In this document: piece after piece, positions 1 through 64,000 of the stretch
Layout of the letters: every line of letters begins with the position of its first letter
How positions within the stretch are numbered: position 1 is the stretch's first letter
NCBI GenBank assembly: GCA_002898355.1
Contig: BEHD01000002.1
Coordinates: 1 to 64,000, forward strand
Reading direction: 5' to 3'
DNA: 64,000 bases
Source: an archaeon HR01
GTDB taxonomy: Archaea > Thermoproteota > Nitrososphaeria_A > Caldarchaeales > Caldarchaeaceae
Notes under the pieces: model-generated
Seen by the model: only the letters and a program-made list of their open reading frames with translations
Databases searched by the model: none
What the model was told of the DNA's origin: nothing
Translations under genes and position numbers: made by a program

Positions 1-166
1 AGACATAATATAGTTCGTGGAGAATCTCTCTACTTGAATACACGGTCCCAAACTCTCCCCTCGTAATTCTAGACATTAGCTTGTTTGCCGCTGGTTTTAG
101 CCAGTCACTTAACATACGCTCTCTATCATCATAGCTGTCTTCTCCTTCTAGCCCTCGCAACCGCAT
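1..166 (-). CDS. Partial ORF overlapping the antitoxin gene, possible PIN-type toxin
   Basis: An open frame starts at an ATG at 166, inside the last codons of the AbrB gene, and runs off the left edge of the window; 55 codons are visible. The visible C-terminal part has an alternating helix pattern ending in SSREILHELYYV. This resembles the second helix region of VapC/PIN toxins. The usual N-terminal Asp motif (DTNV or similar) is not visible, so the family is uncertain. The four-part logic of antitoxin first, overlapping second gene and same strand fits a vapBC-type pair. The assignment rests on context and weak pattern only. Confidence 0.35.
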   Translation of the reverse strand, partial: MRLRGLEGEDSYDDRERMLSDWLKPAANKLMSRITRGEFGTVYSSREILHELYYV

Positions 167-377
167 CGGCTTTTGCCCTCCTATCCGCAACCAACCCAAG
201 TTCCTTCCCTCCTCTCTTAGACTTAAGCCACCCTTCCGCCACACTCGCAGGCTCCTTAGGAATGGGGATAACAACCGCAAAACTCCCAGCAGAGATAACA
301 ACAGCCCTTTCCCCCATCTCCCTAATCCCTTTGGGAAGAATAACCCGCCCACGCTCATCAATACTAACCACACTCAT
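129..377 (-). CDS. AbrB/SpoVT-type DNA-binding protein (VapB-like antitoxin)
   Basis: An 82-residue protein whose N-terminus has the swapped-hairpin AbrB signature: a short strand, then DERGRVILPKGIREMG, followed by strands rich in Val and Ile. In archaea, proteins of this size and fold are usually antitoxins or autoregulators that bind their own promoter as dimers. The C-terminal 35 residues are basic (RARRRRQL at the end) and would carry the toxin-binding or DNA-contacting tail. A second leftward ORF starts within its last codons, which fits a two-gene toxin-antitoxin arrangement. The upstream DNA is AT-rich, with a TATA-like stretch near 400-412. Confidence 0.75.
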   Translation of the reverse strand: MSVVSIDERGRVILPKGIREMGERAVVISAGSFAVVIPIPKEPASVAEGWLKSKRGGKELGLVADRRAKADAVARARRRRQL

Positions 378-595
378 GAAGGTCTGCCCACAAAAGAATA
401 AATTAAATTACCCACAATATAATAATTCCACAGAAGTTATGCAGCGACAGTTGTCTCAGCTCCAACCACATACAGCTCGAGCAGCTTGATGTCTTTCAAC
501 GGCTTTCGTGTCCGTGTTGACCCGGGGGCTTATCACACAAGTGGGTGGTGAAGGATTAGGAAAAATGCAAGCCTCTACCAGAAGCTATAAGAAAA

Positions 596-1495
596 TCACT
601 GCTTATCAGCAGATGGTTCAACGGAAGCCCCGCCCCTATCAATGCTTTTGTAACGGGTTTGCTTCCACAGTTTTACTGTAAAGTCGTAAGGCGTCGCAAT
701 CTCTCTATGGTCCGGTGTTACTATTGCTTTTGCCGGGCTCTCGAGCAGGCTCCTTAGCGCTGATGCTATGTCCTCCTCCCTGTTCACGATGGCCGGCTCA
801 TCCATGTAGTTTTCCAAAAGCTTCACAGGTTTTGAAAAGAGATGCTCAGGGTTTTCCCTAAGTTCGTGTATCTGGGGCTCGTCTAGAAGATACTTGATTA
901 TGTCCCTGTCAGTTATTATCTTACCGTTCTCTTTAACCAATATCCTTCTTACACGATGTCGGAACATGATGTCGATAAGTTCGTTGACGCTCTGTTCTAC
1001 GCTAATAGAGGCAACAACCTTGTTGGTCAAATCTCCTAGAGATAGTGTCGGAAACCTCTCCAGAGCACCGACACTTTCCAGAAACCTACCTATGTCTATG
1101 ACACTAACCAGGTATCTGAACCTATCTCCTTCTACAACAGCTACAAATCCCCACCCAACATTGTGCATGTTTCGGAGGACATCGCCCAACCCTGTCCCAG
1201 CCTGAAACGAGAGAACTCTCCAGTCAATCATATCTGCAGAGACAGTGTACAGTTTCTGCCAAAACCTGCCGGGAATCTTGGCCAGCAGAAGACAGTTGTA
1301 GCCCGTTAATAATCCGGTAATCTCCTTGTCAGATTTACCGACCAAGACGGCCCCAACATCGAGTTTGGCAAGTGGAAGCATAGCTACAATCACCCGCTCT
1401 TCAGGCTTGACAAAATGTACAGGGGTTAGAGACACGCGTGCAACATCGGAGATCGGCGTCTCATCCCAACCCATCCACCGGGGGGGGGGACTCAT
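596..1495 (-). CDS. CBS-domain protein
   Basis: A 299-residue soluble protein. Residues about 90-280 carry CBS-type repeats: a strand-helix unit ending in FRYLVSVIDIGRFLE, then SVEQSVNELIDIMFRHRVRRILV followed by KIITDRDIIKYLL, and a third, weaker unit near 225-275. CBS pairs bind adenine nucleotides and act as energy or ligand sensors; the partner here is unknown. The ATG at 1495 lies about 30 bp downstream of a TATA-like box, so a leaderless start is likely. A nine-base G/C homopolymer sits directly after the start codon. A second in-frame ATG lies at 1474. Confidence 0.7.
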   Translation of the reverse strand: MSPPPRWMGWDETPISDVARVSLTPVHFVKPEERVIVAMLPLAKLDVGAVLVGKSDKEITGLLTGYNCLLLAKIPGRFWQKLYTVSADMIDWRVLSFQAGTGLGDVLRNMHNVGWGFVAVVEGDRFRYLVSVIDIGRFLESVGALERFPTLSLGDLTNKVVASISVEQSVNELIDIMFRHRVRRILVKENGKIITDRDIIKYLLDEPQIHELRENPEHLFSKPVKLLENYMDEPAIVNREEDIASALRSLLESPAKAIVTPDHREIATPYDFTVKLWKQTRYKSIDRGGASVEPSADKQ

Positions 1496-1520
1496 CCATA
1501 GGCTACAGATTTTCCGGCTA

Positions 1521-1530
1521 GTTATATAAA
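1521..1530 (-). promoter_or_regulatory. TATA-like box for the CBS-domain gene
   Basis: On the minus strand this reads TTTATATAAC. It is centred about 30 bp before the ATG at 1495, which is the spacing expected for an archaeal promoter driving a leaderless transcript. It sits only six bases beyond the 3' end of the tRNA gene. Confidence 0.5.
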
Positions 1531-1535
1531 CATTT

Positions 1536-1652
1536 TAGCCCGGGCCGGATTCGAACCGGCGTCCTCGGGGCTCCCCTCACAAGGGGTGATCCAGAGCCCG
1601 AGATCCTTGGCCCTCTTCTGACCAGTTTGTTTGGCCGCTAGACGACCGGGCT
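1536..1652 (-). tRNA. tRNA-Gln(CTG) with two apparent introns
   Basis: On the minus strand the 5' AGCCCGG pairs with CCGGGCT at the 3' end, followed by discriminator A; no CCA is encoded. The T arm (GCCGG/GGTTCGAATC/CCGGC type) is intact. The anticodon stem TCGGG/CCCGA holds a loop reading CTCTGG, giving anticodon CTG and glutamine. Two stretches break the cloverleaf: about 24 nt in the D loop after GCGGCC, and about 20 nt just after anticodon position 37 containing a CCCCT/AGGGG hairpin. Removing both leaves a normal tRNA. Introns at a non-canonical D-loop site occur in some thermophilic archaea. A TATA-like GATAAAAAG lies about 25-30 bp upstream. Confidence 0.85.
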
Positions 1653-1695
1653 TCAGCTAAATACTCGAAGGCGGTCTTTTTATCTCTTTCGCAGG

Positions 1696-2328
1696 CTATT
1701 CGGGGAGCTTGAAGAAGGCTACTGCCGAGAAGATCAGTCCGAGGAGCCCTAGTACTGCTATCGGGATAAGGGTCAGAAGATATGTGGATATGAGGTTTAA
1801 GGCGTCTATCAGAGGGTTAGCTGAATACGGCAATAGGAGGCTGCTGAAAGATGTTATTAATACGGCCACCCATATTATGGTAGCTATGATGGCCGCAATC
1901 CTAAGCAAGGCCGCAGCCGTGAACCATCTTATCCTGTAGATATCACCTGCTACGAAGTGGGATACAAGCTCAAGTATAAAGCCCACAAATGCTAGAATAC
2001 CGACAATAACCGCAAAAATCAAGAAGAAGATTGCCAACTGCCCTAAGTTGCCAATGATTGCTAAAGGGTTGAATCCGCCATCTGTGATAGTGGGACCGAA
2101 AAACGGGGAAAACATGGAAAAGACCGGAAACAATATTAAGGCAAAGCTTGCTGCTAAGGCGATGGCGCCGACAAATGAGACTATGTATATTATGCCTGTC
2201 GCCTTGAAGAGACCTCTGCCTGTCTTGCCACCCATTTGAATCCATGCAATACCGATAAGTATTGGCGCCACTATGTTGAGGAACGGTATGATTTGAAAGA
2301 TATATCCAAGTCCTCCGATAATTTTCAC
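1696..2328 (-). CDS. DUF996 integral membrane protein
   Basis: A 210-residue protein made almost entirely of hydrophobic segments, about five transmembrane helices. It opens with a Gly-rich amphipathic stretch (IGGLGYIFQIIPFLNIVAPILIG) and a short loop GGKTGRGLFKATGIIYIV. This opening is characteristic of the archaeal DUF996 family, which has no known function. The length is normal for the family. The gene stands alone between tRNA-Gln and the phosphoribosyltransferase, all leftward. Its function cannot be inferred from the sequence. Confidence 0.7.
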   Translation of the reverse strand: MKIIGGLGYIFQIIPFLNIVAPILIGIAWIQMGGKTGRGLFKATGIIYIVSFVGAIALAASFALILFPVFSMFSPFFGPTITDGGFNPLAIIGNLGQLAIFFLIFAVIVGILAFVGFILELVSHFVAGDIYRIRWFTAAALLRIAAIIATIIWVAVLITSFSSLLLPYSANPLIDALNLISTYLLTLIPIAVLGLLGLIFSAVAFFKLPE

Positions 2329-2374
2329 GGCCTATCCATGCTTACTGCTTACATATATTTTTTTGGGTTAGTAT

Positions 2375-2944
2375 TCATCTTCTAGATTTGAAGATGGGGA
2401 GGACTCCCAAATATATGACGTCTTTATGGTGCTCCCCCTCCACAAGCACGGTTGCTTTCTTGACCACTTTTCCGCCCGCCATCGTCACAAGCCTCTCCAT
2501 GGCCTCCATGGTGTTTCTCGTACTCACTATGTCGTCTACGATGCCTACCCTCTTTGACCGGATAAGCTCTACGTATCTGCCGTCTATCACGAGTTCGAGT
2601 TCTTTACTTGATGTTATCGGCTTGTATTTTACAATGAGTGGGTTTTCCATGAAGGGCTTCCTCTCCTTCCTGCAGACGACATACTTCTTATGTCCTAGGA
2701 TACCTGCAATCTCGTGAACCAGGGGTATACCCTTACTCTCCGACGTTACCAATATCTCGCAGTCGGAGAGCTGCGATGCCAGAATCCTGGCGCAGTGGGC
2801 TATAAACTCCTTATCTCCCAAGCTGTCAAAATACGCTATCCAAGTATCATCCGAGACCTTTATCAGAGGTAAACTTCTCCTGAACTCTCTAACTGTGAGC
2901 TCGTAGTATTTCCTGCCATCGTATTCTAGAACAAGCTCTTCCAA
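2375..2944 (-). CDS. apt: Phosphoribosyltransferase, adenine phosphoribosyltransferase-like
   Basis: A type I phosphoribosyltransferase fold of 189 residues. The PRPP-binding loop is VGIVDDIVSTRNTM at about residues 132-145, with the two acidic residues and the Thr-Arg/Thr pair that bind the ribose phosphates. An upstream flexible loop carries CRKERKPF. This arrangement matches archaeal adenine phosphoribosyltransferases, which salvage adenine to AMP. The annotated start is a TTG with GGTGG about five bases before it; a TATA-like TTAATATATG lies near 2985. A related hypoxanthine or xanthine specificity cannot be excluded. Confidence 0.75.
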   Translation of the reverse strand: MEELVLEYDGRKYYELTVREFRRSLPLIKVSDDTWIAYFDSLGDKEFIAHCARILASQLSDCEILVTSESKGIPLVHEIAGILGHKKYVVCRKERKPFMENPLIVKYKPITSSKELELVIDGRYVELIRSKRVGIVDDIVSTRNTMEAMERLVTMAGGKVVKKATVLVEGEHHKDVIYLGVLPIFKSRR

Positions 2945-3199
2945 GCCCTACCACCGGGGGTTAGAAAATAATCTCCCACATATATTAACGTGCCGGCCCG
3001 GTTTGTTGGCCTCTCTAAAACCATCATATGCTTGATTCAACCTCCTCGGCCCGCCGCACAAAACACCGTGAAAAAGGCTCGTCGAGGTGGTGTATTGCCG
3101 CAATATTACTCTGGGCCGGGCGACGCATTATGCTGGTAGTGCTGGCATCCTCCCATATGTCAAGGATTATAGCAGGGATTGTGTCGCCGCAGAAAATTG

Positions 3200-4384
3200 A
3201 TGGCTCGGATAGAGACGATACTGAGTAGCGAGATACCTAATTCATGGAAGAATGCGGGAAGGAAATGGGGTTCATCTCTCCACCGTATCATGTCTAGGTC
3301 TGGCTCGTTCCCTCCATCATTGGCTCGGTGGGCTGTGGAGACGTATTCGGAGCGTGGTCAGACAGTTCTGGACCCATTCTCTGGGAAGGGGACGCTACCT
3401 TTGGAAGCATGCTTGGCAGAAAGGTTTGGTATAGGGAATGATTTGGCGCCGGAGGCCTACGTGGTCACAAGGGCCAAAGTAAACCCTGTCACCCTCAGGG
3501 ATGTGAGGGATTGGGTTCTGCGGGCTGCAAGAGAGATGAGGCCTGACACGGTCAGCATCTACGATGTGGAGGAGGAGGTGAGAGTCTTCTACAGCCCATC
3601 AACCCTAAAACAGATACTGGCTGTACGAGAGATACTGGCGAACGCCGATGATGACACCTCCAACTTCGTAAAAGCCATAATGCTGGGGATTCTCCACGGC
3701 TCCTCCGAAACCAGTCTAAGCCTTCCATGCAGTCACTCATTTTCTATGGCTCCCCAGTACATTAAAAAGTATGCAGCAAAACATGGCTTGAGAAGGCCTA
3801 ACCGCAATGTTCTAAGCTGCATTCTGAGGCGGGCTGAGGCGGTCTTGGCCGACGGCCTTCCACCTAGAAGGGGTTTAGCCTTCAACTTGGACGCCCGCTC
3901 CCTCCCCCTCGCCTCCTCCTCGGTGGATTTAATAGTTACCTCTCCCCCCTATTTCAACCTACAGACCTATGCCTGGGATAACTGGCTGAGGCTTTGGTTC
4001 CTAGGCTACAGACACGAGGATGTGAGAAGGGGTCTTTTTGAGAGTAGCTCGATACCAAAGTATAGGATGTTTATCTCGGCTGCTCTTAGGGAGATGTATA
4101 GAGTTTTAAGGGATGACAGGGCCTGCATACTTGTAGTGGGCGAGGTTTTCCTTGGCAGGCGGAAAGTCGATATGGCTGAGCTTGTATCGGAGCAGGCGGC
4201 CGATATCGGCTTTGAGGCGGCCTACATCATTAGTGACAGGATACCGAAGGAGAGCAAGTATCTCATGTATCTTGAGAGGGGTCAGGGGGTTGACAGGGAA
4301 AGAGTTCTAATCCTGTATAAGGGGCGACCAGTAATGAGAAGCCCGACACTTCCATGGACTAAGGTGAAGGCAGTTGATACATGA
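3200..4384 (+). CDS. DNA methyltransferase, N4/N6 amino type
   Basis: SAM-binding motif I appears as VLDPFSGKGTLPLEA (about residues 56-70 from the ATG at 3200) and catalytic motif IV as VTSPPYFN (about 246-253). TSPPY is typical of N4-cytosine or N6-adenine amino-methyltransferases. Motif I precedes motif IV with about 180 residues between them, which may include a target-recognition region. An in-frame TTG 21 bases upstream is possible, but the ATG gives the natural start. The stop overlaps the next gene by 11 bp, implying translational coupling with a protein of unknown function. It could be a solitary methylase or part of an unrecognised modification system. Confidence 0.75.
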   Translation: MARIETILSSEIPNSWKNAGRKWGSSLHRIMSRSGSFPPSLARWAVETYSERGQTVLDPFSGKGTLPLEACLAERFGIGNDLAPEAYVVTRAKVNPVTLRDVRDWVLRAAREMRPDTVSIYDVEEEVRVFYSPSTLKQILAVREILANADDDTSNFVKAIMLGILHGSSETSLSLPCSHSFSMAPQYIKKYAAKHGLRRPNRNVLSCILRRAEAVLADGLPPRRGLAFNLDARSLPLASSSVDLIVTSPPYFNLQTYAWDNWLRLWFLGYRHEDVRRGLFESSSIPKYRMFISAALREMYRVLRDDRACILVVGEVFLGRRKVDMAELVSEQAADIGFEAAYIISDRIPKESKYLMYLERGQGVDRERVLILYKGRPVMRSPTLPWTKVKAVDT

Positions 4385-5456
4385 GGTCCACGGCGACACA
4401 TGCAGGCTTGGATACCTGAAAGTTATAGCGTGTCTAGCAACGGATATGGAGATGGGGACACCAGACTATATAGCATCCATCTTACTGGAGATAAGCCTTT
4501 CAAATCTAAAAAGCTTTGAACAGTCTCCAGGGCTTGTGAAGAGCATAGCGAATGCGGTCAACTATGTTGGACTGGCCTCAGAGATGGATATCCTCAACGG
4601 CGTTGGCGCAGGCGAGACCGCTAAAATATACTCTTTCCTCAAATCATCCGAACCCATCCACAAACTCATAAAAGAAGGCACCCCAACAGATATCCTAACC
4701 CTCACACAGGTTGAACAAATCTTCTTTCTCAGTATTCTACTGAGACATGATTTCCATATGACATCAGGTGTCATAAAATGGGTTTTAGAGAATAAGAGTT
4801 TCAGCCGCAACGACGCTATGGAATCTCTGATGGAGACTGTATATCCTGAGGCGCTAAGGCAGGCGTTGAGGTCGGCGGTGGGTAGGAGAAGAGAAGCTCT
4901 GGCAAAAAGGCTTGAGATAGCTGAGAGATTCGCTGAAGACCGTGGTAGATACTCTTCAAAGATGGAATGGGTGAGGAGCAGGCAGTACGCCATATACCGG
5001 CACAGCCTTCCCCCTAGGCTGGAATGGCTTGTAGACATCGGAATTCTAAATAGGGTGGGCCGCGGGAAATACTCCATCTCTCCAGCGGCCCTCACCATGT
5101 CTAGGGATCTGACGCTGTTATGCGAGGGCTCAAGGGAAAAGGCGGAGGAGATGCTCTTCGTCTATGTAGCCAAGACATTATTGGGGGCCAGACAGCCTGA
5201 CAGAACCCGGATGATCGAAGCCCTCCTAGAAAACTATAATTTGGTTCAGGCCCGTCTCCACTCCGTCAACCTCGATATGTTGAAGCGGTTAACATGCTTC
5301 AGCCTTCTGGAGAAAGGGTATTCAGCCTCTCCTCTACAACTGGATAGGGCCTTCCTTAACCTAGCCATCATGTTCCCCGACAAGGTTTTTGTAAAACCTG
5401 GGAAGGGAGGAACTACGGAAATAACCAGACTTGAGGTCTCACCATACGAGATATAA
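4374..5456 (+). CDS. Unknown protein coupled to the DNA methyltransferase
   Basis: A 360-residue, mainly alpha-helical protein with no transmembrane segment and no motif I recognise. A basic central stretch (about residues 165-215, with RSAVGRRREALAKRLEIAERF) is followed by a possible winged-helix-like segment (LVDIGILNRVGRGKYSISPAAL). It starts at a TTG inside the end of the methyltransferase gene and is in a different frame, so the two are very likely translated together. A restriction, specificity or DNA-binding partner is possible, but no PD-(D/E)xK or HNH pattern is obvious. Confidence 0.6.
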   Translation: MIHEVHGDTCRLGYLKVIACLATDMEMGTPDYIASILLEISLSNLKSFEQSPGLVKSIANAVNYVGLASEMDILNGVGAGETAKIYSFLKSSEPIHKLIKEGTPTDILTLTQVEQIFFLSILLRHDFHMTSGVIKWVLENKSFSRNDAMESLMETVYPEALRQALRSAVGRRREALAKRLEIAERFAEDRGRYSSKMEWVRSRQYAIYRHSLPPRLEWLVDIGILNRVGRGKYSISPAALTMSRDLTLLCEGSREKAEEMLFVYVAKTLLGARQPDRTRMIEALLENYNLVQARLHSVNLDMLKRLTCFSLLEKGYSASPLQLDRAFLNLAIMFPDKVFVKPGKGGTTEITRLEVSPYEI

Positions 5457-5458
5457 CA

Positions 5459-5962
5459 TCACCACCCTCTGGCCAACTTCCTAAAATCCCAAGCGACAAT
5501 CTTTGACGGTATGACTTGGACGACGACACGGTTATACCCCGGCCTGCCATCCTCTAAAGCTCCCTGCAGATATTTCTCACCCTCTGAGCCGAACAGCCTC
5601 GTTAGAATCTTCCTTCCAATCTCTATCTGGGATTCTCTATCGGTGACGAGCCTGCCATGTCCTCTTATAAGAACAGCTTGAGCACCAGGCTCCAAAGACC
5701 CTACCTCAGGCCTTACATCTCTATCTATCAGGACGGAGATGTTGGGGTTTCTCTCGAGGTTTCTTATATGCTGTCTAGGTCTCTCACCGTTTCCAAGCCA
5801 TAGATAGATATTTTTTCCGTCCCAGTGGTACCATAGAGGCGACATATGGATGGCTCCATCCGGCCTTATCGTGGCAACCCTTGCCACATGCTTACCACGG
5901 AGGAACTCATCAATCTCATCGGAGGTCATAGCCACTTGGGGCGACCATGTATAGCTTGGCAT
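5459..5962 (-). CDS. Pyridoxamine-5'-phosphate-oxidase-fold flavin/F420-dependent protein
   Basis: A 167-residue split-beta-barrel protein. The N-terminal half has the family pattern HVARVATIRPDGAIHMSPLWYHWDG, then a cofactor-phosphate region RPRQHIRNLERNPNISVLID and a C-terminal VVVQVIPSKIVAWDFRK. In archaea such proteins usually bind F420 or FMN and reduce small substrates. Substrate is unknown. The stop is two bases from that of the convergent unknown gene, and its promoter region is shared divergently with the semialdehyde dehydrogenase gene to the right. Confidence 0.75.
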   Translation of the reverse strand: MPSYTWSPQVAMTSDEIDEFLRGKHVARVATIRPDGAIHMSPLWYHWDGKNIYLWLGNGERPRQHIRNLERNPNISVLIDRDVRPEVGSLEPGAQAVLIRGHGRLVTDRESQIEIGRKILTRLFGSEGEKYLQGALEDGRPGYNRVVVQVIPSKIVAWDFRKLARGW

Positions 5963-6015
5963 GAAAAAATTTCCTAGACAAATGATATAAACATTTTCAT
6001 TTATGATGTAAACTA

Positions 6016-6024
6016 TTTTTATAC
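6016..6024 (+). promoter_or_regulatory. TATA-like box for the semialdehyde dehydrogenase gene
   Basis: TTTTTATAC is centred about 25 bp before the GTG at 6045, consistent with a leaderless transcript beginning at or next to the start codon. The surrounding 80 bp between the divergent genes are strongly AT-rich. Confidence 0.5.
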
Positions 6025-6044
6025 TTGTATCGTGTGGAGAATAT

Positions 6045-7511
6045 GTGGATACGGTGGCTTTACATAGGCTTCAAAACTATGCAGGTGGTGTTTGGAGAGA
6101 TTCTCAGTCGGAAAAGGTGAAGGAGATCTATGACCCTGGGAGGGGGGTTGTTATTGGCTCTGTCCCCTTCAGCTTGGAGGAGGAAGTTGATGAGGCTGTG
6201 GAGGCTGCGGCCGTAGCTTTCGAAGGGTGGCGTAACAAGCCACTTTCCGAGAGGATAAGATATCTATTCAGGATGAGGAGAATGTTCGAAGACCATTTCG
6301 AGGAGTTTGCCAGAGTTAACACCCTCAATCATGGGAAGACCTTGGAGGAGAGCCGTGGCGACATAACCAGAGCGTTGGAGAATGTGGATATGGCCATAGC
6401 CGCCGCCCAAACCCTAGGCAAGGGAGAGAACCTGGACCAGATATCGGACGGCATTGATGAATTCACATCAAAAGAGCCTCTGGGTGTCTTCGCAATCGTC
6501 TCACCCTTCAACTTCCCCGTAATGATACCGTTCTGGTTTCTCCCTTACGCGATAGTTCTGGGGAACACGGTGGTTGTTAAACCCAGTGAAATAACGCCTC
6601 TTCCCATGGAATATGTGGCGAAGATGATAGATAGGGAGGTGGGGCTGCCGGCCGGTGTCTTCAACCTCATACATGGAGGGAGGGAAGTCGTGGAATATCT
6701 CATCAGAAACAAGGATGTCGTAGGTGTTACTTTCGTCGGCTCTACTCAGGCCGCTCATAATGTCTATAGGCTCGCTGGAGAGCATGGTAAAAGGGTTATA
6801 GCCCAGGGAGGGGCCAAAAACTGTATTGTGGTAATGCCCGACGCAGACCTCGACAGATATATGCCTTCAATAGTGTCATCCTTTTTCGGTAACGCTGGCC
6901 AGAGATGCCTCGCCGGTTCAAACCTAGTTCTAGTGGGGGACCGTGAAGGAAGGACCAAGAGAAAGTTTATCACCTCCGTGTCAAGTCTCCGGTTAGGCCA
7001 TGGATTGGACCCAGACACAGATATGGGTCCGCTGGTCTCGCTAGAGGCCAAAAAGAGGGTGAAATCCCTGATTGCGTTGGGGATTGAGGAGGGTGCGGAC
7101 CTTATACTAGATGGGCGTGAGGCCTCCGTTGAGAAATATCCAGACGGCTTCTTCCTCGGCCCAACCGTCTTCGAGTCGGTCTCCAAGGATATGAGCATAT
7201 CAAAGACAGAGATATTCGGGCCCGTAGCCAGCATAATGGAGTTTAATACCTTGGACGAGGCGCTTGACATGGTGAATAACGGCTCGGACTACGGCAACAT
7301 GGCCTGCATCTTCACATCCAACGGCGGAGTTGCTAGAGAGTTTAGACGTAGAGCCAACGCAGGTAACATAGGGATAAACATCGGCGTAGCAGCACCAGCC
7401 GCCTACTTCCCATTCGCAGGAAGGAAAAAATCCTTCTACGGCGTTCTACACGCCCAAGCCGACACCATAGACTTCTTCACAGACAGGAAGGTTGTCATAA
7501 GTAGGTGGTAG
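6045..7511 (+). CDS. mmsA: Methylmalonate/malonate-semialdehyde dehydrogenase (CoA-acylating type)
   Basis: A 488-residue aldehyde dehydrogenase. It shows the NAD-binding segment VSPFNFPVMIPFWFLPYAI, the fold signature VGVTFVGSTQ, and catalytic Cys in FFGNAGQRCLAGSN. The segment GGAKNCIVVMPDAD has the Gly-Ala-Lys-Asn form typical of CoA-acylating methylmalonate-semialdehyde dehydrogenases, which lack the general-base Glu of ordinary ALDHs. The enzyme would convert malonate semialdehyde or methylmalonate semialdehyde to acetyl-CoA or propionyl-CoA, the last step of beta-alanine or valine breakdown. That suits the neighbouring pyrimidine/hydantoin-type genes. It starts at a GTG placed for leaderless expression. 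Confidence 0.85.
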   Translation: MDTVALHRLQNYAGGVWRDSQSEKVKEIYDPGRGVVIGSVPFSLEEEVDEAVEAAAVAFEGWRNKPLSERIRYLFRMRRMFEDHFEEFARVNTLNHGKTLEESRGDITRALENVDMAIAAAQTLGKGENLDQISDGIDEFTSKEPLGVFAIVSPFNFPVMIPFWFLPYAIVLGNTVVVKPSEITPLPMEYVAKMIDREVGLPAGVFNLIHGGREVVEYLIRNKDVVGVTFVGSTQAAHNVYRLAGEHGKRVIAQGGAKNCIVVMPDADLDRYMPSIVSSFFGNAGQRCLAGSNLVLVGDREGRTKRKFITSVSSLRLGHGLDPDTDMGPLVSLEAKKRVKSLIALGIEEGADLILDGREASVEKYPDGFFLGPTVFESVSKDMSISKTEIFGPVASIMEFNTLDEALDMVNNGSDYGNMACIFTSNGGVAREFRRRANAGNIGINIGVAAPAAYFPFAGRKKSFYGVLHAQADTIDFFTDRKVVISRW

Positions 7512-8663
7512 CTAGCGGATAACACCCGATCTCTTGAAATCCAGTATCTCCCCATCTCCATACCCTAGCCTTTTTAGGATTTCAACCGTGTCAGACCCCG
7601 TTTTGGCCGGATGCGTCGGAGTCTCCACTCTTCCACAGTCGGTTATTATGGGTGGTGTGGCGAGCTTAAGAATCATCCCTTCAATATCCATCTCCTTCAA
7701 CAAACCCCTAGCCACAAGGCTGTAATCGCCGGCGAGGTCGGCTATAGTACGGACCTTTGCAACAGGGACTTCTCTGGCCAGAAGAGATATGATGCTCTCT
7801 GTTGTATATCTGGAGGTGGCCGCCTCCACCATCATATTTACGTGGCTACGATTCTCAATTCTCTTCCTCATGGTTTCCAGTTCTTCGGTTATGGGGATGC
7901 CGAGCAGCCGGCAAAGCTTTATCCACTGCTCGTCAGTTATCACGCCTATGAAGACATGTCCGTCGCTTGTCCTGTATACGCCGTAGGGGGAGTAGGCCGA
8001 ATGCCCTGTCCCCAGCCTTTCAGGCTCCTTCCCCGTCATGGAGTAGTAAGCTATCCAGTAGCCACTCCAGTAAACTGCCAAGTCAAATAACGGGACTTCG
8101 ATAAACCTACCCCTGCCAGTCATATTCCTCTCGATGAGGGCTAGAGCTATGGCTGCAAGTCCGTAGGCAGCTGCCCCCATATCCACTGAGGGGTTGTTAA
8201 CTCTAGCAAACCAGCCCTCGCTCCCAGTGGTAGCCATGAGTCCTCCCTCAGCCTGTGCAACCGCATCGAAGGCTGGCCTCCTCCAGTCTGGGCTGTCCCT
8301 TGAAAAGCCTTTAATAGAGCAGTAGATAAGGCGGGGGTTTACTTGGGATAGTCTCTCATATCCAAGCCCCAGCTTCTCAACAGACTCTGGTGAGAGGTTC
8401 TCTACTAAGATGTCGGATGAAGCCACTAGCTTCTTCAGTATCTCCTGCCCCTCTACCTTTGATATGTCAAGACATATGTCCCTCTTTCCCATATTGAATA
8501 GATGGTAGGCCCATGGAGCGGTCCTTAGGCTTATGTCGCCCTGCGGTGGCTCCACCTTGACGACTTCAGCGCCAAAAAATGTTAGTAGAGAGCCGAGGTT
8601 TGGGCCTGCTACGAAATGGCCGAGCTCAACAGCTCTAATTCCGGCCAGAGGCTTGAAGTCCAT
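7512..8663 (-). CDS. CaiB/BaiF family (class III) CoA-transferase
   Basis: About 383 residues from the ATG at 8663; an upstream in-frame TTG at 8675 is also possible. Diagnostic features are the N-terminal AGIRAVELGHFVAGP, the region GAEVVKVEPPQGD, and NPSVDMGAAAYG, where the Asp is the nucleophile that carries the CoA thioester. The protein would move CoA between carboxylic acids. Its start overlaps the end of the MaoC gene by about 29 bp, so a coupled transferase-hydratase pair acts on a CoA ester. The convergent dehydrogenase gene ends one base before it. The substrate is not identifiable. Confidence 0.85.
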   Translation of the reverse strand: MDFKPLAGIRAVELGHFVAGPNLGSLLTFFGAEVVKVEPPQGDISLRTAPWAYHLFNMGKRDICLDISKVEGQEILKKLVASSDILVENLSPESVEKLGLGYERLSQVNPRLIYCSIKGFSRDSPDWRRPAFDAVAQAEGGLMATTGSEGWFARVNNPSVDMGAAAYGLAAIALALIERNMTGRGRFIEVPLFDLAVYWSGYWIAYYSMTGKEPERLGTGHSAYSPYGVYRTSDGHVFIGVITDEQWIKLCRLLGIPITEELETMRKRIENRSHVNMMVEAATSRYTTESIISLLAREVPVAKVRTIADLAGDYSLVARGLLKEMDIEGMILKLATPPIITDCGRVETPTHPAKTGSDTVEILKRLGYGDGEILDFKRSGVIR

Positions 8664-9192
8664 ATTCTTCTGCAAATTTTATCCTCTTCTCCAGTGTTTT
8701 ACGGCGTGGAGCGTGCTCCCTCTTCCACACCATTATAGTCCTCTTCAACTCTATGACGGGCTGGTTATTCTGGTTGTATCCCACAGTCCTCACCTTAACA
8801 ATGCCCATCTCAGGCCTAGACTTCGACTCCCTCTTCTCCAGGACCTCGGTCTGGGCGTAGATGGTGTCGCCTGCAAATACGGGGTTGGGGAGCTTGATCT
8901 CCTCCCACCCAAGGTTTATCGCATTCTGGCTAACATCCATGACGCTCATACCTAGTACGATTGCCAGGGTTAGTCCGCTGTTGATGAGAGGTTTACCCCA
9001 CTGGGTCTCCGCGGAGTAGTCGGAATTGAAATGTATCTCGTTGCTGTTCATTGTTAATAGGCTGAACCATATGTTGTCCACCTCGGTCAACGTACGGCCA
9101 TACGGATGTATGTAAATATCTCCGGGCTCGAAATCCTCGTAATATCTACCCTCCCAACCGGGCTTTATCCTACCCATAAGCAAGCCGCACAT
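8635..9192 (-). CDS. MaoC-like hydratase/dehydratase
   Basis: A 185-residue hot-dog-fold protein. The motif GRTLTEVDNIWFSLLTMNSNEIHFN at about residues 32-56 contains the Asp and His of the R-specific enoyl-CoA hydratase active site. The mid-region INSGLTLAIVLGMSV and LPNPVFAGDTIYAQTEV are also family hallmarks. It would add water to, or remove it from, a branched or dicarboxylic acyl-CoA, such as mesaconyl-CoA-type substrates. It is coupled to the CaiB-type transferase. An ATG at 9177 is an alternative start, closer to the homologous N-terminus. Confidence 0.8.
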   Translation of the reverse strand: MCGLLMGRIKPGWEGRYYEDFEPGDIYIHPYGRTLTEVDNIWFSLLTMNSNEIHFNSDYSAETQWGKPLINSGLTLAIVLGMSVMDVSQNAINLGWEEIKLPNPVFAGDTIYAQTEVLEKRESKSRPEMGIVKVRTVGYNQNNQPVIELKRTIMVWKREHAPRRKTLEKRIKFAEEYGLQASGRN

Positions 9193-9261
9193 AGAGACAG
9201 CTAAAAAAGCTTACCCCACATATGCCATGTAATCGAACTCCACATATGATTCCTGAAAACG

Positions 9262-9272
9262 CTTATATATTT
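9262..9272 (+). promoter_or_regulatory. TATA-like box for the ABC importer operon
   Basis: CTTATATATTT is centred about 26 bp before the ATG at 9293. This supports that ATG over the upstream in-frame TTG at 9272, and it implies a leaderless transcript for the substrate-binding protein gene and perhaps the whole operon. Confidence 0.55.
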
Positions 9273-9292
9273 TGGAGAAATGTCACTTTGAC

Positions 9293-10825
9293 ATGGCACG
9301 AAGAAAAAAGTTTGAATATCCTGTAAGGGAGTCTGCGAACTTGACAGGCGCCAACTCAGTTTCGCCGACAGACCCATACAATCCCGCTTTTGTTAGGGTA
9401 AGTAGGAGGACAGCTATAGGTATTGGCGCAGCAGTAGCAGTTGTTGCTGTAGCTGGAGGTGTGGCCGCCTTCCTCACATCTAGGCCGCCCACTCAGACTC
9501 AGCCCACCACCCAGACAACGCCGACAGCCACCGCACCGGGCCAGATAACTCTCCGTACAAACGAGCAGTCCTACATGGTGGATGAAAACAAGATTAAAGC
9601 ATTCAAGGAGCAAGTGGGTATTCAGCTGGAGGCAGATATACGTCCGATAGATGAAGCCCGCGCCATCATGCTTGACCCAGCCAACGCATCAAGATACGAT
9701 ATCTACGGCATAGACACCAGCAGCCTCCTGGCCATCAAGGCGGCAGGTGTCACAAAGCCATATCCTCCAAGCGACGTGCCTAGATGGGTGAAGGGGCCGA
9801 TAGACCCGATATTCACAGCTCCGGAGACGAACATAGGCACCAAAGTACCTCCACCGATAGGGCCTACAGGCCCATACATAGCCACCAGCATGATGTATCC
9901 ACATATGTGGGCTGCGTCACCAGACGCCACCAACAAGATGGACGACTATGGACAAAAGGACAAAATGTTCTTCGTCTCACCTATAGACTGGAACTACGAC
10001 TCTGTTCTATGGAACCCCAAATACATCAACCTACCCTACGACCCAGCCACCGGGATATCAACAGGCTCGTGGGGTGTGCTTGTCGACAGGCAGTATAAGG
10101 GAAGAGTGGGCTTCCAAGATATCCCAACCATATCAAGCAACCACTACATCCTGATAATGCTGGCTAACAAGCTGATAGACCGTCTTGAGCGTGGTCCAAA
10201 CGATCTCACACCATCTGAGGTGAAGAAGCTGGTGGATTGGCTTATAGACCATAAGAAAGCCGGGCAGTTCAGAGTCTTCTGGAATGACTTCGCCCAGATA
10301 GTTAGCCTCCATGTTCAGGAGGAGATCTGGGTCTCGGATGGATGGCAGCCTGTGGAGATGTATGTCAGGAACAGCGGAGGTATAGGATTCTATCTTGAGC
10401 CGAACGAGGGATACCGTAACTGGCTGGACGGCGTAGCTCCAACGATAGCGACTCCGTACTATGATGCCGTGATGAAGTACATCGACTGGAAATATAGCGG
10501 CTGGTTCGCCCAGTATAAGGCCAAGTGGCTTGGCTACTACACACCCAACTGGGAATCCGACGAAGTTAAACGGGTTATGGGGCCGGAGCACTGGGGCTGG
10601 TTCTACAAAGCCGAACCGACCTTCATAGAAGTCCCTGTTGAAGAGCATGCGGCATTCGACCCGGTATCCTACGAGTGGAAGATGTCGGGCACACCTAATT
10701 CCAAGGGCTACCGTAGAGACGGCGGAGATATCAAGAGACACAACGAAAGGGTCTCAACCTGGCAGAGATGGCCCCACAACTCGGACGCCTACATCCAAGA
10801 GTGGACAAGGCTTAGAGCTGCCTAA
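9293..10825 (+). CDS. ABC transporter substrate-binding protein, spermidine/putrescine-type
   Basis: About 510 residues. Residues about 35-65 hold SRRTAIGIGAAVAVVAVAGGVAAF, a twin-arginine followed by a hydrophobic segment, so export by Tat or a membrane anchor is likely. A Thr/Pro/Gln-rich linker follows, as in other archaeal surface-anchored binding proteins. The rest reads as a type II periplasmic-binding fold. The three following genes are the ATPase and two permeases of the same importer. No residues fix the ligand; the neighbouring catabolic genes suggest a nitrogenous organic compound. Confidence 0.8.
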   Translation: MARRKKFEYPVRESANLTGANSVSPTDPYNPAFVRVSRRTAIGIGAAVAVVAVAGGVAAFLTSRPPTQTQPTTQTTPTATAPGQITLRTNEQSYMVDENKIKAFKEQVGIQLEADIRPIDEARAIMLDPANASRYDIYGIDTSSLLAIKAAGVTKPYPPSDVPRWVKGPIDPIFTAPETNIGTKVPPPIGPTGPYIATSMMYPHMWAASPDATNKMDDYGQKDKMFFVSPIDWNYDSVLWNPKYINLPYDPATGISTGSWGVLVDRQYKGRVGFQDIPTISSNHYILIMLANKLIDRLERGPNDLTPSEVKKLVDWLIDHKKAGQFRVFWNDFAQIVSLHVQEEIWVSDGWQPVEMYVRNSGGIGFYLEPNEGYRNWLDGVAPTIATPYYDAVMKYIDWKYSGWFAQYKAKWLGYYTPNWESDEVKRVMGPEHWGWFYKAEPTFIEVPVEEHAAFDPVSYEWKMSGTPNSKGYRRDGGDIKRHNERVSTWQRWPHNSDAYIQEWTRLRAA

Positions 10826-10859
10826 ACCTTAAAATCAACCCCTCTTTTTGTGTGGATGA

Positions 10860-11972
10860 ATGTCCTACAGCGTAGAGGCAGAAAATCTGGTAAAAAGGTT
10901 CGGCAAGACTACAGCAGTTGACAACATATCGTTTAAAATTAGGAAGGGAGAGTTCTTCTGCATAATAGGTCCGAGTGGATGTGGGAAGACCACCACTTTA
11001 AGGCTTGTGGCGGGGCTAATCCGTCCTGACGCCGGCAAGATCTACATAAACGGTGAAGACGTTACCAACGTCCCCACCCATAAACGCCCCCTCTCTATGG
11101 TTTTTCAGACATGGGCGCTCTTCCCCCATATGACGGTCTACGAAAACGTTGAGTTCGGACTTAGGATGAGGAATGTTCCCGAGTCGGAGAGACGGAACGC
11201 CACCAAGTGGGCTTTGGGGCTGGTGAAGATGGAGGAGTACGCAAATCGGAAGCCTAGGGAGCTGAGCGGTGGACAGCAGCAGCGTGTAGCTATAGCGCGT
11301 GCCCTAGTCGTGAGGCCTGAGATACTATTACTTGATGAACCGCTCGGAAACCTCGACTTCAAACTGCAGCTGAGGCTGCAGGAAGAGCTTAAACAGATAC
11401 ATAGAGTTACCGGTGTTACATTTCTCTATGTGACCCATGATCAGCGGCAGGCTATGGCTCTAGGCGACACTATAATGGTCATGAACATGGGGGTTATAGA
11501 ACAGCTCGGTAGCCCCTTGGAGCTCTATTCAAACCCATCCAGCGTATTCGTAGCAAAGTTCGTCGGAGAGTCCAACATAGTGGAGGGTTATGTGAAGGCT
11601 GTGGAAGGTGGCAGGACATATGTGGAGACACAGTTAGGGATTTTTCAACTACAGGATGGCTCGGTGAAGACAGGTGATAGGGTCTGGGTCTTTTGGCGTC
11701 CTGAAAGCACACTCATCGGCAACGAGAGCGACAAAGCCGATATCAAGCTCATGGGTGAGGTCCTCGACGTAACCACCGCAGGCTCGGTGACAAACTATAA
11801 GGTTTCGGTGGGAGGGGCTGTTCTAAAGGCCACTGTTAAGGGCCTCCCACTAGACGGTATAGAGATTGGTTCGAAGATCCCGCTCGGATGCAAGAACTCC
11901 AGTCTGAAACTCATTTCAAAGGTCAGCTCCAGCGGATTAGTAGATGTAGAAAGAATAATCCTGGGAGAGTAG
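10860..11972 (+). CDS. ABC transporter ATP-binding protein, PotA-like
   Basis: A 370-residue ATPase. Walker A is GPSGCGKTTT (about 38-47), the Q loop VFQTWALFPHMTV, the signature LSGGQQQRVAIARAL (about 136-150), Walker B ILLLDEPLGNLD and the switch His in YVTHDQ. A C-terminal TOBE-type beta domain (about 240-370) follows, as in PotA, FbpC and MalK-type importers. It energises uptake of the ligand caught by the protein encoded just upstream (34 bp gap). The next permease gene starts two bases after its stop. Confidence 0.9.
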   Translation: MSYSVEAENLVKRFGKTTAVDNISFKIRKGEFFCIIGPSGCGKTTTLRLVAGLIRPDAGKIYINGEDVTNVPTHKRPLSMVFQTWALFPHMTVYENVEFGLRMRNVPESERRNATKWALGLVKMEEYANRKPRELSGGQQQRVAIARALVVRPEILLLDEPLGNLDFKLQLRLQEELKQIHRVTGVTFLYVTHDQRQAMALGDTIMVMNMGVIEQLGSPLELYSNPSSVFVAKFVGESNIVEGYVKAVEGGRTYVETQLGIFQLQDGSVKTGDRVWVFWRPESTLIGNESDKADIKLMGEVLDVTTAGSVTNYKVSVGGAVLKATVKGLPLDGIEIGSKIPLGCKNSSLKLISKVSSSGLVDVERIILGE

Positions 11973-11974
11973 GG

Positions 11975-12841
11975 ATGGGCGAGGAGAAAATAGCACCTAG
12001 AACCATAACGCCTTACATCCTACTGGCTCCGATACTGGCCTTTGTAATAGTCTTCCTGGTGCTGCCGTTAATATTGGTGGGTGTCGTAAGCCTGTACAGG
12101 GCCTCCGGAGCCGGTTACGAGCAGACGCTAACCTTCAACAACTACATACGGTTTTTCAGCGACCCAAACCTATACGGAATCCTGCTCAACACACTCGCCA
12201 ACTCAGCCATCGTGACTATCTTCGCCTTCATACTGGCTTACCCTGTCGCCTACTTCCTAACCATGAAGATTAAAACATTCCGTGCCAAGACCATACTGTT
12301 AATAGCCATGCTTATACCATTCTGGATAGACTTCACCACCAGGTCATTATCATGGATTCCATGGCTCGGGATTCAGGGCATCATAAACCAAGTCCTTACC
12401 GGCCTAGGCATCCTAAAAGAGCCATCACCAATATTCCTATTCTCACCCTTTGCAATGATACTGGTGATGATACAGGGATACACCCTCTTCATGATTGCAC
12501 CCATATTCATAGTGATGAGCAAGATAGACCCAACCCTTTACGAGGCCGCTAAAGCTTTAGGCGCATCACCACTTAAAGTCTTCTACCACATCAATCTCAA
12601 GCTCTGCCTCCCTGGAATTGGTGTTGGAACAGTCTTTGTCTTCCTCTCATCGGTAGCCGACTTTGCAACACCACGCCTGATCGGAGGTCTCGTAACCAGC
12701 ATAGGACAGGTGATCCGCGACCAAGTAGTCTTCCTCAACTTGCCACTTGCGGCAGCAACTTCTGTGATCCTCACCCTGATAGCTCTGGCCATAGTTTTCA
12801 CGGTCTTTAACGTCATGAATATCAGGCAGGTGTTTGAGTAG
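11975..12841 (+). CDS. ABC transporter permease, PotB-like
   Basis: About 289 residues from the ATG at 11975, which follows the ATPase stop by two bases; the longer frame upstream lies inside the ATPase gene. Six transmembrane helices are visible. The cytoplasmic EAA loop reads LYEAAKALGASPLKVFYHINLKLCLPG, which contacts the ATPase. With the following gene it forms the heterodimeric membrane channel of the importer. Confidence 0.85.
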   Translation: MGEEKIAPRTITPYILLAPILAFVIVFLVLPLILVGVVSLYRASGAGYEQTLTFNNYIRFFSDPNLYGILLNTLANSAIVTIFAFILAYPVAYFLTMKIKTFRAKTILLIAMLIPFWIDFTTRSLSWIPWLGIQGIINQVLTGLGILKEPSPIFLFSPFAMILVMIQGYTLFMIAPIFIVMSKIDPTLYEAAKALGASPLKVFYHINLKLCLPGIGVGTVFVFLSSVADFATPRLIGGLVTSIGQVIRDQVVFLNLPLAAATSVILTLIALAIVFTVFNVMNIRQVFE

Positions 12842-12851
12842 GGGGGCTTGC

Positions 12852-13646
12852 ATGCCTAGGGACATATCAAAGATCATTTTGGCTGTCTACACGGCTGGAA
12901 TGGTCTTCTTCATATATGCCCCAATTATTACCATGGTCTTGTTTTCTTTTAACAGCTCGCCGAGAACTGTACCGCCCTTTGACGGGCCGAGCCTACGCTG
13001 GTATGAGGTACTCTTCGGCCAGAAGGCAATATTGTTGGAAGCCTTTACACGGTCGATCACCTTAGCAATAATTACAATGCTGATAGCGACCCCGTTATTC
13101 ACGGCTGCGGGACTGGCGTATAAGAGACGTTTCAGAGGTGACGAGTTTGCGTTCTATCTGGTCACTATAGGGATAATAATGCCGGGAATCACATATAGTC
13201 TCGGCGTCCTTATATTCTACAACACCATAGGGATAGACATATCCCTCTGGACAGCCATACCAGTCCATCTCATATGGGCCGTCCCCTGGGGTCTCATACT
13301 CATGCGAGCAATGATAGACCCCAACATCATATATTATGAGGAAGCCGCCAAAACACTCGGAGCAAGCGACTGGCAGATATTTAGGAGGATTACAATTCCG
13401 TTATTCATGCCAGCAATTCTGGGCGGAGCCCTGTTCGCATTCACGCTCTCCTTCACGGAGCTCATCCGCAGCATCTTTATAGTCTCACCCAATACTTTAC
13501 CCCTCCAAGTCCTGGCCGAAGTAACAGTATGGGGTGTCTCACCCTATATATTCGCTATAGGAACACTGATAGTTCTCATCTCTCTAGCCCTCCTACTCGT
13601 GGCCGGACTACTCCTAAGAGGTGTCTTCGAAAAGCTTCAGATCTGA
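12852..13646 (+). CDS. ABC transporter permease, PotC-like
   Basis: About 264 residues from the ATG at 12852, ten bases after the previous stop. It has six predicted membrane helices and the EAA loop YYEEAAKTLGASDWQIFRRITIPLFMPAI. It ends with a typical cytoplasmic tail after a last hydrophobic helix. It is the second membrane subunit of the polyamine/opine-type importer. The divergent chaperonin gene begins only 13 bp downstream in the same direction, so the two are probably in one operon. Confidence 0.85.
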   Translation: MPRDISKIILAVYTAGMVFFIYAPIITMVLFSFNSSPRTVPPFDGPSLRWYEVLFGQKAILLEAFTRSITLAIITMLIATPLFTAAGLAYKRRFRGDEFAFYLVTIGIIMPGITYSLGVLIFYNTIGIDISLWTAIPVHLIWAVPWGLILMRAMIDPNIIYYEEAAKTLGASDWQIFRRITIPLFMPAILGGALFAFTLSFTELIRSIFIVSPNTLPLQVLAEVTVWGVSPYIFAIGTLIVLISLALLLVAGLLLRGVFEKLQI

Positions 13647-13659
13647 CGGGTAGCCTGCC

Positions 13660-15435
13660 ATGGGCAGAATAACACCGGCCGACATACCATCGCAGTCACA
13701 GATGATAGCCTCCTCGCTCTTCCGCGATGAGCTGGAACAGGAATACATCAAGTATACCGGGCTGAAACGTGGCACAATCCTGAAAGACCATGCAAGAGTC
13801 GTGGAAAAGGATGATATACTCTTCCTCAATGAATGGGTGGTGAAGTATCTTTGCGATATGGCCAGGACAGCTCTGGGGCCTTTCGGACATGATAAAATGG
13901 TCTCGAAAGACTTGGGTGACTTGCCGCCTATTAGGTATGTCTACGTAACCAATGACATATTCGAGTTTCTTAACCTCGTCGAGTTTAGCCACCCTGTTGC
14001 TCGGTTGGCTCTGGATATGGCTAAAGCCGTTGACACCGAGGTGGGGGATGGTGTGGCTTCTGCGCTTGTCCTAGCTGGGGCTTTGGTGACGAGGGGATGC
14101 GACCTTGTCAGAAAGGGTATCCACCCTTCCATCGTCTCCGAAGGCTATGATGAGGCACTAAAGATGTGCATAGGGTTCTTGGAAGAGATGGCAGAACCTA
14201 TCAACGGCTCTGAAAAAAATCTTTATTCAGTGGCATTATCCTCTATAAGGAACAAAGGTGCAGATCTTATCGAGGATGATCTGGCCAAGACTGTGGTTAA
14301 CATCTATAAAAAAATGCGGGGTTCCGGCAAATACTACTTTGACATGTCTGACTTGAAGATTGAGCGGACAATCGGCAAATCCCTATCGGACACGGTCTTT
14401 GTGGATGGGGTTATTTTAAGAAATGAAGTAGTACATGATGGGATGCCCAAGAGGGTTGAGGGCGGGCGCGTAGCCCTGATATCGAAACCCATAGTAACTA
14501 GAGATTTTGACAAGCCAGTCGGATACGACCACATAGTGTTTGAATTTGAGGAAAAGACAGCATACAATAGCTACTCGAGATATAGGGAGAAGGTCTTGCT
14601 CGAATCAGCCGATAAGATAGTTTCCTCCGGTGCCAACGTCCTCTTCCTAACAAAGGGTGTTGACGAGATTGTAATTGATGTGTTGGTAAAGAAGGGTATT
14701 CTCACTGTGAGGAGGGTCGTTCCTGAAGACATGGATAGGATTGCTAGGGCAACAGGGGGAACAGTTGTGGCCTATCCAAGCCAGCTAAGCGGGGAAGTTC
14801 TCGGTTATGCAAAGCTGGTTGAGGAGAGGAAAATAGGTGATAGTGAATGGATAATAGTTGAGGGGGCCTATTCCGGCCCACAATCAATACTTATCACTGC
14901 GCCACATGTTGAGATGGCGAGGGATGCGGAACATCTAATTCTTAACTCGGTTAGAGCACTCTCAAGTCTCGGCGTCGAACCTAAAGTTCTACCGGGTGGG
15001 GGTGTGGCCTTGGTGGAGGCAGCCATCAGACTTAGGAGATCTGCTTGGCGGAGTGATCCCATGAAGGCGGTTGTATTGGAGGCATTTGCAGACGCCCTGG
15101 AACATGTTCATGCGGCTATAGTGGAGAATGCCGGCTACGATGTAGTAAATGTTATGGCGGAGGTTAGGAGGATGCATGAGGAAGGCGCCTCCGATGCGGG
15201 CTTCGATGTGATTTGGGGAGGGTTCAGGAGATTTGTTTCTGCGGGGATTATAGACCCGCTCCCCACTGTGAGGCAAGCACTAACATCTGCAGTTCACTTC
15301 GCTAAAACTATCCTCAAAACCGACAACATCTTTTTCATACCGAGAACTAGGAGGGAGTTAATGGAGAAGAGGAAGGCGGAGAGGAAGAGAAAAGGTAAGA
15401 GACCTGGCGACTGGGTTGAGGAGAAACAGTACTAA
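13660..15435 (+). CDS. Divergent group II chaperonin (thermosome/TCP-1 family) paralog
   Basis: A 591-residue protein that aligns with thermosome subunits from end to end: ALGPFGHDKM (72-80) for the GPKGMDKM motif, DTEVGDGVASALVLAGALV (125-143) for the GDGTT motif, apical-domain sequence, LGYAKLVEERKIG (381-393), VLPGGGVALVEAA (443-455) and a C-terminal intermediate/equatorial domain. Several conserved ATPase elements are altered: NDGATIL becomes NDIFEFL, GDGTT becomes GDGVAS, and the catalytic Asp of the LHDAL segment aligns with Asn429. The C-terminus is a Lys/Arg-rich tail rather than a Gly-Met tail. It follows the ABC permeases by 13 bp. It may be a slow or inactive ATPase, or a specialised folding factor. 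Confidence 0.8.
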   Translation: MGRITPADIPSQSQMIASSLFRDELEQEYIKYTGLKRGTILKDHARVVEKDDILFLNEWVVKYLCDMARTALGPFGHDKMVSKDLGDLPPIRYVYVTNDIFEFLNLVEFSHPVARLALDMAKAVDTEVGDGVASALVLAGALVTRGCDLVRKGIHPSIVSEGYDEALKMCIGFLEEMAEPINGSEKNLYSVALSSIRNKGADLIEDDLAKTVVNIYKKMRGSGKYYFDMSDLKIERTIGKSLSDTVFVDGVILRNEVVHDGMPKRVEGGRVALISKPIVTRDFDKPVGYDHIVFEFEEKTAYNSYSRYREKVLLESADKIVSSGANVLFLTKGVDEIVIDVLVKKGILTVRRVVPEDMDRIARATGGTVVAYPSQLSGEVLGYAKLVEERKIGDSEWIIVEGAYSGPQSILITAPHVEMARDAEHLILNSVRALSSLGVEPKVLPGGGVALVEAAIRLRRSAWRSDPMKAVVLEAFADALEHVHAAIVENAGYDVVNVMAEVRRMHEEGASDAGFDVIWGGFRRFVSAGIIDPLPTVRQALTSAVHFAKTILKTDNIFFIPRTRRELMEKRKAERKRKGKRPGDWVEEKQY

Positions 15436-15490
15436 TATCGATACTAATTAACGCTTATATAACTGCTTCAAATACTTTTGTTGAGCGCAT

Positions 15491-16372
15491 ATGCCAAGGA
15501 AAGAAATCTTCGTAGGGTTCGGTGTTGATGTAGATGCTGTAGCTGGTTGGATAGGGTCTTACGGTGGGGAAGACTCGCCATCCGACATACAGCGTGGAAT
15601 ATTCTCAGGTGAGGTGGGTACGCCTCGGCTACTGAAGCTTTTCAAAAAATTCAAGTTGAAGACGTCTTGGTTTTGGCCGGGCCACTCCATAGAGACTTTT
15701 CCTGAACAGTTCCAGATGTGTGTTGATGAGGGGCATGAGATTGGTGCCCACGGCTACACGCATGAGAACCCGATAGCCATGACTCCTGAGCAGGAGGAGG
15801 CGGTCCTCTCCAAATGTGTCTCATTAATCAAGGAGAAGTCTGGGAAATCACCGAGGGGATACGTGGCTCCGTGGTGGGAGATGTCCAACTATACTATAGA
15901 CCTACTCCTCAAATATGGTTTCAAATACGACCATAGCCAGCACCACCACGACTTCCAACCCTACTACGCGAGAAGACGTGATACATGGTGGAAGATAGAT
16001 TATTCGAAGCCGGCTGAAACATGGATGAAGCCCCTTGTAAAGGGAGAGCCCACAGATTTGGTGGAGATACCTGGCAACTGGTATATGGATGACCTGCCGC
16101 CTATGATGTTCATCAAGAAGGCACCCAATAGTCATGGATGGGTGAGCCCCAGAGATATAGAGCAGCTGTGGAAGGACCAGTTCGACTGGGTCTACAGAGA
16201 ATACGACTACGCTGTATACTGCTTCACCATACATCCAGATGTCTGTGGAAGGCCTCAGAACCTGCTTATGCTTGAGAGGATGATAAGATACATCAACAGG
16301 CACAAGGGCGTTATATGGGCCACCATGGAGGAGATAGCTGAGGACTTTAGGAAGAGAAATCCACGGAAATAA
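15491..16372 (+). CDS. Polysaccharide-deacetylase-family hydrolase
   Basis: A 293-residue NodB-homology protein. The metal and catalytic motifs are visible: [11 protein letters not shown] (motif 1, Asp pair), [12 protein letters not shown] (motif 2, HxxxH) and [11 protein letters not shown] (motif 3). A late His is in FTIHPDVCG. This class includes not only sugar deacetylases but also allantoinase-like (PuuE) and other cyclic-amide hydrolases. Given the flanking ureide- and amide-cleaving enzymes, a C-N bond hydrolase role is more likely here than cell-wall work. A start at 15491 follows a TATA-like TTATATAA near 15456. Confidence 0.75.
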
Positions 16373-16381
16373 CTCATTCCC

Positions 16382-16388
16382 TTTTTTA
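16382..16388 (+). terminator. T-rich stretch between convergent genes
   Basis: A run of six T residues lies in the 13 bp between the deacetylase-like gene and the convergent nitrilase-type gene. Poly-T tracts terminate archaeal transcription on the coding strand, so it may end the rightward operon. The evidence is the run alone. Confidence 0.3.
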
Positions 16389-17225
16389 GGTCTGCTGGGA
16401 AAGCTCCACGTAAAGGTGGGGAGCCCTATCCCTCAGAAACGGTGCATATTTTCTTCTCTCCTGCACAAAGTCCAAGTCCAGCTCCTGAACTAGGACATGT
16501 TCCTCGCTAGGTGCGATGGCCAGCCTCTCTCCCTTAGGGTTGAATATACAGCTCTTTCCATAGTATGTGGCGGGCTGCTCAGGAAACTCTCTGCCACATC
16601 TATTGACGCCGCAGACATAGATTGTGTTAAAAGCTGCGTGGGCTGCCAGCTCCAGCTCCCACAGCTCAGGGTAGAACCCTGTGCATGTTGGCACGAAGAC
16701 TACCTCGGCACCCTTCAACGCCATTATTCTAGGCCCCTCAGGGAAGTGCCTGTCATAGCAGATTATCACGCCAAATTTCACACCTTGGTCTTGGAAGACT
16801 GGATAACCTAGATTACCAACCTTGAAGTAGAACTTCTCGTTGTATCCGATTAGCTGGGGGATGTGTGTCTTACGGTACTTCCCAATTAGCTCACCCCTGT
16901 GGCTTATTATAGCCGCCGTGTTATAGTATGTGCCCGGCACCGCGGTATCCTCTTCGAAGATGGGTGCTATAATCGTTACTCCGTATCTCTTGGCCGCATC
17001 CGCCAGCCTATCTGTGGTGGGGCCTGGTATAGTCTCGGCTAGAGAGAAGAACTCTATCCTCTGCTGGACGCAGAAGTAGGGTGAGAAGAAAAGCTCCTGC
17101 AGGCAGATTATCTTCGCGCCGTCTCCAGCTGCCTCGCCTATGAGACCCACGGCCTTTTCCACGTTCTTCTCCTTCTCCGGCTCTGAGTTCATCTGTATAA
17201 GCCCTACCCTTATCGTCCGGGACAT
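16386..17225 (-). CDS. Nitrilase-superfamily amidase, beta-ureidopropionase/N-carbamoyl amidohydrolase-like
   Basis: A 279-residue carbon-nitrogen hydrolase. The catalytic triad is present: Glu44 in IICLQELFFSPYF, Lys in IGKYRKTHIPQ, and Cys in GVIICYDRHFPEGPR. The best family match by pattern is to N-carbamoylputrescine amidase and beta-ureidopropionase, which split N-carbamoyl amines to amine, CO2 and ammonia. The region also holds a dihydropyrimidinase and a second, M20-type carbamoylase. It could act on N-carbamoyl-beta-alanine or a carbamoyl-polyamine. It shares a leftward unit with the asparaginase 21 bp upstream. Confidence 0.8.
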   Translation of the reverse strand: MSRTIRVGLIQMNSEPEKEKNVEKAVGLIGEAAGDGAKIICLQELFFSPYFCVQQRIEFFSLAETIPGPTTDRLADAAKRYGVTIIAPIFEEDTAVPGTYYNTAAIISHRGELIGKYRKTHIPQLIGYNEKFYFKVGNLGYPVFQDQGVKFGVIICYDRHFPEGPRIMALKGAEVVFVPTCTGFYPELWELELAAHAAFNTIYVCGVNRCGREFPEQPATYYGKSCIFNPKGERLAIAPSEEHVLVQELDLDFVQERRKYAPFLRDRAPHLYVELSQQT

Positions 17226-17246
17226 GATGGCGGGAGTGCGGAGATG

Positions 17247-18254
17247 CTATTTATAAATGTTGGATATCTCGCCTGCTATGTTGGTGAGCATAAGCTTTCT
17301 AACATCTCCACCTTGACCCATGCACCACATTAGCTTGACCACCGCAGTCTCCGGCAGCATGTCGGATGTTGGTATGATGTTTTTGATCTCTAAAATCCTC
17401 TTGTCCAGAGCATATACTCCCAGCTTCTCACCTCCGTAGAGGCACTGTGTGGTGATGACGACGGGTTTTCCGTAACCCTCCACAACGGCTAGGAATTTGT
17501 CGTCGGTTTTTATGTGTCCTAGGCCGGTGCCCTCCACCACCACACCATCGTATAGGGAGAGGATTTGGGACATCGCCTCATCTGTAAGGCTGGGGCTCAT
17601 CTTTATCAGGCCTACCCGTGGGTTGAGCTCGGTCTTCAAATATGCTCTTCTCTCCCCCCTTCGAACCCTAGACTCTGAGAGCTGTATGTCCCCATCCACC
17701 ACACGCCCCAGAGGCTCCTCGTTTATGCTGGCAAAAGCGTTGACCGCGTGGGAGTGGATTTTTTTCGCCCTCGTCCCCTTGATTATCAGTTTCCGCTCAC
17801 CCATCACATCCTCCGAGAAGACCACACAGACATGGCCAAGGTCTGCATAGGCCGCAACCTTTATGGCAGCCCGGACATTCCCCGGCCCGTCGCTGCCCGG
17901 GTTTCCCCCAGGTATCATTGCGCCTGTCATGACTACTGGGACCTCTGGGTAACCCAGCATGAAGCTGAGGGCGGAGGCTGTATATTGCATGGTATCTGTT
18001 CCATGTAGGACTACTACGCCATCTACGCCTTCGTGGATAGACCTGTAGACGGAGTCCGCCACAGTCTGCCAGTCCCTAGGTGTGAAGTCGAAGCTGGCCT
18101 TCACCATTATCTCCCTTATCTCATAGTCTACACCCTCCACCCTTACTCCTGGAAAGGTCTGCTTATAGGATAGGATCTCAGCGCCTACCCTATCGTCGAA
18201 TGTCTTTGAAAGTATTGTTCCCCCTGTAGCTAGTACGTGGACGTATCTGGTCAT
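17247..18254 (-). CDS. Asparaginase-family amidohydrolase
   Basis: About 335 residues from the ATG at 18254; the open frame extends 44 codons further, but homology starts at this ATG (MTRYVHVLATGGTI). The first catalytic Thr is in ATGGTI, the second motif is VVLHGTDTMQYTAS with Thr and Asp, and a Lys motif follows. L-asparaginase would release ammonia from asparagine. GatD of the archaeal Glu-tRNA(Gln) amidotransferase is a related alternative, but its N-terminal domain and a gatE neighbour are missing, so a catabolic role is favoured. Confidence 0.75.
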   Translation of the reverse strand: MTRYVHVLATGGTILSKTFDDRVGAEILSYKQTFPGVRVEGVDYEIREIMVKASFDFTPRDWQTVADSVYRSIHEGVDGVVVLHGTDTMQYTASALSFMLGYPEVPVVMTGAMIPGGNPGSDGPGNVRAAIKVAAYADLGHVCVVFSEDVMGERKLIIKGTRAKKIHSHAVNAFASINEEPLGRVVDGDIQLSESRVRRGERRAYLKTELNPRVGLIKMSPSLTDEAMSQILSLYDGVVVEGTGLGHIKTDDKFLAVVEGYGKPVVITTQCLYGGEKLGVYALDKRILEIKNIIPTSDMLPETAVVKLMWCMGQGGDVRKLMLTNIAGEISNIYK

Positions 18255-18362
18255 GATGTTGTAATGGGAGGGAGCGTATTTATTTTTTATCTGAACTGAA
18301 GAGAGTACTGTTAGGGAGCTAGGCGTTATGGCAGACCCGCCGAGTTGACTGAGAAGCCATAT

Positions 18363-19403
18363 ATGCACGGATACAGCATTCAGCACATGACCGAATGGCA
18401 GAGAGCGAAGACCCTGATCGTTAGCGGCGATGAGATGAAGGGGCTGGTTACGATGGAAGAGGTGATCTCGTTAGTTGAACAGGCATATGCGGCTCACGCT
18501 AGGGGAAATTATATCATGGAGCCGAAGACCCACATCATCATAGGAAAGTACTCGGGTGAGTGGGAGGCTATGCCCTCATATCTGGGAGAGCCCGAGTCAT
18601 CAGCCTGCAAGTGGGTGGCCATCAGGGAGAAAAATAGAGAACGTTTCGGGCTTCCAACGGTCATGTCCACCATAGTCTACACCGACCCTGAAACAGGGTA
18701 TCCCCTCATGATATGCGACGGCACATACCATACCAACATGCGGACAGGTGCGGCAGCAGCCGTATCTGTAAAGTGGATGGCTAGAAAGAATTCTAGGGTG
18801 GCGGGTTTTGTAGGTGCGGGAGCCGTTGCGGTGGGCACGTTGAGAGCGCTAAATACTCTGAACATCTTCAAGAAAGTGCTTGTGTGGAGTAGGAGGCGGG
18901 AGAACGCCGAAGGGTTCATCAAACGCATGCAGGATGAGGTGAAGATGGATTTGATGGCCGTTGATAGTGTCCGTGAGGCCGTGGCGGAATCAGATGTGGT
19001 TGTTACGCAGACGCCTGCCATGGAGCCGGTAGTTAGGGATGAGTGGGTGAGGGAGGGTACTCACATAGCGGCCATGGGTGCCGACATGGAGGGGAAGCAG
19101 GAGCTTGAAGGGAAGCTGTTGAAGAGATGCCGTATCTTCGTGGACGACCTCAGGCAATGTGTTAGGGATGGGGAGATTAATGTTCCTCTAAGGAAGGGTG
19201 AGCTAAGGGTTGAGGATGTGGTGGGTAGTATAGGGGAGATAATAATCGGTAGAAAGATGGGTAGGCTTTCAGAAGACGATATCACTGTCTTCGACTCAAC
19301 AGGTATAGCGCTCCAAGATGCTGCGGTCATAACACTCGAGTACAGGCGTGCCAGAGAGAGGGGCGTGGGTGTTGAGAAGAGGATGATAGTCTCCCAGACC
19401 TAG
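18363..19403 (+). CDS. Ornithine cyclodeaminase/mu-crystallin family NAD(P)-dependent enzyme
   Basis: About 346 residues. Family features are VTMEEVISLVEQAYAAHARG, the substrate region MRTGAAAAVSVKWMAR, and a Rossmann fold opening with VAGFVGAGAVAVGTL. Members include ornithine cyclodeaminase, alanine dehydrogenase and pyrroline-2-carboxylate reductase. The context of amide and ureide hydrolases fits release or reduction of an amino or imino acid. The start is uncertain: TTG 18345, ATG 18363 or ATG 18387 are all in frame, the last fitting the family N-terminus best. Its promoter region is shared with the divergent asparaginase gene. Confidence 0.8.
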   Translation: MHGYSIQHMTEWQRAKTLIVSGDEMKGLVTMEEVISLVEQAYAAHARGNYIMEPKTHIIIGKYSGEWEAMPSYLGEPESSACKWVAIREKNRERFGLPTVMSTIVYTDPETGYPLMICDGTYHTNMRTGAAAAVSVKWMARKNSRVAGFVGAGAVAVGTLRALNTLNIFKKVLVWSRRRENAEGFIKRMQDEVKMDLMAVDSVREAVAESDVVVTQTPAMEPVVRDEWVREGTHIAAMGADMEGKQELEGKLLKRCRIFVDDLRQCVRDGEINVPLRKGELRVEDVVGSIGEIIIGRKMGRLSEDDITVFDSTGIALQDAAVITLEYRRARERGVGVEKRMIVSQT

Positions 19404-20617
19404 AAGGCTAGCTGCAGTATGGTGTGTAGGAGAACGTTAGCCCCCATCTCGACGTCTTTTGGCTCTGTCCATTCGTCCGGTGCGTGGCTTACCCCGTCAC
19501 GGCTTGGAACAAAAATCATGCCCACATCAGTCACTCGAGCCATGTTCTGGGTGTCGTGAACAGCGCCGCTGGGCATTATCCGGTAGCTAGCCCCCATCTT
19601 CTCTGCAGAGGCCAGAATGGCGTCCATCACGGGCTTCGACATGGGTGTGGGCTCGAGCCTAGCCCTCTCGGAAAGAGTGTAGGTGAGGCCTAGTCCTTTC
19701 AGCGTCTCATCCACGTAGGCCAGTATCCTCCTCCTAGACTCTTCCAGACGCTCCCGGGATATGTCCCTAAAGTCGATACTCATCTCGGCTCTTCTAGCTA
19801 TAACATTGATGGCTGAGGGGTAGACCCTCACCAGCCCGACAGTACCCACGACCCCGGCACCCCCCTCCCTGGCAAGCCTGTTAACCTCTAGAGCTATCTT
19901 GGAGACGCCGATAACTGGGTCACGCCTCAGCTCCATAGGTGTGGTCCCCGCATGCCCGGAACGCCCCACAATCTCCAGTAGCCACTGGCTTATCCCCGCG
20001 ATGGCCTGGACAACTCCGATATTTTCGCCGCTGCTGTGAAGTACTGGTCCCTGCTCTATATGAAGCTCAATCCATGCCTTCAACTCGCCGTACCTTCTCA
20101 GGGGCTCCTCCAACGTCTCAGGCTCCAGCCCACCCTTTCTTAGAGCCTCGAGATACGAGATGTTGGACTGGTCTTTCTGGCTGTAAGCCTCTTCAAGGCT
20201 CAGGTTTCCGGTGGCAACCCTGCTACCCGTCATTAGAGGAAACCTGACTCCCTCCTCGTTACTGAATGAGATGAGCTCTAGCGGATGCCTTGTGACTATG
20301 TTGTTCTCGTTTAGCGTCCTGACCGCCTCCAGGCCTGCTAAGACGCCGAGGCAGCCGTCGAACATGCCTGCGTTAGGAACGGTGTCTATATGCGAGCCGA
20401 AGGCGACTGCTGGCAGGGAGTTATCAGTCCCATTCCGACGGCCTATGATATTGCCCACCTTGTCGATGCGGACTTCGAGGCCGGCTTCCCGCATCTTCGC
20501 CAATAGGACGCCTCTTGCCCTATGGTCTTCATCGCTCAATGCCAGCCTTGTCCTTCCACCCTCCAGGTTCTCACCTATCTTTCCCAGCTCAGTCAGGTCT
20601 GACCACAGCCTCTCCAA
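19400..20617 (-). CDS. M20-family carbamoylase (N-carbamoyl-amino acid/allantoate amidohydrolase)
   Basis: A 405-residue zinc amidohydrolase. Metal and substrate motifs are FGSHIDTVPNAGMFDGCLGVLAG (His and Asp), ISFSNEEGVRFP (Glu pair), and ELHIEQGPVL, which is typical of the hydantoinase/carbamoylase branch rather than peptidases. A late metal His is in PSGAVHDTQNMA. It would cut N-carbamoyl amino acids, ureidopropionate or allantoate. It starts with a TTG about 27 bp after the dihydropyrimidinase stop, so the two form an ordered ring-opening then carbamoyl-removal pair. Its end overlaps the convergent cyclodeaminase gene by four bases. Confidence 0.85.
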   Translation of the reverse strand: MERLWSDLTELGKIGENLEGGRTRLALSDEDHRARGVLLAKMREAGLEVRIDKVGNIIGRRNGTDNSLPAVAFGSHIDTVPNAGMFDGCLGVLAGLEAVRTLNENNIVTRHPLELISFSNEEGVRFPLMTGSRVATGNLSLEEAYSQKDQSNISYLEALRKGGLEPETLEEPLRRYGELKAWIELHIEQGPVLHSSGENIGVVQAIAGISQWLLEIVGRSGHAGTTPMELRRDPVIGVSKIALEVNRLAREGGAGVVGTVGLVRVYPSAINVIARRAEMSIDFRDISRERLEESRRRILAYVDETLKGLGLTYTLSERARLEPTPMSKPVMDAILASAEKMGASYRIMPSGAVHDTQNMARVTDVGMIFVPSRDGVSHAPDEWTEPKDVEMGANVLLHTILQLAF

Positions 20618-20644
20618 TGATATCCGTGGAGTGGCCAGAAAAGG

Positions 20645-22054
20645 TCACCGTGCGCTGTGGAGTATCTGCTCGTCTATCTGGGCCTTCACAAATTTCCCTA
20701 TCCCGGGTTTGCCGAGGAACTGCTCATTCTCAACTATGATTCGGCCACGGAGGATGGTCATCGACGGCCAGCCCTTAATACTCATCCCCTCGTAGACGCT
20801 CAAGTCAGTCCCCATGTGGAGGTTCTCGGCGTTGAGGGAATGCTCTCTGTTGGGGTCTATAAGGACTAGGTCGGCGTCTGAGCCTGGCGCTATCACTCCC
20901 TTCCTCGGGTAGAGGCCAAATATTTTGGCCGCATTAGTGCTGACCACGTCCACGAACCTTGCGAGGGACATCCCACGTCTAATCACTCCCTCGTAGAATA
21001 TGATGGGGACACGCACCTCAGAGCCTGGAAATCCGTTGGGTATCTTGGTGAATACCCCTGCGAACTCCTCCTTCTGACTCTTGGTGAAGGCTACGTGGTC
21101 CGAGCCGACTGTCTGTATCTTGCCTACTATAAGACCACTCCATAAGGCTTCGATATCTTCCTTCTTTCTTAGAGGTGGGCTGCACATGTAGTATATGCCT
21201 CTCTCGGGCGGGTCGAAGGTCTCGTCGGTCAGGACTAGGTAGTGGGGGCATGTCTCCACAAAGACAGGTAGGCCTCTCAGACGGTACTGCGCAACTATCT
21301 CATGCCCCTCACGAGTTGACTGGTGAACTATGTATGTTCTAGCGCCCGTTATCTCTGCGATATTCACCGCCATCTGGATGGCCAGGTTTTCGACTAGGTT
21401 GGGCTTGGCCTGTCCGTGATAGCGTGGCTCCACCTTCCCATCGCGGACAAACTCCTCCTGCATACCCTCTCCGATGAACCCGTTCTCAGCATGTATTGTG
21501 ACGATGCCTCCCAGCTCCTTCGCCCTTCTCATCACTTGGAAGAGTATCCAGTCATCGGCCATCCAGCCCTGATGCCTATATATCATGAAGACCTTAAACC
21601 CTGGCACACCATACTCCATCGTCTCCTTCATACCCCTCATAACCCTGCCCATGTCAGAGAAGTCGCTGATTATCGGCTTGGTTGTGAAGTCTATCACGGA
21701 AAGCTGTCCTGCTCTCGCCATCTGCTTCTTGGTGGCTGCGAGAAGTGACTCACCCTTCTCCTGTGGGGCGAAATCTATCGTGGTGGTCGTCCCGCCTATG
21801 GCTGAAGCTATGGTTCCTATATCCCAGGTCTCCTTGGGCTTCGCACCCATGAAATAGAGCTCATAGTGGGTGTGGGGGTCTATTCCGCCTGGTATCACTA
21901 TTTTTCCACGGGCATCTACAATCTTCTCAGCTGAGGCCGATGCGAGGCTGCCCACGTGGACGATCTTTTCACCGGACACACCGATGTCTGTCTCGGCGAC
22001 CCATCCGGGACCTACTACAGTCCCGCCTGATATTACTAAATCCAGCCTGGACAA
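20645..22054 (-). CDS. Dihydropyrimidinase/hydantoinase
   Basis: A 469-residue cyclic amidohydrolase. The binuclear zinc site is complete: PGGIDPHTHYEL (HxH), VPGFKVFMIYRHQG (carboxylated Lys), VTIHAENG and YIVHQSTREG (His residues), and TVGSDHVAFTKSQK (Asp). The TTG start gives the natural N-terminus (DLVISGGTVVGPG). It opens dihydropyrimidine or hydantoin rings to N-carbamoyl amino acids. The downstream M20 carbamoylase and the nitrilase-type gene would take the product further. It is probably the first gene of the leftward unit ending at 19400. Confidence 0.9.
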   Translation of the reverse strand: MSRLDLVISGGTVVGPGWVAETDIGVSGEKIVHVGSLASASAEKIVDARGKIVIPGGIDPHTHYELYFMGAKPKETWDIGTIASAIGGTTTTIDFAPQEKGESLLAATKKQMARAGQLSVIDFTTKPIISDFSDMGRVMRGMKETMEYGVPGFKVFMIYRHQGWMADDWILFQVMRRAKELGGIVTIHAENGFIGEGMQEEFVRDGKVEPRYHGQAKPNLVENLAIQMAVNIAEITGARTYIVHQSTREGHEIVAQYRLRGLPVFVETCPHYLVLTDETFDPPERGIYYMCSPPLRKKEDIEALWSGLIVGKIQTVGSDHVAFTKSQKEEFAGVFTKIPNGFPGSEVRVPIIFYEGVIRRGMSLARFVDVVSTNAAKIFGLYPRKGVIAPGSDADLVLIDPNREHSLNAENLHMGTDLSVYEGMSIKGWPSMTILRGRIIVENEQFLGKPGIGKFVKAQIDEQILHSAR

Positions 22055-22186
22055 ATTCTTTCGATGCCTATAATTGGTGGCTGTTTAAATGTTTTTGACC
22101 GGGTCAGACTGCCCATCGTATATCATCATTCACCATGGACGTTCGTCATCATCCCTCAATAAACCGCTATCTCCCAAGCTATTAGG

Positions 22187-22348
22187 TTAAGCCGCCTCCG
22201 ACTCGGCTGAGGCGGATTTCACTATTCGGCGTATAAAGTTGTTTCTGTTCCTCGCCCTTGGGAAGGGTGACTTCCTTGGTTTAGCTTCGAGCTTGGGTGT
22301 CTGGCTCCTAACCTTTCCAGCCTTGGTTATACTACCGTGGCTTGGCAT
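22187..22348 (-). CDS. rps30e: Small ribosomal subunit protein S30e
   Basis: A 53-residue, highly basic protein starting MPSHGSITKAGKVRSQTP and continuing with KPRKSPFPRARNRNNFIRR, which is the archaeal/eukaryotic S30e pattern. The length is right for the family. A TATA-like box lies 27 bp upstream of the ATG, suggesting a leaderless mRNA. It sits head-to-head with the nop5 gene. The gene is short and easily missed. Confidence 0.9.
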   Translation of the reverse strand: MPSHGSITKAGKVRSQTPKLEAKPRKSPFPRARNRNNFIRRIVKSASAESEAA

Positions 22349-22370
22349 ACATCATTTGTTGCTTGAGCCA

Positions 22371-22380
22371 TTATTTATCT
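22371..22380 (-). promoter_or_regulatory. TATA-like box for rps30e
   Basis: On the minus strand this reads AGATAAATAA, centred about 27 bp before the ATG at 22348, the usual spacing for a leaderless archaeal transcript. Confidence 0.5.
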
Positions 22381-22425
22381 CTTTGATGAAATGCACATTA
22401 CAGGGCTTGAAGATGTAGTTGAGGT

Positions 22426-23607
22426 ATGGAAGCGGTGCTGGCTCTAACGGCTGTGGGTCTGGCCGCTCTAGATAGGGAGGGCGGCCTACTGGTCTTCAGG
22501 CGTCTGGAAGGTGTGATAGACGAGCTAGCCGGGAAGATAAGGGATATCTCCGAGGGGAGGGCGGATTTTGTCGAGGTTGATGAGGTCCTTAAAAAACTCC
22601 GTGAAATGGATGTGAAGTCCATAAAGGTATTGGACCGTGGCCTTTATGAAGGTGTGAGGGCGAAGGCCGAGAAGTATGGTGTGGAGGTATCATATGCTCC
22701 CGACATCAAGCTGGATTTGGAGAAGGTCATAACCTCCTCTGGGATGGTTACTGTTGAAGAATACAGGAACATAACCCGGCAGATCTATCTGGAGCTTTCC
22801 AAGTCTAGGATAAGGGTGGAGGCTCTCAGAAGGGATATCCATGTTGTGCATGCGGTGAGGGCTTTGGACGACCTTGAGAAGCAGAGGAACCTGATATATG
22901 AGAGGGTGAGGGAGTGGTATGGTGTCCATTTCCCGGAGCTTGCCGACCTTGTGACCGACTACAGCGATTACCTCGAGCTGGTCGCCCTCCCACTTCTACG
23001 GGAGAAGGTTTTATCCGGAGAAATAGATCTACCGCCATATCTGAAGAGGGCTGCAGAGATTCGCAGGGCCTGTGAAAAATCCCTCGGGTCTCCCATAACA
23101 GAGTCCGACGCAAAGGCTGTCGCATCCCTTGCCCGAATAGGTCTTGAGACCGATAGACAGGTGAAGAGTTTGGGCGAGTACATCCGAGGGCTTGTCTCCG
23201 TGGAGGCCCCCAACCTGACGGCGGTGGTAGGCCCTCTCCTGGCTAGCAGACTCGTCTCGCTTGCGGGCAGTATTGAGAGGCTTGCAAGGATGCCGGCCAG
23301 CACTATTCAGATGCTGGGGGCCGAGAAAGCCCTCTTCAGGTTTTTGAGAACGGGCCGTGGGGCACCGAAGCATGGTATCATATTCCAGCACCCATACGTG
23401 CATGGCGCCAGCAGGTGGCAGAGGGGGAAGATAGCCAGGGCACTGGCCGCCAAGATAAGCATAGCAGCCAAGATAGACTATTTCACGAAGGAGGATAGAA
23501 GCAGCTCCCTAGTCAAATCCCTAGAGGCTAGGATCGAGGAGATTAAGAAGAAATATGCAGAGCCTCCAAGGCCAGCTTCGAAACCTGTTAAGAGGAGGAG
23601 GAGATGA
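22426..23607 (+). CDS. nop5: Nop5/Nop56-58 C/D box snoRNP protein
   Basis: A 393-residue protein with a fibrillarin-binding N-terminal domain, a long coiled-coil (about 120-240) and the Nop RNA-binding domain, whose hallmark here is VVGPLLASRLVSLAGSIERLARMPASTIQMLGAEKALFRFL followed by PKHGIIFQHP. The C-terminus is a short Lys/Arg tail. It bridges fibrillarin to L7Ae on C/D guide RNAs for 2'-O-methylation of rRNA. The fibrillarin gene overlaps its end by four bases, the standard archaeal arrangement. Confidence 0.95.
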   Translation: MEAVLALTAVGLAALDREGGLLVFRRLEGVIDELAGKIRDISEGRADFVEVDEVLKKLREMDVKSIKVLDRGLYEGVRAKAEKYGVEVSYAPDIKLDLEKVITSSGMVTVEEYRNITRQIYLELSKSRIRVEALRRDIHVVHAVRALDDLEKQRNLIYERVREWYGVHFPELADLVTDYSDYLELVALPLLREKVLSGEIDLPPYLKRAAEIRRACEKSLGSPITESDAKAVASLARIGLETDRQVKSLGEYIRGLVSVEAPNLTAVVGPLLASRLVSLAGSIERLARMPASTIQMLGAEKALFRFLRTGRGAPKHGIIFQHPYVHGASRWQRGKIARALAAKISIAAKIDYFTKEDRSSSLVKSLEARIEEIKKKYAEPPRPASKPVKRRRR

Positions 23608-24296
23608 TGGCTCGTGTGGAGCCACATGAGAGGTTTGAAGGTGTCTACTGGATTGAGTTGGAGGGCCGTAGGTATCTGGCCACGGAGAACCTAGCGCCCG
23701 GGCATGACGTATATGGTGAACAGCTGGTGTGGGAGGGTGGCCGAGAATATAGGGTATGGTCCCATTACAGGAGTAAGCTGGCCGCCTCAATATACAAAGG
23801 CATCTCAAACATCTTTATCAGGCGTGGTTCTAGGGTTCTCTACCTCGGCTCGGCTTCTGGTACAACGGCCAGCCATGTCTCAGATATAGTGGGTTCTGAG
23901 GGTGTGGTTTACGGGGTTGACTTCTCCCCCAGGGTAATGTCACAGTTTATTCGGAACGTCTGCGAGAAGAGGCCAAATGTAATACCTATACTTGCGGATG
24001 CCACCAACCCCTCCACCTACAACTTCCTCGTCGGCCTCGTGGATGTGATATACTCGGACGTGGCTCAGCCTGAGCAGGCAAGGCTTGTGGCCGAGAACGC
24101 ACGGCTTATGCTAGTGTCGGGAGGAGGAGCCCTGATAGCCGTGAAGGCTAGGAGCATAGACAGCGTGGAGAACCCCTCAGAGGTCATCAGATCTGAGGTG
24201 CGTAAACTTGAAGGATATGGTTTTAAGATTCTGGAGACCGTAGACCTAACGCCTTATGAGAAAGATCATGTGATGGTGGCATCGGTCTATGGGTGA
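23604..24296 (+). CDS. flpA: Fibrillarin-like rRNA 2'-O-methyltransferase
   Basis: A 230-residue SAM-dependent methyltransferase. Residues include VLYLGSASGTTASHVSDIVG as the SAM-binding motif and YGVDFSPRVMSQF, then IPILADATNP and VIYSDVAQPEQ with the catalytic Asp. These are the archaeal fibrillarin signatures. It acts in the C/D box RNP with Nop5, whose stop overlaps its start (ATGATGG). The next gene, rnhB, overlaps its end by eight bases, so a single operon is likely. Confidence 0.95.
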   Translation: MMARVEPHERFEGVYWIELEGRRYLATENLAPGHDVYGEQLVWEGGREYRVWSHYRSKLAASIYKGISNIFIRRGSRVLYLGSASGTTASHVSDIVGSEGVVYGVDFSPRVMSQFIRNVCEKRPNVIPILADATNPSTYNFLVGLVDVIYSDVAQPEQARLVAENARLMLVSGGGALIAVKARSIDSVENPSEVIRSEVRKLEGYGFKILETVDLTPYEKDHVMVASVYG

Positions 24297-24936
24297 GCTG
24301 TGCGGGGTTGATGAGGCTGGACGGGGCGCCGTCATAGGCCCAATGGTGGTCGCAGCCCTTTCGGCTGATAGGCAGGGCGTCAGGCTCCTCCAGGCTATGG
24401 GTGTGAAAGATTCTAAGAAACTCAGTGAAGTGAGGAGACGTAGCCTGTTCCTCCAACTAAAAGCTAGCGGGTTAAGATATAGGGTTAAGGTTGTCAAGCC
24501 GGAGATGATAAATGCCGCACTAAGACGTAACGCCGGGCCAGGGATCAACGTCTTAGAGGCTAGGCTGATATCCTCCCTTCTAGAGGAGCTGAATCCAAGC
24601 CATGCATACATCGATTCCCCCGACAGAGACCTGAAGAGGTTTAGGGAGATGGTGGCCAGAAGTCTCGGTGGGAGGACTAGGATAATCTGCGAGAACAAGG
24701 CGGACTCCAAATACCCAATCGTCTCCGCTGCCTCCATAGTGGCAAAGGTCACAAGGGACAGGCTTGTGGCCAATCTCAGGCGTAAATATGGGGACTTCGG
24801 CTCGGGGTATCCGTCAGACCCTAAAACAATCCTATTCATAAGACGATGTATCAGGGACGGGGCCCTGCCAGATATTGTTCGGAGGGGGTGGGACACCATA
24901 TATAGGATAACCCAGACATCACTGGATGAGTTCTAG
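24289..24936 (+). CDS. rnhB: Ribonuclease HII
   Basis: A 215-residue enzyme with the type 2 RNase H motifs CGVDEAGRGAVIGPMVVAAL (first acidic pair), AYIDSPDRD, and NKADSKYPIVSAASIVAKVTRDR. It removes RNA from RNA-DNA hybrids and single misincorporated ribonucleotides during replication. The length is normal for archaea. It overlaps flpA by eight bases and abuts the next gene with no gap. Confidence 0.95.
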   Translation: MGELCGVDEAGRGAVIGPMVVAALSADRQGVRLLQAMGVKDSKKLSEVRRRSLFLQLKASGLRYRVKVVKPEMINAALRRNAGPGINVLEARLISSLLEELNPSHAYIDSPDRDLKRFREMVARSLGGRTRIICENKADSKYPIVSAASIVAKVTRDRLVANLRRKYGDFGSGYPSDPKTILFIRRCIRDGALPDIVRRGWDTIYRITQTSLDEF

Positions 24937-25485
24937 ATGGTGGCCAGGGTTGTTGTAGTAACGGGCAGGCCTGGGATAGGAAAGACAACAGCCGTCCTGA
25001 GGATATGCGATCTTTTGAGGGAGAGAGGCGTCAGGGTCGGGGGCTTCATAACCTCTGAGAAGAGGACGGCCGAAGGGCGGAGGACAGGCTTCGAGATCCA
25101 TGACCTATCCACCGGTGAGAGAAGGCTGATGGCGTCCGAGGCTTTTAGGGGAGGCCCCAGAGTGGGACGATACTTCGTAGACTTGGGTTTTGAAGATTTG
25201 GCCTTGTCCGCTATCGATAGGTCCTTGAAGGAATGTGATGTGACTGTGGTGGATGAGATAGGGCCTATGGAGCTTCTAGGTGGGAGGCTTGTGGAGAAGC
25301 TTCAACTTATCCTTCCTTCAGGATATCCTGTTCTGGCCACCGTCCATTACATGGTTAGGCACAGGCTCATTTCTGAGGCTTTAAGACTTGCCGGCCCCCA
25401 CAGATATGTTTTAGACCTTTCCAACAGGGATAGAGTACCCCTGCTGATAGCGGAGGTGGTTATGGGTTGGCTGGGCCAGAGCTAG
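24937..25485 (+). CDS. THEP1-type nucleoside triphosphatase
   Basis: A 182-residue P-loop NTPase of the THEP1 (DUF265) family. Walker A is TGRPGIGKTTAV at about residues 9-20, VGGFITSEKR follows, Walker B is VTVVDEIGPMELLG, and VLATVHYM is a family feature. The human counterpart is the cancer-related nucleoside triphosphatase. The cellular role is unclear. It begins directly after the rnhB stop and its end overlaps the trm1 start by 19 bases. Confidence 0.85.
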   Translation: MVARVVVVTGRPGIGKTTAVLRICDLLRERGVRVGGFITSEKRTAEGRRTGFEIHDLSTGERRLMASEAFRGGPRVGRYFVDLGFEDLALSAIDRSLKECDVTVVDEIGPMELLGGRLVEKLQLILPSGYPVLATVHYMVRHRLISEALRLAGPHRYVLDLSNRDRVPLLIAEVVMGWLGQS

Positions 25486-26642
25486 AGCTTGAGTTCCCCC
25501 TCCGATGGTATCAGGAGGGTGCTGTAAGATTTGTGGCGCCCCTCTTCGAGGAGACAGACGTAGGCGAGCCCAAGTCACCATCCAAGATACCCGTGTTTTA
25601 CAACCCGTTCTCCAAACCCTCAAGGGACATGACCATACTCGCAGTCGAGGCGATGGGTCTGAAGAGCGTCCTAGCCGCTGAGCCTCTGGCGGGATGCGGG
25701 GTTAGAGGCATAAGACTGCTCAAAGAAACCACGTGCGTGGAGGGGGTTTTTCTCAACGACATCAACAGCCAAGCCGTCAAGGTTATAGAATACAACGCCC
25801 GCCATAATCTGGTGGTTGACCGGGTTAGAATCTTTCATTTAGAAGCCAGCATCTTCCTCACACAGCATAGTCTGCCAGAGAAGAGGTTTCAGTATGTGGA
25901 TATCGACCCCGTCGGCTCTCCATCGAGGTTTGTGGAGAATGGGTTGAGGGCATGTGCTACTGGCGGGCTTCTAGGGGTCTCGGCCACAGACCTAGCGCCT
26001 CTGGTGGGTAGGCATCCGACTACTTGCCTCAGAAAATACGACGCCCAATCATTCGCCTCCGACTTCTCTAAGGAGCTGGCGTTGAGGATTTTGGCCGGAT
26101 ATGTTGTGAGGGCCGGTATGCCCGTCAACATAGCTGCGAAGCCCGTCCTCTCCTTCTACCATAGACATTTCGTTAGAGTCTTCCTACGGGTGGAGAGGGG
26201 TAGGGGTAGGTGTATGAGGCTTCTAAAGGGCCTTGGCTGGGTTCAATACTGTAGGAGATGCCGGGACCTCAAAACCCTGCCAATACACGAGATGCCGGAA
26301 CGGGTATGTGGTTTATGCGGTGGGAAGACATCTGTGGCAGGCCCCCTATGGATAGGGCCCCTACACGACCGTAATTTCACACAGTCGGCTCACTCCAGAT
26401 CAGCTAGATATCCCGAGACCGCAAAAATATTGGATAAGATAGTTGAGGAGGTGGATGCTGTCGGGTTCTATACCGTCCCCTCTCTGGCTAGGATGTCGAA
26501 TAAACCGCCGCCGCCCCCCTCAAAACTCGTTGAGAAGCTCCGTCAAGCAGGGTTCCAGGCCTCCCATACCCACATCGACCCCGAAGGTGTGAAAACAGAC
26601 GCCACCCCGAGGGAGATCATGGCATCGCTCAAAGATATGTGA
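25467..26642 (+). CDS. trm1: tRNA (guanine26-N2)-dimethyltransferase Trm1
   Basis: A 391-residue enzyme. It contains NPFSKPSRDMTILAVEAM, a SAM-binding region AEPLAGCGVRGIRLLKE, the active-site-like YVDIDPVGSPSRFVENGL, and a C-terminal zinc-binding region with Cys pairs in YCRRCRDLKTL and CGLCGGKTS. Family members dimethylate G26 of tRNA. It starts with a TTG preceded by GGAGGTGG at a good distance, overlapping the THEP1 gene. It is the last gene of the nop5-led operon. Confidence 0.93.
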   Translation: MAGPELELEFPLRWYQEGAVRFVAPLFEETDVGEPKSPSKIPVFYNPFSKPSRDMTILAVEAMGLKSVLAAEPLAGCGVRGIRLLKETTCVEGVFLNDINSQAVKVIEYNARHNLVVDRVRIFHLEASIFLTQHSLPEKRFQYVDIDPVGSPSRFVENGLRACATGGLLGVSATDLAPLVGRHPTTCLRKYDAQSFASDFSKELALRILAGYVVRAGMPVNIAAKPVLSFYHRHFVRVFLRVERGRGRCMRLLKGLGWVQYCRRCRDLKTLPIHEMPERVCGLCGGKTSVAGPLWIGPLHDRNFTQSAHSRSARYPETAKILDKIVEEVDAVGFYTVPSLARMSNKPPPPPSKLVEKLRQAGFQASHTHIDPEGVKTDATPREIMASLKDM

Positions 26643-26650
26643 GCCTAAAT

Positions 26651-26660
26651 TCTTATATCG
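26651..26660 (+). promoter_or_regulatory. TATA-like box for the aldehyde dehydrogenase gene
   Basis: TCTTATATCG is centred about 26 bp before the ATG at 26682 and lies just after the trm1 stop. It supports that ATG as a leaderless start rather than the in-frame TTG at 26664. Confidence 0.5.
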
Positions 26661-26681
26661 GTATTGCCTACTGGAAAACTG

Positions 26682-28139
26682 ATGCCGGGACATATCTCAC
26701 CCTGTATCGTGGGCGGTGAAAAAACCTTCAGCTCTGACGGTGGTGTTTTCAGGGATGTAAACCCGGCCGATATCGATGATGTGGTGGCTGTCTTTCCAGC
26801 CCTATCCCGTGAAGATGTAAGGCATGCTATCGATGTGGCCAGGGATGCTGCCAGTGGCTGGGCGGCTATCACACCGGCCGACAGGGGTAAGATACTTGTT
26901 AAAGCTGCTGAGATTATCGATGGAAACCTGGAAGACTTTGCGAGAACCCTAACCCGTGAAGAGGGGAAAACCCTGGCCGAGAGCAGGGCTGAGGTCGCAA
27001 GGTCTGCATCCATACTAAGGTTTTACGGTGTTATGGGCTACAGACTGAGGGGTGAGATAACCCGCTCGGCCGAGGGGAGAACCCACCTCTTCACAGTTAG
27101 AGAGCCTTTGGGTGTTGTCTCCATTATAACGCCCTGGAACTTTCCCATAGCGATACCGGCCTGGAAGATTGCTCCAGCGCTGGTCTGCGGTAACACGGTG
27201 GTCTTCAAACCAGCCAGCTACACACCGTTGATAGCGTATATGCTGGCAGACGCCCTCCACAGGGCGGGACTCCCTCCGGGGGTGCTTAACTTCGTAACAG
27301 GTGGAGGCGCTTCAGTGGGGATGGAGATGATATCCAACCCAAAGGTGGCGGCCATATCCTTCACAGGCTCCCTGCTGGTGGGTGAGGAGATTAAGAGGGT
27401 GTCAGCCGCCTCAAATGTCAGGGTTCAGCTGGAGCTGGGTGGGAAAAACCCCGCCGTTGTCCTCGATGACGCGGATATGGAGAAGGCCGTTGAGATGGCC
27501 GTCCGGGGTGCCTTCGGTTTGACGGGGCAGGCCTGCACAGCCACCAGCCGAGTAATAGTCCATGAGAAGGTGTTGGACGAGTTCACCGAAAAGCTTCTAC
27601 TCAGGGTTCAGCGTTTAAGGGTTGGTAACGGTCTTGACGGAAACGTGGATATGGGGCCTGTTGTGGGGGAGAAGGAGATGAACAACATACTCCAATATAT
27701 TAGGACAGGTGTGGAGGAGGGGGCGAGACTTCTACACGGCGGTGAGAGACTCGCAGGCGATACCCATAGTAGGGGCTACTTCCTCCAGCCCACAGTCTTC
27801 ACAGACGTAACACCGGATATGAAGATAGCCCAGGAGGAGATATTCGGGCCTGTTCTGGCGATAATGAGGGCCAGAAACTTCGACGAAGCCGTCGACCTCG
27901 CCAACAAAATAGAGTACGGCCTCTCAGCCTCAATTTTCACACGGAATCTTTCAAGAGCCTTCGAATTCGTAGAGAGGGTGGAGGCAGGGGTTGTCAAGAT
28001 AAACAAGCCCACCACCGGTATAGAGCTCCACATGCCCTTCGGCGGGTTCAAAAAATCGAGCTGGGGGATGGCGAAGGAGCAGGGAGAGTCTGCTCTAGAT
28101 TTCTACACTAGGGTAAAGACTGTCTATCTTGGATACTGA
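26682..28139 (+). CDS. 2,5-dioxovalerate (alpha-ketoglutarate semialdehyde) dehydrogenase-like ALDH
   Basis: About 485 residues. Motifs are ITPWNFPIAIPAWKIAPAL (NAD site), ISFTGSLLVGE, LELGGKNPAVVLDDAD with the general-base Glu, and FGLTGQACTATSRV with the catalytic Cys. This is a non-acylating ALDH, unlike the one at 6 kb. Its convergent neighbour is a 2-keto-3-deoxypentonate dehydratase-type protein, and the two ends overlap by 16 bp. In Sulfolobus these two activities finish oxidative pentose breakdown to 2-oxoglutarate, so oxidation of 2,5-dioxovalerate is the best guess. Other semialdehydes remain possible. Confidence 0.8.
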   Translation: MPGHISPCIVGGEKTFSSDGGVFRDVNPADIDDVVAVFPALSREDVRHAIDVARDAASGWAAITPADRGKILVKAAEIIDGNLEDFARTLTREEGKTLAESRAEVARSASILRFYGVMGYRLRGEITRSAEGRTHLFTVREPLGVVSIITPWNFPIAIPAWKIAPALVCGNTVVFKPASYTPLIAYMLADALHRAGLPPGVLNFVTGGGASVGMEMISNPKVAAISFTGSLLVGEEIKRVSAASNVRVQLELGGKNPAVVLDDADMEKAVEMAVRGAFGLTGQACTATSRVIVHEKVLDEFTEKLLLRVQRLRVGNGLDGNVDMGPVVGEKEMNNILQYIRTGVEEGARLLHGGERLAGDTHSRGYFLQPTVFTDVTPDMKIAQEEIFGPVLAIMRARNFDEAVDLANKIEYGLSASIFTRNLSRAFEFVERVEAGVVKINKPTTGIELHMPFGGFKKSSWGMAKEQGESALDFYTRVKTVYLGY

Positions 28140-28984
28140 GATATAGGGTTTCGGAGAACCCCTATACCCTCTGCCTCTATCTCCACGACATCTCCATCTC
28201 TGAGTGTGAAGTCGTCGGGTGGAACTATGCCGGTCCCGGTCAATAGGACCGTGCCTGCAGGGATTACATTATCCCTCACCAGATACTCGACCAGCTCCTC
28301 CAGCCGCCTCTTCATCTTGGAAGTGTTCACAGACCCGGTGAATACCTCAACCCCCCTCCGAAATATCCTCATCTTTATCTCGATGTTCATGGGGTTGGCT
28401 ATCGACTCCCTCGGTGTTATTGCGGGGCCTAGGGCGCATGAGCCACGATAAATCTTAGCCTGCGGAAGATATAGGGGGTTTTCACCCTCTATATCCCTGG
28501 CCGACAAGTCGTTCCCAACGGTGAATCCGGCTATCTCATGGTCCGGGCCCAGCACTAAGGCCAGCTCAGGCTCGGGAACCGCCCAACTGGTATCGCTTCT
28601 AATGTAGGCGGTCTCGTAGGGTCCAACACATCTCGAAGGTGTAGCCTTGAAAAAAATCTCGGGCCGCTCAGCGTCATAGACCAAGTCGTAGATACCCTTA
28701 GCCTTGGTCTCAAGCTCCCGGGCCTCCCTACTCCTCTGATAGGTCACACCCGCACCCCACACCTCCGGGGGTGTTATGGGGATTACCAGCCTCGGCCGGC
28801 CTGGTACGTTTCTCTCCAGCTCCCCGTAGGATATCCATCTGCTCCCATCTCTTAGCCTTGCGATAAACTTCTCCAGCCCAACACCTTTTCTCAAGCTATC
28901 CCTCAAGAGTCGCACAAACCCGAGGCCTGAGCCGTAACGCCTATCCCTCAACAGGTATACCCTATCATCTTCGACCAAGCCCAT
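28124..28984 (-). CDS. Fumarylacetoacetase-fold protein, 2-dehydro-3-deoxy-D-pentonate dehydratase-like
   Basis: A 286-residue FAH-fold protein. Metal-binding acidic residues lie in YETAYIRSDTSWAVPEPELALVLG, followed by GFTVGNDLSARDIEGENPLYLPQAKIYRGSCALGPAI. The phrase around LPQAKIYRGSCALGP is a feature of the archaeal 2-keto-3-deoxy-D-arabinonate dehydratase group, which makes 2,5-dioxovalerate. The convergent ALDH would oxidise that product. No sugar dehydrogenase or pentonate dehydratase is in the window, so upstream steps must be elsewhere. A general 2-keto-acid hydratase is the alternative. Confidence 0.75.
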   Translation of the reverse strand: MGLVEDDRVYLLRDRRYGSGLGFVRLLRDSLRKGVGLEKFIARLRDGSRWISYGELERNVPGRPRLVIPITPPEVWGAGVTYQRSREARELETKAKGIYDLVYDAERPEIFFKATPSRCVGPYETAYIRSDTSWAVPEPELALVLGPDHEIAGFTVGNDLSARDIEGENPLYLPQAKIYRGSCALGPAITPRESIANPMNIEIKMRIFRRGVEVFTGSVNTSKMKRRLEELVEYLVRDNVIPAGTVLLTGTGIVPPDDFTLRDGDVVEIEAEGIGVLRNPISQYPR

Positions 28985-29022
28985 CCTTATCCCCCGGCCT
29001 GGAAGCGCTATCCTAACCAGCC

Positions 29023-29652
29023 TCAGGGAACCCCGCCCCCCAACCCCCTCCTCCTAAAACCGAGATATATCTGGAAAAACTCGGCGCTACCCCTTGGAGA
29101 GGACCGTGGCACAAACCTCTCAAATTTGTAAAACATCCTAGATGTCTCCCTCTCATAGCGTCTCATCTCAGGATGTTCAAAACTCTTCATGACAAGGTTT
29201 CCACCCCTCCTGAGGGTTTTGAAGGCGATATGTCTAACCTGTTTGAGAAGGTCCAGCTGCTGTAGAACCAGTAGGTCGAAGTCTCCTATATGCTTGGGTG
29301 AGAGGTCCGATATGACGACGTCGAAGAATCGTCCAGAGGTCAACCCCATCAGCTCATACTCCAGCCCCTCCGAGAAAACATCCCTCTTCACCACCTTAAC
29401 ATTTTCATATCCGCCAACCTTGACATCGGCCAGATCAACGGCGACGACGAGGCCCTTTTCACCCGCCTCCCGAGCTGCTACAGCGGTCATACCGCCAGGC
29501 GCCGCACCAAGGTCCAGAACGTAGTCACCCCTTTTAATAACCCTCCATCTAGACTGTATCTCCACCAGTTTAAAGGCGGCCCTAGACGGTAGCCCCATCT
29601 CCTTGGCCATCCTATAGTAGGGGTCCTCCCTCCTACTCTGAAGCCAGTTCAT
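29023..29652 (-). CDS. rlmE: FtsJ/RlmE-type rRNA 2'-O-methyltransferase
   Basis: About 209 residues from the ATG at 29652 (MNWLQSRREDPYYRMAKE). The segment SRAAFKLVEIQSRWRVIKRGDYVLDLGAAPGG carries the catalytic Lys and SAM motif, VVISDLSPKHIGD the catalytic Asp, and LVMKSF the second Lys. It would methylate a 23S rRNA ribose (E. coli U2552 equivalent). A longer in-frame TTG at 29685 is less likely since GGAG precedes the ATG. It is the last gene of the leftward smc-led train. Confidence 0.9.
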   Translation of the reverse strand: MNWLQSRREDPYYRMAKEMGLPSRAAFKLVEIQSRWRVIKRGDYVLDLGAAPGGMTAVAAREAGEKGLVVAVDLADVKVGGYENVKVVKRDVFSEGLEYELMGLTSGRFFDVVISDLSPKHIGDFDLLVLQQLDLLKQVRHIAFKTLRRGGNLVMKSFEHPEMRRYERETSRMFYKFERFVPRSSPRGSAEFFQIYLGFRRRGLGGGVP

Positions 29653-29695
29653 CCCTTCTCCGACGCTTCCAACCCTTTTAATCAATAGGGTGTAT

Positions 29696-30094
29696 TTATT
29701 TGTCTGCAGCCGCCTGGTTTAGGGGGTGTTCGCTTTTCTCAGGCTGAGGGGTTTTCAGCAGCCACTCCTCTATTAGGACACACTGGTTGAAGTGGTGTTC
29801 GCTTTTAGGCCCGCATAGTTGCTCAAAGGCACATGAGGGGCATGGGACGCCGTCTAGGCTGCTGATATCCATCTGGCTTATGAGGGGGACAAGCCTTCTG
29901 GTCCATCGGTCGTTGGCGAAGGCCTTTACACGCTTTACGAAACCCTTCTTCTCCAGCTTGATACCGATTCTGGAGCCCTCCCTACTGGTCACGCCGAGCT
30001 TGTGCCATAGCTCCGACTGGAGTATACCCTCCTTCTCATACTTCATGAGCACTTTTAAAGCCCTCTCCTCAAGCTTCGATAATTTAGCTGGCAA
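29696..30094 (-). CDS. TFE-beta/Rpc34-like transcription factor with Fe-S cysteines
   Basis: A 132-residue protein. Residues about 1-70 form a winged helix (LSKLEERALKVLMKYEKEGILQ then LGVTSREGSRIGIKLEKKGFVKR). The C-terminal half has four cysteines in the order C-x2-C-x6-C-x13-C followed by a Trp, the pattern of the 4Fe-4S domain shared by RNA polymerase III subunit Rpc34/hRPC39 and archaeal TFE-beta. It likely partners TFE-alpha in promoter opening. It lies just downstream of tfb, which supports this reading. Confidence 0.8.
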   Translation of the reverse strand: MPAKLSKLEERALKVLMKYEKEGILQSELWHKLGVTSREGSRIGIKLEKKGFVKRVKAFANDRWTRRLVPLISQMDISSLDGVPCPSCAFEQLCGPKSEHHFNQCVLIEEWLLKTPQPEKSEHPLNQAAADK

Positions 30095-30135
30095 GATTAA
30101 CCCGTATATATTATAGTAAAGGGCTGGTCTTAACT

Positions 30136-30960
30136 TTATCCCATTAAACCGTCTATGTTGGCTGCAGCCCTCACAAGCTTCCTGAGGGTGGCATCGCTTA
30201 TTCCAGCGGCCTCAGCTATACGGGAGGCCGGGAGCCTGATACCTCTCCTCCTACAAACCAGATATAATGCGGCTGAGGCGACGACAACGGGCCTACGGCC
30301 TGCTGTCAGCCCCCTGCTCCTAAGCTTCGTATATATCTGCTCGGCCTCCCAGCACACCTCTCTTCCAAGCTCTAGGGCGTTCCCTATCCGGGATATGACG
30401 GCCTCCGGCTCAGGCTGCCTGTTCCTGACTCCGAGCGTAAATACGTAGAAGCCCAGGCATTTGGCCACCGTGGATAGTGGTATGTCGGCGGCGGCCGAGA
30501 GCTCCTGTAGCGTCCTCGTAAATCCCATCTCCTTAAGGCTGAGATAGATGGCGGACGCCGCCAGCGCCCTTAGCGGGCATCTCGGAGGTTTTTTTGAGAC
30601 TGCGATACGGCAGAGGGCTGCAGCCCTCTCACTCACCTCCCTGGATACTCCAAGCCTGCTGGAGACCCATACCACCTCGGAGAGCAGTTTCCTGAGGCTT
30701 CTACTCTCTCCGTCTGAGGAGATGGTGTTGTGGATTCTGGAGAACGATTTTCTCCCACCCTTGATGAGGGTGCCCAGACCGCTATCTGGGAGCAGCCTGG
30801 TCAGCTTTGGGCCGAAGCGTTTATCATCGCTGAAGATCTCATGGGGTGTAGGTTCCAGGGTGGGTGTCTTCTCCAGAACTACAAGTCCGCATTTTAGACA
30901 GTAGAGTTCACCTGTTTCTTCATCCTCATGTATTACCCCACCGCACTCGGGGCAGCTCAA
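30136..30960 (-). CDS. tfb: Transcription initiation factor TFB
   Basis: A 274-residue TFIIB homolog. The N-terminal zinc ribbon has CPECGGVIHEDEETGELYCLKCGLVV (four Cys), followed by the B-finger/linker and two cyclin-fold repeats (about 90-180 and 185-274), the second ending in ASRIAEAAGISDATLRKLV, the helix-turn-helix that reads the BRE. It recruits RNA polymerase to TBP-bound promoters. Its ATG overlaps the gar1 stop by four bases. The protein is slightly shorter than typical TFBs (about 300). Confidence 0.93.
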   Translation of the reverse strand: MSCPECGGVIHEDEETGELYCLKCGLVVLEKTPTLEPTPHEIFSDDKRFGPKLTRLLPDSGLGTLIKGGRKSFSRIHNTISSDGESRSLRKLLSEVVWVSSRLGVSREVSERAAALCRIAVSKKPPRCPLRALAASAIYLSLKEMGFTRTLQELSAAADIPLSTVAKCLGFYVFTLGVRNRQPEPEAVISRIGNALELGREVCWEAEQIYTKLRSRGLTAGRRPVVVASAALYLVCRRRGIRLPASRIAEAAGISDATLRKLVRAAANIDGLMG

Positions 30961-31205
30961 CCCCTTTCCTCCAGATATAGGATATCACCCTCCACCGGGA
31001 TGCGGGCCGATGTAATCTTAACCACAGTGATGGGGGAGTTTTCAGGTCCGAAGACGTTGGAGACATATCCCACCTCCCCACCTTCTGCGTTGAAAACCTT
31101 GGCTGCTAGGTTGGCGACCTTTTTCGTCTCCACCAGCAACTTGCCAGGGGACACTCTCAAAACACGGCCCAGCTCGAGACCGCTACGCCTTCCCCGCCGA
31201 CCCAA
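30957..31205 (-). CDS. gar1: H/ACA RNP protein Gar1
   Basis: An 82-residue small beta-barrel protein. The pattern LGRVLRVSPGKLLVETKKV, then VGYVSNVFGPENSPITVVKI and VEGDILYLEERG, is that of archaeal Gar1, which joins Cbf5-Nop10-L7Ae for rRNA pseudouridylation. It starts with a TTG 23 bases inside the end of srp19 and overlaps tfb by four bases, so these genes are tightly coupled. Confidence 0.9.
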   Translation of the reverse strand: MGRRGRRSGLELGRVLRVSPGKLLVETKKVANLAAKVFNAEGGEVGYVSNVFGPENSPITVVKITSARIPVEGDILYLEERG

Positions 31206-31479
31206 CCTTCCTCAACACCTCCCCAACCTTCTCTACCATCTCAGACTTCTTAAGCCCCTCATGCCTAACAAGGACGTATCCTGTCCGACGCCACCATAAG
31301 GCCGGGTATCGGCCCTCAAATTTCTCAGCCTCCCACCCCAGCCTCCTACAAGCCTCTAAGAGCTGGTCTGCGGTGGGGCTGTTTATAGCGAGACGGGCTG
31401 GAACCCTCCTCCCACGCCCCCTCGAGATTCTCGCATCGAAATAGGCAGGCCATAGAACGGTTCCGGGCCGTCTTATCAG
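31183..31479 (-). CDS. srp19: Signal recognition particle protein SRP19
   Basis: The frame encodes TVLWPAYFDARISRGRGRRV, then ARLAINSPTADQLLEACRRLGW, YPALWWRRTGYVLV and KKSEMVEKVGEVLRKVG, a clear SRP19 (7S RNA-binding) sequence of normal length (about 98 residues). There is no ATG, GTG or TTG between the in-frame rps8e stop (TAG at 31494-31492) and the first conserved residues. The likeliest start is CTG at 31479, which has GGTGG six bases before it; CTG 31485 and ATA 31476 are alternatives. Read-through of the TAG is formally possible. The end overlaps gar1 by 23 bases. Confidence 0.88.
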   Translation of the reverse strand: MIRRPGTVLWPAYFDARISRGRGRRVPARLAINSPTADQLLEACRRLGWEAEKFEGRYPALWWRRTGYVLVRHEGLKKSEMVEKVGEVLRKVGSAGKA

Positions 31480-31491
31480 GGCCAGCCACCG

Positions 31492-31878
31492 CTACTGGCT
31501 TGTGATGAGCCTAGCGTCTACAGAGCCGCACTGCCCCGGTGAAGATGTAACTACGGCCTGTCCGAGCGCCGTCTCGATGATAGCCCCCTTCGTGATAACC
31601 TTCCTCCTATCGTAGTCTTTGTTACTGGGATTCGATATGACGCGGATTATCTCAACCTTGGCCGTTTTACCGTCAGGCCTGGCGATGTTCGCATATTTTG
31701 TCGACCTAACAGCTATTTTATACATCCCGCCCGTCACCCTCCTCTTCACTGTGACCAGCTCGCCCAGCTCAGCTGTGTTAATCTCGCCCCCTCTCTCGCT
31801 TCGTCTCTTCCCACGGCTTATACCTTTGACACCGCCAGACTTTTTCCTCTTATGGATGTCGGTATGCCACTGAACCAT
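31492..31878 (-). CDS. rps8e: Small ribosomal subunit protein S8e
   Basis: A 128-residue basic protein. It has the family start MVQWHTDIHKRKKSGGVKG, the motif IAVRSTKYANIARPDGKTAKVEI, and the end IETALGQAVVTSSPGQCGSVDA, all typical of archaeal S8e. It is between scpB and srp19 in the leftward train. Its TAG stop is followed without a frame change by the srp19 coding sequence. Confidence 0.95.
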   Translation of the reverse strand: MVQWHTDIHKRKKSGGVKGISRGKRRSERGGEINTAELGELVTVKRRVTGGMYKIAVRSTKYANIARPDGKTAKVEIIRVISNPSNKDYDRRKVITKGAIIETALGQAVVTSSPGQCGSVDARLITSQ

Positions 31879-31911
31879 GCCGCAACTACTGATTAAGCCG
31901 AGGTTATATGT

Positions 31912-32445
31912 TTAATCGGGTTTTTCCGGCTTTAACATCTGTCTTATAGCCGACCTGATGGATTGGGGGTTGTTCTCCACCCCGAAGAGGTCTGCGAAGA
32001 GCTGGGTAGTTCTCAGAATCTGGTTCCTTCCACTCTTCTCAGCCTCCACAAGCCCTCTATCCATCAGCAGCTTTATCTGTCTGTAGGCGTCTTTCCCTCT
32101 AACCGCAACTATGTTGGCCCGGGAGACGGGCTGGTGGTAGGCTATTGTGGCGAGGGTCTTCAAGACACCCGCTGTCAACACCTGCCTTCTCGCAAACCTC
32201 TTCACAAACTGGTTGAGGTCAGGCCTCAACCTCATAAAATATCGCCGGCCTTCAAGCTCAACCACCTCTATGGCCCTACCGCTATAGTCTCTCCGGAGTT
32301 CCTCGACTATCTGCGCCACCCTAGCGGCCGACCTACTCCTCAACGCCCTCATAATCTCCCTCAACTCCAAGGGCTTGTCAGATGCGAAAAGCATCGCCTC
32401 CACCAAGAGTTTTTCATCCCTAGCCTCCGACAAACCCCACACCAA
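31912..32445 (-). CDS. scpB: Segregation and condensation protein ScpB
   Basis: A 177-residue double winged-helix protein. It has LLVEAMLFASDKPLELREIMRAL, then GRRYFMRLRPDLNQFVKRF, and LATIAYHQPVSRANIVAVRG, the ScpB hallmark. It dimerises and binds the ScpA kleisin of the SMC complex. It starts with GTG and overlaps the end of scpA by 26 bases. Confidence 0.92.
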   Translation of the reverse strand: MVWGLSEARDEKLLVEAMLFASDKPLELREIMRALRSRSAARVAQIVEELRRDYSGRAIEVVELEGRRYFMRLRPDLNQFVKRFARRQVLTAGVLKTLATIAYHQPVSRANIVAVRGKDAYRQIKLLMDRGLVEAEKSGRNQILRTTQLFADLFGVENNPQSIRSAIRQMLKPEKPD

Positions 32446-33058
32446 CGATGGTCATATCATCAGCATCCTCATCTTGGAGGATGAATACTTTGCCACGGGC
32501 TGCGGCGAAGAGCAGAAGTATGAAGGTTTTAGCCGCCTCCAGCCTGGTCTTCCCCCTGACCAGCTCGGAGAAGAGAATTGATTCGCCGCCGGCGAGGAGC
32601 CTCCCCAACATCTCCAGGAAAGCCTCCAGCTCCTGCTCAATCTTAACCAGAAAGTCTGATAGTATCAGCCTATGCTCCATAACCTCAGGCTGCACAGTAT
32701 CTGTTTTCCTCGCACTGGACTGGGCCAACGCCGTCTTCAATGCCTGCACCAGCTCCTCTATGGTTGAAGTTATCACTTCCGGTCTTACCGGGAGGCTGAC
32801 CACCTCAGGGATGAACAGCTCAGGCCTGGGTTTCGGAATGGGTGGCTCATCACCCTCTAGTAACTTCTCTGTCTTTATCCTGTGGATAGTGGCAGCTGAA
32901 AGAACAGCTATGCCTGCGGCGTTGAGGTCGATGTATCCATGAGCCCTCAAGACCTTAGTAAACTCCCTCAATATTGACGAGAGCTGTATCTCCCAAACCT
33001 TCAGCCTATCCAGCCTAGTTACGTCGAAGAGAACCCTCCAAGGCGACTCGGCCCACAT
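32420..33058 (-). CDS. scpA: Segregation and condensation protein ScpA (kleisin)
   Basis: About 212 residues from the ATG at 33058; a GTG at 33061 is one codon earlier. The longer frame lies inside smc. It opens with ESPWRVLFDVTRLDRLKVWEIQLSSILREF, which is the ScpA N-terminal helix bundle that binds the SMC neck, and it ends with a winged helix (LVRGKTRLEAAKTFILLLFAAARGKV) for the second SMC head. It begins right after the smc stop and overlaps scpB, so the SMC complex is produced from one mRNA. Confidence 0.9.
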   Translation of the reverse strand: MWAESPWRVLFDVTRLDRLKVWEIQLSSILREFTKVLRAHGYIDLNAAGIAVLSAATIHRIKTEKLLEGDEPPIPKPRPELFIPEVVSLPVRPEVITSTIEELVQALKTALAQSSARKTDTVQPEVMEHRLILSDFLVKIEQELEAFLEMLGRLLAGGESILFSELVRGKTRLEAAKTFILLLFAAARGKVFILQDEDADDMTIVGVGFVGG

Positions 33059-33062
33059 CACC

Positions 33063-36000
33063 CTATCCAGAAACCGCCACCTCCTCGAGCCTTGTCTTAA
33101 CAATGCTGGAGACGCCGTTCACCATGTATACGCCGAATAATTCGTCGGCTTTCTCAGCCACAGCATCCTTCAGGGTAACCACAATAATCTGTCTCTCCCT
33201 AGACATGGTTTTTAGAAGGTTGACCAGCTTCGTTGTATGGTTGATATCCAGGTGGGCATCCACCTCATCAAAGATATAGAACTGGGCTGGGGTCATGCCT
33301 TGGAGGGCGAGTATTAGACTGATGGCCGCGACAGACTTCTCCCCTCCGCTCACTGCAGCGGTTGACCTTATCTGTTTGCCTGGGAACCGAACCATCATCT
33401 CCACCTCCGACCTATTAGGGTCTTCAGGGTTTGAAAGCACCAGAAAGCCCTCCCCCCCTGTAAGCTGGTGGAAGAAATACCCGAAGGCCTCCGATACCTG
33501 CTTTAGAGTCCTGTTAAAGGCCTGAGCCTCCTCCTCGTCTATCGATCTGATAAGCTCGAGGATCTGCTGCCTCTCCATTTCCAGCTCGTAGATTCTAGAA
33601 GATCTCACCTTGTAGTTGGGGATGACTGACTCGTACTGGGTTGGGGAGAGCTGGTTCACCACCGGTATCTCCCGGCTCTCCTCCTCCAGTATGGTGAGAA
33701 ATTCTAGTGGCGGGCATCCAGTCTTTACATCACCCAGCGATAAACCTAGAGAGGTTAATTTTTCGTTCATGGCTGATAGGCTTGTTTCAAGCCTAACCCT
33801 CTCAAGGCGTAGTGACTGCTCCTCCTTCACTAGGCTTGATATTGTCTCACCCAGCATTTGGAGTTCCTTCTCCAGACCCCTAATTTCCTGCTCCAGTCCC
33901 TGTTTTGAAATCCTTAACTGTCGTAACTCCTCTACGATGTTTTTTAGAGCCTCTGTAAGCTGGCCTACTTTGGCCTGGGAGGTGTTTAGTTTTTGCCGTA
34001 GCTCGTTTAGCCGCTCTTCCACCCCTGCGTTTTTTTCATCAAATTTGGAGAGGTCTAAAAGGTAGGACTCGGCCTGCTGCATCATAGAATTTTTCCTTGA
34101 GATGTTTCTTTCCCGTTCATTCTGAAGCCTCGCCAACTCATATGAAATCCTATTTCTACGGGATGAAATCTCGCCTACCATATTAGCAAGGCTTGAGACC
34201 TCCTGCCTCAGACGCCTTACCGACTGTCTGACATTTTCCAGCTCCTCAAGTTTAGGATGGAGAGAGCCGATATCCTCGGATATCTTCCTACGCTGGCTTG
34301 TAAGCTCCTCCACCCTCCTCCTATACCTCTCCAGCATCTTCTCCGCATCCGCCCTTCTAGTCTTCAATGTCTCAATCCCCGCCTCCAATTTTTTGAGGCC
34401 GTCCATGACTCTTGAACGCTCGGAAGCCTTCTCCTCCAATAGCTTTTCCAGTAACGCCTTCTCCCCAGCAATAGACCTCCTCTTTATCTCCAACTGTGAA
34501 TATGCCTCCTCAACGGTCTTCTGCAGGTTCCGGAGCCTCTCTAGATGTATATTGAGGACGTCTCTAAGATTTTTTTCCCCTGCATGAACAGATATGCGGC
34601 CGTATGCGTCTACGTATAGACCGTCCTCTGTGACTATGTTCTTCACACCTCCGGCCAACCCATCAAATTTTACTATCTTCACATTTCCCGAGATAGCTGA
34701 GTATATTGTGTCGCCGTGTCTTACAGGTTTTAGGGAGCTTAAGATCTTGGCTGGAACGATTTTAACCGATAGCCCGTAGGAGGCGGCCTGGGCTGCTAAA
34801 TTCAGAGCTGCCATCTCCTCATCCACCACGACAGCGTTTAGCCAGTCTCCGAGCAGTGAGGCGGATGCCTTGTCTATGCCTCCCAGATACTCCCCCAGTG
34901 TCCTGAGATATGTTTCTCCTTGGTTATCTTCGGTCCCGGACTCCATCAGGAGCTCCAGGTTTGTTCTGAGGGCTTTAACCTCTGCAAGCCTCTGCTCAAC
35001 CTCACCCAGCTTGGCAGCCAAAACCTCCAGCCTAGCTGATACCTCCTCATTTCTTATCCGGGCCTGACCAATATCATCCTCGATAGCTTTCAGCCTCTCC
35101 ATCAATCTCTCATATTCGGCGGATGATGCCGCCATGTCACTATCGACGGCTTTGAGGCTCTCCTCAAGTCTCCCACACTCGTTCAAAGCGTCACCCAGCT
35201 GCCTCTCCAGCTCCTCCAGAAGTATAGACCGTCCATCTTCGGAGATGTTGAGGTATGACACATCTTTTATGATGGCGGCCATCCTGTCCTCCTCCGACTC
35301 CAGCCTCTTCTTGAGAGTGTCTAGCTGGGAGTTCTTCTCGGCCAGCTCGCCAGAGACCTGATTCAGCTCATCCTGCAGCCTCCCTATCTGCTTGTCTAGC
35401 TCTTCTAGGACGCTATCTATCTTCGAGGCTGCCTCCCTAAGCTGTTCCGCTCTCTCCATAAATGTCTGCTTCTGGGCTGATGAGAATTTGAGGTTAGATT
35501 CTATAGTTGATATCTCGGCGGAGAGGCGGGTGGTCTCCATTCTCTCAGTGTTCAGCTGCTCGTAGAGCCTTGAGTAGGTCTCGGATTTTTCAGCCTCCAG
35601 GCTAGTTATCTCCGCCAGCTTTCCCCGTAGCTCCTCTATCTTCTCACTTATTCTCTGACGGAGGTCCGACTTCTCCGAAATCTCCGATGTTAAGGCGTTG
35701 ATTCTTTCATCAACCTCTTCCAGATTCCTTCTCTGGAGCTCTATCTCTCTCGATATGTTGGCTGTGCGCAGGAGGTTGATATACTTCTCCAAGAGCGTCT
35801 TCCTGAGGAGCTGGTTCCTCTCAAGAGCCAGTTGCTTTAGGCGGTTTCTCACCTCCGAGGTACCGGCGTTGGCAACCTCGAGATTCTTCTCGGCTATCTG
35901 GAGCTCCTTCTGGGCCTCATCCCTCTTCTTCTTATAGCCTGCTATCCCCGCCACATCCTCCAATACCTTACGTAGCTCGGAGCCATCCATCTCCGCCACA

Positions 36001-36443
36001 CTCACAACGGAGCCCTGTGTCACGATGTTTAGGCCGTCGGGGCTGATGTTTGCTGCCGAAAGAATCGTAAGCATCTCATTACGTGAGACCTGGCGGCCGT
36101 TTATCATATACTCGCTTTCCCCCGACATGTTAAGCCTTCGCGTTATAATCACCTCATCCGAGTCGACGGGGATCTCCCTAGATCTGTTTTCCAGGGCGAG
36201 GGTGACGGAGGCCGAGGTTGCCTTCTCACTCGGTGAATCGTGCAGCAGGTTGGAGAGCCTGCTGGCCCTTAGGTTGTGGGCGCTCAGCTCACCCAGGGCG
36301 AATCTTACAGCGTCCACTACGGTGGATTTCCCGCCGCCGTTGGGGCCAGTGATAACGATAAGCCCGGGAGGGAATCTGAGCTGGGCCTTCCTCCTACCGA
36401 AAGACTTGAAGCCCTGGATAGTCAGCCTAGATATCTTCACCAT
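33063..36443 (-). CDS. smc: Chromosome segregation ATPase SMC
   Basis: A 1126-residue SMC protein. Walker A is GPNGGGKSTVVDA (33-45), long coiled coils run about 165-480 and 640-960, the hinge is about 490-640 (with AYGRISVHAGEKNLRDVL-type sequence), the ABC signature is AVSGGEKSVAAISLILAL and Walker B is FYIFDEVDAHLD. The length is typical. It folds and segregates chromosomes with ScpA and ScpB encoded directly downstream. It heads a leftward series of nine genes with gaps of at most about 45 bp. Confidence 0.97.
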   Translation of the reverse strand: MVKISRLTIQGFKSFGRRKAQLRFPPGLIVITGPNGGGKSTVVDAVRFALGELSAHNLRASRLSNLLHDSPSEKATSASVTLALENRSREIPVDSDEVIITRRLNMSGESEYMINGRQVSRNEMLTILSAANISPDGLNIVTQGSVVSVAEMDGSELRKVLEDVAGIAGYKKKRDEAQKELQIAEKNLEVANAGTSEVRNRLKQLALERNQLLRKTLLEKYINLLRTANISREIELQRRNLEEVDERINALTSEISEKSDLRQRISEKIEELRGKLAEITSLEAEKSETYSRLYEQLNTERMETTRLSAEISTIESNLKFSSAQKQTFMERAEQLREAASKIDSVLEELDKQIGRLQDELNQVSGELAEKNSQLDTLKKRLESEEDRMAAIIKDVSYLNISEDGRSILLEELERQLGDALNECGRLEESLKAVDSDMAASSAEYERLMERLKAIEDDIGQARIRNEEVSARLEVLAAKLGEVEQRLAEVKALRTNLELLMESGTEDNQGETYLRTLGEYLGGIDKASASLLGDWLNAVVVDEEMAALNLAAQAASYGLSVKIVPAKILSSLKPVRHGDTIYSAISGNVKIVKFDGLAGGVKNIVTEDGLYVDAYGRISVHAGEKNLRDVLNIHLERLRNLQKTVEEAYSQLEIKRRSIAGEKALLEKLLEEKASERSRVMDGLKKLEAGIETLKTRRADAEKMLERYRRRVEELTSQRRKISEDIGSLHPKLEELENVRQSVRRLRQEVSSLANMVGEISSRRNRISYELARLQNERERNISRKNSMMQQAESYLLDLSKFDEKNAGVEERLNELRQKLNTSQAKVGQLTEALKNIVEELRQLRISKQGLEQEIRGLEKELQMLGETISSLVKEEQSLRLERVRLETSLSAMNEKLTSLGLSLGDVKTGCPPLEFLTILEEESREIPVVNQLSPTQYESVIPNYKVRSSRIYELEMERQQILELIRSIDEEEAQAFNRTLKQVSEAFGYFFHQLTGGEGFLVLSNPEDPNRSEVEMMVRFPGKQIRSTAAVSGGEKSVAAISLILALQGMTPAQFYIFDEVDAHLDINHTTKLVNLLKTMSRERQIIVVTLKDAVAEKADELFGVYMVNGVSSIVKTRLEEVAVSG

Positions 36444-36586
36444 TTCCGGCTTTCCGTAATCTCGCAGGCCTTAATAGTTATGGGTGGGCCGGCCGGGACG
36501 CTATTTATTTAGCTATTACATGAGTAATACCCTCAACTTCATATTATATAACCTCCCATATATGCAGGTTTTAGGCAGGGAGGCCG

Positions 36587-37666
36587 ATGGCTGAGGACTT
36601 CAAATCCAGGTTTGAGAAGCTTATAGAAACCATCAGGGCAAAGTCCATAAGCTGCCTCCTACTCCTCAACCCATCCAATATCTACTATTTTACGGGTTTT
36701 AGAGGTGGTGGTGTTCTACTAGTAACATCCGACGGTGTGGCAACCTTCTACACTTGGAGGCCTCAAGGCACTAGGAGAAATCTCTCGGAGATGGTGGATA
36801 TCGTCCAGCCTAGACGTGCGGGTGGAGACCTAGCCACGTATGTGCTTGAGGAGCTGAAGGATAGGCGTCTAACCATCGGATACGATACCCTTTCAGCGGA
36901 GACCTACCAAAAAATTGTCAAGTATGCGCAGAACCTCCTCCTGACACCTTTTAACGAGACTATATGGGAGATAAGACAGCCGAAGTCTGATGAAGAGATA
37001 GCCCTCCTCTCCAAGGCTTGCGAGATCGCAGCCGACGCCGTCGAGACGGTGAAGGAGCTTATCTCGGCCGGGGCCACTGTAAGCGAGCTGAAGAGGTATG
37101 TGGCCGAGGAGATCTTAAGGTCTGGGGCTGAGGGGCTTGCCTTCACCCCGTCGATAACGGTGTCAGAGGACCTAGTATACGGTGTCCAGTCGCCGGTCAG
37201 CCGTATGTTGAGAGAGGGCGACACAGTGTCTCTGAAGGCTGGAGCTATAGTTGAAGGCTACCATTCCGACATCTCGAGAACCTTCTACATAGGGTCCAAC
37301 CCACCAGAATCCTTGAAGAAAACATACAGTAAAACCTTAGAGGTTTTGGCGGGTTTGGAAGATCTCTCGATTTCATGGTCCCCGGCAGTGTCTGTATACG
37401 AGAAGGTGGTGTCCGCCCTGAAATCTGCAGACATAGAGGCTTCATATCTAGACGTAATCGGACATGGAATCGGACTTGACCTTATCGAGCCTCCCGATAT
37501 CTCGCCGGCCAGCACGGACATATTGAGGCAGGGCACGGTTCTGTCTTTGGGGGTTGAAATCCTAGTCCATGAAGGGATGGGGTTCCAGTTCTCAGATATG
37601 TATGTTGTGGAGGGGAAGAAGCCTAGGAGAATCTCCAAACTCGCCACAGAGCTAGCCCTTGGCTAG
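36587..37666 (+). CDS. M24-family (Xaa-Pro peptidase-like) protein lacking metal ligands
   Basis: A 359-residue creatinase/prolidase-fold protein with an N-terminal domain (LLLLNPSNIYYFTGF) and a C-terminal pita-bread domain. Family context is clear in GAIVEGYHSDISRTFYIG and VIGHGIGLDLIEPP. Of the five metal ligands, Asp228 and His293 remain. The first Asp aligns with Lys217, the first Glu with about Gly322 (Glu324 is nearby), and the last Glu with Ser336. It may therefore be a non-catalytic relative, as with Spt16-type domains, or use a different site. Its end overlaps the convergent cis-prenyltransferase gene by four bases. Confidence 0.75.
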   Translation: MAEDFKSRFEKLIETIRAKSISCLLLLNPSNIYYFTGFRGGGVLLVTSDGVATFYTWRPQGTRRNLSEMVDIVQPRRAGGDLATYVLEELKDRRLTIGYDTLSAETYQKIVKYAQNLLLTPFNETIWEIRQPKSDEEIALLSKACEIAADAVETVKELISAGATVSELKRYVAEEILRSGAEGLAFTPSITVSEDLVYGVQSPVSRMLREGDTVSLKAGAIVEGYHSDISRTFYIGSNPPESLKKTYSKTLEVLAGLEDLSISWSPAVSVYEKVVSALKSADIEASYLDVIGHGIGLDLIEPPDISPASTDILRQGTVLSLGVEILVHEGMGFQFSDMYVVEGKKPRRISKLATELALG

Positions 37667-38445
37667 AGGCCGAACCGCCTACTCCTCTGCTGGAAGGTCC
37701 TGATGGCCCTGAGAAGATCTATGAATCTGAAGTCGGGGAAGTTCACATCTATGAATATTAGTTCACTGTAAGCCGACTGCCAGAGAAGGAAGTTGCTAAT
37801 CCTGACTTCTCCGGATGTTCTTATGATTAGCTCGGGTTCGGGGTGTGGAAGCCCTCGGGTGTAGAGAGACTCCTCAACAGTCTTCTCATCTATCTGTTCG
37901 ACACTTAAGAGGCCGTTTTTCACTTTAAGCGCTATAGACCTTACAGCATCCAGTATCTCGCTTCTTCCGCCATATGCCACGGCTATGTTGAGAAAGTGGC
38001 GGCTGTAGCCTGAGGTTTTTCTCTCCAACCTTTCAAGGGCTGCCCTCACATCGGAGGGGAGCATCTCCTTCCTCCCCAAAACTCTGACACGAACCTTGTA
38101 GGAGTGTATGAGATTGGACCTCTCCAGTTTTTCAGCCCTATCCTTTATCAGACTTAAGAGAGCCCCAACCTCCTCAGGCTTTCTCCTCATGTTCTCCGTG
38201 GAGAGCGCGAAGAGGGTGATGGTCTCAACGCCTATCTTTAACGTATCCTCCAAAATCTCCTCAAGCCTGTCAGCCCCATATCTATGCCCAACCCACGGAG
38301 GCCAGCCACGGCGGGTGGCCCATCTACGGTTTCCATCAACTATGATTGCTATATGCTTTGGGAGGGGCCGGCTTAAGACAACATGTCTAAGCCATCGCTC
38401 ATATATCCAGTAGACACCGAATAGCTTCAGGAGACGGCCCAGCAT
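37663..38445 (-). CDS. uppS: Cis-prenyltransferase (polyprenyl diphosphate synthase)
   Basis: A 260-residue UppS-family enzyme. It shows HIAIIVDGNRRWATRRGWPPWVGHRYGADRL with the catalytic Asp and the NxxRW site, FALSTENMRRKPEEV, and the C-terminal ELIIRTSGEVRISNFLLWQSAYSEL. It makes the long-chain polyprenyl carrier lipid used for glycan transfer in archaea. It abuts the DUF373 gene with no gap, so the two are likely cotranscribed. Confidence 0.93.
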   Translation of the reverse strand: MLGRLLKLFGVYWIYERWLRHVVLSRPLPKHIAIIVDGNRRWATRRGWPPWVGHRYGADRLEEILEDTLKIGVETITLFALSTENMRRKPEEVGALLSLIKDRAEKLERSNLIHSYKVRVRVLGRKEMLPSDVRAALERLERKTSGYSRHFLNIAVAYGGRSEILDAVRSIALKVKNGLLSVEQIDEKTVEESLYTRGLPHPEPELIIRTSGEVRISNFLLWQSAYSELIFIDVNFPDFRFIDLLRAIRTFQQRSRRFGL

Positions 38446-39633
38446 CTACTGACTACCCTCCCTCACTTTTCTAAAATACCTGCCGTACAGCTTCATTAAT
38501 GTTCTCGTCAGGGCGAAGGTTACACCCAGAGTCACTACACCCATGACACCTGTTATTAGGAAGAGTTGGACAGCTGGGTCTCCGGCTGATACTGCAGGCC
38601 CAGCCTCTAGGAGGATTCCAGCCCTCTTAAGCAGCGCCCAAAGCCATATCGCGACCACTCCGGCCTGGATGGTCCTCCAAAATCTCGGGTGTCTCGTGAA
38701 GAGATAGTAGAGCATGTTTGAGATAACTAGGACGAGGATGCTGACGGCTACTAGGTCTATACTACCGGTTAGGAAGGCCCCGATTACAAGGGGCATTAGG
38801 GATAGGATATATCCTAAATCCCTAGCAGCCTCACCTATTGAGAGTTTTGACAGCTGCTCAATTACAGTCACCGAGCCCACATATAGCGCCACCAAGAATG
38901 TGGCTACGGCTGTTAGTGACGCAAATAGCCTTAGCTGGTTTATCGCAGGCATCTGTGCGAGCCTGCCCAACCCCGAGAAGGCCCTAGATATTGCCATGTC
39001 TATCCTAAAGCCCCACATGATGAAGAGCAGCCCCAGTCCCAAAATTATGATGGCGGGCTGGAAAATCCCGAAGTAGTACAGTATACCTGTGATGGCTACC
39101 AGTATGCCTGGGACGCCAACCAGGAAGCGTGCGTATCTAGGGTCTGAGAGGCCGAGTCTCAGATACTTCCCCAAGAGTATCCAGGACTGCTCGACCGACT
39201 GGCTTTGACGTACCGTTACCCTTCTAATGGAGGCTATGGGGATCTGGCTGGCTATGATGGGTGTGACAGTTGCATCTGTCACGCCATCACTTACGAAGAC
39301 GCATCTGTCGGCTGGGAACCTCTCTAAAACTTTTCTCAACTGGTTGAAGACTTCCATGTCGGCCTCCAGCCCCTCCTTCGGTGAGCCGGTGACTGTGGCC
39401 ATCTCCACCCTTCCACCGTACTTATCCACCAGTTCGTCATAGATTTTGATGGCTGCGAATACGGCGTTGGAGTCCGGGTCTTCAGGGTCAGCCAGCGCCA
39501 GCTTTACAGCTGCCTCGAGGTTGGCCTCTTTACCCACCACAGGGCCCCGAACCCCTGTCTTAACTCCCAGGTCGTCGTCTTTGTCTACAACCAGTATTAG
39601 GATGCGTTCTCCGTCCTCAGCCATTCCCCCCAT
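38446..39633 (-). CDS. DUF373 membrane protein
   Basis: A 395-residue protein. The N-terminal soluble part (about 1-165) is the DUF373 signature ILVVDKDDDLGVKTGVRGPVVG and DPEDPDSNAVFAAIKIYDELV, with VFVSDGVTDATVTPII. The rest contains about six to seven membrane helices. The family is widespread in archaea, with no known function. It often sits with lipid or cell-envelope genes. Here the gap to the cis-prenyltransferase gene is zero. The ATG at 39633 lies about 25 bp after a TATA-like GTTATATCG. Confidence 0.8.
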   Translation of the reverse strand: MGGMAEDGERILILVVDKDDDLGVKTGVRGPVVGKEANLEAAVKLALADPEDPDSNAVFAAIKIYDELVDKYGGRVEMATVTGSPKEGLEADMEVFNQLRKVLERFPADRCVFVSDGVTDATVTPIIASQIPIASIRRVTVRQSQSVEQSWILLGKYLRLGLSDPRYARFLVGVPGILVAITGILYYFGIFQPAIIILGLGLLFIMWGFRIDMAISRAFSGLGRLAQMPAINQLRLFASLTAVATFLVALYVGSVTVIEQLSKLSIGEAARDLGYILSLMPLVIGAFLTGSIDLVAVSILVLVISNMLYYLFTRHPRFWRTIQAGVVAIWLWALLKRAGILLEAGPAVSAGDPAVQLFLITGVMGVVTLGVTFALTRTLMKLYGRYFRKVREGSQ

Positions 39634-39745
39634 TTAAATTGTGCTGGATGGCCGATATAACGTTATACTATTGCATAATTTAGAACATGCAGGTTCTATC
39701 ATCTAGAACTAACATCTTAATAGGCCCACAGACTTTAATGGGTTG

Positions 39746-40225
39746 ATGTCTGGGGAGGCTGTGGATGAACGGCTGAAAAAGCTGGAGGAAGAGAATAAGA
39801 GCTTGAAGGAGTCGATACTCTACCTCCAGTCCGAGCTGGCTAACATGAGGAGATTGATGGATAAAGAGATGGATAGGGTGAGGCTTTCAACGCTGGAGAG
39901 AGTTTTTTCGCGGCTAATCACGATATATCAGGACTTCGGAAGGGTTTTGGAAGGCCTCCGCTCAGCCTCCAACCCCTTTACGACGGCTGAGGGTTTCGCC
40001 ATGTTGTATAGGGAGTTGGAGGGCCTTCTAAAATCGGAGGGTGTGGAGAGGATGGAGGTTCTGGGGAAGCCCTTCAACCCGTTCGAGCATGAGGCGGTGG
40101 AGTATGTGGAGGGTGAGAAGGATGAGGACGTGATAGTTGAAGAGATTGAGCCTGGCTATAGGCTGGGTGACAGGGTGTTGAAGCCTCCCAAAGTTAAGGT
40201 GGCTAGGAGGAGGGCCACATCTTGA
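39746..40225 (+). CDS. grpE: GrpE nucleotide exchange factor
   Basis: A 159-residue protein with an N-terminal coiled coil (LKKLEEENKSLKESILYLQSELANMRRLMDKE) and a C-terminal beta domain that includes GKPFNPFEHEAVEYVEGEKDEDVIVEEIEPGYRLGDRVLKPPKVKVA, a clear GrpE signature. It releases ADP from DnaK. It is followed 74 bp later by dnaK. The ATG at 39746 fits a TATA-like element near 39716. Confidence 0.92.
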   Translation: MSGEAVDERLKKLEEENKSLKESILYLQSELANMRRLMDKEMDRVRLSTLERVFSRLITIYQDFGRVLEGLRSASNPFTTAEGFAMLYRELEGLLKSEGVERMEVLGKPFNPFEHEAVEYVEGEKDEDVIVEEIEPGYRLGDRVLKPPKVKVARRRATS

Positions 40226-40299
40226 AAAAATCTATATCCCAGCATCTTGGGGGTAGGGGTTTAAAGATATAAGGTGTTGCCTTCCCCTAATAGTCTGGT

Positions 40300-42093
40300 A
40301 TGACTGAGAGAATAATCGGCATAGACCTAGGCACCAGTAACTCTGCTGCCGCCGTGGTGGTGGGTGGAAAGCCCACCATAATCCCCTCCATCGAAGGCGT
40401 GACCCTCTACGGCAAGGCATTCCCTTCCTACGTTGCCTTCACAAAGGAGGGGGAGCTGCTAGTCGGTGAGCCGGCCAGAAGACAAGCCATACTAAATCCT
40501 GAGGGGACGGTGACTGCGTGGAAGAGGAAGATGGGGACAGACTACAAGTATACCATACACGGGAAAGAATACACCCCCCAACAGCTTTCAGCCTTCCTCC
40601 TACAGAAGATTAAACGTGATGCAGAGGCCTTCCTCGGGGAGCCGGTTAAGAAGGCCGTTATAACTGTTCCCGCATACTTCAACGACAACCAGAGGCAGGC
40701 CACCAAGGATGCGGGTGCGATAGCGGGTCTTGAGGTGGTCCGTATTATAAACGAGCCTACGGCTGCTGCGCTGGCCTATGGGCTCAACAAGCTGGAGCAG
40801 GAGATGCGTATCATGGTGTTTGACTTGGGTGGCGGAACATTAGACGTTACAATTATGGAGTTTGGGCAGGGGGTCTTCGAGGTTAAAGCGACGTCGGGCG
40901 ATACCCAGCTCGGCGGCACCGACATGGACAGGGCCCTAGTCGACTACATAGTGGAGAACTTCAAGTCTCAGACAGGTATCGACCTTAGAAAGGATGCGTC
41001 AGCCATGAATAGGGTTAGGGAGGCTGCTGAGAGGGCTAAGATAGAGCTCTCATCCACCACCGAGACCGAGATCAACCTCCCCTACATAGCCTACGACCAG
41101 GGTGGGCCGAAGAACCTTTACATGCGGATTAACAGGGCCACGCTGGAGCAGATTGTAAGCCCGATAGTGGAGAGATGCAGACAGCCTGTTCTACAGGCTC
41201 TACAAGATGCGAAACTGAGACCTGAAGACGTTGACAAGATAATTCTGGTGGGCGGGCCGACTAGGATGCCTATCATCCAGGAGTTCATCAAGAGGCTGAT
41301 GGGTAAGGAGCCGGAGAGGGGTGTTGACCCGATGGAGTGCGTGGCTATGGGTGCCGCAATACAGGGAGCAATCCTATCGGGCGAGCTGAGGGACAAAGAT
41401 ATAGTATTACTCGATGTGGTACCGATCTCCCTAGGAGTCGAGACGTTGGGAGGCATATTTACCAAGATAATAGATAGGAACACGACAATACCGGTGAAGC
41501 GGAGCGAGATATTTACCACCGCCGCCGACTTCCAGACCAGCGTCGAGATACATGTTCTCCAGGGTGAGAGGCCGATGGCCGCCGACAACGTATCCCTTGG
41601 GAGGTTCACCCTCTCGGGGATACCGCCAGCGCCCCGGGGAGTTCCCAAGATAGAGGTGACTTTCGACATCAACGCCGACGGAATCCTCACGGTCACGGCC
41701 AAAGACCTTGGAACGGGCAAGGATGTGAGTGTGAAGATAACTGCTCCACATAGGCTTTCCAAGGAGGAGGTGGAGAGGATGATTAAGGAGGCCGAGGCCT
41801 ACGCAGAGCAGGATAGGAGGAGGAAGCAGGAGGCGGAGCTGCGGAATGAGGCAGACTCACTAATATACACTGTGGAGAAGGCTCTCACCGAGTTCGGTGA
41901 CAAGGTCCCCCAGGAGACGAAGAAGGAGGTTGAGGATGACTTGAAGGCTTTGAAGGAGGCTGTCCAGGGCAAGGACATACAGGCTATCAAGGAGAAGCTC
42001 GAAAAACTTAGGAAGTCCGCCCAGAAGATAGGCGGTGCGGTGTATAGCCAGTCTGGGGAGAAGAAGGAGAGCGGTGAAGGAGAGAGACGTTGA
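40300..42093 (+). CDS. dnaK: Hsp70 chaperone DnaK
   Basis: A 597-residue Hsp70. The nucleotide-binding domain has [57 protein letters not shown] and [13 protein letters not shown]; the substrate domain has [15 protein letters not shown] and an alpha-helical lid. The C-terminus is charged and lacks an EEVD ending, as in bacterial-type Hsp70. Such genes in archaea derive from bacteria. A TATA-like GATATAAGG precedes the start by about 30 bp. dnaJ follows six bases after the stop. Confidence 0.97.
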
Positions 42094-42099
42094 CCGAAA

Positions 42100-43209
42100 A
42101 TGGCTGCTGACGGTAAGGACTACTACGAGATACTGGGGGTGCCGAGGAATGCCTCCAAGGAGGAGATAAAAAGGGCTTATAGACGTCTCGCCCTCCAATA
42201 CCACCCCGATAGGAACAAGTCACCAGACGCTGAGGAGAAGTTTAAGGAGATCAGCGAGGCCTACGCAGTCCTCTCCGACGATGAGAAGAGAAGACTCTAC
42301 GACATGTATGGTAGGGCCGGTGTCTCATCCACATACACGGAGGAGGACCTCTTCCGCTCCACAAGGTTTGACTTTGAAGAGCTCTTCAGGGATTTAGGCC
42401 TAGGAGATTTCGAGTCGATATTTGAGAGGTTCTTCGGGTTCAGGGGTAGAGATAGAGGGCCCGAGCCGACCAGGGTGGAGCTGGAGATAAGCCTGGAGGA
42501 CGCCTTCAGGGGTGGTGAGAGGGTTTTCACAATAAATCTGCGGGATGTTTGTGACAGGTGTGAAGGCTCGGGAGCTGAGCCTGGATGGCTGGAGAAATGC
42601 CGTGTATGTAACGGTAGTGGCCAGAGGGTTGAGCGGCGGCAGACAGGGTTTATGTATTTCACCACGGTCACGACCTGTCGAGCATGTGGGGGCTTGGGCC
42701 AGACCGTTAAGAAGAGGTGCGAGAAATGTGGGGGTGGTGGAACGGTCGTCAGGCCCAGTCAGGTGAGGGTCCATGTCCCTCCCGGTGTCAACGATGGCGA
42801 TGTCCTTGTTCTGAGAAATATGGGTGTCTGGGATAGGATGGGTGGGAGGAGAGGAGACCTTCTCGTCCAGTTCAGGGTAAGACCCCATCCCTATATCAGG
42901 AGGGTTGGCGACAACCTTGTCGTTAATCTTCCGGTGGCTGTAAGTGAGGTTGTCTCGGGTAGGAGGATAGTGGTGCCTACACTGGACGGTGATGTCGAGG
43001 TTAAGCTCTCCCCAGAGCTTCTCACCAGGCCGTTGATTCTTAGGGGTAGGGGGATGCCCGGCGGTAGGGGGAGAGGGGACTTGGAGATAAGGGTCGAGGT
43101 CACCGTTCCTGACAACCTCTCCAGGGAGGTGAAAAACCTTTACGAGAGGCTGTCCCTCCTTGAGGGAGGCCTCATGGATGAGAAGAGGAGGAGACTGTTC
43201 CACCGTTAG
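42100..43209 (+). CDS. dnaJ: Hsp40 co-chaperone DnaJ
   Basis: A 369-residue type I DnaJ. The J domain occupies about 5-70 with the HPD motif in YHPDRNK. The Gly/Phe region is short. The zinc centre holds four CxxCxGxG-type repeats ([32 protein letters not shown]), followed by the C-terminal client-binding beta domains. It stimulates DnaK ATPase and delivers clients. Its end overlaps the convergent mptD gene by four bases. Confidence 0.96.
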
Positions 43210-43613
43210 CGATGTCTTATCCTCGCTACGTGGATTAAAGGATATTTGAGCTGCGGTATGTAGCTGATCTTGGCCGTGACCTCATATTCCCCATAGCTGG
43301 TTACAGCCTCTGCGATTATGTTCTCAGGTTTGAGGACGTCGTAGCCGTAGGGATGGCTTCTTCTCCTACCGCCGGTGAGTCTTATTTTCACTCTTCGCCT
43401 ATATGGCTGGAGGAGGAAAGACTGCTCCAGGGCTTTTGAGAGGAGATGCTTTAGCTGCGGCCTAGACGCATAGGGTATGCCGATAAGAGAGTGTAGGATG
43501 GAACCCATCGCTATACCGGCCTCGAAGATGGCCCTCTCCCTGTCAGTGAAGTCAGGTGGGAAAAACTTCCTCACCAGCCTCTCGGCGTGGAAGCCTTTCA
43601 TATCCCGAACCAT
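43206..43613 (-). CDS. mptD: Archaeal dihydroneopterin aldolase MptD-like
   Basis: A 135-residue protein matching the archaeal MptD (DUF372) family: [41 protein letters not shown], then [19 protein letters not shown]. MptD cleaves 7,8-dihydroneopterin in the tetrahydro(methano)pterin/folate branch. The ATG at 43613 lies about 25 bp after a TATA-like ATTAAATACC, suggesting leaderless expression. No other pterin genes are near. Confidence 0.75.
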
Positions 43614-43715
43614 CTAGTGACTGGCGGCTGGTATTTAATCCAGCGGCTGGGGCTAATTTTATATGGAGGTATTGGAGGTAATACATTTAACCGACCGCCT
43701 TTACCTAAAGCCAGT

Positions 43716-43859
43716 ATGAAGCTGATATCGGTTAAGATGCCAGAGGCATTGATAGATGGTATGGATGAGCTGGTGAATAAGGGGGTCTACCCATCCAGAA
43801 GCGCTCTCATGAGGACGGCTGTCAGAGACCTCCTCAGAAAAGAGCTGTGGAAGCAGTAG
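43716..43859 (+). CDS. Ribbon-helix-helix (CopG-like) regulator
   Basis: A 47-residue protein from the ATG at 43716. It has one beta strand MKLISVKMPEALIDGMDELV then two helices with VNKGVYPSRSALMRTAVRDLLR, a standard RHH DNA-binding dimer unit with nothing else attached. Such small proteins repress promoters or act as antitoxins; no toxin gene is adjacent. Its stop is followed at once by the convergent duplicated unknown gene. Confidence 0.75.
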   Translation: MKLISVKMPEALIDGMDELVNKGVYPSRSALMRTAVRDLLRKELWKQ

Positions 43860-44549
43860 CTAAAGTTTGAAGGGCATATCTTTAACATGTATGATTCTTC
43901 CGTAGAAATGTCTGAGGTCGGAGACATGGGGCCTAAACTCTACAGCGTGGTTCTCCGAGGGGATGTATGCTAAGAAGCTGTAGGCTGGAGGACGGTCCAG
44001 GACGACGTAGCATAACATTGGCAGGGCCACGGAGTCGAAATACTCCATCAGCATATAGAAGACTGCAAGGTATTCCTGCCCGCTACTCTTGAAATGCCAT
44101 ATCGGAGGAGTCGAGGCCTCATCATTCATAGCTGCCACCAGCCTCATCATGGAATCGAGTCCAGCCAGCCTCACAGAGACGGGAACCGGCACACCCCTCC
44201 TTTTAAGCCGTAAAGTATTTACGGCCAGCTCAGGCGGCTCCTCGAGCTGCACCACAGGACATGTCACATACTTACCCGACATCGGTTCGGAGACGTATAA
44301 GATATCCTCCCTCTCGAGGCATGTGTATGCGATGAAGGGGGGAGGATGGGTGTCGAGCTCTGTATAGGCAAATATGGGCAGGCTCCCCCTCAGGAACGGT
44401 ATAGAGAAGAAGAAGGCCAGCAAATCCTTTCCGTCATGTTTGAACGACATTAGCACAGGGACCACATCGCTTCTAGAGGTGGCCAGCCTTACAAGGGAAT
44501 CTAGGCCCTCCAACCTCAACGGAATAGGCGCCTTCAGGATTTTCTTCAA
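43860..44549 (-). CDS. Unknown protein with two tandem repeats
   Basis: A 229-residue protein of unrecognised family. The two halves are similar: about residues 8-100 (IPLRLEGLDSLVRLATSRSD, FKHDGKDLLAFFF, IFAYTELDTHPPPFIAYT) and about 117-210 (VPVSVRLAGLDSMMRLVAAMND, FKSSGQEYLAVFYML, MLCYVVLDRPPAYSFLAYI). This implies an internal gene duplication with an alpha/beta unit of about 95 residues. There are no membrane segments or catalytic motifs. It is divergent from the XRE-type regulator with only 65 bp between them, so it may be under that regulator's control. Confidence 0.6.
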   Translation of the reverse strand: MKKILKAPIPLRLEGLDSLVRLATSRSDVVPVLMSFKHDGKDLLAFFFSIPFLRGSLPIFAYTELDTHPPPFIAYTCLEREDILYVSEPMSGKYVTCPVVQLEEPPELAVNTLRLKRRGVPVPVSVRLAGLDSMMRLVAAMNDEASTPPIWHFKSSGQEYLAVFYMLMEYFDSVALPMLCYVVLDRPPAYSFLAYIPSENHAVEFRPHVSDLRHFYGRIIHVKDMPFKL

Positions 44550-44584
44550 CTCCGTAATATACGGTCTGCCTCCCAGTTTAATAG

Positions 44585-44593
44585 TTTATAAAA
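44585..44593 (+). promoter_or_regulatory. TATA-like box for the XRE-type regulator
   Basis: TTTATAAAA is centred about 26 bp before the ATG at 44615. The box is nearly palindromic and could serve the divergent gene on the other strand as well. Confidence 0.55.
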
Positions 44594-44614
44594 CCCTAAA
44601 CATTTTAATAAGTG

Positions 44615-45340
44615 ATGTCGGCGCCCGACGCCTACTCCCTGGCCAAGCAGAATGTGATGAACACAATCACCGGAGAGATAATCTTTTCGAGGAAGGCTGG
44701 GGATGCTTTGAAGAAGTGGAGGGTTCTCTTTGAAGTGAGTCAGGCGGAGCTGGCGAAGGCTATGGGCATATCCCCCTCGGTGCTGAGCGACTATGAAAAA
44801 AATAGAAGGTTATCGCCTGGAACAGGTTTCGTGCGGAGGTTCGTCACATCCCTTATAGCATTAGACGAGGCCAGGGGCGGTACCCATATCAGAAGATTTG
44901 GAGGTGTGGTTAAGGATTTGAGCAGCGCAATACTGAAGATAGGAGAGTTCACGACACCTAAGACAGCCGGCCAGATAACCTCAGCCCTAGAAGGCGTATG
45001 GCTTACAGGAAGGCAGCAGTCCCACATACCCATCTACGGCTACACAGTAGTGGACAGCCTACAGACAATACTCAACCTAGAGTCCTACGACTTTATGAGG
45101 ATTCTAGGAGCCAACACCATGCGGGTGGTGGTCTTCACCGGCGTCACTAGGGGGAGGTCGCCGATTGTGGCCGCAAAGATATATCCGATACGGCCTAGGA
45201 TGATAGCCATACACGGGCCACCATCAGCTGAGAATGTGGACCAGCTGGCCATACATCTGGCTGAGAGAATGGGTATACCGTTCATCCTGTCCCTGAAAAA
45301 AGATGTCCGGTCAGTGATTGAAGCCCTCACCGAGATCTAG
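44615..45340 (+). CDS. XRE-family (HTH) transcriptional regulator with C-terminal sensor-like domain
   Basis: A 241-residue protein. Residues about 28-75 form a helix-turn-helix: ALKKWRVLFEVSQAELAKAMGISPSVLSDYEKNRRLSPG. The C-terminal 130 residues (from about ITSALEGVWLTG) form an alpha/beta domain with IPIYGYTVVDSLQTILNL and AKIYPIRPRMIAIHGP. This HTH-plus-domain architecture is common in archaea, but its ligand is unknown. The end overlaps the convergent Hsp20-like gene by 14 bases. Confidence 0.8.
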   Translation: MSAPDAYSLAKQNVMNTITGEIIFSRKAGDALKKWRVLFEVSQAELAKAMGISPSVLSDYEKNRRLSPGTGFVRRFVTSLIALDEARGGTHIRRFGGVVKDLSSAILKIGEFTTPKTAGQITSALEGVWLTGRQQSHIPIYGYTVVDSLQTILNLESYDFMRILGANTMRVVVFTGVTRGRSPIVAAKIYPIRPRMIAIHGPPSAENVDQLAIHLAERMGIPFILSLKKDVRSVIEALTEI

Positions 45341-45764
45341 GTGGGCTAGCCTCTTTCTTCTCAAGCCTTGCGTTAAGTATTCCGTTCACATATCTAAGCT
45401 CCTTAAGAATGGCCTCGAAAGGCAGCTTCACAGTTCTCTGGAAGCCCATCCCACCCTTCAAGATAAGCCTCCTCCCCAGAAGCTCAACCTTCACCTTGTT
45501 CTCAGGACCTGGAACCTGAGCCGTCAGGTCTATCGTATCACCCTCCTCCCTTATCTCTAGGAGAAAATCCTTCCACCCATCCTTCTTGAGGTTCTTGTTA
45601 ATCTCGAGGAGCCAGTAGATGGCAAGCCCAGACGCCAGGGCGGCCAGTAATATGCCGAAAAGGCCGGGTGAGAACCGGACAACGATACCGAAGACCGCCA
45701 ACGCTATCAGCGCTAGGATAATGTAGCCAAGGAAAGCCGTTGGTAGCCCAGATGTCCTCGACAC
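45327..45764 (-). CDS. Membrane-anchored Hsp20/alpha-crystallin-like protein
   Basis: A 145-residue protein with two hydrophobic helices at about residues 9-30 and 33-52, then a basic linker and a beta-rich domain (about 70-135). The latter has IDLTAQVPGPENKVKVELLGRRLILKGG and a final NGILNARLEKKEA, matching the edge strands of an alpha-crystallin domain. Being tethered to the membrane is unusual for a small heat-shock protein. It follows the large UPF0182 membrane gene by six bases, so they are likely cotranscribed and may act together. Confidence 0.65.
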   Translation of the reverse strand: MSRTSGLPTAFLGYIILALIALAVFGIVVRFSPGLFGILLAALASGLAIYWLLEINKNLKKDGWKDFLLEIREEGDTIDLTAQVPGPENKVKVELLGRRLILKGGMGFQRTVKLPFEAILKELRYVNGILNARLEKKEASPPRSR

Positions 45765-45770
45765 CCCATC

Positions 45771-48572
45771 TCACCCCAGACCTATCGAGATATAGCGAAG
45801 CACTACCAGCCCTCGGTCATTGTATATCACGCCTAGATTTAAGCTATCTCCCGATTCCCATCTAATCAGAATCCCACCCTCCAATCCTTTCCAATCATCC
45901 AAAGCTTTCGACAGCGCTTCCTTGATATTCCCGAGGTCTGCGAGGGATGTTATGTTGAAGGAGGAAATCTTAAAGACTAGGTTGGAGTTTATCTCTGACG
46001 GAGTCTCAAAGCTAACCCCCAGCTCTTTCAACATCTCATCAACAGCCGCTATCTTCTCCTCCCTCGATAACAGCGTAGGAGGTGGAGCCTGCAACCCTGC
46101 CATCTTTAAGAGCATGGCCCTAAACGCCTCCTCCGCACTATTCCCCAGCCCTACAAAATACTGACCGGTGAATGAAGCCCCTATAGCAGCGATGGTGCCC
46201 AGCTGCGTGACAACACCCTCTCCCTCTCTCGCTGTATACACCGGGATGAAGTAGACGGGGAACTGGTCTATTTCGTAGAAGATAATCTCGCCTACCCTCG
46301 GTGATGCAAGTAGAGTGCTTAAGGTCCTGTAGTCAGGGTCCCTCTGAAGAGCCTGGAGAGCCGCCGACGGACCCAAAAGCTTGGTAGGTGACTCCGGGTC
46401 GACACGGTAGAATATCATCTCGCCGGTCTGCGGATACTCATTCCTGACCACCATATAGCCTGCCAGGTTAAGTCCTCTAGCGCCTCTAACCTCCAACGAT
46501 AATAACCCAAGAAACTCCATCTTGCTGGAGTTGGGGAGCCTTGTCACGACGTAGTATACCTCTAGCCCTGAAGGTATCTCATAGAACTCCCTAGCCTGTA
46601 TGAAGACCGCCGGGTCCTGAATATGATATATGTTGAACATCTCAACCCTGTATTGGAATAGCTCAGCCGGATATCTGACCTGGGGCCTAAGCCATTCCGG
46701 GACCTCCCTCGAAACATATCCGGAATAGACTTTTTCGAAGAGGCTTGTGAAGAAATCATCACCAGTCAGGATAAACCTGATACTTCCATCGTAGGTGTCT
46801 ACAACAGCGAACCCAGTCAGCCTTGCGAAACTGTTGCCGTTGGACCATGGGACGTTGTTGGTGGGCAATGCAACTATGAGCGGTAACAGCCAGTATGAAC
46901 GCTCGCCATCAGAGACAGGGAACATATCAACAATCTGTTCATTGATAGTGTATGTGAAATAGGGCATGATTAGGGCCACACGTTCATGTACATCCCTATA
47001 TCTCAGGAGATGAACCTGCCTATCCGGGTAGCTTAGGAAGAATGTAACGTCGTAAAGCCATGTTAGAGGTGGGCCTATCTTAACTCCGCCTCCACCCGAG
47101 TATCTGGCGTTATCGATCTCGTCTAAACCCTCCCTACCATCTATGATGGCGGCCCAAGTCAACTCGAAGAGGCTTCTGGTCCCGCCCTCACCGTAGTATA
47201 TTCTCCTCTGCTTGAAGTATTTCGACGGGTCAACCACCTCTCCTGTATGGGCGTCGAGCATGAGAAATCCCTGAGGTATATGGGTGTAAACTAGGTGTTC
47301 ATTATACCATCTGTCACCCGCTGTCACAGTAGGGGGTAGAACGGGTTTTAGCGAGGCACTCCAGAATAGCGTGTTGTTGAACCTTATAATGTCCGAGTCC
47401 TCAAAATCCACGTACGGTATCAGCCCAATCTCCGGCCGTAGCTTCGTAAAAGCCGCCTCCCAGTCCCACAGCCTGATTTTAGAAAGGATTTCTCTGCTCC
47501 TATCCACCACCTCGGCAACCGTTGCCTGAGTCACTGAGACCTGGCTGAAGTTATAGGGCTGCCTCACTATCGACTTTAAATCCGCTAGGAAGCTGTTCAC
47601 CTCTATCTCCTGACGGACATATGGGCCTCTCCATCCAAGCTTCTGAGCGTCCGCTATCGAGTTCTGAATAGTAACGAAAGAGGCTACGGCAAGCGCCAGT
47701 ATAACAAGCAAGCCAACCCGTAGATATATGCTTCTCAGATAAGGCCTACGCCTCATATCAATATATCCATAGATGGCGAAGATCGCTGAAGCTAGAAAAG
47801 CTGCGATGATGTAAACCTTAGTGTTGTAATCTATGTAGCTACTGAAAAAAAGTGTTAAACCGGTCCAGGCAAGGGCCAGGCTTATCAGAAACTCTATGAT
47901 GGAGGTCTTTATCGTCACCACGCCCTCCTCATAGTATGAGATAACTGCGTGGGCGAAGACCTTTACAAGGTTCGTCACTCCAACCAGCAGGGTCAGACGT
48001 ACGGCTATGGCTCCTAAAACTGGTGGGAGGAGAAGTATCAGAGCTGGAGCAGCCGAAACGACTGCAGCAGCACCGGAGACATCATCCAAGCCAAATGATG
48101 TGAACGGTAGAGAGAATATCCGGGATATGTTGGCGAGGCCGGCATCCCATCCGTTTGTGAGGGCTAGAAGACTCATCCCGAACAATGCGTTGGAGAATAG
48201 GAAGACGCCTATCAAGGTCTTGGTGAACTGCCAGGCCAGAAAGCTGGGGAGGGATAGCCTGAACCTGTTAAAATCCATTATTCTAGGGTGGAAGCCTCCC
48301 CTAAAAATTATCAGAAAGGTCCTGACGAGCCATATGGTGAGGGATTTTCGTGAGATGAAATCAAGCCGGAAGAAAGCTATGAAGGATAGAAACAATCCGC
48401 CGACTAGGGAGAAGTAGAAGGGCTTTATGTAAAGCTCCCCGAACTCCAGTATGTTAAGCCATACATTTAGCGTCTGCCCCCCAATCAGGGAGAACAATAC
48501 CACAAAGACGATGAAGCCGACAACTATTTTCGCAGCTGTCCTACGGGCAGACCTCTGGGATTCCATAGCCAT
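45771..48572 (-). CDS. UPF0182 family large membrane protein
   Basis: A 933-residue protein. About seven membrane helices occupy the N-terminal 310 residues, followed by a large extracytoplasmic part. Family-specific text includes IPYVDFEDSDIIRFNNTLFWSASL, YNEHLVYTHIPQGFLMLDAHTGEV and DPYRTLSTLLASPR-like segments. UPF0182 (COG1615) occurs in actinobacteria and archaea without a known function. Genes in the same leftward unit: the small membrane-anchored Hsp20-like protein downstream. Confidence 0.85.
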   Translation of the reverse strand: MAMESQRSARRTAAKIVVGFIVFVVLFSLIGGQTLNVWLNILEFGELYIKPFYFSLVGGLFLSFIAFFRLDFISRKSLTIWLVRTFLIIFRGGFHPRIMDFNRFRLSLPSFLAWQFTKTLIGVFLFSNALFGMSLLALTNGWDAGLANISRIFSLPFTSFGLDDVSGAAAVVSAAPALILLLPPVLGAIAVRLTLLVGVTNLVKVFAHAVISYYEEGVVTIKTSIIEFLISLALAWTGLTLFFSSYIDYNTKVYIIAAFLASAIFAIYGYIDMRRRPYLRSIYLRVGLLVILALAVASFVTIQNSIADAQKLGWRGPYVRQEIEVNSFLADLKSIVRQPYNFSQVSVTQATVAEVVDRSREILSKIRLWDWEAAFTKLRPEIGLIPYVDFEDSDIIRFNNTLFWSASLKPVLPPTVTAGDRWYNEHLVYTHIPQGFLMLDAHTGEVVDPSKYFKQRRIYYGEGGTRSLFELTWAAIIDGREGLDEIDNARYSGGGGVKIGPPLTWLYDVTFFLSYPDRQVHLLRYRDVHERVALIMPYFTYTINEQIVDMFPVSDGERSYWLLPLIVALPTNNVPWSNGNSFARLTGFAVVDTYDGSIRFILTGDDFFTSLFEKVYSGYVSREVPEWLRPQVRYPAELFQYRVEMFNIYHIQDPAVFIQAREFYEIPSGLEVYYVVTRLPNSSKMEFLGLLSLEVRGARGLNLAGYMVVRNEYPQTGEMIFYRVDPESPTKLLGPSAALQALQRDPDYRTLSTLLASPRVGEIIFYEIDQFPVYFIPVYTAREGEGVVTQLGTIAAIGASFTGQYFVGLGNSAEEAFRAMLLKMAGLQAPPPTLLSREEKIAAVDEMLKELGVSFETPSEINSNLVFKISSFNITSLADLGNIKEALSKALDDWKGLEGGILIRWESGDSLNLGVIYNDRGLVVLRYISIGLG

Positions 48573-48612
48573 CTAGGCTCTGATTCAGCCACAGTATTAA
48601 GTGTTGACCAGA

Positions 48613-49392
48613 TTATCTCTTCGCGGCGTCATTCCATAGATACTCGAAATAGTTCTTGGCAAACCTAGCTAGCCCAGCATGGTCTGACCATATAGCAAGC
48701 ACGGGGCCTCCCCCGTCTTCTCCGGTGAAGACTATCACTACTTCACGGTTGTCACATATGACGCCGCCCGCAAACATCTGACTCCTAACCCTGACATCCG
48801 CCACATCCGAGAGCCTATTCAACACCTGCTTAGGGGTTCCGCTGGAGACCATTATCCGGACCGTACATCCCCGAGCCTTGGCCGCTAGAGAGAAGCTATA
48901 AAGTATCTCGTCGAGAGGGTTGGGAAGAGTCGGAGCTGCCACGAGAAGCTCCTCCTCGCACCTAGCTGCTGCATCCCTTATCTTATCCCAGACAGCCGTC
49001 TCCCCGCGGAGAATCCATATATCAGGCCTTTCACGACCCCCCCTCCTCTCATATATCGGCATCAGCTCCTTAACCACGGCCTCAGCCTTCATCTTCAGCC
49101 CCCGCTCCAGCTCGCTAACTAGGCGTTCGATAGCGTAGGCCGGTGACTTGGCGGCATATCTGGCCGGCCTACCCAGCAGGGTTTCGACAAAACCTTTCTC
49201 GCTGAGCGAACCCACAACCTCATACACCTTCGAATATGGCACCAGCTTCCCCTCACTCAACTCGCTGGCTGTGAGAGGCCCTCTCTCCACCAAGGCCAGA
49301 TAAGTCCGAATCTCATACTCAGTAAGTCCCAGCTCTTGGAGGGCTTTTCTAACACGTTCACTAACCATTACAGGTGGGCTGGCATCCAACAT
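48613..49392 (-). CDS. TrmB-family transcriptional regulator
   Basis: A 259-residue protein with an N-terminal winged helix (LQELGLTEYEIRTYLALVERGPLTASELSE, then PYSKVYEVVGSLSEKGFVE) and a C-terminal phospholipase-D-like/sugar-binding-type effector domain (ETAVWDKIRDAAARCEEELLVAAPT). TrmB proteins regulate sugar transport and metabolism or surface genes. The start may be the ATG at 49392 or the in-frame ATG at 49368. The convergent or codirectional targets are unknown; the Thr-rich surface protein gene lies just upstream. Confidence 0.85.
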   Translation of the reverse strand: MLDASPPVMVSERVRKALQELGLTEYEIRTYLALVERGPLTASELSEGKLVPYSKVYEVVGSLSEKGFVETLLGRPARYAAKSPAYAIERLVSELERGLKMKAEAVVKELMPIYERRGGRERPDIWILRGETAVWDKIRDAAARCEEELLVAAPTLPNPLDEILYSFSLAAKARGCTVRIMVSSGTPKQVLNRLSDVADVRVRSQMFAGGVICDNREVVIVFTGEDGGGPVLAIWSDHAGLARFAKNYFEYLWNDAAKR

Positions 49393-49432
49393 CTCACTAC
49401 TGTATGAAAGCCCTCTTAAAAGCCTTCCACCG

Positions 49433-50347
49433 TCAACGCCTTAAAACCAACGCCGCCACAGCCACAGCAACAACCACCACGAAGGCGGCGATCGTGCCCA
49501 ACGTAAGGATATCCAGCTCACCTCCCACTACGGGAATTGATGGGGCCCCAACGGTGGTTGTAGGCGATGTCACAGTCACCAACAAAGTTATGGTCTCCGT
49601 CCTCGTTGTCCCGGGTACTGTGACCGTTGACCTTATGGTGGTAGGCTGTACAACCTCTTCAGTCGTGGTGGTCAGGCCTTCAAACCTGGAAGTATATCTC
49701 GTGGTCTCTCCAGCCCTTATCGAGGTAATAGTGGTGGTCAACTGTATCTCGGGGATTCCCCCATCTAACGATATAGTCGTTCCGGTGAATGAGTATGTGA
49801 GGGAGAAGCCCTCGAAGACGATTCTGATGGTGGCTGGTGCAGATTCTAGGATGTATGTGTAGATATTGGTCCCTGTTACCCTGTTACACCGCTCCACCAC
49901 AACGCCGTAGAGCGGGGCCGTGAAAGTGAACCCCTGCATCTCAACGGGTAATACCTCGAACCCCGTCCTGGTCGTTGTGCCACCACCCACCACATAGGTG
50001 ACGGTGCTGGCCACAGTTTCAACCGTCAACACTACCGTTGTCGTTGTGCCGGGATACGAGACCGTGGCCGTGGTGCCGGGGATTGTGATGGTGTTGGGTG
50101 GGGGCTGGGCCGTGAAGGTTATCGTGCACGTGCTGTCGGGCTGCCGCAGCTCCACAACCAAAGTGTAGCCGGGAATCTCCAGTGTCGCCACCACCGTAGT
50201 CCCGGAGATGGTGGTCTCGGTGACGTAGGTTGTCGGCTGAACGGTCACAACCCTTGTTGTGGTGGTTGTTATGACTGTCTGGCCGTAGACGTAGGCTGTG
50301 AGACCGGTCAATATAAAAGCCAGCAACAATAGTTCTTTGACGGCCAC
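49433..50347 (-). CDS. Thr-rich secreted surface protein with C-terminal membrane anchor
   Basis: A 304-residue protein. It has an N-terminal signal peptide (LLLLAFILTGLTAYVYGQ), a body dominated by Thr, Val and short beta strands, and a C-terminal hydrophobic helix followed by RR (AAFVVVVAVAVAALVLRR), the layout of archaeal surface or S-layer-associated proteins. Two Cys residues could form a disulphide. The many Thr residues suggest heavy O-glycosylation. The start codon is GTG. No enzymatic motif is visible. Confidence 0.6.
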   Translation of the reverse strand: MAVKELLLLAFILTGLTAYVYGQTVITTTTTRVVTVQPTTYVTETTISGTTVVATLEIPGYTLVVELRQPDSTCTITFTAQPPPNTITIPGTTATVSYPGTTTTVVLTVETVASTVTYVVGGGTTTRTGFEVLPVEMQGFTFTAPLYGVVVERCNRVTGTNIYTYILESAPATIRIVFEGFSLTYSFTGTTISLDGGIPEIQLTTTITSIRAGETTRYTSRFEGLTTTTEEVVQPTTIRSTVTVPGTTRTETITLLVTVTSPTTTVGAPSIPVVGGELDILTLGTIAAFVVVVAVAVAALVLRR

Positions 50348-50475
50348 ACAATAATTGGCCGATACATTGATATTAGTGTTGCACCCTCCAAGTCCAGCCG
50401 CTTTACCAAAAAAAGGTCGGTGAAAGTGGAGATAAGCTTATAAGGACCTTTCCACAGTCCGCCACAAAAGCCTTC

Positions 50476-51003
50476 TCAGTACGGCTCCCTCCTAATATAT
50501 CTGGCAACAGCCTTGGCCACCGGATAACCCACCACCACTATCGAGATTAAGGAGCCGAGCAATACGCCGAGCCAGCTGAAGACTATCCCTGGAACCCTCA
50601 GGCCAATAAGCTCTGCGTCGGGAAGTCTGACAAAGGCCTGGATATATGTTCCCACGATAAACGTGATTAGGAGGACTTGGATGAATGCTGCGAAGAGCCA
50701 CCGGCCCCTGAAGTTGAAGTTTTTAGCCATCTTCCAGGCCAGGTACGTAGCTACTAGGTTGGTGAGGGTTCCGCCAAAGAGGTCTACAACCCCGAAGGGG
50801 CTGAAGGTGTTGGCTATGAAGGTTCCCACCGTTAGACCCACCACCGCAGGCATGCCGAAGACCATGGAGAGGGGTAGGAGGGCGTCTGAAATCCTTACCT
50901 GCATAACCTCAAAGCTAAGACCCGGCAGGGCTATGACGCCTACGGCGTAGAGGGCGGCCAATAAAACACCAACAGCGATATCTCTCGTGTTCATCCGGCC
51001 CAT
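50476..51003 (-). CDS. QueT-type membrane transporter
   Basis: About 175 residues with five to six membrane helices. VQVRISDALLPLSMVFGMPAVVGLTVGTFIANTFSPFGVVDLFGGTL is a close match to the QueT family (predicted ECF-type substrate-binding membrane subunit for queuosine precursors). In archaea it could carry an archaeosine/queuine precursor or another deazapurine. No ECF ATPase is adjacent. The start is one of ATG 51003, ATG 50994 or TTG 51012. Confidence 0.75.
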   Translation of the reverse strand: MGRMNTRDIAVGVLLAALYAVGVIALPGLSFEVMQVRISDALLPLSMVFGMPAVVGLTVGTFIANTFSPFGVVDLFGGTLTNLVATYLAWKMAKNFNFRGRWLFAAFIQVLLITFIVGTYIQAFVRLPDAELIGLRVPGIVFSWLGVLLGSLISIVVVGYPVAKAVARYIRREPY

Positions 51004-51107
51004 CCACCTCAAGGGCCTACTATAAACCTTTTACAGTCCAAAAGACAGTCTTTTACAACGTTGATTGGTTGGAAAAGGCTTAAATCAAGAGAAGAAGGCG
51101 TGAAGCC

Positions 51108-52799
51108 ATGGCCGTTATCACCGAGACTGTGGAGAAGACCAGGAGGAAGCTGGTGACGAAGACAAGGAGCATATGCCCAGAATGCAACCGGATACTCCCA
51201 GCCGATGTGGTTGAGGAGAACGGCAAGATAATGATATATAAAACCTGCCCAAAACACGGTGAATTCGACGACCTCTACTTCGGAGACGCCGAGATATACT
51301 ACAGGTTCGCCCGATGGCTACATGATGGGAAGGGCACCGGCAACCCCAACGTGGAGATGCCCAAGTGCTCATGCCCCGCCAACTGCGGACTATGCAGCAG
51401 CCACCTAAGCCACACAGGCCTCTCCAACCTCGTCATCACCAACAGATGCGACCTCCACTGCTGGTACTGCTTCTTCTATGCGGAGAAAGCCGGATACATC
51501 TACGAGCCAACCCTCGACCAGATTAGGGAGATGGTGAAGCAGCTCAAGGCCGAGAGGCCGGTCCCAGGTAACTCTGTCCAGATAACGGGCGGGGAGCCAA
51601 CCCTGAGGGATGACCTGCCCGAGATAATCAGGATACTCAAGGAGGAGGGTGTCGACCATATACAGCTCAACACCAACGGTATCAGGCTAGCCCACGACTT
51701 CGAATACTTTAAACGGGTTAAGGAGGCGGGTGTCAGCAACCTGTACATGAGCTTTGACGGCGTAACAGCACGGACAAACCCGAAGAACCACTGGGAGGTG
51801 CCTAAAACCCTGGAGAACGCCAGGAAGCTGGGAGTAGGAATAGTGCTAGTCCCGACAGTAATCAAAGGCGTCAACGACCACGAGCTCGGAGAGATGATAA
51901 GATTCGGATTCAGAAACATAGACGTGGTTAGATCAGTAAACTTCCAGCCCGTCAGCCTCACTGGCCGCATGCCGAAGAAGGAGAGGGAGAAATACAGGAT
52001 AACCATCCCCGACTGCATCATCAGAATAGAGGAGCAGACAGACGGCGAGATACCGCGGGACGCATGGTTCCCAGTACCAGCCTGCACACCCCTAACCCAC
52101 TTCATAGAAGCCCTCACACGCAGAACCCAGTACGAGCTCAGCATCCACTTCGCATGCGGAGCAGGAACATACGTCTTCAAAGACGGAGACAAACTAACAC
52201 CATTAACAGCCTTCGTAGACGTCGAAGGACTCATCAAATACCTCCAAGACAAGGCCGAAGAGATAGAAGCAGGCAAAAACCGCTGGTACGTCGGCCTCAA
52301 AGTCCTCGCCAACCTAGGCCGCTTCATCAACGAGAAAAAACAACCCACAGGCATGAACCTCAAAAAACTACTCTACGACATCATGATACGCCACGACTAC
52401 AGCAGCGTCGGAAAATGGCACCTACGCAGCATGTTCCTAGGCATGATGCACTTCCAAGACAAGTATAACCATGATGAGGAACGCTTGAGAAGATGCGACA
52501 TCCACTACCTAACACCAGACATGAGAATCATCCCATTCTGCTCCTTCAACGTTATCCCCGAATGGTACAGAGACAGAATCCAAGCACAATACGGCATACC
52601 CATAGCCGAATGGGAGAAACGAACAGGCAGAAAGCTCAAAGATGACTTCTACAAACGCCAACTCCCGTCAAAACAGCAGGCAGTACCCATGGTCTCGACA
52701 AAAACTGCTGGCTTCGGCGGACTAAAAGAGGTACCGGTTATCCAAGGCGGATCCGGAAAAGAGGAAAACTGCGGCCCCAGCTGCAGCTGTAGCCACTAA
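51108..52799 (+). CDS. Radical SAM enzyme, tetraether lipid synthase (Tes)-like
   Basis: A 563-residue protein. An N-terminal rubredoxin-like region has CPECNRILPADVVEENGKIMIYKTCPKHGEF, then a Cys cluster CSCPANCGLCSSH, then the radical SAM cluster motif CDLHCWYC at about 120-127 and TGGEPTLRDDL. The arrangement matches MJ0619-type proteins, which join two lipid chains to form archaeal membrane-spanning tetraethers. The C-terminus has a Cys-rich tail (CGPSCSCSH). The length is normal for the group. It is likely membrane-associated and needed for a thermophile's monolayer lipid. It sits alone, with an independent promoter. Confidence 0.78.
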   Translation: MAVITETVEKTRRKLVTKTRSICPECNRILPADVVEENGKIMIYKTCPKHGEFDDLYFGDAEIYYRFARWLHDGKGTGNPNVEMPKCSCPANCGLCSSHLSHTGLSNLVITNRCDLHCWYCFFYAEKAGYIYEPTLDQIREMVKQLKAERPVPGNSVQITGGEPTLRDDLPEIIRILKEEGVDHIQLNTNGIRLAHDFEYFKRVKEAGVSNLYMSFDGVTARTNPKNHWEVPKTLENARKLGVGIVLVPTVIKGVNDHELGEMIRFGFRNIDVVRSVNFQPVSLTGRMPKKEREKYRITIPDCIIRIEEQTDGEIPRDAWFPVPACTPLTHFIEALTRRTQYELSIHFACGAGTYVFKDGDKLTPLTAFVDVEGLIKYLQDKAEEIEAGKNRWYVGLKVLANLGRFINEKKQPTGMNLKKLLYDIMIRHDYSSVGKWHLRSMFLGMMHFQDKYNHDEERLRRCDIHYLTPDMRIIPFCSFNVIPEWYRDRIQAQYGIPIAEWEKRTGRKLKDDFYKRQLPSKQQAVPMVSTKTAGFGGLKEVPVIQGGSGKEENCGPSCSCSH

Positions 52800-52814
52800 A
52801 CACATCTAACCCAT

Positions 52815-52831
52815 TCTTTTTCATTATTTTC
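52815..52831 (+). terminator. T-rich stretch after the radical SAM gene
   Basis: TTCTTTTTCATTATTTT begins 16 bases after the stop of the tetraether-synthase-like gene. T-rich tracts are the archaeal termination signal. The region 52800-53001 beyond it is AT-rich and holds no recognised gene. Confidence 0.4.
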
Positions 52832-53001
52832 AAGGTCTATTGGGTGTTACATATCGGTTACGTCTAGGAATATCATATTATCTATTATCCCAAGGTCAGA
52901 GTCCGAGGTTAACCTGCCAGCTAGTCTGTAAAAGTTGACGGTGTCAAAAAACCGGTAAGCGAAATTGATTTAACTTAGCATCAAACATATCTTTTCATGA
53001 C

Positions 53002-53553
53002 TTGGATTACGGCAGTTTGAAAGAAAGACTTGAGAAAGGAAAACTGATTGTGGACAACAAAAATAATAAGGAGTTATTGGAAAGCAACCCAAAACAATTC
53101 TTCAATAAAGTCTTAAAAGACCATCCTCAAAGCGACTTTATCATCATTCATCCATATGGCGTAGAAAAGCTGGGACCAAACTCATATGAATTGTCATTAG
53201 GAAATCAAGTTTACACCACAACTGACGAGTTACCTACAGACTTCGAGTTGCCGGGAACCCCTCGCTATATTAGAATAGAGCCTGGTGAGTTTGCAATTTT
53301 GACAACCCACGAATATGTCTATGTCCCGCCAGATTTAGTGGGTTTTATTTCTATAAGATACCGGTACAAGGAGCGAGGGTTGGTAAACGTGTCTGGGTTC
53401 CATGTGGACCCAGGGTTCTTCGGTAAGCTGCTGTTTACAGTATTTAATGCCGGGCCTAGTGATATCGTGTTGGAATATAAGGAGAATGTTTTCATGATAA
53501 TGTTCGCTGAATTGAAAAAACAACTAGCAAACGTTATGAAGGTGATAGGATAG
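53002..53553 (+). CDS. dCTP deaminase/dUTPase-fold protein, frameshifted relative to a C-terminal tail
   Basis: A 183-residue protein with the dCTP deaminase fold: LGPNSYELSLGNQVYT, then IEPGEFAILTTHEYVYVPPDLVGFISI and VSGFHVDPGFFGKLLFTVFNAG. The nucleotide-binding Asp136 is kept, but the residue matching the deaminase catalytic Glu (E. coli E138) is Thr146, and the RSS motif is altered. The stop at 53551-53553 follows a shift: a six-A run (53515-53520) leads in the -1 frame into a 70-residue tail with a membrane helix. So this may be an inactive or differently acting nucleotide-binding protein. The start is a TTG. Confidence 0.65.
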   Translation: MDYGSLKERLEKGKLIVDNKNNKELLESNPKQFFNKVLKDHPQSDFIIIHPYGVEKLGPNSYELSLGNQVYTTTDELPTDFELPGTPRYIRIEPGEFAILTTHEYVYVPPDLVGFISIRYRYKERGLVNVSGFHVDPGFFGKLLFTVFNAGPSDIVLEYKENVFMIMFAELKKQLANVMKVIG

Positions 53554-53732
53554 CCCAAAGAGACGTGCCCTCTGATGCTGTTGCTCGTCTTCATGGTACC
53601 AGTATTTCGCCCCGAAATTTAGACGAACGTCTGAAGAAAGTCGAGCTTTGGCTCTATATACTGACAGCGTTCTTGGTACCGGTTACTATTTCATTTCTCA
53701 TTGGATTGGTGAGGCTCCTAACAGGTGGCTAA
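53511..53732 (+). CDS. Out-of-frame membrane tail of the dCTP-deaminase-fold gene
   Basis: An open frame of 73 codons in the -1 frame relative to the deaminase-fold gene. It begins right after an in-frame TGA at 53508, has no ATG, and includes ERLKKVELWLYILTAFLVPVTISFLIGLVRLL, one transmembrane helix after a short amphipathic region. Its upstream part reads TTSKRYEGDRIAQRDVPSD, which continues the deaminase fold naturally if a -1 shift occurs at the A6 tract. The alternative is a separate small membrane protein starting at GTG 53565. Confidence 0.5.
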   Translation: MEKTTSKRYEGDRIAQRDVPSDAVARLHGTSISPRNLDERLKKVELWLYILTAFLVPVTISFLIGLVRLLTGG

Positions 53733-53740
53733 ATTAATTG

Positions 53741-53750
53741 ATTTAAATAA
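53741..53750 (+). promoter_or_regulatory. TATA-like box for the CxxxCxxC radical SAM gene
   Basis: ATTTAAATAA is centred about 26 bp before the ATG at 53772, supporting a leaderless start there rather than the GTG at 53751. Confidence 0.5.
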
Positions 53751-53771
53751 GTGTTTATGATATTTAGGGTG

Positions 53772-54758
53772 ATGAGTAGGATGTATCTGTTGCGCGAGTT
53801 GGTTTTAGACATCACTAACAGATGTCCCATGCTGTGTCTTCACTGTTCAGCTAACTCCACCCCTTATCTAACCAGGTTTATTCCATTTGAAAAGGCTACT
53901 CACATAATAGAGGAGGCTGTGGCCCTAGGGCTGGAGATAATTTCTTTCACGGGAGGCGAGCCGCTGCTTCACCCGCAGCTCCTCGACATGATACGGGTGG
54001 CCAAATATCTGGGTGTATCGGATGTTCGCCTTTTCACATCGGGGCTAATGTATGATGAAAACAAAGTAGCAAAACCGCTAGACTATGAGACAGCGAAACG
54101 TTTGCGTGATGCTGGGCTTGATAAGGCTTTTTTCAACCTTCAAGGGGCCTCTCCAAAAATACATGAGGCTATCTCCTTAACACCTAGGTCGTTCGATGCT
54201 GTCGTAAAGGGTAGCAGGCTTCTCAAGAAACTTGATGTCTACGTTGGGCTCCACTTTGTCCCCATGAAGTTGAACTGGCGGGAGTTGCCACATGTCGTCA
54301 GCCTAGCTAAGGAGCTTGACGTTGATGAGGTGGGTGTTCTCAGGTTCGTGCCGCAAGGAAGGGGACTTTATAACCGTCAAATATTAGAACTTAACCCGGA
54401 TGAGTTCAAACAATTTCTGGAAATGCTTGCCGAGCTTATTAGACGCGATGGAAAGCCATACATACGTCTAGGCTGTCCCTTCAACCCGATAGCCGAGCTT
54501 ATCCCCGGCTGGAGGGTCAAACGCTGCCCCGCCGCGGATGAAATGTGTCATATATTGATTGATGGGACAGTTGCTCCATGCTCGGCGTTTAAATACAACA
54601 AGCAGATGAGTGGAGGAAACATCTACAGCCAAAGCCTCACACAAATATGGAGACGGGGATTTACGGAGTTTACCGGAACCCGCTCGAGGTTGGCTGCAGA
54701 ATATAGCTGCACAGCCCAGAAACTTATATCACACAGGTTTGAAGTCATAACACAATAG
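53772..54758 (+). CDS. Radical SAM protein with SPASM-like C-terminus
   Basis: About 328 residues. The 4Fe-4S motif is CPMLCLHC near the N-terminus, followed by TGGEPLLHPQLLDMI and a TIM-barrel-like core. Near the C-terminus, CPAADEMCHILIDGTVAPCSAFKY resembles the SPASM-type second cluster of peptide- or cofactor-modifying enzymes such as PqqE/MoaA relatives. It is not a viperin by motif. A small two-helix membrane protein follows 17 bases after its stop, and the dCTP-deaminase-fold gene precedes it. Its substrate is unknown. Codon composition is more AT-rich than in neighbouring housekeeping genes. Confidence 0.75.
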   Translation: MSRMYLLRELVLDITNRCPMLCLHCSANSTPYLTRFIPFEKATHIIEEAVALGLEIISFTGGEPLLHPQLLDMIRVAKYLGVSDVRLFTSGLMYDENKVAKPLDYETAKRLRDAGLDKAFFNLQGASPKIHEAISLTPRSFDAVVKGSRLLKKLDVYVGLHFVPMKLNWRELPHVVSLAKELDVDEVGVLRFVPQGRGLYNRQILELNPDEFKQFLEMLAELIRRDGKPYIRLGCPFNPIAELIPGWRVKRCPAADEMCHILIDGTVAPCSAFKYNKQMSGGNIYSQSLTQIWRRGFTEFTGTRSRLAAEYSCTAQKLISHRFEVITQ

Positions 54759-54774
54759 CAGCAAGGGGTGCTAC

Positions 54775-54981
54775 ATGAACCCATGTCAGCTTGACAGCAA
54801 TTGGCTTATCATTATACTGGTATGCGGGGTTGCATTATTGTTGTTACCAACCTTTTTACCTCGTTTACCTCGTATTACACTGTATGTAGCTCACAGCCGC
54901 ATTATGGCCGTGGTTGGAAGCGTGCTCATCATAGTAGCTACCTTCAGGACCCTAGGGCTATTGCCTTGCTTCAATCTATGA
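54775..54981 (+). CDS. Small two-helix membrane protein
   Basis: A 68-residue protein with hydrophobic helices at about 10-28 and 43-62 and a short basic loop (LPRLPRITLYVAHSR). It starts with an ATG 17 bases after the radical SAM stop, preceded by GGGGTG, so it is probably cotranscribed. It could be an accessory membrane subunit or a substrate of the radical SAM protein, though nothing shows either. Family not recognised. Confidence 0.5.
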   Translation: MNPCQLDSNWLIIILVCGVALLLLPTFLPRLPRITLYVAHSRIMAVVGSVLIIVATFRTLGLLPCFNL

Positions 54982-55007
54982 TTAGCCCCTGTGTGGAGTA
55001 GCAAAAA

Positions 55008-55133
55008 TTATGCTTTTCCTGCTTTGAGGCTTATTTCATAGGCTTTTCTAGGCTCTTGGGATGTTGGTTTGGCTTTGTCTGGCTGCTTCTCGGGTTCTGA
55101 TGGTGGTTTCTTATAAACGGTTAGGCCTATGGC
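55008..55133 (-). pseudogene. Possible C-terminal gene remnant cut by the IS element
   Basis: An open 41-codon stretch on the minus strand without a start codon, ending with PDKAKPTSQEPRKAYEISLKAGKA. The amino-acid composition (Lys, Pro, Ser, Glu) resembles a charged protein tail. It is interrupted by a stop a few bases before the apparent left end of the IS5-like element at 55141. It may be the tail of a gene broken by the insertion, but the protein is not recognised. Confidence 0.25.
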
Positions 55134-55140
55134 CTACGAT

Positions 55141-56046
55141 TAATTCCCTCTTCTCAATGATGTCCTATTGGAGGGGGGTTAATGGGAGGCTGATAAGGAG
55201 GGGAGATAATACTTAACCTCAAGTTCGTTAGGTGTTACTCTGATGAGCTTAGTGAAGATGAACGATGGTAAGAGGGATAGGCCATACAGGATAACAGATA
55301 GCTTCATAATCTTCCTAGCAATCTTTAGGTATTTCTTCTCTGTTGGGTTTAGGCAGCTTGAGGGATTCACTATATCTCTGAGGAAGATGTTCCAAATACT
55401 TCCCAGTATAGACTATTCCTGGGTTAGGAGGATTCTCAGGCTAGGAATTGATCTTAGCCCTCTGAAGGCTCTAAGAGAGAGTGGAGAGCCTGTAGTCCTG
55501 GACTCTACTGGTGTTAAGGCCCATAGAGCTGGTTCTTGGCTTGAGAGGAGGTACGGTAAGAGGGGGAGGTATGTCAAGATACATGTAGCTGTAAACGCCA
55601 AGACTGGAGAGGTAATAGATATGGAGTTGTCTAGGGATGATGTTCATGACTCTGAGATGGCTAAGAGAATGATAGAGAGAGCTATTAAGGCTGTGGAGAT
55701 ACATAGGGTAATAGCTGATGGAGCATACGACTTCTTGAGGCTATACAGGTATCTTGAGAGGATGGGTATAGAGCCTATAATCAGGCCTAGGAGGAACGCT
55801 AGAACTGATAGAGGACCTCCATACAGGAGATCAGCCGCCAGAATGGTAAGAGACCTAGGATACGATACATGGCGTAAGATAGTAGGCTATGGCAGGAGAT
55901 GGATGGCAGAGACAACAATATCAACATTCAATTCCATATTCGGAGAAGAACGCTCCGTAAACCAAGACAAAGAACCACCAGCAAGAGAAGAAGGTATAGA
56001 GACTAGGGAATTAGGCACCAAGGCAGCTTTTCCTAGAGATCATTAG
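55141..56046. mobile_element. IS5-like insertion sequence
   Basis: A DDE transposase gene (55243-56046) with a TATA-like box upstream. Candidate 15-bp terminal inverted repeats are TAATTCCCTCTTCTC at 55141-55155 and the reverse complement of TAATTCCCTAGTCTC at 55999-56013 (13 of 15 match). The right repeat falls inside the last codons of the transposase gene, so the ends are uncertain and no clear target duplication is visible. The boundaries given are approximate. Confidence 0.55.
55243..56046 (+). CDS. IS5-family transposase
   Basis: A 267-residue protein. Catalytic acidic residues are seen in VVLDSTGVKAHRAGSW (first Asp), RVIADGAYDFLRL (second Asp) and ETTISTFNSIFGEE (Glu), giving a DDE core. 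LERRYGKRGRYVKIHVAVNAKTGEVIDM is a common feature of archaeal IS5-like transposases. The last 30 residues (from about SVNQDKEPPARE) do not look like the usual end of the family, so the C-terminus may be altered or continue into flanking DNA. Confidence 0.85.
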   Translation: MSLVKMNDGKRDRPYRITDSFIIFLAIFRYFFSVGFRQLEGFTISLRKMFQILPSIDYSWVRRILRLGIDLSPLKALRESGEPVVLDSTGVKAHRAGSWLERRYGKRGRYVKIHVAVNAKTGEVIDMELSRDDVHDSEMAKRMIERAIKAVEIHRVIADGAYDFLRLYRYLERMGIEPIIRPRRNARTDRGPPYRRSAARMVRDLGYDTWRKIVGYGRRWMAETTISTFNSIFGEERSVNQDKEPPAREEGIETRELGTKAAFPRDH

Positions 56047-56334
56047 GTTAAAGGTCATAGAGAGGCTGTGCTTTGAAGCGGAGGTGTTGAAGCTTTTGGC
56101 CCGTCAGTTGCCTGTTTCACATGTGCTGGAGGCGTGCAGCCCTGTTGTAGGTTTTGACTCCAGAGTCATATAGATAGAGAGGGGGAGGTACGCCGGCGCA
56201 CCCCATGTACAGCCCATCCCAGGCTAAAGAACCCTCAGCATATACCACAACCATGGAAAAACAGGGATAGTCGTGGGAAGCGGCCGCTAACGCCTCACTG
56301 CAACCAATCTATTCTCGTTCATAAGACTTGTGCC
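56047..56334. other. Gene-poor spacer right of the IS element
   Basis: About 290 bp with no convincing gene. A short open stretch of about 50 codons on the minus strand starting MVVVYAEGSLAWDGLYMGC is present, but it lacks a promoter and a recognisable family. The sequence could be a remnant of an older element. No tRNA-like fold is seen. Confidence 0.4.
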
Positions 56335-57636
56335 TCACCTCCTTACAGAGATCTGTTTACCATTTTGTTTAGTGTGTAGGTTGGGTGGGTAGGGGGCGGT
56401 TTGGGCCTTTAATGGTCTTCTATCCACGAATCTTCCCGTGTCCATTTCATGCTGCACTTTTTTGAAAAACATCTTCGCACGTCGGCGGCCTATCTCGGCA
56501 GATTTTTCGAATAGTCCATCCAGGTAGTCTTTTATTTTTTGTGCCTCGTCCCATCTTATTGGCATGCCGTTTGCTTGTTCAAGCAGTCTCATAGCCCAGA
56601 TTCTGTAGGCCTCTTTCATCGGATGAGGTATGAGGCCGAGCCATCGTAGGATCTTTTGAACCTCGTGTCTCCGTCCAAGTAATAGTCGATAGGCTCTCTT
56701 TTTCGTAACATAGTGCCTGCCATATCTGTCTTTTCCTTCATCGCCCATACTGCGGTAAGGAGTTTTCGATGGCATGTATCCAAACCTACGTAGTACGTCT
56801 TCGACCTCGTCGACAAGTCTTTCGCTAGTGTTTGTAAGGATTACGACGTCGAATCTGGTAGTTGGTTTGCTGGTCTTTTCCTCGTTTAATGCATTCCATG
56901 TGAAATATCCTTCGCATGCCAACATCATGGCGAGGTATGCCCGTAGCTCGTCTCCTGTCTTGATGAAGTCCGGTATCCTCATAGAGTTTTTGGCCTCTAT
57001 GAGGAACCGCCAGTCTTTGAGGTCGAATCTCATTATCAGCTGCCATTCGTAGTAGTCTTCGGTGTATTTTCGTGCGCCGAGGGATATTGTTCCATGGCCT
57101 TCGAATATCTTTGCCACTGTTTTGGCGTAGCCTTCGTAGGGTGTGTTGAGTATCATCTCTATCATTGTTCTTCCCTTGGTTCTCACTGCTGCGTCTCCCT
57201 GCGCTAGGGCCGCTGCCATTGCCATCTGAATGGTGTCTCTAGGTGGCTTTCGTGGGCCTCTGAGCGTCGCTTTCCGCACAGCTTCTGAATGGTCTCGCAG
57301 CTGAACACCTGCTTCGGCGAGCCTTCCCTTCAGCGTCTCCTCATCTATCATGTGCCTGTGCTCCACTGTGTTGTTGATGACTTCGGTTACCTGTCGCAGG
57401 CTGTAGCCCATGTCGTAGAGGATGGCCGCTGCTCCGAGGAATGGTGGCGGATAGACCGTGCGCTTTCTCCCTGTTTTCTTGGCCGTTGGCAGCCTTGTCC
57501 GCAGCTCCTCGTCTCTGGCCCACAGCTGTTGACTATGTTTCTCCAGCAACTCATGCAGCATCGTCTCGGGATCGGTCATCCATGTCCTCTCCTCTGTCGT
57601 TGAACCGTCCTCGCCACCCACCAAACCTTTCTCCAT
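56335..57636 (-). CDS. LAGLIDADG-type endonuclease-like protein with N-terminal HTH
   Basis: About 433 residues from the ATG at 57636, which has GGAGGTG a few bases upstream; the open frame continues to 58176. An HTH-like region is PPFLGAAAILYDMGYSLRQVTEVINN. Two LAGLIDADG-like helices follow: QMAMAAALAQGDAAVRTKG and LRAYLAMMLACEGYFTWNAL, each followed by beta strands; the second acidic residue is the Glu of ACEGYF. A late RHEVQKILRWLGLIPHPMKEAYRIW is also typical of homing endonucleases. It stands alone, not inside an intron or intein, and would cut DNA at a specific site. Assignment by pattern only. Confidence 0.6.
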   Translation of the reverse strand: MEKGLVGGEDGSTTEERTWMTDPETMLHELLEKHSQQLWARDEELRTRLPTAKKTGRKRTVYPPPFLGAAAILYDMGYSLRQVTEVINNTVEHRHMIDEETLKGRLAEAGVQLRDHSEAVRKATLRGPRKPPRDTIQMAMAAALAQGDAAVRTKGRTMIEMILNTPYEGYAKTVAKIFEGHGTISLGARKYTEDYYEWQLIMRFDLKDWRFLIEAKNSMRIPDFIKTGDELRAYLAMMLACEGYFTWNALNEEKTSKPTTRFDVVILTNTSERLVDEVEDVLRRFGYMPSKTPYRSMGDEGKDRYGRHYVTKKRAYRLLLGRRHEVQKILRWLGLIPHPMKEAYRIWAMRLLEQANGMPIRWDEAQKIKDYLDGLFEKSAEIGRRRAKMFFKKVQHEMDTGRFVDRRPLKAQTAPYPPNLHTKQNGKQISVRR

Positions 57637-58079
57637 CTTTCTCCCATCACCTCCGGGGACCTTCTGGCCCCCCATAGGGTTTGAGGGGGGCTCCCGACTC
57701 CGTGCCGGGAATGTCCCGGCGGCTGGGAGCTGGGAGGGGTGGTGGGGCCTGCGGCAGGTGTACATGTCCGTGGCCATGCACCCTTGCCGTAGGGTCTTCT
57801 GTGCGGCCCAGGCGGATGCTACAGGCAGCCACGGCTTCACGGGGCCGCTCTGCCCGGCCTGACGACCCCACCGCACATCCGCCCATTGACGTTGTTTTTT
57901 GTGGGCGGACTCTTTGTTGAAAAAAGAGGAGGGTGGCGGGTGTTTTACACGTCGGGCCGGACCCGGTGTTGTCTGGCTCCGTCTTCTGTCTTCTTTCTCG
58001 TCTGCCCCCGCCCCTCTACAGCCTACCTGCTTCTCATCCATTTCATGTCCGTCACATTCTTCATTCACCCCGCTTACTG
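57637..58079. other. GC-rich spacer with hairpin between two accessory genes
   Basis: About 440 bp of unusually GC-rich, repeat-poor sequence. The frame of the endonuclease gene stays open through it, but the predicted peptide is low-complexity (Gly, Pro, Arg, Ser), so it is probably non-coding. A perfect hairpin GCCGGGA-ATG-TCCCGGC lies at 57704-57720, and long G and C runs flank it. It could be a structured RNA, a replication or packaging site, or a disrupted gene. I cannot assign it. Confidence 0.4.
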
Positions 58080-59321
58080 TCATGACGTGCTCCAACTGCT
58101 TGGGCTTTCCTGCTTCCTCATCTTTTTGACGATCTCGGTAGCGGCGAGTGTTATGGCGTATTTTACTGCGCGGCACTTTCTTGTGGCCATGGGTCTCATC
58201 CCCACATCTTTCTCCGCCGCCCTCATCTCAATTACGCCGATTTTCTTGAGCCGTCTGAGCTGGCGGTCTGAAATTTTAGGCGCCTTCCCATCCTCGGCTA
58301 TTCGCCAGATGACGTCTATGTCCTGAATCTTTAGTAGGAACCTATTATGCTGGTATATCTTTCCCTTGTACTTGAATCCCTTCTTCATTATTCTGCTTAC
58401 GCGTCTTGATATCTCTGGACCGTAGTACGGGTTTTTCACTATGTCCCGAACCTTAGGCATCTTTGGGGGGCCTTTACTATAAGCTGGCTGTTCAACTACT
58501 TTTTCAATTTTCTGCGGCGGCGAATCGGCCGCTGTTTTTCCTCTCTGTCTTGACGGAGTGGCTGGGATTGCTTGTTTCCAAGCCGTTAATGGTCTAGCGG
58601 CTTCTATGTTGGAGTTTCGCTCTGCAACTGATGAGACTTCGGTGGACGTTCCAGCAATTGTTTGTGGGTGACGTTTTGGGTCACTAGCTCGGCTGACTAA
58701 CCTGTTTTCCAGGCTTTGTGTATAGCCCTCCGTACCCGCATAAGGTCCGTCAAGGCTCGGCAAAACAGGGTTCTGCACAATAACGCTTGGGGCGATAGTT
58801 TCAAGACACTCTCTGTCTGAAGCTTTTTCCTCAGAGTATCCAATTATTTCGAGTCTACGCGGCTGTCTAAGGTTCATTTTATCTCTCGAAATACTGTATT
58901 CCTCGTTGTTTTTGGCATAAATCCAGAAAAACGGTAGCAACAAGCCTCCTATTAAAAGAGTCGACAGAAAAGCCATCTGAAGAGGTTGCATCAGTGCTGT
59001 GAGGTATGGTGGATGAGGCTGTCCAGCTACAAGTAAAGACGGCGTTGCTAAGGCTGCTAGAAGTATTGTGCTGAACCTACATCTTTCATGTCTTCCGGTT
59101 ATGTGGAGGACAGTGCTGTAGACTGTGTATATTATGAAGAACAACATGAGAGCGGCTGAGACTGCCGAGAACAAGTCCCAGAACACAAAGCCTAGCGGCA
59201 GGGCGAATGGCTTGTATCCATTGCTCAAGACTTGGTGCAGAGCTAGGACTTTATGTGCTTTGCAGTCGTCGATTCTCTTTGCAGAGACCTGTGTTTTCGC
59301 ACCCATTTTTCTCAGATCCAT
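58080..59321 (-). CDS. Unknown membrane protein with long cytoplasmic domain
   Basis: About 413 residues from the ATG at 59321, which lies about 27 bp after a TATA-like stretch; an in-frame TTG at 59402 is possible. Three membrane helices lie within the first 150 residues (FALPLGFVFWDLFSAVSAALML, STILLAALATPSLLVAG, MAFLSTLLIGGLLLPFFWIY). A Ser/Pro/Glu-rich linker follows and a basic C-terminal domain (RDIVKNPYYGPEISRRVSRIMKKGFKYKGK) that could be a small DNA- or RNA-binding unit. No family is recognised. It lies in an accessory gene group with its neighbours. Confidence 0.55.
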   Translation of the reverse strand: MDLRKMGAKTQVSAKRIDDCKAHKVLALHQVLSNGYKPFALPLGFVFWDLFSAVSAALMLFFIIYTVYSTVLHITGRHERCRFSTILLAALATPSLLVAGQPHPPYLTALMQPLQMAFLSTLLIGGLLLPFFWIYAKNNEEYSISRDKMNLRQPRRLEIIGYSEEKASDRECLETIAPSVIVQNPVLPSLDGPYAGTEGYTQSLENRLVSRASDPKRHPQTIAGTSTEVSSVAERNSNIEAARPLTAWKQAIPATPSRQRGKTAADSPPQKIEKVVEQPAYSKGPPKMPKVRDIVKNPYYGPEISRRVSRIMKKGFKYKGKIYQHNRFLLKIQDIDVIWRIAEDGKAPKISDRQLRRLKKIGVIEMRAAEKDVGMRPMATRKCRAVKYAITLAATEIVKKMRKQESPSSWSTS

Positions 59322-59434
59322 TAGGATTGAAGTGTTAGAATAACGTATTTGTTTAATGATTTTGTTAAGCCTCTGTGTTGCTTGATTTTTCCGGCTTTCC
59401 AAAGTTTAACAAATCCATGAAAGATAACACTTAA

Positions 59435-60457
59435 CTACCTGCGAAGGAGACGACGAAACATGTTTATAAAGTGCTGAGCCAACATCACCAGCCTACCTGT
59501 AGCCGCAACAAAAATCATGGCTAAAAACGTGACCAATGACACTGTTAACATGTACGTGATTATGGTTGCCAGCGTTGTTTCTATTCCTAGAAGGAGCGAT
59601 TGTGCTAAAGCTAGCATAACAGCTCCAGCTAAAAAGCTGAGGAAGATGCCGCTGGCTTCCGTGGTTACTACCGCAGCCAACCTAACCACCGTATGTAGAG
59701 CTACTCTATTAAACCTGTACAGGCTCCAGAGATAGACTAAGTACGCATACCTGTCCAAGATCCTGTAGCAGTCGAACAGAGGCCTGTAACGCTCTGTCAG
59801 CCACTGATTAAGATTAGGCGGCATTCTCTGACACAGCCATAAGGCTTTATCCAGTCTGCGCAGCAACGACTCCCTCAAACCCGCTTGATAGTCTCTGGCA
59901 ATAGCTGTCAGCACGTCTCTGTCAAGCCTTCGGCTAAAGACATCTGAGTACGTAAGAATGAGAGAGCTGAAAAAGTTATCAATCTCTTCTTTTGAGAGCT
60001 TTGCTGGCCGGAGTGTGAAAATCCCCAGCTGTTTCATAAAAAGATACCGCATACTCGCAATGTTAGGTTCTGATCCGATAAGTTCCAAAACTTTTCTAAC
60101 ACCCTCATCTGTTATCGAAACCCATGTCCCGCTGACGCTGATCAATCCATCACCTAAAAGCCTGTCCCTTGCAGCCTTGTAAGGTTGTGGAGCCCTGTAA
60201 AGACTGGTAAACCTCAAAGCCCTGTTGTGCACAGGGCTGTTAAAGACAGATCTAAAAACAAACGTTACTAAAAGTATTCTGTTTTGCTCGGCATCAAACT
60301 TTCTGCCAACAGCTGCTTCCTCAACCTCATTCATCCATTTAGACACGCCGATGGCGGAATTTATATTGAGAGAGTACTGTGAAAGTGGAGTACCATTGAC
60401 TAGAGTGCTGAGAAATCTAGACTCATGTAAGTTATTAGAACGCCATCTCAGCAACAC
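59435..60457 (-). CDS. Unknown protein with C-terminal membrane hairpin
   Basis: A 340-residue protein. About residues 80-130 may be a winged-helix-like region (RDRLLGDGLISVSGTWVSITDEGVRKVLEL). Two hydrophobic helices near 265-325 (GIFLSFLAGAVMLALAQSLLLG and ITYMLTVSLVTFLAMIFVAA) end the protein with a short basic tail. The start is a GTG. It precedes the other unknown membrane protein gene by 33 bp from the longest start and likely shares an operon. Possibly part of an integrated plasmid or virus; no hallmark gene of such an element is seen. Confidence 0.5.
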   Translation of the reverse strand: MLLRWRSNNLHESRFLSTLVNGTPLSQYSLNINSAIGVSKWMNEVEEAAVGRKFDAEQNRILLVTFVFRSVFNSPVHNRALRFTSLYRAPQPYKAARDRLLGDGLISVSGTWVSITDEGVRKVLELIGSEPNIASMRYLFMKQLGIFTLRPAKLSKEEIDNFFSSLILTYSDVFSRRLDRDVLTAIARDYQAGLRESLLRRLDKALWLCQRMPPNLNQWLTERYRPLFDCYRILDRYAYLVYLWSLYRFNRVALHTVVRLAAVVTTEASGIFLSFLAGAVMLALAQSLLLGIETTLATIITYMLTVSLVTFLAMIFVAATGRLVMLAQHFINMFRRLLRR

Positions 60458-60760
60458 ATAGATATATTCACCCAGCTCTTGTAGGGTTATTTATTCATCG
60501 GACCTCCCTAGCCGGTCTAGGCGGCCTGAATAAACTATGAAGAGTTTTTGGTGCGTCAAGAGCTGAAAGCATTTTGGAGCCTTTTTTTCTCAAACTTTAT
60601 GGCGAAAACTCTTATAGATTCACCTATGTCGGTAAGTATGCCATCGTTGCTAATACTAAACCCTACACACATCCTTTTATACAGGAATATCAGTAGACGT
60701 CGAAAACATACATCAAAGTGAATTAGGTTACAGGGTAGTAAGTTAGCGTGGCGCCATCCG
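60458..60760. other. Spacer without recognised gene
   Basis: About 300 bp, AT-rich, with no open frame of note on either strand and no tRNA-like fold. It contains a T-rich run (60575-60590) that could end transcripts from the left side. Nothing else is identified. Confidence 0.4.
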
Positions 60761-61440
60761 CTATACTAGGCTTTTTTCGCGTAGCCTACGGAGGAGTAAG
60801 TGGAAGTAGACCATCCCTCGGTACTGGCCCCATCTAGATGTTACCGTTTGGACGTCTTCATAGCTCAAGCGCCCGCTGATCCCCAGCCAGGTAGCGAGAC
60901 TCTTCGCAGCGCCCACATCATCGCCAGGGTAGACATCAAGCCTACCCAAGCTGTAGAGAAGGACGTACTCAGCGGACCACCGGCCTACACCCTTTATCCC
61001 TTCAAGGGCTCGCACCACATGCGGGTTGTCCATCGACTCGAACCTTACATCCTCGAGCTCGCCTTTGAGGTATGCGGACGCAAGGCTTCTGAGCACTTTG
61101 GCCTTAATCCTGCTGAAACCCAGTTCTCGGATGCTTCTTAACGGTGCCTCTGCAATCCTATGGGGACTGGGGAACGATTATGGGAAGCCTTGCGCATCTG
61201 TTAGCCTCTCCCCGAACCTCTCGGCTAACCTCGAGATGAGCCTTAGACCCACTTCCAGCGAGACCTGCTGACATGCTACCGCGTTCACCAGCGCCTCGAA
61301 TAAGTCGGAGAAACGAGGAGGTTTAAGGCCGGGGAATGAGTTGACCAGTTCGGAGAGCCGGGTCCCCCTGGGCCATGCGGTAGAAATCGGTTAAACACTC
61401 CGGCATCAAACGCGTCCACCGTGTTAGCGTTCCTTCTCTT
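60761..61440 (-). pseudogene. Decayed DNA-3-methyladenine glycosylase (AlkA-like)
   Basis: The 111-residue open frame at 60761-61096 is the C-terminal HhH-GPD half: ALEGIKGVGRWSAEYVLLYSLGRLDVYPGDD carries the helix-hairpin-helix and catalytic Asp. Continuing upstream on the minus strand, the same frame holds FSDLFEALVNAVACQQVSL but is broken by a TAA at 61178-61180, and a frameshift near 61345 separates an earlier segment (DFYRMAQGDPALR). The pieces fit one AlkA-type base-excision glycosylase. Two lesions indicate a pseudogene rather than a sequencing slip, though the latter cannot be fully excluded. Confidence 0.7.
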
Positions 61441-61705
61441 GAGCGCCTAAATTGTATAATCCAGCCTAAATGGGGCTTGGTGGGGCTTGGGGTTCGAGCT
61501 CAAAGAAGGTCTCCCACATTCTAGGCGGGCATCTTAGTTCGGTTTTTGGGAGTTTTTAAGCGTTACCGATGGTATTGCCTTAAGCCATTGCAAGGGGCGG
61601 GATCAAGACTCTCTACATGATGAGAAGCGGCCCATTATAGTTTGAGCCAACCCAATCCCGACCGACAATAATGCAAATTAAGCGCGTACTGGGTTGTGAA
61701 ATGGG

Positions 61706-61831
61706 TTATTTGGTTTGAGCCTTGGTAAAGAGGGGTTCTAACATTGGTAGTAAGTCCTTAGGTATGAGGACGGAACATTTTCCGTTTATTGCCCCTTCTA
61801 GAATGAGGCCTTTTGCTTTAAGTCTCCCCAT
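61706..61831 (-). CDS. Short ORF of unknown nature beside transposase remnants
   Basis: A 41-codon frame starting MGRLKAKGLILEGAINGK. It follows the end of the IS6-like transposase fragment and may be a small protein or a leftover of the element. There is no recognisable motif. Confidence 0.25.
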   Translation of the reverse strand: MGRLKAKGLILEGAINGKCSVLIPKDLLPMLEPLFTKAQTK

Positions 61832-61857
61832 GAGGCTTTTAGGCTGTTGCTATAGCC

Positions 61858-61958
61858 AATTTAGTGGGTCTGATGGATCGTCGCCGAACCTCCTCGTCCT
61901 GTGCTTCAGCTCCCTGAACCACCTCTCTATCCTGTTCCTGTTACCGAAGGTCTCATGG
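61858..61958 (-). pseudogene. C-terminal fragment of an IS6-like DDE transposase
   Basis: The minus-strand frame reads HETFGNRNRIERWFRELKHRTRRF and ends at a stop after DPLNWL. GNRNRxERWFRxLKxRTRRF is the region around the catalytic Glu of IS6-family/DDE-domain transposases. It starts abruptly in the middle of the IS110-type remnant in another frame, so it is a junction of two broken elements. Confidence 0.6.
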
Positions 61959-62463
61959 ACTGGTCTATAGAGGATATTCTCAGGGACTTTAGCCAATCTA
62001 ATCCACTCCTAGTGAATAGTTTGAAATCTCTAGGAGTTTCTATTCCCTCTGGGGCTAGTGTAGCTATTATCCTGTTCTTCACCCTAGTCCTGATCCCTAC
62101 TAGGAAGGCCCTCCTCCTCACCAGCTCTCTCATCCCAGCTACATCACCCGCAGGTATGTATGAGCTAGGCAAGGCCCCCAGCCTAGCGAGCTCCGCTAAA
62201 CATTTAGAATCGCTCCCATCGCCCTTAAGCCTGTTCTCAGCAATCAACCTAGTCTTCCTGGGATGAGCAACTAACACCTCCAAACCCATATCTACTATAC
62301 ATCGGATGAACATAGCTACTAGAGATACTTTCCTGCTAGAGAGGAATGAATAGACGACATCCCTAGATATCCTCCTAGACTCCACTACATTACCAAACCA
62401 GTCTACTTTCGTAGCATCGCAACAGCCCTTATGGACATCTAGACCACAGACAAAACCGCTCAT
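61927..62463 (-). pseudogene. Truncated IS110-family transposase
   Basis: About 178 residues from the ATG at 62463. The N-terminal DEDD region is recognisable: FVCGLDVHKGCCDATKVD (first Asp), the helix VDMGLEVLVAHPRKTRLIAENR, then GDGSDSKCLAELARLG (Asp motif) and RRRAFLVGIRTRVKNRI. IS110 transposases are about 300-400 residues; the C-terminal Ser-containing domain is missing, and the last dozen codons read into an IS6-like fragment in another frame. This is therefore a remnant. Confidence 0.75.
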
Positions 62464-62543
62464 AACATGCCCTGAACGATTCTTAGAATTAAGCCTAGCC
62501 CCACATCGCATCAGTATCTGCGAACCACATGTAGAGGTATTTG

Positions 62544-63116
62544 CTATACTTTGAAGGCTTTAGCCCATATCTGATCGTAGTCGTAGTGGTATGGGCTTAT
62601 TCCCAAGCTAATGTTGAACTTATTGTAGGCCGCGAAGTTGTTTACTGCGTGAACGATCTGGACTATGCCCTTATCCGATATCCCATGCTGCCTTAAACGT
62701 TCAACATCCTTATCTGTAACATTCAACCAATCGCTATTTACTTTTAGCGCGAAGTTAATTATATCGCGTTCCCTTTCTGCCAGTTCTGCTTTACGCCAAT
62801 CACGTATGAGCTGAACTACTTTGTCCTCAGGTTGATTAGCCGCTCGTGTAAGCCATGTACCCCATGCCCCTACGCAGTACTCACACTTGTTAGCTTTTGA
62901 AACGGCAGCTCCTATGTAGAGTACTTCAGGTAACGGTAGCTCTCCTTCAGTCCACAAAACTAGAGTAGTTCTTAGCATAGCTTTAAGAAGTTGGGGGAAG
63001 TTAAATTCTGCCTTGAAGTGATTTGGAACTAGGCCCTCCACCTGTTGAATTCTCCTAACAAACCCCCTTAGTTCCTCATCTTCTGGTATATCTTGAATCA
63101 ATCTGACACGAGCCAT
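62544..63116 (-). CDS. AhpD/carboxymuconolactone-decarboxylase-like protein
   Basis: A 190-residue protein of the AhpD-like superfamily. The redox motif is NKCEYCVGAWGTW (CxxC) after an alpha-helical half with LPEVLYIGAAVSKA. The C-terminal segment has IVQIVHAVNNFAAYNKFNISLG. Members reduce peroxides or act in peroxide-defence and related redox roles, using the Cys pair and a nearby His. It lies next to the FAD-dependent oxidoreductase, which may supply electrons, although the genes are separated by about 240 bp. Confidence 0.8.
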   Translation of the reverse strand: MARVRLIQDIPEDEELRGFVRRIQQVEGLVPNHFKAEFNFPQLLKAMLRTTLVLWTEGELPLPEVLYIGAAVSKANKCEYCVGAWGTWLTRAANQPEDKVVQLIRDWRKAELAERERDIINFALKVNSDWLNVTDKDVERLRQHGISDKGIVQIVHAVNNFAAYNKFNISLGISPYHYDYDQIWAKAFKV

Positions 63117-63354
63117 GCTGTTAAGCTGCCATTAACCCTTTTTAAGAATTAACTTGAACTATTAAAACATTAGGACGCTCTTAATCCTTACGTTGTGGGT
63201 GTTTATACTCTTATGTCCTCTGTTATATAGATTCGCCGAGGCTAATCTTCGATATTCGCCAGTGGCATCAGGATAGCCTTATGCATGCCTATGTTGGTCT
63301 TTGGCATCCCGTTCCTCCACCCCCTCCGGGCTGTAACATTATGAGATTAGGTCT
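63117..63354. other. Spacer between the AhpD-like and oxidoreductase genes
   Basis: About 240 bp, AT-rich near 63120-63190, with no convincing gene. It likely holds the promoter of the AhpD-like gene (leftward). Confidence 0.4.
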
Positions 63355-64000
63355 TTAGGGTTTAACTATGTATTTTGCCAGCTCAGAGACTTGGGCATGT
63401 CTACGCGATGTTATCAACTGTCTAACTCCATCTGCATCAACGTTTCTATTCACCAGTAAGACACCATCGACAATACCGTTACGTAAGTAAAATTTTGCGA
63501 ACCCGCTCGCATCCTTATCGACGGTAACGATGGAGTCGTAGATGTCGGTGACGCCGTAGACCTTTATATGGAGGCCAGGCATTATGGAGAAGAAATAGGG
63601 CGGCAGGCTGTAGGGTTTTCTCTGGCCAGCCATGTTGGAGCCTGCTATCTCGCCGTGTCGCACAGCCACATCGTAGTGCTCAACCCTTATGTATCTCCCA
63701 TATATCGGGCTATAGAAACGTGCTACATCACCGGCAGCATAAACATTCTCAGCCGATGTTTCGAGGTATTCGTTGACAACCACTCCATTCTCCACCTTTA
63801 GACCTGCCTTCTCAGCCAGTTCCGTGTTGGGGGCTATGCCTACGCCGACGACAACCACATCCGTATCCAAAACCTCGCCTCCAGATGTCACGACTGCGGA
63901 AACCTTACCATAACTTCCTAGAAATCGCGTTACTGATATGCCTGTCCTCACTTTGACACCCATCTCCCGGAAGCGTGATGTTATCCAACTTGCTGTTTCT
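63355..64000 (-). CDS. FAD/NAD(P)-dependent oxidoreductase, C-terminal part
   Basis: The frame continues beyond the right edge; about 215 residues are visible. It shows VVVVGVGIAPNTELAEKAGL and the FAD-binding motif VYAAGDVARF, with a C-terminal dimerisation-like domain (AKFYLRNGIVDGVLLVNRNVD). This is the pattern of ferredoxin/rubredoxin reductase-type pyridine-nucleotide disulphide oxidoreductases. The visible part lacks the N-terminal FAD motif, which lies outside the window. Confidence 0.8.
   Translation of the reverse strand, partial: ETASWITSRFREMGVKVRTGISVTRFLGSYGKVSAVVTSGGEVLDTDVVVVGVGIAPNTELAEKAGLKVENGVVVNEYLETSAENVYAAGDVARFYSPIYGRYIRVEHYDVAVRHGEIAGSNMAGQRKPYSLPPYFFSIMPGLHIKVYGVTDIYDSIVTVDKDASGFAKFYLRNGIVDGVLLVNRNVDADGVRQLITSRRHAQVSELAKYIVKP

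Follow-up and report, generated by a model that had tools for sequence, protein, structure and literature searches.

Divergent group II chaperonins encoded beside ABC importers in the order of the archaeon HR01

The window analyzed here, a stretch of 64,000 nucleotides from the archaeon HR01, carries a divergent paralog of the thermosome immediately behind the genes of a Pot-type ABC importer. This arrangement recurs across the order, a group of hot-spring archaea: with linkage defined as a chaperonin gene within 5 kb of an ABC importer permease or solute-binding-protein (SBP) gene, 28 of 31 divergent chaperonin genes from the order and one outside genome are linked, as against 0 of 28 canonical copies (Fisher p ~1e-13, a value that is overstated since related genomes are non-independent). 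Together with a survey of the window's SBP family and a permease tree, both described below, this count strongly supports a functional tie between chaperonin and importer. We tentatively propose that the window gene encodes a private chaperonin of the adjoining importer, slow- or non-cycling, with the SBP as its likeliest client.

The chaperonin gene and its neighbors

The window cluster contains a complete Pot-type set of SBP, ATPase and two permeases (Table 1). The SBP itself has no Pfam match, and the real start of the PotB-like permease probably lies downstream of the listed 11888. The PotC-like permease gene ends at 13646 and the chaperonin gene starts at 13660, which leaves a gap of 13 bp, the spacing that the initial annotation had given. 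The TATA-like sequence CTTATATA is found 5' of the SBP gene and once more between the chaperonin and the following gene, while CTTATATAA lies just 5' of the deacetylase gene, which may therefore have its own promoter. Because TATA-like elements precede the SBP gene and follow the chaperonin, 9272-15435 may be a single transcription unit of which the chaperonin gene is the last. An ornithine cyclodeaminase-family protein is also encoded near the importer, in addition to the catabolic neighbors listed in Table 1. Separately, the minus strand encodes at 17247-18386 an asparaginase/GatD-like protein that falls under both GatD cut-offs and is possibly a catabolic amidase.

Table 1. Features of the importer and chaperonin cluster in the window
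Feature	Coordinates	Strand	Basis and remarks
SBP with Tat-like N-terminal signal VSRRTAIGIGAAVAVVAVAGG	9272..10825	+	29-30% identity to SBP_bac_8-matching SBPs
ABC importer ATPase, PotA-like	10860..11972	+	Pfam ABC_tran 130 bits; PotA 354 bits against a cut-off of 482
PotB-like permease	11888..12841	+	Pfam and NCBIfam; listed start overlaps the ATPase gene
PotC-like permease	12834..13646	+	Pfam, NCBIfam; in a clade of chaperonin-linked permeases only
Divergent group II chaperonin (thermosome paralog)	13660..15435	+	591 aa, ATG start; Pfam, alignments, AlphaFold, Foldseek
Polysaccharide deacetylase-type protein	15491..16372	+	nearest NCBIfam model allantoinase PuuE, under cut-off
Carbon-nitrogen hydrolase, N-carbamoylputrescine amidase-like (catabolic neighbor)	16386..17225	-	Pfam, NCBIfam
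Dihydropyrimidinase/D-hydantoinase (catabolic neighbor)	20645..22054	-	TIGR02033 452 bits, above the cut-off of 393

Kinship with group II chaperonins along the full length of the protein, as first annotated, was borne out by the Pfam profile Cpn60_TCP1 (PF00118), which scores 371 bits over residues 66-557 and profile positions 3-485 of 490, and by the fold of the predicted model. The NCBIfam thermosome models that were compared (TIGR02339, NF041082 and NF041083) align to residues 40-557, and the protein lies under the cut-off of every one (score/cut-off of 361/450, 361/400 and 353/671 bits); CCT models score less than thermosome models, and identity to canonical copies is 30-34%. The AlphaFold model has a mean pLDDT of 83 and a complete chaperonin fold, in which confidence is low for the last 13 residues and for most of the N-terminal 39. 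A Foldseek search with this model returned the Thermococcus KS-1 chaperonin 1q3r as the top solved match, at a target TM-score of 0.90, and equatorial, intermediate and apical domains are predicted as in solved thermosomes. The apical and lid regions are kept in the sequence and the predicted model, as are the N- and C-terminal segments beside the intersubunit strands. Close orthologs were absent from 80 relatives, from 398 genomes of the phylum and from a scan of a genome-contig collection, whose one match was a GroEL-like Treponema protein; the best hits show at most 38% identity, and those examined have canonical motifs.

Housekeeping thermosome subunits form a double ring of 8- or 9-fold symmetry, the lid of which is closed by ATP. 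In the window chaperonin NDGATIL is replaced by NDIFEFL with D99 retained, GDGTT(T/S) by GDGVAS with D130 retained, and the catalytic Asp of the (K/N/H)DA(L/I) segment by N429, an assignment made by alignment to the Thermococcus KS-1 chaperonin and to canonical copies from the same genome and from relatives. All three alterations had been noted in the initial annotation and hold residue by residue in these alignments, including the thermosome alignment that it had called for, which places Asn, and no Asp, at position 429. Lys199, within NKG, is likewise retained and corresponds in the alignment to the conserved Lys of TSMxSK. With D99 and D130 remaining, the protein may still bind ATP. In the same genome, NDGATIL, GDGTT and the catalytic Asp are all intact in the canonical copies, so the changes are not a quirk of the lineage.

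The HR01 genome (1.76 Mb, 32 contigs) encodes six full chaperonins. Two are canonical (C3:101656 and C5:69346), neither of them in an ABC-importer cluster, and four are divergent (the window gene, C5:113611, C11:64469 and C8:75788-77194), each within such a cluster. Importers of the BPD_transp_1 class number roughly a dozen in this genome, so only some importers carry a chaperonin.

Linkage to several types of importer

Linked loci comprise importers of four types. Type 1, the Pot-type with an SBP_bac_8-like SBP, is found in the window, at the C8 locus of HR01, in G001, G004 and G030, in six genomes of genus g7 and in G229. Type 2 has an SBP of the SBP_bac_1/8 type and comprises the C5 and C11 loci of HR01 and a locus in G002; at C11 (HyuA and HyuB) and in G002, other genes lie between chaperonin and importer. 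Type 3 consists of sugar importers with a Peripla_BP_4 SBP and mostly an FGGY kinase (G006, G011, G021, G024, G029, G033, G035, G037 and G038), and type 4 of branched-chain-amino-acid-like (Liv) importers (G001 and G004, with fragments in G003). The three divergent copies scored as unlinked lie in sugar-kinase clusters homologous to linked ones, with no importer gene in the sequence examined. In regions L093, L094 and L158-L163, from several genera of the order, a sugar ABC importer, an FGGY kinase, an aldehyde ferredoxin oxidoreductase and a divergent chaperonin form a conserved set. In the Liv-type clusters, the SBP gene and the chaperonin are separated by the gene of an 890-aa protein (L075 4892-7564, L076 6023-8683) that matches SBP_bac_5 weakly.

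The tie was also approached from the importer side. With the window SBP as query, 11 loci, counting the window itself, were recovered from the 44 genomes of the order, and 11 of 11 have a divergent chaperonin. A profile of the SBP family run on 398 genomes of the phylum gave 12 loci, every one of which adjoins a divergent chaperonin; the twelfth lies outside the order, in G229 (region L209), where a second divergent chaperonin adjoins an SBP and a permease (L259). In a permease tree the 11 chaperonin-linked PotC proteins, the window's among them, form one clade (support 100/99) separate from 12 unlinked ones. At most loci the SBP gene is the importer gene closest to the chaperonin, while gene orientation and the immediate neighbor of the chaperonin vary.

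Chaperonin trees derive the type 3 and type 4 proteins from the canonical beta clade and place the Pot-type and related chaperonins in a far group (support 96/90 in the careful tree), from which it follows that linkage arose at least three times. The far group has long branches and its inner order is unsafe: the window chaperonin and the Pot-linked proteins (C8 of HR01, G001, G004, G030 and the six of g7) form no clade in the best tree, and such a clade is not rejected by the AU test (p 0.275). The N-terminal extension conserved in the Pot-linked clade was not found in the window chaperonin with a profile, and so does not serve as proof of orthology with that clade.

The active sites follow these groups. 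Among the 16 far-group proteins an intact GDGTT is present in none, and in 14 of them N, H, S, C or K stands in place of the catalytic Asp; the C8 and C5 proteins of HR01 keep this Asp and have lost the Asp of the NDG motif. Loss of ATP hydrolysis is therefore likely in the Pot-type lineage, as judged from active-site residues. The sugar-linked and Liv-linked chaperonins keep the catalytic Asp, with the GDGTT site in most of them reading GDGTK (type 3) or GDGVT (type 4), and the linked types therefore cannot all share a non-cycling mechanism. Six orthologs from the Pot-linked clade in genus g7 show strong purifying selection (dN/dS 0.06-0.12) and are therefore functional genes; these values and the open frame of 591 codons rule out a pseudogene.

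That the divergent protein is a specialized subunit of the ordinary thermosome, serving stress or bulk folding, and that its position is a regulatory convenience by which it is expressed with the nutrient, is an unlikely alternative. Thermosomes are hetero-oligomers, and the complete fold and the retained segments beside the intersubunit strands suit a subunit, but such a role leaves unexplained both the repeated, independent linkage to several importer types and the lack of linkage of canonical subunits.

A passive origin, in which linkage is a by-product of mobile cassettes spread by gene transfer or proviruses with no direct interaction, appears very improbable. It draws on a list of provirus-encoded genes of Caldarchaeales (PMC10547907, Table 3) that holds an archaeal chaperonin, spermidine/putrescine ABC proteins, N-methylhydantoinase and hydantoin racemase. 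Against it, linkage survives rearranged orientation and arose independently with different importers, and linked chaperonin genes are under purifying selection. PMC10547907 treats these items as separate provirus cargo, with the chaperonin under 'heat tolerance', and differs from the set described here in making no mention of a link, of ATPase changes or of conservation; its entries may represent this very cluster, recorded without notice of the linkage. It was the only near match in a literature search, of thin coverage for subscription papers, in which no account of an ABC importer coupled to a chaperonin turned up. The present results confirm the initial observation on the window chaperonin and extend its interpretation, which is partly supported.

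Degeneracy of the active site and importer linkage are separate traits. The divergent chaperonins examined in families f5, f10, f19, f31, f45 and f58 include none near an importer SBP or permease, so proximity to importers is not a general feature of degenerate chaperonins. Scattered unlinked homologs, which the initial annotation had held to count against its proposal, do not occur within the linked lineage; it is the degenerate chaperonins of other families that are unlinked. In other families of the phylum (L299-L316) we observed sites such as KNGVTIL and GDGTNR and a change of the catalytic Asp to Lys or Asn, and in three genomes of f58 examined a 202-aa gene precedes the degenerate chaperonin gene. 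In draft genomes (G324, G396, G223, G225, G274 and others), contig ends often truncate canonical thermosome genes, probably from collapse of paralogous copies in assembly, and copy counts from such drafts are unsafe.

A putative private chaperonin of the importer

In the mechanism that we favor, newly made importer parts would be captured in the cytoplasm by the chaperonin, which would hold or fold them without the normal ATP-driven cycle of opening and closing, either as a ring of its own or as a specialized subunit that hands clients to the canonical thermosome. The likeliest client would be the SBP, since its gene is the usual and nearest neighbor and its Tat-like signal implies that it folds in the cytoplasm, as proteins exported by the Tat pathway have to be folded first. 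RR-type (Tat-like) signals are present on SBPs at linked loci, that of G229 included. In the HR01 genome three of five unlinked SBPs bear them too, which rules out such a signal as a mark specific to linked SBPs and weighs against the favored mechanism. Against it stand further the retention of D99 and D130, the catalytic Asp of the sugar-linked and Liv-linked chaperonins, the variable gene orientation and neighbors, the intervening genes at C11 and in G002, and the three sugar-type loci in which no importer gene was seen.

The proposal of a specialized chaperonin, or a non-cycling scaffold for the transporter or the catabolic enzymes, made in the initial annotation, holds up in part. The tie to the importer is strongly supported; since the window chaperonin keeps D99 and D130, its non-cycling state is a presumption; and a scaffold for the catabolic enzymes is less favored because from cluster to cluster these enzymes change and the importer stays. 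It is accordingly rather unlikely that the chaperonin serves nearby enzymes (hydantoinase, carbamoylase, racemase and the like) with the importer carried along in one pathway cassette. Hydantoin-type enzymes do lie near most Pot-type clusters, as the dihydropyrimidinase in the window, HyuA and HyuB at C11 of HR01, and hydantoin racemase, HyuA and S-Me-THD proteins at other Pot-type loci. However, sugar-linked loci have an FGGY kinase and aldehyde ferredoxin oxidoreductase instead, and in G229 neither kind of enzyme is nearby, which leaves the importer as the element constant across loci.

Improbable, too, is a regulator that senses a nucleotide or ligand, or a membrane scaffold, acting on the assembled importer with no part in folding. 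The chaperonin gene often adjoins permease or ATPase genes, as in the window and at C5 of HR01, and the window protein still has two active-site Asp residues together with the conserved Lys, but the apical and lid regions that it also keeps would be superfluous in a pure regulator, and a regulatory domain is absent.

A broader form of the private-chaperonin proposal is more doubtful. The order may possess a family of such chaperonins, each devoted to one of several nutrient importers and evolved repeatedly from the thermosome, of which the Pot-type lineage, largely without hydrolysis, would prepare Tat-exported SBPs. Chaperonins are regarded as general folding machines, and dedicated, single-client archaeal ones would depart from that view, if confirmed. 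If the pairing is real, such chaperonins arose several times in archaea and partly lost ATP hydrolysis, and the devotion of a chaperonin to one client, its function without an ATP cycle and the preparation of folded proteins for archaeal Tat export would become testable. For uncultured archaea, linkage to a chaperonin gene also offers a practical hint at what an importer transports and how it is made.

Comparison with known systems

With the thermosome, represented by Thermococcus KS-1 1q3r, the window chaperonin shares homology over its full length, the three-domain fold, the built-in lid and two of three active-site Asp residues; it differs in having Asn for the catalytic Asp, in its altered GDGTT and NDGATIL motifs and in its location within an importer operon. 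The genes of the importer in turn run as in the PotABCD-type spermidine/putrescine system, from the SBP through the ATPase to the two permeases. The window ATPase and permeases score best with the NCBIfam models PotA, PotB and PotC, yet all subunits fall under the cut-offs, a chaperonin gene is added, and the neighbors suggest cyclic ureides or hydantoins, not polyamines. Our best guess for the cargo, from this gene context, is a hydantoin, a ureide or a similar cyclic amide; polyamines are less likely.

The proposed private family would find its functional counterpart in the BBS chaperonins of eukaryotes, chaperonin-like proteins with an altered ATP-hydrolysis motif that serve assembly of the BBSome (PMC5534436). 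MKKS/BBS6, BBS10 and BBS12 are likewise diverged group II paralogs devoted to one membrane-traffic complex, a comparison solely of how the two sets would work. The BBS proteins are derived from CCT8 and act with CCT, whereas the client of the archaeal set is proposed from its gene neighborhood, and the likeness drawn here is one of function.
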